Shown: positions 1 through 20,571, counted from the first letter of the stretch. The stretch: 20,571 nucleotides of DNA from a virus (IMGVR_UViG_3300020183_003424:1-20571); one strand, 5' to 3'. Numbers and translations: made by a program. Notes: generated from the sequence alone by a model not told the origin.

Positions 1-165
1 CTCGATGATATCTTCATTCACCATACCTTCTTGAAGCTCAGTGAGTTCTTCATCAATTAGCTTATATCTCAATAGACGAATCTTATCTTCAGGCCAGGTA
101 GGTGTTGTATGCACATCTTGTTCGGCTGCTCTCATGAAGTCAGCCACCATAGCAAAATTACTCAT
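1..165 (-). CDS. MazG-like nucleotide pyrophosphohydrolase (partial, N-terminal 55 residues)
   Basis: The open frame starts at ATG 165 and runs off the left edge, so only 55 residues are seen. They read as the first helices of an all-alpha NTP pyrophosphohydrolase (MazG / phosphoribosyl-ATP pyrophosphatase-like): a start MSNFAMVADFMRA, then RLLRYKLIDEELTEL at about 30-44 with the acidic E-E-x-x-E cluster (E39, E40, E43) that binds Mg2+ in this family. Family members hydrolyse (d)NTPs or related nucleotides to monophosphates, and similar genes are common in T4-like marine phages. The start is supported by a GAGG Shine-Dalgarno about 9 bases upstream and by its position one base after the stop of the Dps-like gene, with which it is probably co-transcribed. 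The second acidic motif (ExxD) would lie outside the window, so substrate and activity cannot be judged. Confidence 0.7.
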   Translation of the reverse strand, partial: MSNFAMVADFMRAAEQDVHTTPTWPEDKIRLLRYKLIDEELTELQEGMVNEDIIE

Positions 166-166
166 A

Positions 167-616
167 TTAATCCCTCACATTGTTACCAAGAGTTGAGTGG
201 AGGAACCACCCATGTTTCTTATGAGCACCCATGCGCCCAGCAAGAAAATCAGATATATCATGCGCCATTGCAGCCTCGGCCGCATCATATGCAATCTTAA
301 TTGACTGTAATACCTTAGCATTATCCACAGCCAAAGCAAGAATCATCTCTTTGGCTTCAGGCACAGTTTCAAGTTCAACAAGTGTTGTCAGTTCTTTGAA
401 TCGACCTAAAGTACCAGGAGCATATGCACCAGATGCACGAATATATTCGGCAAGTGGATCGATTGCACCATGAACGTCGTCATAGATGCCACCAAATAGA
501 CCATGATACTGGACGAAATCGGGACCCTGAACATTCCAATGAAAATACTGAGCCTTGACACCAAACACATATGTGTCGGCTAATGCTACCTTCAAAGACT
601 CAATTAGATTAGCCAT
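167..616 (-). CDS. dps: Dps-like ferritin-fold protein (DNA/iron protection)
   Basis: This 149-residue protein matches the Dps family in length and fold pattern. The inter-subunit ferroxidase set is intact: H26 and H38 (FHWNVQGPDF...YHGLF), D53 and E57. The spacing of 12, 15 and 4 residues equals that of E. coli Dps H51/H63/D78/E82. Dps dodecamers oxidise Fe2+ with hydrogen peroxide and store the iron, and many bind DNA. There is no lysine-rich N-terminal tail, so strong DNA binding is not obvious; a KK pair lies near the C-terminus. The ATG at 616 overlaps the regA stop by one base and follows a GAGGAG ribosome site. A CTAAATA late-type motif lies about 28 bases upstream inside the regA end, so the gene may have late expression of its own. 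A MazG-like gene follows after one base. Confidence 0.9.
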   Translation of the reverse strand: MANLIESLKVALADTYVFGVKAQYFHWNVQGPDFVQYHGLFGGIYDDVHGAIDPLAEYIRASGAYAPGTLGRFKELTTLVELETVPEAKEMILALAVDNAKVLQSIKIAYDAAEAAMAHDISDFLAGRMGAHKKHGWFLHSTLGNNVRD

Positions 617-1017
617 CAGGTGCTCCTCTTTTTCCCGATAGAATATTTAGCCTCTAGAGTCCAGTCAGATTTTTCTTTATGTGATAGGACCTTAATCTGA
701 GATATAGGCGCAACATCATCTTCATGAGGCTCTGGGCTAATAAGCTCGACTAAACCCCATTCAGTAAGCAAATTAACTATTGTATTCCTACGCATTTCAT
801 CATCTTTACTAAAATTTGTAGGCTTACCATCAAGTGCAAATAGCTCTTTGAAATGCACTATGAAATAACGTTTTTGCTTGTGCAATATGTGACATGACTG
901 GTAGAGAACTTGATCTTTGCGAGAGGCCACACCAATGCGCGTCAACGTCTCACGAACCTTAAGAAAATCTTCAGGATTTTTTAGGCGTACCTCTACCATC
1001 TCCGACATTTCTACCAT
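616..1017 (-). CDS. regA: RegA translational repressor
   Basis: This is a RegA homologue. From VEVRLKNPEDFLKVRETLTRIG onward the protein tracks T4 RegA closely (LYQSCHIL, YFIVHFKELF, DEMRRNTIVNLLTEWGL and the terminal KYSIGKK). T4 RegA, 122 residues, binds the start region of early mRNAs, including those for clamp and clamp-loader genes, and blocks their translation. I place the start at ATG 1017 (133 residues) because GGTGGAG lies about 7 bases upstream; a GTG at 1029 and ATGs at 1008 and 999 are alternatives, and 999 would give the most T4-like N-terminus. The first 47 bases overlap the end of gp62, as expected for a coupled 44-62-regA operon. Unlike T4, DNA polymerase gene 43 does not follow; a Dps-like gene does. 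Confidence 0.93.
   Translation of the reverse strand: MVEMSEMVEVRLKNPEDFLKVRETLTRIGVASRKDQVLYQSCHILHKQKRYFIVHFKELFALDGKPTNFSKDDEMRRNTIVNLLTEWGLVELISPEPHEDDVAPISQIKVLSHKEKSDWTLEAKYSIGKKRST
644..650 (-). promoter_or_regulatory. Candidate late promoter of the dps-like gene
   Basis: The minus strand reads CTAAATA here, inside the last codons of regA. It equals the motif ahead of the gp3-like structural gene in this window and contains the TAAATA core of the T4 late box TATAAATA. Transcription would start about 20 bases before the dps ATG, upstream of its GAGGAG site. The function is inferred from the motif only. Confidence 0.45.
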
Positions 1018-1420
1018 TATCTGCTCCACCCTTTTTCGTTCTTTCGTGGATTTCGGAGAGATGGTCCTCGGATAGAACCATGACGTACTCCTTAGCCCGA
1101 TTATAATTACAACTATAATATTCCATCACAGCCTTAATATCGTCATCCTTCTGAGGCTTAGGCCACTTCTCAGGTTGACGATACATAGGCCTCACCATAT
1201 TTATGAGATAGTCGTGTTGTAACCGGTTTTCTAGATGACCACGCTGATTCATCTCATTAGCATACAGCACTGTATCAACGAAGAAAGATAACGCCTTGTT
1301 GATCAAGAAGGCGCTATATTCTTTCTCGGCCATAGTCTGCATCTGATTATCGGCGAAGTAATTAGGCTTACCTTTGCTTATCGCTCGGACTATGGTAAAT
1401 GTATCGAATTCCTTTGTCAT
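971..1420 (-). CDS. 62: Clamp-loader small subunit gp62
   Basis: The protein lies between gp44 and RegA, exactly where T4 has gp62, and resembles it weakly, mainly in the stretch with EKEYSAFLINKALSFF. With one gp62 and four gp44 subunits the T4 clamp loader opens the gp45 ring and places it on primer-template DNA. The best start is ATG 1420, which overlaps the gp44 stop as ATGA, giving 149 residues against 187 in T4; a GTG two codons earlier is less likely. The C-terminal part is rich in Gly, Lys and Arg (KKGGADNGRNVGDGRGTPKKS), is probably disordered, and overlaps the regA start in another frame. The identification rests on both position and partial similarity. Confidence 0.85.
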   Translation of the reverse strand: MTKEFDTFTIVRAISKGKPNYFADNQMQTMAEKEYSAFLINKALSFFVDTVLYANEMNQRGHLENRLQHDYLINMVRPMYRQPEKWPKPQKDDDIKAVMEYYSCNYNRAKEYVMVLSEDHLSEIHERTKKGGADNGRNVGDGRGTPKKS

Positions 1421-2373
1421 TTCCACTCACAGTCCATCATGACCTGCGTCATACAGGCTGCAAGATTGATCTCTGGATTGACGACAAATGCAGCCTTGTA
1501 TTGATAGTCGGCTAGAATCAAGACTAAATTCGGAATGCTGTTTGGCTTTAGAAAGTCATATGCGCCATCATAAAGCTGCTTGTATAGAGTATTTTGATCG
1601 ATGGTAGAGTTAACCCCAACCCACTTACGCATCGAGGTGAAGTCTTTCTCCTTCAGGTGACGAATAAGATCCTTGAGATCCGTTCCATTCATATTGCTGA
1701 GGATACTAGCATCGATCACGCCGCGGGCCGCGTGTCGCTGTAGCTCGTTCAATACGCGGCGCCAGTCTGGGAAATGTTTGGTGATAAGCTCTGCCACTAC
1801 CTTCTTATCAAACTCAATGTTCTCCTGTGTAAGGATTTCACAGGCCCGAGCATGAAATTGTGTTGCGATTGCAACCTTATGTGCATTAGTAATCTTGAAC
1901 TCAATGGTAGAGCAGCGAGATTGCAATGGCTCGATAATCTTATTGCGGAAATTACAAGTCAGAATAAAGCCGCAATTGTGGGAATATTGCTCCATGAAAT
2001 TGCGGAGTGCAGGTTGGGTCACATGCGTCAGATAATCGGCCTCATCTAGAATCACATACTTGCGACCACCCCAGAAAGATACGGTAGATGCATATCCAAC
2101 AATCTTCGTTCTGAGCATATCGATATTACCATCAAGAGAGCCATTGATGGCAATATAATCTGCGCCGATCTCCTCTAGCATGGCTTTGGCCACGGTAGTC
2201 TTACCGACACCCGCCGAACCCGCAAGCAGCAAGTTCGGGATACTTTTATCTTCTACAAACTTCTTGAAGGTATCTTTTAGATCCGCAGGAAGAATGCAAT
2301 CATCAATCTTCTTAGGACGATATTTCTCTACCCAGAGAAACTCATCATTGTTCGTCTCCAATGTCACTGTCAT
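1417..2373 (-). CDS. 44: Clamp-loader large subunit gp44 (AAA+ ATPase)
   Basis: This is the AAA+ ATPase of the phage clamp loader. Numbered from ATG 2373 it has 318 residues (T4 gp44 has 319). Walker A is GSAGVGKT at 52-59, Walker B is VILDEAD at 107-113, and the SRC arginine-finger motif is at 152-154. The N-terminal EKYRPKKIDDCILP and C-terminal CEWK match T4 gp44. It uses ATP to load gp45 together with gp62. I prefer ATG 2373 because GGAG sits just upstream; ATG 2382 has no ribosome site. The start overlaps the end of the small unknown gene by about 29 bases, and the stop overlaps the gp62 start as ATGA, so the chain 45-(orf)-44-62-regA looks translationally coupled. Confidence 0.96.
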   Translation of the reverse strand: MTVTLETNNDEFLWVEKYRPKKIDDCILPADLKDTFKKFVEDKSIPNLLLAGSAGVGKTTVAKAMLEEIGADYIAINGSLDGNIDMLRTKIVGYASTVSFWGGRKYVILDEADYLTHVTQPALRNFMEQYSHNCGFILTCNFRNKIIEPLQSRCSTIEFKITNAHKVAIATQFHARACEILTQENIEFDKKVVAELITKHFPDWRRVLNELQRHAARGVIDASILSNMNGTDLKDLIRHLKEKDFTSMRKWVGVNSTIDQNTLYKQLYDGAYDFLKPNSIPNLVLILADYQYKAAFVVNPEINLAACMTQVMMDCEWK

Positions 2374-2581
2374 TTTCTCCATTATCTAATTCATCAGTAG
2401 CTAATTCATCAGCCACATGATAAAACAACATTGCAGCTTGTTCTGTACCAAGGGATTGTTTATATCCCCTGGCAGCAGAAGCTAACATTATCGCAAGAAC
2501 TTCCAGATCTTTGCCTCTCTCCCGAGAGTTTTTATAGATTGAATCTAGGATGCTGGTAAGAACTTGGGGACTAAAATTCAT
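2345..2581 (-). CDS. Small conserved-looking protein of unknown function between gp45 and gp44
   Basis: A 78-residue protein starting at ATG 2581, which overlaps the gp45 stop as ATGA; its end overlaps the gp44 start by about 29 bases. This tight packing on both sides argues that it is a real, coupled gene. Longer starts up to 2608 exist but lie inside gp45. The body looks helical (FSPQVLTSILDSIYKNSRERG, then EVLAIMLASAARGY and a helix EQAAMLFYHVADELA) and ends in a strongly acidic, probably flexible tail (DELDNGENDSDIGDEQ). I do not recognise the family. In T4 no gene lies here, because 45 and 44 are adjacent. The position suggests a replisome accessory protein, but nothing in the sequence proves that. 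Confidence 0.75.
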   Translation of the reverse strand: MNFSPQVLTSILDSIYKNSRERGKDLEVLAIMLASAARGYKQSLGTEQAAMLFYHVADELATDELDNGENDSDIGDEQ

Positions 2582-3231
2582 TTCTTTGGGTTTGAACATG
2601 CGACCCAATATTCAACATCGCCAGCCTTTGATTCAAAATAGGCCATACCAGATGTGACCTTCACAGTATAATCACGCGGTAGAAGTTTCATATTCTCAAT
2701 ATCAAATACGGCCTTATAATCTCGGTCTGCATCACCGACGTGATATTCAGTGTTATCGGAGATATCTTCGAGAACATTCGTACCAGAAAGATATGACTTA
2801 CCATCGCGACCGAATAGCAAGATATTTGGTAGCGCAAGCGCAGAGCTAAGTCGCATCACATTCTGCAAAGCTGCATTAGCGATTGTAAATGTGGCTTCTA
2901 CATTTGGCAGCACAATATCCTTCGCAGGTGGATGAGTGACTGTAGCAATCCCACCATGCAATAGCTTTGTGCTTGACGGACCATCGCTGACCACAAGATG
3001 CTTTTCACTAAAATCAAGTGAAGGTGAAGAATATGCACTAATCACCATCAGCAGTCGTGTCAAATCATTGATCGGCGCTTCTGAAGGAAATGATTCCTTC
3101 AGCTTTGCTGAGGCCAGAATAGTCTTTTTCGAATGAACAGTCTTGAGGACGTTACCCGGCTTGATAAGCAGCGATGGATTAATCGCTGCAAAGTTTTTCA
3201 GAATTTCGATAGTCTCAGTTGAAAGCTTCAT
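2578..3231 (-). CDS. 45: Sliding clamp gp45 (DNA polymerase processivity factor)
   Basis: The 217-residue protein begins MKLSTETIEILKNFAAINPS, close to T4 gp45 (MKLSKDTTALLKNFATIN), and is similar in length (228 in T4). T4 gp45 trimers form the ring that tethers the polymerase and, with gp55 and gp33, activate late transcription. Later blocks also follow the T4 pattern, for example FDIENMKLLPRDYTVKV near the C-terminal domain (T4 FIINMANMKMQPGNYKL). The ATG at 3231 follows GAGAGG and a leader of about 20 bases from a very strong sigma70-type promoter at 3260-3288. It heads the replication run 45-orf-44-62-regA. Confidence 0.93.
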   Translation of the reverse strand: MKLSTETIEILKNFAAINPSLLIKPGNVLKTVHSKKTILASAKLKESFPSEAPINDLTRLLMVISAYSSPSLDFSEKHLVVSDGPSSTKLLHGGIATVTHPPAKDIVLPNVEATFTIANAALQNVMRLSSALALPNILLFGRDGKSYLSGTNVLEDISDNTEYHVGDADRDYKAVFDIENMKLLPRDYTVKVTSGMAYFESKAGDVEYWVACSNPKK

Positions 3232-3259
3232 GTTAACCTCTCATGTTGAAGTTGATATC

Positions 3260-3288
3260 ACTATATCAGGTTGTGAGGGGTTTGTCAA
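3260..3288 (-). promoter_or_regulatory. Strong sigma70-type promoter of gp45
   Basis: The minus strand shows TTGACA (3283-3288), a 17-base spacer and TATAGT (3260-3265). The -35 box contains the TGA stop of the upstream glycosyltransferase gene. A dyad, TGATAT-CACT-ATATCA (3253-3268), covers the -10 box and could be an operator. Unlike several other promoters here, it leaves a normal leader with a GAGAGG ribosome site. Confidence 0.85.
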
Positions 3289-4157
3289 CCCTTCATTGCT
3301 TTGCGTAGCTTTTCGCCTTTACCAAGCGCATCGACATCCGCAGTCGCAGATGCACCGATCTGTGCAAGATCAATCAGACTACCACTAAATGTATAGGTTC
3401 CAGTGTGATTCAGTCGCATCCACGGGCAAAGCCAAGTCTTAAGACCAGCACGTGCTGCATACTGGCAGAACATATAATCCTCAGACAGATAACGCTTTGT
3501 CGCAGGATCAATGACGGTATCAAAGAATGCTGTGATCTCACGGCTACCATCGAAGTGTTCTGTGCGAACATGATCAGGTCGATAAGACAGTTCTGGATAG
3601 GCCGCAGCATATTTGACAAATGTTTCGCGGCGAGCCATCATAAAGCCAGTGCCACCTTCAAGAACTTCGACAGGTTCATCGAGGCGGATCTCAGTCGCAT
3701 TGCTGGTTGGATTAAAGACATAATCCCCAACATAGTTTTCTAACAGACCAGCATCTTGATCTGCAAAGCCCTTGTCTACCGCGCGCTTAATCTTCTCCCA
3801 TGAGATGCATTTCTTGGGGTATGGCGCGCAGACAATATCTTTACCAGGTTGATTGGCAATGACTGATAGAGCAATAACATCATTTGGTTGAAAGCCAATA
3901 TCAGCATCAATGAACATAAAGTGTGTGAAATTGCTACGAAGAAAATCATCCACTAGGTAATTACGGGCGCGTGGAATCAAGCTCTCATTGAATAGAAAGA
4001 AAAACTCGACCTCCATACCATACTCTGCGGCAAGCCTAGCAAGATCGGTACAACCCTTTGTGAATGTACCTGTGGCCATACCACCATACATTGGTGTGGC
4101 TACAAAAATCTTATTCTTACGCAGTTCTTCAATTGATACGTTAATTTCGATGGCCAT
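3285..4157 (-). CDS. GT-A type glycosyltransferase-like protein
   Basis: A 290-residue protein with GT-A glycosyltransferase features. An N-terminal strand IFVATPMYGG is followed by the metal/nucleotide-binding DxD motif in FIDADIGF (D84, D86). GGTGFMMARRE (from about 168) resembles the acceptor-side loop, SEDYMFC (225-231) fits the usual catalytic acidic region, and LNHTG (H251) a metal-side His. Such enzymes transfer a sugar from a nucleotide sugar; donor and acceptor are unknown. Similar proteins occur in T4-like marine phages. Two GDP-fucose pathway genes lie in the same block, so a fucose donor is possible but unproven. The ATG follows AGAGGAG. The gene stands alone between a terminator upstream and the gp45 promoter, whose -35 box overlaps its stop codon. 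Confidence 0.75.
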   Translation of the reverse strand: MAIEINVSIEELRKNKIFVATPMYGGMATGTFTKGCTDLARLAAEYGMEVEFFFLFNESLIPRARNYLVDDFLRSNFTHFMFIDADIGFQPNDVIALSVIANQPGKDIVCAPYPKKCISWEKIKRAVDKGFADQDAGLLENYVGDYVFNPTSNATEIRLDEPVEVLEGGTGFMMARRETFVKYAAAYPELSYRPDHVRTEHFDGSREITAFFDTVIDPATKRYLSEDYMFCQYAARAGLKTWLCPWMRLNHTGTYTFSGSLIDLAQIGASATADVDALGKGEKLRKAMKG

Positions 4158-4178
4158 TTAGCACTCCTCTACATGCCG

Positions 4179-4186
4179 ACTTTATA
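4179..4186 (-). promoter_or_regulatory. Possible late-type promoter of the glycosyltransferase gene
   Basis: The glycosyltransferase gene follows a terminator and so needs its own promoter. The best candidate is TATAAAGT on the minus strand, matching 6 of 8 bases of the T4 late box TATAAATA and about 20 bases before the ATG. No good -35/-10 pair is seen. The support is weak. Confidence 0.3.
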
Positions 4187-4204
4187 TGTATTTGTCTAAC
4201 ATGC

Positions 4205-4233
4205 AAAAATGGGCCGAGAGCAAGTCTCGGCCC
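4205..4233 (-). terminator. Rho-independent terminator after the HTH gene
   Basis: A perfect 9-bp stem, GGGCCGAGA and TCTCGGCCC (4211-4219 and 4225-4233), encloses a 5-base loop. On the minus strand it is followed by ATTTTTG (to 4204-4210). This is a classic intrinsic terminator closing the cobS-HTH transcript about 35 bases after the HTH stop. The remaining bases to the glycosyltransferase start hold only its putative promoter and ribosome site. Confidence 0.9.
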
Positions 4234-4268
4234 AAGTTTACCACAAACACTCAAGAGATAGTAGCATA

Positions 4269-4526
4269 TCAGGCAGAAGCAAGAGCCCGATAGCCAGCCG
4301 CGATAACCTCACGGCGGGGAGCACCGAGGCGATACAGAGTCACCTCATGATTGTTACCCAGGGTCTTGCGATTAGCATAAACCGCATAGCCCTTGAAACG
4401 GAGCGCAGAAGCCGTCGCGCTCAGATTCTGGATACCGAAGCGGCTACGGGCCTGGCCTTCGGTAATATCATTGCCCGACATCAGAAAGTCGAGCAAACGG
4501 TCGGTCTTGGTACGCTTAGTAGTCAT
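4269..4526 (-). CDS. Small helix-turn-helix protein, putative DNA-binding regulator
   Basis: From ATG 4526 the protein has 85 residues. TKTDRLLDFLMSGNDITEGQARSRFG followed by NLSATASALRFKGYAVYANRKT reads as a winged helix-turn-helix: helix, turn with ITEGQAR, recognition helix around NLSATASALR, then a beta wing. It resembles small phage HTH proteins (HTH_39-like). The start is uncertain: ATG 4538 is in frame, and AGGA lies about 11 bases before 4526; no ATG reaches the cobS stop. It follows the CobS-like gene closely and is the last gene before a strong terminator. Base composition is GC-rich like cobS and cobT. It could regulate the dyad-bearing promoters nearby, but that is a guess. Confidence 0.7.
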   Translation of the reverse strand: MTTKRTKTDRLLDFLMSGNDITEGQARSRFGIQNLSATASALRFKGYAVYANRKTLGNNHEVTLYRLGAPRREVIAAGYRALASA

Positions 4527-4558
4527 ATCGAAGCACATCCTATATATTGTGCGGTTGA

Positions 4559-5704
4559 TCAAAACGGAATCTCGTCGCCTTGCAGGCTCTTGGAATCCGC
4601 CTCAGGAGCGACTTGCTCCGGAGCTTTGGGCAGGGTCGGGTCGACCTTGCGATAGAGGTCGAGGAAAGACTTCTTAGTCTCCTCGTCAAAACGGTTGGTG
4701 CACATCTCGATAGCACGCATACGGTCATCAAACAGCTGGTATGCACGGATGATATGCACAAGGCGGCGAGTCGAGATCACCTCGTCAGATGCACCCTCGG
4801 CGAAAGAGCGACGGATAACGTCTGCCCAAGCCACAAGGTGATCAATATAACCCTGATGATCGTCGGTCAGGTTATCAAACTGAGCCTGGAGGATCTTGGT
4901 CTCGATCTTGGTTGCGGGGTAATCTTGCTCGATGGTGATAGGGAACCGCTCAAGTAGCGCATCATCAAGCATGGAGGCTGCGACATAGCGACCATCATCG
5001 GAGCCGCGACCCTTGGTATTCGCAGTCACAAAGATGTTGAAGCCCTCAGCCGGATGCACGACCTCGCCAGTCTTTTTGACAAAGTAAGGCTTGCCTTCAA
5101 GAATACCTTGCAAGCACATGATCTTGGTCGGGTCAGCACGGTCGGCCTCGTCAAGGAGCATGACTGCACCGAGCTCCATGGCGCGGAGCACAGGACCCTT
5201 GAGGAACTTGGTCTCACCGTCGATCAGACGGAAGCCACCGATCAAGTCGTCCTCGTCTGTCTCGCGTGACATTTGGATGCGTACGATCTGACGACCAGCG
5301 CGGGCGCAAGCCTGCTCGACCATGAAGGTCTTGCCGTTACCAGATAGACCAGAAATAAACACAGGGAAAAACTTGCGCGAGCGGATAATACGCTCAACGT
5401 CTTTGAACTCACCAAAAGGAACGTAGGTCTTGTCCTTGTTTGGGACCATCACATAGTCATGCTCGGACGTCGCATTAGGATCAAACTTCTTGGTTTGACG
5501 AGTCATCATCGGGATGACCTGTGCATATGCGATGGAAGGGATTTGATATTTACCACGGTCAGGAGACCGCGCCGAGTTGAAAAACCAACGCGGCCGAGAC
5601 ATACCAAGCTCATTAGCCAAAGCAAGGATTTGCTTGCGTGTCACGATGGTATTCTCACCAAAGCGTGTCACGGCAGTTTGCAGAAAGGTATCACGATCAT
5701 TCAT
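4559..5704 (-). CDS. cobS: CobS-like AAA+ ATPase (MoxR type)
   Basis: A 381-residue AAA+ ATPase. Residues 1-60 form a separate N-terminal domain (RKQILALANELGMSRPRW) that looks like a small helix-turn-helix fold. The ATPase core has Walker A GLSGNGKT (119-126), Walker B VMLLDEAD (181-188), sensor 1 FVTAN (225-229), arginine finger region LLERF (250-254) and sensor 2 STRR (311-314). This matches the CobS subunit of aerobic cobaltochelatase and the cobS gene common in T4-like cyanophages. CobS works with a VWA partner (CobT), and a CobT-like gene lies directly upstream. The C-terminus is a Pro/Glu-rich tail ending GDEIPF, like the acidic tip of bacterial SSB. ATG 5704 follows GGAG at about 10 bases and a consensus promoter. 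It may be a cobalt chelatase subunit or a MoxR-type remodelling ATPase. Confidence 0.88.
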   Translation of the reverse strand: MNDRDTFLQTAVTRFGENTIVTRKQILALANELGMSRPRWFFNSARSPDRGKYQIPSIAYAQVIPMMTRQTKKFDPNATSEHDYVMVPNKDKTYVPFGEFKDVERIIRSRKFFPVFISGLSGNGKTFMVEQACARAGRQIVRIQMSRETDEDDLIGGFRLIDGETKFLKGPVLRAMELGAVMLLDEADRADPTKIMCLQGILEGKPYFVKKTGEVVHPAEGFNIFVTANTKGRGSDDGRYVAASMLDDALLERFPITIEQDYPATKIETKILQAQFDNLTDDHQGYIDHLVAWADVIRRSFAEGASDEVISTRRLVHIIRAYQLFDDRMRAIEMCTNRFDEETKKSFLDLYRKVDPTLPKAPEQVAPEADSKSLQGDEIPF

Positions 5705-5738
5705 ATCAAAAGGTCTCCATTATGTTTGTGATGTAATT

Positions 5739-5767
5739 ATTATATCAGGTGCGAGACATCTTGTCAA
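5739..5767 (-). promoter_or_regulatory. Consensus sigma70-type promoter of the cobS-like gene
   Basis: TTGACA (5762-5767), a 17-base spacer and TATAAT (5739-5744) match the sigma70 consensus at every position. The -35 box is inside the last codons of the CobT-like gene and the spacer begins at its stop codon. The leader of about 28 bases carries GGAG. The ACCTGATATA stretch around the -10 box is shared with the gp45 promoter. Confidence 0.88.
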
Positions 5768-7967
5768 AGGCAACTTTGCGCGCTTTCCCGGCAATCATGT
5801 CGATAAACTTGGTAAGCATTGCACGGCTTGTGGACCGTTTGGCATTAGCCTTAATGAAGGCTTTGGCTAGCTTACTATTGGTCACCTTGACCTCACCGAA
5901 GTCCTCCATCTCTGCATCCTCGACATGGAGGTTCTTGCCACCACCAATGGCAAAGAACTCGGTCGCGCCAAGTACGCCAGGGATGGATGCAAACTTGTTC
6001 TTACGGAACTCGTTTGAGATGCGTTGCTGGTCAATATATGACTTGCTGTATTCTGAGGCCTCAGAGGGGCCATTAACGATGCGAAAGATGGCTAAGTTGA
6101 CACCCAGGTGAGACCGCATGTTCCGCACAAGAAATCCAGTAATATCAATTGTATTGGTCACAAACTCCTGGTGACGAGTTCGCGAGTCACGCAGCACGGC
6201 ATCGGTATGAAAGTAATCAGTACCGATTATCCGACCATGTGCATCTACTCTATTGACGATATTGGATACATCGGATTCACCATCAGTCAGCAATACAGAG
6301 TGGATGACATCCAGCTTATTCTTGGCGCGGAACTCATCAATAATATGATGCGATAGCACGATCGTCTGGTTTAGAGGAGTCGAGCCAAGCGAAAGGACAT
6401 TGGTATGAAAGAACACATGTTCGTTGTTATAGTCACGGTTGCCGTGACCTGCACCAAACTCGTGCAAAAACTTGCCCATATCAATATATTCACGACGAGA
6501 CATTTTAGTGGTAAACAACTCAAGCAGGCGCACATCGCATTCTCGGACAGCGAGCGTTCGCTCCTTCTGCTTCACCCATTTATTCTTAAACTTGTCGGTA
6601 TTACTGAATGCACGCCAGCTTGACACAAAGCCGTAGACTTCATGGTGAATACCGACGCGGCGGCAAAACTCGACCAGCGAGAGAAGCTGTTGGATTGTGC
6701 CATGCATGTTAGAACCCATCGAACCAGAGAAGTCGATGAACATCACCATGCCGTGGCTTTTGCCCTCAGGCAGAGTCGTCAGGCGATGAAAGATGTCCTC
6801 GGCATAGCGGTATGAGTGTACCTTGTTCGGGTTAATAACACCGGTCTTGGACTCGCGGGCCCGAGAGTATGCGTCAGCGGCCTTCTTCATCTCGAACTCT
6901 TTGACCATGTAAGCCACAGCCTTGTTGTTACGAGACATAAATTCCATATACCGCTTAGTCATATTGGCTTGCATGGTTAAGCCACGCGCTGGACCAGCGC
7001 CGATTGTTACGCTGTTCAAATCGGCATTCAATCCAGTCAAGATGGTTTTGTGATCGATAATAAAATCGCGCCACTCAGCAATCACCGGCACATCGACATA
7101 CGGAATGTCTTTTAAGTGGCGAGAATCGATGTGGTTTTTAGTGATGTTACGCTCCAAGGATTCTTGCGTCTTGGCATCAATATCTTTGTAGTTGAAACCA
7201 CCAGCACCATTGCCATAGGAATCACCATCGTCGCCTTCACCACCGCGACCACCGCGACCACGTCCACGACCCATTCCATCATCAGGAAACAAATCCCACA
7301 TGTCGTCATCATCGCCACCCTCACCCTCACCGAAGGTCAGATTAGATGCCTGCAACATTTCTTCGCGACGATCTTTGGCAAATTCCAGGATCTCACGCGA
7401 TAGCTCGACCACATCCTCAAATGTCGTAGTGGTTTCCATGCGAAGCAGGAATGGCCGCTCGTCATCGGCGAACGGAACGTCCACGACGCTACCGACCTTG
7501 AAGTGGATGTTCAAGCGGTCAATGAATGAATAGGAGTGCAGGTTCTTGCCTGCCATCTCAAAGAAGTTTTGCTCAACCAAATAGCCAGCAGATTCCTGAT
7601 AGTCGGAGCGACCACCCGGAAACTTGGCTTTCATCTTACGGTCGATGCGAGCATCTTCTACCACGTTTACATAGTGGCGCAGGTACTCGTCATCATCCTT
7701 GACGATGGTTTCCCAACCTGTCAATGGCGTAAATAGAGCGTGGCCAGTCTCATGCAGTACCAACATGTGGTACAGCGACTCCTTCATGTCCTTCCACATA
7801 GGAAGGGTCAGGAGTCGGTTCTTGAGGTCAAAAGATGCCGTGGCCGTAGCGCGATGCTCGACCAGAATATCTTCTGTGGCTAAGAGCCGCGCAAAACGAT
7901 CAAGGCCCTTGACTGCCTTAGCCAAGACCTCGGTATTGGGATTGTAGATTTTCTGAGCGTTTGTCAT
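5745..7967 (-). CDS. cobT: CobT-like VWA protein with N-terminal HExxH metallopeptidase-like motif
   Basis: A large protein (740 residues from ATG 7967; a GTG two codons earlier, from which the numbers below are counted, is also in frame). HETGH at 74-78, followed by NVVEDARID (103-111), has the layout of a zinc peptidase: HExxH with a later Glu (E106) as possible third ligand. Residues 215-260 are an acidic and GR-rich linker (GRGRGRGGRGG). The C-terminal half is a VWA domain with a MIDAS site: D414-x-S-G-S418, T532 and D564 (LLTDGE). CobT is the VWA subunit pairing with the AAA+ CobS in cobaltochelatase, and the adjacent cobS-like gene supports a complex. No CobN-like chelatase is in the window. 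The -10 box ends 6 bases before the ATG and no Shine-Dalgarno is seen, so the mRNA is probably leaderless. Confidence 0.85.
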   Translation of the reverse strand: MTNAQKIYNPNTEVLAKAVKGLDRFARLLATEDILVEHRATATASFDLKNRLLTLPMWKDMKESLYHMLVLHETGHALFTPLTGWETIVKDDDEYLRHYVNVVEDARIDRKMKAKFPGGRSDYQESAGYLVEQNFFEMAGKNLHSYSFIDRLNIHFKVGSVVDVPFADDERPFLLRMETTTTFEDVVELSREILEFAKDRREEMLQASNLTFGEGEGGDDDDMWDLFPDDGMGRGRGRGGRGGEGDDGDSYGNGAGGFNYKDIDAKTQESLERNITKNHIDSRHLKDIPYVDVPVIAEWRDFIIDHKTILTGLNADLNSVTIGAGPARGLTMQANMTKRYMEFMSRNNKAVAYMVKEFEMKKAADAYSRARESKTGVINPNKVHSYRYAEDIFHRLTTLPEGKSHGMVMFIDFSGSMGSNMHGTIQQLLSLVEFCRRVGIHHEVYGFVSSWRAFSNTDKFKNKWVKQKERTLAVRECDVRLLELFTTKMSRREYIDMGKFLHEFGAGHGNRDYNNEHVFFHTNVLSLGSTPLNQTIVLSHHIIDEFRAKNKLDVIHSVLLTDGESDVSNIVNRVDAHGRIIGTDYFHTDAVLRDSRTRHQEFVTNTIDITGFLVRNMRSHLGVNLAIFRIVNGPSEASEYSKSYIDQQRISNEFRKNKFASIPGVLGATEFFAIGGGKNLHVEDAEMEDFGEVKVTNSKLAKAFIKANAKRSTSRAMLTKFIDMIAGKARKVAFDKMSRT

Positions 7968-7992
7968 GGGCACATTATACTATGCCCATGAC
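7963..7992. repeat. Perfect 10-bp inverted repeat over the cobT -10 box and start codon
   Basis: Plus strand GTCATGGGCA (7963-7972) and TGCCCATGAC (7983-7992) are exact reverse complements separated by 10 bases that contain the -10 box. The centre-to-centre distance is 20 bp, about two helical turns, as for a dimeric repressor. One arm contains the cobT start codon. It is best explained as an operator; a leaderless transcript would carry only one arm and could not form the hairpin. Confidence 0.8.
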
Positions 7993-8002
7993 CGTTTGTC
8001 AA
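7974..8002 (-). promoter_or_regulatory. Consensus sigma70-type promoter of cobT giving a leaderless mRNA
   Basis: TTGACA (7997-8002), a 17-base spacer and TATAAT (7974-7979) form an exact consensus promoter. Only GTGCCC separates the -10 box from ATG 7967, so transcription should begin at or within a base or two of the start codon. There is no Shine-Dalgarno. The promoter is in the short gap after the CmoA-like gene. Confidence 0.88.
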
Positions 8003-8019
8003 GGGATAAATCTGGCTTT

Positions 8020-8694
8020 TTACTTGATGGCAATAAAGCCAGTAAATGCATGGTTCTGCCAGAAAGAATCCACATGCTCAAAGCCAGCATTAGTTACCAT
8101 ATCAATTAGCTCACTACGGGTATTTGGCTTCATCATGTGGCGCAGGGTCCGCTCCTTGTCCATGATATCATCTGTGGTGAAGGATTCGCGCTTGAAATCA
8201 TAATAGGTGAATGTGCGGATCTCATGAATGCGAGGAGACTCAGCCACAGTTTTTTCTGCAAAGATGAATGCACCGCCTTTGTGCAGGCCATTATAGATGC
8301 AATCAATCACGTCCTGGCGATCACGTTGTGGCATAAACTGTAACGTGAAGATGGATGTGACAAGTGAGCAATTACCAAAATGAAATGATCTGATATCAGT
8401 CTTTTCATAATGTAGATTTGGAATGTTTCTCTCATCTTCATCAAGCACATCATAAAAATCAGGCTCGACTTCGACACCGATATATGATGCTGCAGGTGCA
8501 AATGTATTTTGTGCAATCATCGCCTTAAGCAGCTTACCTGTCGAGCATCCGATGTCAACCACATTAGTATAGTCCTCGACAAAGTATTGCGACATAGACA
8601 GCACGTCATTCCACAAATCAGAATAGTGTCTGATAGACTGATTGATATGATTATCAAAGCCCTCATCGCGAGTGGCAAACGTGAATTTTGTCAT
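8020..8694 (-). CDS. CmoA-like SAM-dependent enzyme (carboxy-SAM synthase family)
   Basis: This 224-residue class I SAM enzyme resembles CmoA along its length. FDNHINQSIRHYSDLWN corresponds to the CmoA start (FDRSIPGYSN), DIGCSTG (47-53) to motif I (DLGCSRG), and SIFTLQFMPQRDRQ to NFTLQFLPPEDRQ. IYNGLHKGGAFIFAEK, YYDFKR and GFEHVDSFWQNHAFTGFIAIK also have clear CmoA equivalents. CmoA converts SAM and prephenate to carboxy-SAM, normally for tRNA wobble uridine cmo5U. The segment DKERTLRHMMKP aligns with the CmoA QKRSMLENV region holding the carboxylate-binding Arg, here shifted by one residue, so the product needs testing. The ATG overlaps the stop of the second cytosine methyltransferase as ATGA behind AAGGAG, so it is coupled to DNA methyltransferases rather than to a CmoB-like gene. 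Confidence 0.8.
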   Translation of the reverse strand: MTKFTFATRDEGFDNHINQSIRHYSDLWNDVLSMSQYFVEDYTNVVDIGCSTGKLLKAMIAQNTFAPAASYIGVEVEPDFYDVLDEDERNIPNLHYEKTDIRSFHFGNCSLVTSIFTLQFMPQRDRQDVIDCIYNGLHKGGAFIFAEKTVAESPRIHEIRTFTYYDFKRESFTTDDIMDKERTLRHMMKPNTRSELIDMVTNAGFEHVDSFWQNHAFTGFIAIK

Positions 8695-9854
8695 GATGTA
8701 ATCTCCTTATATGGTTTCAATATTCTATCATATACTTGATTTGCAATCTCAGCCATTACCTTTGGTGCAACCATTCGACCGATGCGTTCCGCCTTCTGAT
8801 CGAAAGTTCCCGTCAGCTCGTAGTCCTCTGGCAGACCCTGGAGCCGCATTAGCTCCCGAATCGTGAACTTGCGATCCTCGGCCCAATGGAATAGACCCCC
8901 CCCAGACCGCTTTGATCCATTCGCAGTCAGGGTAGGACTTGGCATATCTGCACAGGTACGTATCATGGTGAAATAGTTCTCGTTTGGGTTTAGCTCTTTC
9001 GGAATCTCTGGTGAGCATGGATTAACCCTCTTGATAGGATTCTTAGGTAAGATTGATAGCCAATAACGCTGATTCTCAGAATTGTTCTGAATATAATCTT
9101 TTAGCATCTGTATCTCGTCCATGTCAAGGGCTACGTCTGCTAAGGCCTCGCGCATTGTGATAGTGCGAGATGTTGGCTTAGGTATGATTTCTGTATTCAG
9201 ATTGAACATGTGGAGACCGATTTTATCGGCTACATCTTGGCGAACACAAATAAAGAAAATTCTAGGTCTTTCTTGTGGTACACCAAAATCGCAAGCACTC
9301 AATACCTCATATGTGACAACATAACCAGGAGGAATATTCTCAAATTCTCTGATAAACTCATTGAGCTTGGTCACAGCTTTACCGATTGTTAGGCCGCGTA
9401 CATTTTCCGCGATAATAACTTTAGGTTGAATATCAGTTGCAATACGGATATATTCGAGAAACAAATCCTCGATATTATCTACCTTCTTACCATCACTATA
9501 CAGCTTAGTTTTATTCCAATTCTTGTGGCGCTTACCTGCAAGTGAAAATGCAGAACAAGGCGGCGACCCATCAAGAATGTCAAGCTCACCTTGCTTGACA
9601 CCAACTGCATTCATTAAATCAAATCCAGATAAGTTTTTAATATCACCAGGTATTACCTTGGTATCTGGAAAATTATGTGTATATGTTTTGATAGCTTCTT
9701 CAACAAATTCATTTACACACAGCACCCTACCACCAGCAAGTCGATAACCCATTGATGAGCCACCACCTCCAGCAAATGTGGAGATAACATTGAAACGCTC
9801 GCGAGCCGAAGACTCGCGAACGTCTTGCATGGTATAAGGTTTATATGCGCTCAT
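8691..9854 (-). CDS. C5-cytosine DNA methyltransferase paralogue 2 with altered cofactor pocket
   Basis: A 387-residue C5-cytosine methyltransferase with the usual motif order: motif I FAGGGGSS (27-34), NEF (48-50), motif IV GSPPCSAFS with catalytic C100, motif VI ENV (E150), motif VIII QERPR (194-198), a target-recognition region at about 215-325, and motif X IGRMVAP (358-364). Two cofactor-pocket positions are unusual: the residue after the catalytic Cys is Ser (Gln in M.HhaI, Q82), and the motif X Asn (M.HhaI N304) is Arg, R360. It is a tandem paralogue of the gene just upstream; 73 of the first 100 residues are identical by my count, but the recognition regions differ. ATG 9854 overlaps the upstream stop as ATGA, and its stop overlaps the CmoA-like start. 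A run of eight G's encodes part of S317-G320. Confidence 0.95.
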   Translation of the reverse strand: MSAYKPYTMQDVRESSARERFNVISTFAGGGGSSMGYRLAGGRVLCVNEFVEEAIKTYTHNFPDTKVIPGDIKNLSGFDLMNAVGVKQGELDILDGSPPCSAFSLAGKRHKNWNKTKLYSDGKKVDNIEDLFLEYIRIATDIQPKVIIAENVRGLTIGKAVTKLNEFIREFENIPPGYVVTYEVLSACDFGVPQERPRIFFICVRQDVADKIGLHMFNLNTEIIPKPTSRTITMREALADVALDMDEIQMLKDYIQNNSENQRYWLSILPKNPIKRVNPCSPEIPKELNPNENYFTMIRTCADMPSPTLTANGSKRSGGGLFHWAEDRKFTIRELMRLQGLPEDYELTGTFDQKAERIGRMVAPKVMAEIANQVYDRILKPYKEITS

Positions 9855-10999
9855 GATTTATACGGCTTTAACACATTCTCATAAATGCTGGAAGCAAGTG
9901 CAGCCATCATTTTGGGTGCGACCATTCGACCAATACGTTCAGCTTGCTGATCAAATGCGCCTGTAAGTTGATAGTCATCAGGCAGACCCATTACACGCTT
10001 TAGCTCGGCCACAGTCAGCTTGCGGTGTTTCTCATAATGCAACACACCAGAGACACCGCGCTTCTGACCAGCTTGTGTCACAGTCGGGCTAGGCAAATGC
10101 GGTGCTGGACGAATCATATTGAATAGAGATGCTTTAGGATTTACGTCGCGAAACTCAGGCATTGATGGCTTTGTATGCTTAGAGGGGTTGAAAGGTAACA
10201 TCTCAACCCACTTCTTCTGCCAGCAGTTTTGCACATATTCCTCAAGCATTTTCTCCTCTTCAGGATCATTTACAAGACCATCAAAGGCATCTCTGATAGA
10301 GATATGCTCTGGGGTAATCGGCTGAGGAAAGATCACATGATTTGCATTGAACATATGAATACCAACCTTGTCAGCGACATCATGGCGCACACAGACAAAG
10401 AATGTTCGCTCACGACCTTGCGGTGTACCAAAGTCTGCGGCACTCATAACTTCATATGTAACATGGTATCCAGGTGTGATTGAGCTAAATGCATTGATAA
10501 ATTCATTGAGCTTCTTAGTGGCCTCACCCATGGTGATGCCTTTAACATTTTCAGCTACAATAATCTTGGGTTGAACTTCTTGGGCGATGCGAATATATTC
10601 GAGAAATAGATCCTCGATATTCTCGACCTTCTTACCATCACTATACGATTTTTCTTTATTCCAACCTTTCTCACGCTTACCAGCCACAGAAAAAGCAGAG
10701 CAAGGCGGTGAGCCATCAAGAATGTCAAGTTCACCTGGCTTGAGGCCAGCAGCATCAAGAAAGTCTTTACCTGTCAAAGTTTTGATGTCACCTGGAATGA
10801 TTTTGGTATCCGGAAAATTTGTCGAATAGGTCTTAATGGCTTCTTCAACAAACTCATTGATAGCAATAATCTTTCCGCCCGCGAGTCTGTAACCAGTGGA
10901 GCTACCGCCTCCCCCAGCAAAGGTACTCACTACTGAAAACAGCTCGCGGGCGCTGCTATCTTTAACATCTTGAACAGTGTATGGCTGATATTTTGTCAT
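9851..10999 (-). CDS. C5-cytosine DNA methyltransferase paralogue 1 with altered cofactor pocket
   Basis: A 382-residue paralogue of the following gene. Motif I is FAGGGGSS (27-34), motif IV GSPPCSAFS with catalytic C100 followed by S101, motif VI ENV (E150), motif VIII QGRER (194-198), recognition region about 215-320, and motif X IGRMVAP with R358 in place of the conserved Asn. It should form a covalent intermediate with C6 of cytosine and transfer a group to C5; whether that group is methyl is open because of the changed pocket and the coupled CmoA-like gene. The two paralogues align without gaps for about 220 residues, then diverge, which suggests different target sequences. A sigma70-type promoter ends within a few bases of ATG 10999 and no Shine-Dalgarno is seen, so the transcript is probably leaderless. 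It begins the unit MTase1-MTase2-CmoA-like. Confidence 0.95.
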   Translation of the reverse strand: MTKYQPYTVQDVKDSSARELFSVVSTFAGGGGSSTGYRLAGGKIIAINEFVEEAIKTYSTNFPDTKIIPGDIKTLTGKDFLDAAGLKPGELDILDGSPPCSAFSVAGKREKGWNKEKSYSDGKKVENIEDLFLEYIRIAQEVQPKIIVAENVKGITMGEATKKLNEFINAFSSITPGYHVTYEVMSAADFGTPQGRERTFFVCVRHDVADKVGIHMFNANHVIFPQPITPEHISIRDAFDGLVNDPEEEKMLEEYVQNCWQKKWVEMLPFNPSKHTKPSMPEFRDVNPKASLFNMIRPAPHLPSPTVTQAGQKRGVSGVLHYEKHRKLTVAELKRVMGLPDDYQLTGAFDQQAERIGRMVAPKMMAALASSIYENVLKPYKS

Positions 11000-11005
11000 G
11001 CAGCT

Positions 11006-11034
11006 ATATTATACCTTTTCATAGCATTTGTCAA
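11006..11034 (-). promoter_or_regulatory. Sigma70-type promoter of the methyltransferase/CmoA-like unit
   Basis: TTGACA (11029-11034) is followed either by TAATAT at 17 bases (11006-11011), leaving 6 bases to the ATG, or by a better TATAAT at only 15 bases (11008-11013), leaving 8. Either way the transcript starts at or next to ATG 10999. The sequence GTATAAT...CATGACAAA is shared with the cobT promoter and start. Confidence 0.75.
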
Positions 11035-11037
11035 TGG

Positions 11038-11865
11038 CTATGTGAGAAACCTATCGAGAGTCGGAATAGACTCATCATCTCCCACCCAGTCCCTACACAC
11101 ATCCATCACTCTAATTCTATCTCTGTAGTTTATTCTAGGATTATGTAGTAGACTTTCAAATAGGGTATCAATACCAGCGCCTAGCTGCAAGTTAATATGC
11201 TTTTTGACTTTTCCAATGCGATCAAATTCTGGCTTGAATGCTTCGACAACGTGATGCTTCTGATATGGCTTGTTTAACTGTTGCCAATCCATAGTATAAA
11301 AGTAATCCTTAACCGAGTCGGTCAGATATGGTGTGATAAACTTCTTACCGTTTAAATGTGCAATGCGATTATGCCAGTTATATCCTGCGCGGGAATTGTC
11401 GGAGAAATATGCGTCACGAAATTCATCAAGCTTCTCCTTAGTCTGCGAATAATGTAGCACGGCTTTCTTGCTTATGCCATAGTAACCGTCAGCTGCCCAT
11501 CCACTTAATACCTCTTGCTCCTCTATTTGAGGATAAAGATGCAAAAATGGAAAGCAACATTCAAAGTGTGTTTTTTTCACACATTTGATATGTCGAGCAA
11601 GATAGATGAAATCTTCTTCCAGCTTATCTATTCTAATTTCAATCACTGTACATTTCCAGCCCATGACTTCAGCCGCGTGCATGGCCTTGTCAGAGTCATA
11701 GCTAGTCTGTCCAGATAGTCGAAATGTATAAGCGTGTAATTTCTTACCTAGTCTCTCCGCCGCGAAAGCCACCGATAAACTATCCACCCCACCAGACAGG
11801 AGAATAGCGCATTTATTATCATTAGAGGCTCGTGCCAGCTCATTACAGAGCAGCTTGTCTATCAT
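11038..11865 (-). CDS. Asparagine-synthetase-like PP-loop ATPase without glutaminase domain
   Basis: A 275-residue protein with a PP-loop, LLSGGVDSL (22-30), near the N-terminus and a second block LSGWAADGYYG (120-130) that corresponds to the GEGADELFGG region of AsnB. This places it in the asparagine synthetase C-terminal domain family, which adenylates a carboxylate with ATP and replaces AMP with ammonia. The N-terminal glutaminase domain of AsnB, with its Cys1 nucleophile, is absent, so free ammonia or a partner must provide nitrogen. Several usual AsnB residues are replaced in the second block, so the substrate may not be aspartate. ATG 11865 overlaps the deformylase end by 23 bases. The stop lies 4 bases before the -35 box of the methyltransferase promoter, so it sits directly beside that unit. 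A role in amidating a modified base is an inference. Confidence 0.8.
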   Translation of the reverse strand: MIDKLLCNELARASNDNKCAILLSGGVDSLSVAFAAERLGKKLHAYTFRLSGQTSYDSDKAMHAAEVMGWKCTVIEIRIDKLEEDFIYLARHIKCVKKTHFECCFPFLHLYPQIEEQEVLSGWAADGYYGISKKAVLHYSQTKEKLDEFRDAYFSDNSRAGYNWHNRIAHLNGKKFITPYLTDSVKDYFYTMDWQQLNKPYQKHHVVEAFKPEFDRIGKVKKHINLQLGAGIDTLFESLLHNPRINYRDRIRVMDVCRDWVGDDESIPTLDRFLT

Positions 11866-12370
11866 TCGCTTTTCTCACTCGGTCCATCTTTAGCTTGCGA
11901 CGTTTAGCTTGATCTAGATGATATCTATTGGCCCTATCTGTAAATAGAATACCGTTGAGATGATCGACTTCGTGAAGCGCAACTCTAGCAGTCATACCCT
12001 GAAAATTGTGCGTTTCTGTCTCACCAGTCACGCTAGAATAACGAAGGCGAATAGTGGTAGGTCTTTTGATCTTCAGAAACATACCAGGAAAGGTTGAGCA
12101 TTGTTCCTCATACACCGTAGTATCATCACCTTGATTCACAATCCTTGGATTGAAAACTGGCATAATGCTATTTGGATCTTCTGGATTACCAAAGACAAAT
12201 ACACGAGTCATGATACCAAGCTGCGGTGCAGATAGACCTAAAGTTTTTAGCGTACACATCTCATCCCGCAAAAGATGATATAACTCATAAGCAGGCATGA
12301 TGGGTGAATCAAAATTAAATTCTTTACTTTGAGTCCTCAACAGAGGACTAGTTGGCTTTAGCAAGTCCAT
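11843..12370 (-). CDS. def: Peptide deformylase
   Basis: A 175-residue polypeptide deformylase, which removes the formyl group from the N-terminal Met of new proteins using a metal ion. The three family motifs are present: GLSAPQ (45-50, usual GxGxAAxQ), EEQCS (88-92, usual EGCLS, metal ligand C91) and LHEVDH (132-137, metal ligands H133 and H137, catalytic E134). Motifs 1 and 2 deviate slightly from bacterial enzymes. Many phage deformylases end soon after motif 3; this one keeps a basic C-terminal helix (DQAKRRKLKMDRVRKAN). Phage def genes are known in marine T4-like phages. The start overlaps the fucose synthase end by 23 bases and the stop overlaps the asparagine-synthetase-like start, so expression is coupled. 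A weak internal promoter (12430-12457) may add to its expression. Confidence 0.93.
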   Translation of the reverse strand: MDLLKPTSPLLRTQSKEFNFDSPIMPAYELYHLLRDEMCTLKTLGLSAPQLGIMTRVFVFGNPEDPNSIMPVFNPRIVNQGDDTTVYEEQCSTFPGMFLKIKRPTTIRLRYSSVTGETETHNFQGMTARVALHEVDHLNGILFTDRANRYHLDQAKRRKLKMDRVRKANDRQAAL

Positions 12371-13274
12371 TTACATATTCCTTCACTAGCATTTCAATAC
12401 CAGAATCAAGAGAGATTTTCGGAGACCATTCTATACTCTTAAGATGGGTTATGTCAAGAAGTTTCTTAGGTGTACCATCAGGCTTTGTTGAATCAAATGT
12501 TAAGGTACCATCCCAACCGACGATATCCGCAATCTTGACTGCAAGAATAGCTATCTCAATATCTTCACCGCTACCAATATTCACTACAGGAATATCTAGT
12601 AATTTTTTTGAGGCCTCGACGATAGCATCGGCTGCATCTGTCGTATATAAAAATTCGCGGCGCGGTGTACCAGTTCCCCAGATTGTAACTATTTCTTGTT
12701 TATTAATTCTAGCATCGCAAAATCTACGGATCAAAGCAGACATGACATGCCCACCTTCACCGAAGTTGTCACCTGGACCATATAGATTACACGGCATTAC
12801 AGTCATATAGCTATGACCTTTTTCTCTTGCAAAATTGACAGCTTCCATCGTGGTAAGCTTTGCTATAGCATAACCTCGATTGGTTGGTTCTAATGGTCCA
12901 GAATTTATCATATTTTCGGACATAGGCTGCGCGCAATTACGCGGATAGATGCAAGATGATCCAGCAAATACTAACTTAGGTACATTATAATGCGTGGCCA
13001 CATCAACCACATTCATACCCATCTGTGCATTTCTGAGCAAGAATGTCAATTGATTATCGCGATTATTGATGATACCACCAACATGCCCAGCACAATGATA
13101 GATAGCTTTTGGTTTTAAACCATCAATAACCATAGCTACTTCATCTAGCTTGGTCAGATCACAATCTGCACTACCTAGCGCATGAACGGTAGCATTATCT
13201 TGTCTCAATCTATCTGCTACGGCACGGCCTAGCATACCTGTGCCACCAAATACTACTACATTATCCGATGTCAT
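12348..13274 (-). CDS. fcl: GDP-L-fucose synthase (epimerase/reductase)
   Basis: A 308-residue short-chain dehydrogenase of the GDP-fucose synthase family. It has the NADP-binding GGTGMLG (10-16), the GSSCIYP segment (105-111) with the conserved Ser and Cys, YAIAK (Y135, K139) as catalytic pair, and a His (H176) matching the epimerase His of the E. coli enzyme. It converts GDP-4-keto-6-deoxymannose to GDP-L-fucose with NADPH, the step after GMD, whose gene is directly upstream and overlaps it by 14 bases. GAGG precedes the ATG. The product could feed a phage or host glycosyltransferase acting on lipopolysaccharide, virion proteins or DNA; the window does not say which. Length is close to that of bacterial Fcl (about 320). 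Confidence 0.92.
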   Translation of the reverse strand: MTSDNVVVFGGTGMLGRAVADRLRQDNATVHALGSADCDLTKLDEVAMVIDGLKPKAIYHCAGHVGGIINNRDNQLTFLLRNAQMGMNVVDVATHYNVPKLVFAGSSCIYPRNCAQPMSENMINSGPLEPTNRGYAIAKLTTMEAVNFAREKGHSYMTVMPCNLYGPGDNFGEGGHVMSALIRRFCDARINKQEIVTIWGTGTPRREFLYTTDAADAIVEASKKLLDIPVVNIGSGEDIEIAILAVKIADIVGWDGTLTFDSTKPDGTPKKLLDITHLKSIEWSPKISLDSGIEMLVKEYVNGLAKAN

Positions 13275-14262
13275 GTCGAACCATCTCCTCTATCAATTGT
13301 TCAAACTGAATATTTGGTGTCCACCCAAGTTCCTCTTTTGCTTTTGCAGGAATACCTTGTAGAAAATCAACTTCATTTGGTCGGCGATATTTGTTGTCTG
13401 TCATGACGAGGATATGACCCGTTTTTCGATCAGAAGCAAATTCACCATTACGTGTCTTATGCCAATCAAGACTAATATTAGCACAGTCAAATGCAGTCTC
13501 AATTAAATATCGTACAGACAAAGTTCTACCAGTTGCGATCACATAATCATCTGGAGTTTTCTGTTGCACCATCAAATGCATTGCTTCAACATAATCTTTC
13601 GCATGACCCCAATCACGCAAGGCCTCGAGATTACCAATAATTAATGGGTCCTTTGATCCTTTAGAAATACGAGCGACAGCTTTTGTGACTTTGCGAGTGA
13701 CAAAGGTCTCACCACGACGAGGACTCTCATGATTAAATAAGATACCGCAAGAGATATGCATACCATACGATTTGCGATAATTATCACACAGCCAGTGTGC
13801 ATATAGCTTCGCTGTACCATATGGACTACACGGATGAAATGGAGATTCCTCATCTTGAGGACCAGGAGTTGAACCAAACATCTCTGATGTGCTAGCTTGA
13901 TAGATATGACAATTATCTGCGATGCCTGCTGATCTCACGGCCTCAAGAATTTTTAACATACCAAGACCATCAGCCATCATTGTATATTCTGGCATCTCAA
14001 AGCTAACCATAACATGCGACTGTGCTGCTAGATTATAAATTTCATGTGGTCTAATCTTAGCTATGATGGCAGACATAGATGAGCCGTCAGTTACATCACC
14101 AAAATGTAGCTTTAATTTGTCAAAGATGTGATCAATTCGTCCAGTATTGAATGATGAGGATCGACGAATAATACCGTGAACCTCATATCCTTGACTCAAT
14201 AATAATTCAGCCAGATATGATCCATCTTGACCTGTGATGCCTGTGATAAGGGCCCGCTTCAT
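13261..14262 (-). CDS. gmd: GDP-mannose 4,6-dehydratase
   Basis: A 333-residue enzyme beginning MKRALITGITGQDGSYLAEL, the hallmark GMD N-terminus with the NADP-binding GITGQDG (8-14). The catalytic set STSEMFG (T125, E127) and YGTAK (Y148, K152) is intact, and RRSSSFNTGRIDH (33-45) is the usual NADP phosphate and tetramer loop. It makes GDP-4-keto-6-deoxymannose from GDP-mannose. It is slightly shorter than the E. coli enzyme (373). ATG 14262 overlaps the gp46 stop as ATGA, so the sugar genes are coupled directly to a core recombination gene. GMD and Fcl genes occur in several T4-like marine phages. Confidence 0.95.
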   Translation of the reverse strand: MKRALITGITGQDGSYLAELLLSQGYEVHGIIRRSSSFNTGRIDHIFDKLKLHFGDVTDGSSMSAIIAKIRPHEIYNLAAQSHVMVSFEMPEYTMMADGLGMLKILEAVRSAGIADNCHIYQASTSEMFGSTPGPQDEESPFHPCSPYGTAKLYAHWLCDNYRKSYGMHISCGILFNHESPRRGETFVTRKVTKAVARISKGSKDPLIIGNLEALRDWGHAKDYVEAMHLMVQQKTPDDYVIATGRTLSVRYLIETAFDCANISLDWHKTRNGEFASDRKTGHILVMTDNKYRRPNEVDFLQGIPAKAKEELGWTPNIQFEQLIEEMVRHDIG

Positions 14263-15980
14263 TCTGATTCAGCTCCAACTATGCGAGAGAAGTTTTTATG
14301 CTTCTCAAATCGCAATATATTTTTAAACTTGTCTTGAAGAATATCACCCTTATGAGATATGATGAATGTATTGGTATTATCTAATGTCTGCATAAGCTTC
14401 AAAAATTCATCACATCCATTGGTATCAAGAGAGGCATCAAAAACTTCATCAAGTATGAGTAGGTTTGTGCTGGCGCTATTCTTCATCTTAGCGATGGCGC
14501 GCCAGGTAAATAACAGTGCAAGGTCGATACGCATTTTCTCACCCTCGCTAAATGATTCATATGTAAAGTCATCACGATGGCGCGATAGAATTTTCTCCTC
14601 AAATGATTCATTCAAATCAAACTTGACAAAGAAATCCATCGCGGCCAAATATTTGTTGACAAGATTATTGATGATAGGAATATACTGTTTAATAATCCTA
14701 GATTTGATACCAGAGTCGCGCAAGATTACTGTTGCAATCTCAAGCAATTCTTTTTGTCTTAGTGCATCAATCTTTTTTGTATTTGTGGCCTTAAGTCTGA
14801 GCGTCAAATCTTCTGTAACATTCAAATCAGATTTTGTTTGTGGCTTAGAAAGGTCTGCAATTTGACGCAGTAATGTCTTAATCTCACGACGATCTGCTGT
14901 GATAGATTGAACCACTGTCGTACTTTTCATATGCAATTTATCTACAGATTTTAGCTTATCATTTGTCGATTTGATAATTTCATCAAGCAAAGATATTTTA
15001 CCAGTAAGTTTTGTCAATGCTTCATCTAGATCGCTAATATTCTTTTTCTTTGATTCAATTTTATCAAGTTTAAATGTTTCACTAATAGTCTGACTACATG
15101 TTGAGCAAGTATCATTATCGATATAAAATTGCACTACACGATTGGCCTTGCTGCGCTTTTGATCAATAGACTTTTCAAGCTCACGGAGCTTAGTCATATT
15201 GTCGCGCAGGTCAGTAATATCTGGTATATCTGATGTTATCTTTGTAATTTCATCGGATATCTCAACATATTTTAATTCTTGTTTTTCAACGGATTTTTGC
15301 AATATTTCAATATTAGCATTTATCTTTTCGATAGCATTAATACGAACCTGCTCATCATATTCATCGCGAGCTTTCTGTACAGATATCATATCTTCGATAG
15401 AAGATAATTCTTTATCTAGAGACACAATCTCATGTTTATTATTGCTGACACGCTCTTTCAGAAGCGAAGACATCGTGGAAAACATGCGAATATCCAACAG
15501 ATCTTCGATTACCTCACGACGAATCGAGGTCGATAACTGCATGAATGGTAAGAATGAAGCTGAACCAAGTATTACAATCTGTGTAAATGATTTTATATTC
15601 AGACGAAGAATATTACGCTCAAGCATTTCCTGCTGATCTCGTGCAGCAGCAAGCTGATCAAGCATCATACCGTCACGATAAATCTCAAATACATTTGGCT
15701 TGATACCGCGGCGCACCATATAAGATGCGCCACCTACCTTAAACTCAATCTCAACCATACCATCTCTCAGGTTGATTGAATTGAGTAGCTGATCTTTCTT
15801 GATCTTACGAAACGGCTTACCAAACAGACCAAAACATAGTGCATCCAGAATAGTTGACTTACCAGCGCCATTAGATCCAACGATTAATGTATTTGGTGAT
15901 AAATTAAATTGAACTTCTGTGAACGCATTACCTGTTGATAGCAGGTTTTTCCAACGCACCTTCTCAAAATGAATAGCCAT
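14259..15980 (-). CDS. 46: Recombination endonuclease subunit gp46 (Rad50-like)
   Basis: A 573-residue Rad50/SbcC-type ATPase, close in size to T4 gp46 (560). Walker A is GSNGAGKST (35-43). Long coiled coils flank a zinc-hook CSTC (C292, C295). The ABC signature is FSEGEKMRID (477-485) and Walker B is LLILDEVFD (507-515), followed by the H-loop IISHKGD. With gp47 it resects DNA ends for recombination-dependent replication and helps degrade host DNA. The start overlaps the gp47 stop by one base, and the stop overlaps gmd as ATGA. The region is AT-rich compared with cobS/cobT. Confidence 0.96.
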   Translation of the reverse strand: MAIHFEKVRWKNLLSTGNAFTEVQFNLSPNTLIVGSNGAGKSTILDALCFGLFGKPFRKIKKDQLLNSINLRDGMVEIEFKVGGASYMVRRGIKPNVFEIYRDGMMLDQLAAARDQQEMLERNILRLNIKSFTQIVILGSASFLPFMQLSTSIRREVIEDLLDIRMFSTMSSLLKERVSNNKHEIVSLDKELSSIEDMISVQKARDEYDEQVRINAIEKINANIEILQKSVEKQELKYVEISDEITKITSDIPDITDLRDNMTKLRELEKSIDQKRSKANRVVQFYIDNDTCSTCSQTISETFKLDKIESKKKNISDLDEALTKLTGKISLLDEIIKSTNDKLKSVDKLHMKSTTVVQSITADRREIKTLLRQIADLSKPQTKSDLNVTEDLTLRLKATNTKKIDALRQKELLEIATVILRDSGIKSRIIKQYIPIINNLVNKYLAAMDFFVKFDLNESFEEKILSRHRDDFTYESFSEGEKMRIDLALLFTWRAIAKMKNSASTNLLILDEVFDASLDTNGCDEFLKLMQTLDNTNTFIISHKGDILQDKFKNILRFEKHKNFSRIVGAESE

Positions 15981-17041
15981 TAGGTAGCAGACTCCATCGA
16001 CAGAGCCTCATTATAAAGGCCTCGCATCAATTTCTCCAGATCACCTTTATTGACACCAATCTCAAGACCCTGAATATATTTTGATAAAATAGTCAAAGTA
16101 TCTTCAGCTTCGCTTACCAACTCTTCATCAGAGATGGCATCCATATTGCGATGATCTTCCACGATTGTAACATCGAGTGCGCCTTCTTCATAGACCTTAC
16201 CCATGAATAGATCGAACCAATATGGATTAGTCTTTGATTGCACAATCACCTTGACCTGCTTATTCTTCACGGTAGGAAATGGATCTAGCAGCTTCTCAAG
16301 AGTAGTACCTTCATCATTATACCATACCTTCTGAAACATCTGATAGGGATTTGCGATAAACTCAAGTTCACGAGTCTCGGTATCAAAGATATGGAAGCCT
16401 CGCGCATCACCCCAATCTGACCAAATCATCTCATACGGAGATCCAAGATAATGGATATTCCCCTTGCGTGACATATGATGATAGTGACCAGAAAATACCA
16501 TATCAAATTTATCAAATGTGGCTGGTTCAAAACCTTCATGAGAAGGCATACCACGATACATGTCGAAGCCCTTGACTTCAAGGTGACCCATTGCAATCTG
16601 GGCCTTTGTGCTATTAATCAGTTCCACGCTTTGTTGGTAGTTTTCTTGATTGATCCAAGGTAAGAATAAAATATCACACCCATCTATATTGATTTCCGCT
16701 GGGTCCATGTATAGCTTGATATTTGGCTTACCTGCAAACAGCTCACGCATCGCATTGATGTCATTGGTATTCTTATAAGGAATATCATGATTACCAACAA
16801 GTACATGCACATCATAACCATCAAGCTTATCAATAAAACCTTCGCGCATATTGCGTAAGGTTACATAATTAATAAACTTGCGGCGATCAACGATATCACC
16901 AAGATGTAATACCGTATTGATCCCACGCGCAATCAATGTGGGAAAAAATACATCTTTATAAAACCTCATGAAATAATCGAGGAATTCTTGGCTGTCATTA
17001 CGCACACCGAAGTGCGTGTCGGTTATAATAGCAACTTTCAT
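15980..17041 (-). CDS. 47: Recombination endonuclease subunit gp47 (Mre11-like)
   Basis: A 353-residue Mre11/SbcD-type phosphoesterase (T4 gp47 has 339). The metal-binding motifs are in order: DTHFG (D8, H10), HLGDIVDRR (D49), VGNHD (83-87; N84, H85), a later GHLE, and GHYHH. It is the nuclease partner of gp46. The ATG at 17041 lies 6 bases after a TATGAT -10 box and has no clear Shine-Dalgarno, so it may be translated from a leaderless mRNA as well as from read-through of gp55. Confidence 0.96.
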   Translation of the reverse strand: MKVAIITDTHFGVRNDSQEFLDYFMRFYKDVFFPTLIARGINTVLHLGDIVDRRKFINYVTLRNMREGFIDKLDGYDVHVLVGNHDIPYKNTNDINAMRELFAGKPNIKLYMDPAEINIDGCDILFLPWINQENYQQSVELINSTKAQIAMGHLEVKGFDMYRGMPSHEGFEPATFDKFDMVFSGHYHHMSRKGNIHYLGSPYEMIWSDWGDARGFHIFDTETRELEFIANPYQMFQKVWYNDEGTTLEKLLDPFPTVKNKQVKVIVQSKTNPYWFDLFMGKVYEEGALDVTIVEDHRNMDAISDEELVSEAEDTLTILSKYIQGLEIGVNKGDLEKLMRGLYNEALSMESAT

Positions 17042-17047
17042 ACAGAC

Positions 17048-17077
17048 ATCATATCATAGCTTCATTCTGATTGTCAA
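17048..17077 (-). promoter_or_regulatory. Sigma70-type promoter of gp47 giving a leaderless mRNA
   Basis: TTGACA (17072-17077), an 18-base spacer and TATGAT (17048-17053) lie across the end of gp55; the gp55 stop overlaps the -10 box. GTCTGT (6 bases) separates the -10 box from ATG 17041, the same spacing as at cobT. Confidence 0.7.
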
Positions 17078-17609
17078 CGGCTTTCTTTTTCTTTTTACGT
17101 TTTTTCATATTCTCATCAAAGCTTGTCATAAATTTTTCCATCTGCTCCTGTGACCATTCTCCATAGCTTACCTCATCATTGAATCTAGTGCCAACCCTCT
17201 TGTCATGCTCTTGAACCTCACTGGTTTCATCCATAAGATTGGCTCGCTCTATGGCCGCATATTTTGTATAGAGATATTTCTTTTCTTTTTGAATGCGTCG
17301 AATAAAGGCAAAATAGATAATCTGCGTAAAATATGCAAATGGGTTCTGAGACTTACCAGGATCAAAATTATCAATATATTGTAGACAATTTTCAATGCCG
17401 TCAGAAATCATCTCATCTCTGAAAGTATAATTAGAAAAATTTGGCTTATATGCTAAATGTGTGGCAATTTTCATAATACATTCGCCGATATAGATAGGCA
17501 CCCGCGGCTTATCTTTACCAAGGGTTTTAGCCTCAATCACCGTCTTGCGATATTCAACCATGGCTGCGTATAAATCCGCATTCTTAACATAATGTTTTTT
17601 GCTTGACAT
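17049..17609 (-). CDS. 55: Late-transcription sigma factor gp55
   Basis: A 186-residue homologue of T4 gp55 (185). The region FRDEMISDGIENCLQYIDNFDPGKSQNPFAYFTQIIYFAFIRRI matches T4 ([41 protein letters not shown]), the sigma region 2-like part that binds RNA polymerase and reads the late -10 box. T4 gp55 ends in a hydrophobic motif that binds the sliding clamp; here the end is a lysine run (KKRKKKKKAV) and NQNEAMI, with no obvious hydrophobic motif. GGAG precedes the ATG. The 48-base gap upstream, after uvsW, holds no convincing promoter, so it is probably transcribed with uvsY and uvsW. Confidence 0.93.
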   Translation of the reverse strand: MSSKKHYVKNADLYAAMVEYRKTVIEAKTLGKDKPRVPIYIGECIMKIATHLAYKPNFSNYTFRDEMISDGIENCLQYIDNFDPGKSQNPFAYFTQIIYFAFIRRIQKEKKYLYTKYAAIERANLMDETSEVQEHDKRVGTRFNDEVSYGEWSQEQMEKFMTSFDENMKKRKKKKKAVDNQNEAMI

Positions 17610-17657
17610 TTTTGAATCTCCGTGTATAATAGGCCTTGCCGTTTACAGGGTATACTA

Positions 17658-19097
17658 TTACTCTTTCAACCGAATCGTGTGCATCTCATATTTGAAGCCT
17701 TCTTGGTTATACATCTTAACCCTTTCAATAAGATGATTGAGGGTAAAATTTCTTGATGTCTTAGATGACATATCATCGGCAATATCAAATAAGATGCAAG
17801 AGTCTTTATCATCACCCTTACGAAGGCCACGACCAATTGATTGCAATGTACGAATACGACTCTTAGTCGGTGAGGCAAAGATAATATTATGCAAGTTTTT
17901 GATATTGATACCAGTGCTAAATGTACCATAAGATGCGACAATGATATTATCTGAACTTGTCTCAGACAAGGCTCTGATGGCCTCACGATCTTCTGCTTCA
18001 GTGCCCCCGGCAACAAAATGCACGGATCTATCTTCACCCTTAGTCTTGATCATATCGTATAATACTTGGCCATGTTTCTCGACCAAAGCATATAGCACAA
18101 GTGTATTACCTTTGAGAGATAATGCAAGATTACGAATGAAACGATTTCTAGCATCGCTTGATACGATGCGGTCTATCTCATCTTGATAAGATGCTTTGTC
18201 CTGCATAGGCGCATCGTGTTTTAATACCAAGACTTTGATGCTTAGATCGGCAACATGACCTGCTTCCATAAGCTCTTTGGTCTTTACCAGTCTTTCGATG
18301 CGCCCAAATAGACCTTCAAGAATAAGCTCATTAACTTCTGCGCCGTCTAATGTACCCGTCATACCAAAGCGGTATTTTGTGGTTGGCATCTTAGTCATAA
18401 TTGTAATAAGACTTTTAGCCTTGAATAGATGAGCTTCGTCACCGATGATGGTATCAAATTGTGAAAAGAAATCTTCATCCATTTCATATACAGATTGCCA
18501 AGTAGATACTGTCACACCATCAGATGCAATCTTTTCTTGGCCGCCTCTGATACCGTGAATAGGTCCAATATAACCGTAGTCCTGAAAATCCTTTACCATC
18601 TGCATAACCAGAGATATGGTTGGTACCACCACAAGTGTTCGACCACCAAACCATTGTGATATGAGATATGCTACCATTGATTTACCACTGGCCGTTGGTG
18701 ATATCAATACGGCGCGCTTCATGCGTATGGCTAAAGCCAATGCACGAATTTGATAATCTCTTGGCTCTACTGGTAATTTTAAATCTTTGATAAAGTCTTG
18801 TATCTCAACCAGAGAGATATTTTCTTCTGAGATTAAATCATCATCAAAAGTTACGGCATAATCATTGCTTTGCAGAAAATCTCTTACATTATGTGCTAGA
18901 CCAGCATACATCGTATAATTGCGAGCATTAAATAGTCGTACCTTACCATCCCATACTCTGCTACGAAATGATGGCATGAATTTTGCACCAGGTACTTCAA
19001 ATGTAAATCGCTCTGATATTTCTCGTGCAATTGATGCTGAACATTCAATCCGTATTAATGATTCATTAACCTTGTGCAGGTGCACAGATTCCGTCAA
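17658..19097 (-). CDS. uvsW: UvsW DNA/RNA helicase
   Basis: A superfamily 2 helicase matching T4 UvsW (503 residues). The N-terminal part (HLHKVNESLIRIEC and SRVWDGKVRLF) matches the T4 start. Counted from the GTG at 19124, Walker A is SPTASGKS (142-149) and DEAH is at 229-232; motif III TGT and motif VI QSIGRGLRK follow. UvsW unwinds branched DNA and R-loops and switches off origin initiation. No ATG is available near the start. I choose TTG 19097 (479 residues) because it overlaps the uvsY stop as TTGA, like the ATGA overlaps elsewhere, has GTGGGG just upstream, and gives a T4-like N-terminus; GTG 19124 (488 residues) is the alternative. Confidence 0.94.
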   Translation of the reverse strand: MTESVHLHKVNESLIRIECSASIAREISERFTFEVPGAKFMPSFRSRVWDGKVRLFNARNYTMYAGLAHNVRDFLQSNDYAVTFDDDLISEENISLVEIQDFIKDLKLPVEPRDYQIRALALAIRMKRAVLISPTASGKSMVAYLISQWFGGRTLVVVPTISLVMQMVKDFQDYGYIGPIHGIRGGQEKIASDGVTVSTWQSVYEMDEDFFSQFDTIIGDEAHLFKAKSLITIMTKMPTTKYRFGMTGTLDGAEVNELILEGLFGRIERLVKTKELMEAGHVADLSIKVLVLKHDAPMQDKASYQDEIDRIVSSDARNRFIRNLALSLKGNTLVLYALVEKHGQVLYDMIKTKGEDRSVHFVAGGTEAEDREAIRALSETSSDNIIVASYGTFSTGINIKNLHNIIFASPTKSRIRTLQSIGRGLRKGDDKDSCILFDIADDMSSKTSRNFTLNHLIERVKMYNQEGFKYEMHTIRLKE

Positions 19098-19531
19098 TGC
19101 ATCCCCACAGTGAGTTTTCTCCACTCAATTACATTTTTGATTTGGTATCCGCGATTATTGATTGATTTCATAATCTCCTCTAATACCATGACAGTTTCTT
19201 GATGAGAACCAAGCATGGATTCAAGCTTTACCATAGCAGGATCGTTTGTGATGCGATCTTCAACATCACCTCTAAGTACTCGCTCTAAGAATTGCTCACG
19301 TCCAAGTTTATCCAATTCATCTTGAGTGGCCTTACCTGTATAGTAAGCTGTAAGAAGACGCGTCAATGTTTTCTTGCTTGCTTGAAGCTCGCGTACCTTG
19401 GATCTCTCTTTTGAAAGCATTGCGAGATATTTCCCATGTAGCAGGGGAACCTTGATGCTTTCGAGGTCCAAATTAAGGTCATCCAACTTTGTGTCGTTTG
19501 ACCAGTTATCTAAGATTTCTTGAATTTGCAT
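19094..19531 (-). CDS. uvsY: UvsY recombination mediator
   Basis: A 145-residue protein with the pattern of T4 UvsY (137): a helical central part with KTLTRLLTAYYTGKATQDEL (T4 KKVALKARLDYYSGRGDGDEF) and a C-terminal NRGYQIKNVIEWRKLTVG (T4 SRGFAIKHIQDMRAFEAG). UvsY loads the UvsX recombinase on gp32-coated single-stranded DNA. It lies upstream of and overlaps uvsW, the usual order in T4-like phages. No Shine-Dalgarno is visible, and a promoter -10 box lies 9 bases before the ATG, so the leader is at most a few bases. Confidence 0.9.
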   Translation of the reverse strand: MQIQEILDNWSNDTKLDDLNLDLESIKVPLLHGKYLAMLSKERSKVRELQASKKTLTRLLTAYYTGKATQDELDKLGREQFLERVLRGDVEDRITNDPAMVKLESMLGSHQETVMVLEEIMKSINNRGYQIKNVIEWRKLTVGMH

Positions 19532-19540
19532 GATCTAGCC

Positions 19541-19569
19541 ACTATACCAGGTTTCCGCATAAATGTACA
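19541..19569 (-). promoter_or_regulatory. Candidate sigma70-type promoter of uvsY with very short leader
   Basis: TGTACA (19564-19569, 4 of 6 matches to the -35 box), a 17-base spacer and TATAGT (19541-19546, 5 of 6) lie in the gap between the gp3-like gene and uvsY. The -10 box is 9 bases from ATG 19531. The rest of the 41-base gap shows nothing else. Confidence 0.6.
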
Positions 19570-19572
19570 GAA

Positions 19573-20115
19573 TTAAATGCGTTCTAAAGTATATTTCCTA
19601 TAAGAAAATGTAGCTGTAGCTTCAAGATATTCAACATCATTTGACATCGATGTAAATCTTAAAGCTGATAAGCTTGTTGGAAATACGTCAGAGAAAAATG
19701 CATTTAATCCAGGATTCTTATGACTTGTCAGAACAGTCAATGTAGCATCTGATGTCAAAGTCAACATAGAACCCACATTACCACCATTAGCCAATGGTGA
19801 TGCCCGCGATAGGTCTCTTGTCTGTTGCAATGAATTAGGGTGACCAAGACCTTCAATCCAATTGACTATTTCAATATAATTTTTCATATCCTCATCAACT
19901 CTAAATGATAGAGTAAGAGGTTCATATACAATCTTATCACCCGGTCTGACTAAAGTACCAACCGGGGTTGGTGTGTTTACCGGTGTCATGCTAATAGAAG
20001 GTATATCAACCGACTGACAGAAATAATTTACAGTCGGTGATCTCCGCAAGGTAAATTTAAACCCAAGCGGTGATAGGTAATTCAAGTTAGTAGGTTGATC
20101 GGCCCTAGCGTTCAT
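19573..20115 (-). CDS. gp3-like tail completion / tail-tube-fold structural protein
   Basis: A 180-residue protein placed between gp23 and uvsY, where marine T4-like phages carry the tail completion protein gp3 (176 residues in T4). The sequence has the look of a tail-tube fold: short beta strands (GFKFTLRRSPTVNYFCQSVDIPS), a long loop with PTPVGTLVRPGDKIVYEPLTLSFRVDE, a helix NYIEIVNWIEGLG, then a C-terminal beta region. This layout is shared by gp3, gp19 and gp54-type proteins, so I cannot separate gp3 from another tube-like protein by sequence alone. The ATG follows GGAGG and a CTAAATA late motif, and a terminator separates the gene from gp23, all fitting a late virion gene. Confidence 0.65.
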   Translation of the reverse strand: MNARADQPTNLNYLSPLGFKFTLRRSPTVNYFCQSVDIPSISMTPVNTPTPVGTLVRPGDKIVYEPLTLSFRVDEDMKNYIEIVNWIEGLGHPNSLQQTRDLSRASPLANGGNVGSMLTLTSDATLTVLTSHKNPGLNAFFSDVFPTSLSALRFTSMSNDVEYLEATATFSYRKYTLERI

Positions 20116-20133
20116 CGTTGCCCTCCGTGATAC

Positions 20134-20140
20134 TATTTAG
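20134..20140 (-). promoter_or_regulatory. Late promoter of the gp3-like gene
   Basis: CTAAATA on the minus strand, about 18 bases before the ATG and right after the gp23 terminator. It contains the TAAATA core of the T4 late box and equals the CTAAATA motif described for cyanophage late genes. It precedes a structural gene, as expected for gp55-dependent transcription. Confidence 0.7.
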
Positions 20141-20143
20141 GCA

Positions 20144-20177
20144 CAAAAAGAAACCCCGTGAGATTTCTCCCACGGGG
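20144..20177 (-). terminator. Rho-independent terminator after gp23
   Basis: On the minus strand CCCCGTG and CACGGGG (arms at 20171-20177 and 20154-20160, 7 bp, 10-base loop) are followed by TTTCTTTTTG. It closes the gp23 transcript about 35 bases after the stop, as the strong terminator after gene 23 does in other T4-like phages. Confidence 0.9.
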
Positions 20178-20185
20178 CCTTTGTT

Positions 20186-20203
20186 ACTAGGCGTGAGCCT
20201 AGT
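20186..20203. other. Small perfect hairpin between the gp23 stop and its terminator
   Basis: ACTAGGC (20186-20192) and GCCTAGT (20197-20203) form a 7-bp perfect stem with a 4-base loop. It starts 6 bases after the gp23 stop and has no U-tract, so it is not itself a typical terminator. It may protect the 3' end of the gp23 mRNA or mark a processing site; nothing shows which. Confidence 0.55.
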
Positions 20204-20209
20204 GATACA

Positions 20210-20571
20210 TCACATCAAATTTGTCACGGCGACAAAGCGATAATACAGGTTCGCCTTTGCATCGCCGAAGGAACCAATTGTGCCGTCCGCTGTAGCTGTA
20301 GCAAACGGGTTGGCCACCAGACCGTAACGAGTCTTGAAGCCAATCTTCGGCTGGAAGGTATCCTGACCGATAGCGCGCACCATCTGGAGCGGCACATACG
20401 GGCAGTAGAACAGACCGGCATCGAAGGCGCTTGAGCCCTTGTAGCCAACTGTCAGGTATTGTTTACCAGAAGATGATGAGAAATATGGGTCAATATAGAC
20501 GCGGACACGACCATTAAGCACACCAGCAAAGGTGTTACCTGTGTCATCAACCTGCAGGTTAGCAGATAGAG
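20210..20571 (-). CDS. 23: Major capsid protein gp23 (partial, C-terminal end)
   Basis: The frame is open from the right edge to the TGA at 20210-20212 and gives the last 119 residues of gp23. GVLNGRVRVYIDPYF, YLTVGYKGSSAFDAGLFYCPYVPL, FQPKIGFKTRYGLVANPFA and the final YYRFVAVTNLM match T4 gp23 (TLNGRFKVYIDQYA, FTVGYKG, MDAGIYYAPYVAL, FQPVMGFKTRYGIGINPFA). gp23 builds the hexamers of the phage head. The N-terminal part, including the gp21 protease cleavage site, lies outside the window. GC content and codon use look higher in GC than in the neighbouring recombination genes, as is usual for a highly expressed gene. Confidence 0.96.
   Translation of the reverse strand, partial: LSANLQVDDTGNTFAGVLNGRVRVYIDPYFSSSSGKQYLTVGYKGSSAFDAGLFYCPYVPLQMVRAIGQDTFQPKIGFKTRYGLVANPFATATADGTIGSFGDAKANLYYRFVAVTNLM

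Follow-up and report, generated by a model that had tools for sequence, protein, structure and literature searches.

The window analysed here, a linear virus fragment of 20,571 bases (20.6 kb), has the gene content of a T4-superfamily phage, with the main genes all on the minus strand. An AAA+ gene and a gene for a von Willebrand factor A (VWA) protein had been predicted side by side in it from the sequence, and both ORFs are present: a MoxR/CobS-class AAA+ ATPase gene (4559–5704; 381 aa) and a zincin-VWA gene (5745–7967; 740 aa from the ATG at 7967). Both are on the minus strand, as are the features of the two genes and their promoters described below. The pair lies between gp46 (14259–15980) and the sliding clamp gene gp45 (2578–3231), in the order gp46, VWA, AAA+, gp45 with other genes interspersed. 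The gene identities were established by comparing gp46 with phage records and by synteny with the annotated genomes of HTVC008M and S-PM2. Beside the clamp genes gp45 and gp44, the window encodes a gp62-like ORF, a RegA-like ORF, gp46/47 and a UvsW-like helicase. The gp46 protein shares at most 46% identity with any isolate, and the lineage of the window is thus one without a closely related isolate. Elsewhere, we observed a ferritin-like (Dps-type) protein at 167–616 (PF00210, E 1.5e-15) and two similar neighbouring C5 cytosine DNA methylase genes at 8691–10999 (PF00145, E 7.7e-57 and 3.5e-57), beside which no restriction gene was seen. Between the methylases and gp46 (11038–14262) are asparagine-synthase-like, peptide deformylase, epimerase and GDP-mannose dehydratase genes.

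The VWA protein matched phrog_459 ('peptidase') over most of its length in a profile search (E 2.7e-170), and relatives were found in 463 of 50,697 phage records, the same number being obtained with the N-terminal domain alone as the query. These records are mostly cyanophages, together with phages of Pelagibacter, Stenotrophomonas, Ochrobactrum and Pseudoalteromonas. Isolates usually carry the protein under the annotation 'peptidase', not CobT, so the original statement that the pair is usually read as CobS/CobT does not hold for this member. In cyanophage S-CREM2, which was reported to lack cobS (PMC10665884), a VWA relative (OR473000, 31035–32588) is annotated as 'ribosome assembly protein'.

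Four segments were distinguished in the protein. An AlphaFold2 model and fold matches delimit a zincin-like domain at the N-terminus (approximately residues 20–212; 7332–7910), which is followed by a low-complexity linker rich in acidic residues and glycine (approximately residues 212–262; 7182–7334), recognised from its sequence and from pLDDT values below 50 over residues 212–256. Then come a long helix and a conserved YMVKEFEMKKA...TGVINPNK segment (residues 327–402; 6762–6989) at the position of the NorD/CobT 'finger', and finally the VWA domain (residues 403–726; 5790–6761), whose MIDAS residues (D412-x-S414-x-S416, T530 and D562) are invariant among 52 aligned relatives. In the same alignment Y353–M360, A364 and G376 of the finger-position segment are invariant; the segment aligns with EGILDAGRL of CobT and falls inside the structural match to NorD. 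By analogy, the location of this conserved helix segment suggests that a finger of the VWA protein may enter the AAA+ ring. The full-length model reached a pLDDT of 75, and its VWA half matched the NorD VWA domain and the midasin/Rea1 MIDAS domain (Z approximately 14–15, VIA-align). Searches of PDB sequences gave low-complexity matches only, whether the query was the full-length VWA protein or a profile built from it.

The AAA+ protein belongs to PF07728 (E 9.3e-21) and matched phrog_249 ('CobS') over most of its length (E 6.9e-104, profile search). Its Walker A motif GLSGNGKT (residues 119–126; 5327–5350) is conserved in 126 distinct sequences, with K125 present in 99% of them, and the Walker B pair D185-E186 (5147–5152) in all 126. 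Among PDB sequences midasin was the best match, and CobS (E 3.5e-18) and NorQ were also matched. With intact Walker motifs, an intact MIDAS and adjacent genes, the two proteins have the make-up of a MoxR AAA+/VWA co-chaperone system.

The N-terminal domain of the VWA protein carries HETGH at residues 72–76 (7740–7754), comprising two predicted zinc-ligand histidines and a predicted catalytic glutamate, and E104-D105-x-R107 in the following helix (7647–7658), where E104 is predicted to supply the third zinc ligand. The original prediction had recognised HETGH and NVVEDARID as the layout of a zinc metallopeptidase, which the conservation of the motif residues bears out; its numbering (H74, H78 and E106) was counted from an upstream GTG, and with the ATG as the first codon the motif residues are H72, E73, H76 and E104. 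The in-frame GTG (7973) directly adjoins the –10 box, and a start there is unlikely. A profile alignment of the N-domain shows no exception at H72, E73, H76, E104, D105 or R107 among 131 distinct viral relatives, and in the smaller alignment of 52 N101 is invariant as well. HExxH alone would occur by chance in a few per cent of proteins of such length, by our own estimate. Conserved HExxH with a downstream glutamate, the mark of gluzincins, is hence a property of the phage family. An apparent loss of the catalytic glutamate in some relatives (HLVGH, HFIGH) was an artefact of pattern matching to the overlapping motif LVGHEVGH and was refuted by the profile alignment.

Because the VWA domain dominates a fold search with the whole model, the N-domain was modelled separately with AlphaFold2. 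The model has a mean pLDDT of 88.5 and places HExxH in helix 63–79 and E104 in helix 96–115. The top Foldseek matches were selecase, jannalysin, abylysin and ArdC (best E 0.06). After realignment the matches comprised ArdC, BlaR1, selecase, minigluzincins, IrrE, an M48-like peptidase, a DNA-protein-crosslink protease and Wss1, with Z from 6.5 to 4.3, values under the level of the tool for a clear match. Nearly all of the structural matches are HExxH zinc metallopeptidases (M1 included); one weak match, 8s5f, is an HExxH oxygenase. A profile search against PDB sequences placed projannalysin first, aligned through HExxH, at an E value of 0.026. The minigluzincins jannalysin and selecase, which share HExxH plus a glutamate helix with the phage domain, are thus its top fold and profile matches, with weak similarity, and are themselves stand-alone small peptidases. 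Judged from sequence and model, HExxH plus the downstream glutamate is a genuine, invariant zincin layout in a predicted zincin-like fold, since the structural list, for all its modest Z values, is consistent with the invariant motif. We infer that the N-domain binds zinc and that the pair is proteolytic. HExxH domains can hold a metal without peptidase activity, which counts against a protease; E73, however, is invariant though it is no zinc ligand, which points to catalysis more than to a metal with a structural role only.

Both genes have their own perfect sigma-70-type promoter, as originally predicted, each matching TTGACA-17-TATAAT at 12 of 12 positions. That of the AAA+ gene (5739–5767) has its –35 box in the 3′-terminal VWA coding sequence; that of the VWA gene (7974–8002) has a –10 box ending 6 nt upstream of the ATG. 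Transcription should hence begin at or beside the start codon, and the VWA mRNA is predicted to be leaderless. The window holds 10 such sites at two mismatches or fewer against 3.7 expected, and a further strong promoter (11/12) was observed at 3260–3288, upstream of gp45. Six close relatives likewise have a perfect promoter upstream of their VWA gene. Around the VWA start codon, and taking in the –10 box, lies a near-perfect 30-bp palindrome (7963–7992, strandless). The promoter and start layout is common to five close relatives, with arms that are paired and in some of them changed in sequence; in L002, L005 and L006 the arms still pair with a different sequence. T4 has late genes whose start is covered by a hairpin in read-through RNA, and the palindrome over the VWA start codon (7963–8002 with the promoter) resembles that arrangement.

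The adjacency of the VWA and AAA+ genes between gp46 and gp45 recurs in relatives. Of 135 viral loci that contain the VWA gene, 120 carry an AAA+ gene on its strand; in 13 of the remaining 15 the contig ends less than 500 bases downstream (488 bases in one), and in two (L086 and L169) the contig continues beyond 500 bases with no same-strand AAA+ gene. The order gp46-VWA-AAA-gp45-gp44 was found in 31 loci. T4-like cyanophages have the same two families in the same order between gp46 and gp45, and the window protein shares about 30–37% identity with isolates. The phrog_459/phrog_249 family is already known, and the pair of the window is a further member. Phages that infect cyanobacteria, SAR11 or Stenotrophomonas carry the pair, and its position among the replication genes is constant. 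For Stenotrophomonas phage DLP6, CobS was reported as one of only 6 of 25 cyanophage accessory core genes kept (PMC5349666), and we found that DLP6 also encodes a relative of the VWA protein. The fixed place in the gp46–gp45 block together with retention in DLP6 favours a role in the phage's own cycle, and the AAA+/VWA pair looks like a core phage function.

A similar architecture has been described in jumbo phages, where a MoxR AAA+ gene adjoins one whose vWA product has a metallopeptidase domain at its N-terminus, and virion assembly with peptidolytic processing was proposed for that pair (Iyer et al., 2021; PMC7824862). These phages form a different group, and the phrog_459/249 family is not named alongside in the passage that describes the pair (PMC7824862). 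Atu_ph07 was considered a possible origin of the pair described in jumbo phages and rejected, as the accessions differ and no relative was found. NorQ/NorD and midasin (Rea1) resemble the phage pair in the VWA half and in the sequence of the AAA+ protein; no zincin site is described for NorD or midasin, and in midasin the ring and the MIDAS are parts of a single chain.

CobS/CobT likewise consists of an AAA+ protein and a VWA partner. The AAA+ protein scored 63.5 bits against the CobS model TIGR01650, well under the cutoff of 558.6, and falls short of a CobS by this measure; neither the VWA protein nor any of its 52 relatives matched the CobT family PF06213, and PF11775 was matched weakly in 2 of the 52. 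HExxH is present in none of 25 alphaproteobacterial CobT proteins, a comparison that the original prediction had proposed. The ExxR is kept, and in 16 diverse CobT proteins this ExxR, following the HExxH position, is the sole invariant element of the site. A survey of the CobT family in 299 genomes of the same phylum revealed divergent bacterial members with HExxH and EDxRIE. Profiles of these bacterial zincin-VWA proteins matched the phage N-domain (98% probability, E 2.7e-14; 99%, E 1.4e-18) and, nearly over its full length, CobT (99.8%, E 1.6e-29), whereas the phage N-domain and CobT, when their profiles were compared directly, gave no significant match (0.4% probability). The relation of the phage protein to CobT is visible because these intermediates bridge the two. 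Judging by these profiles, the kinship of the phage pair with CobST is distant and not one of orthology, and the simplest account would be that CobT lost the HExxH site. Five of the bacterial CobT-family proteins (L215, L220, L221, L222 and L223) keep HExxH and EDxRIE intact; for three of them the stretch examined has no adjoining AAA+ gene and the preceding ORFs share an SGRK/SGYR motif. The five proteins may lie on mobile elements.

A CobST role has been proposed for tailed viruses (PMC8651126), by which the pair would power cobalt insertion by the CobN of the host (on its own or together with Mg-chelatase parts) and thereby increase the supply of cobalamin. The distant homology to CobT through the bacterial zincin-VWA proteins and that to CobS speak for it. 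So do the cyanobacterial genomes G006 and G007, in which CobN-family genes are present and CobT is absent; there a partner slot would be vacant, and for cyanophages a chelatase role is conceivable. The sequence comparisons point the other way, as the AAA+ protein is nearest to midasin in the PDB and the VWA protein retains the zincin site that CobT is missing. In agreement with the original prediction no CobN-type ORF occurs in the 20.6-kb window, a fragment in which absence proves little, and CobN is also missing from three complete related phages and from the viral VWA loci examined. The pair is carried by pelagiphage HTVC008M, whose SAR11 host clade has been described as B12-auxotrophic (PMC9296465), again at odds with a chelatase. 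Related phages encode a two-subunit ribonucleotide reductase (PMC7029224), a further point against it. On balance the chelatase case is weak, and we consider that role very unlikely. As for the enzyme just named, the two-subunit class does not need B12.

If the pair remodels proteins, its metal could instead serve structure or substrate docking without any cleavage, as in a metal-stabilised chaperone working like NorQD or midasin. The nearest characterised systems, NorQD, midasin and CobST, remodel without cutting, the N-domains of CobT and NorD function without a peptidase (PMC13036017), and the VWA and AAA+ parts of the phage pair are complete for remodelling; yet a structural metal site would not need the general-base glutamate E73, invariant in all 131 relatives, and we judge such a chaperone somewhat unlikely. 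Another candidate, put forward in the original prediction, is a machine that remodels or cleaves a specific host protein during takeover. Its remodelling or cutting part stands as the better reading, given the zincin layout, the lack of HExxH in CobT and the weak chelatase case, and the zincin site and the strong host-type promoters would suit such a takeover function. ArdC and IrrE, both among the structural matches of the N-domain, have roles in conflict or regulation in the systems they come from. Nothing that we found points to a host target, however, and the VWA protein matched no defence-system model. Host-directed phage genes are usually patchy, whereas this pair is kept, with its position among the replication genes fixed, in phages infecting Stenotrophomonas, SAR11 and cyanobacteria; a phage-internal role fits its conservation in the gp46–gp45 block across unrelated hosts at least as well. 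By the same reasoning, Iyer et al. preferred virion assembly in their account of the jumbo-phage pair (PMC7824862), and a host-directed protease appears unlikely to us.

We therefore favour, with moderate confidence, an ATP-driven MoxR AAA+/VWA remodelling machine with a metallopeptidase-type domain, whose substrate is most likely cut and which serves a core phage function, not cobalamin synthesis. Its observed basis is the domain make-up, the invariance of the metal-site and MIDAS residues, the pairing, the synteny and the lack of HExxH in CobT. The mechanism is drawn by analogy with NorQD, which offers a structural precedent for the ring, the finger and the movement of the N-domain (PMC13036017). 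The AAA+ protein would form the ring motor, to which the VWA domain and finger would couple, and the MIDAS site would grip a substrate peptide. ATP hydrolysis could then shift the VWA domain relative to the N-terminal zincin domain across the flexible acidic linker, and the substrate would be remodelled and most likely cut, as the peptidase-type site of the N-domain makes cutting likely. Within the phage lineage the machine might act in assembly or in protein clearing during the DNA phase; the clearing of proteins from DNA is speculation that the position among replication genes allows.

Phage cobS is widely counted as an auxiliary metabolic gene for vitamin B12 and has served as a marker of marine myoviruses (PMC9983427). 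Of the VWA partner, one published account holds that CobT was 'mistakenly called a peptidase' (PMC8651126), and another, in its description of jumbo phages, speaks of a 'vWA protein with a metallopeptidase domain' (PMC7824862). Our results suggest that both are half right, in that the protein belongs to the CobT superfamily and yet has kept a metallopeptidase site that CobT lost or lacks. It is a tentative possibility that an AAA+/VWA metalloprotease is a core function in a large group of tailed phages and that CobT descended by loss of the active site, in which case the chelatase annotation has the history backwards. If our preferred reading is true, many metagenomic claims of viral B12 synthesis would need revision, and a core phage machine would become testable with a single point mutation, E73 being the one residue that separates the conflicting published readings.
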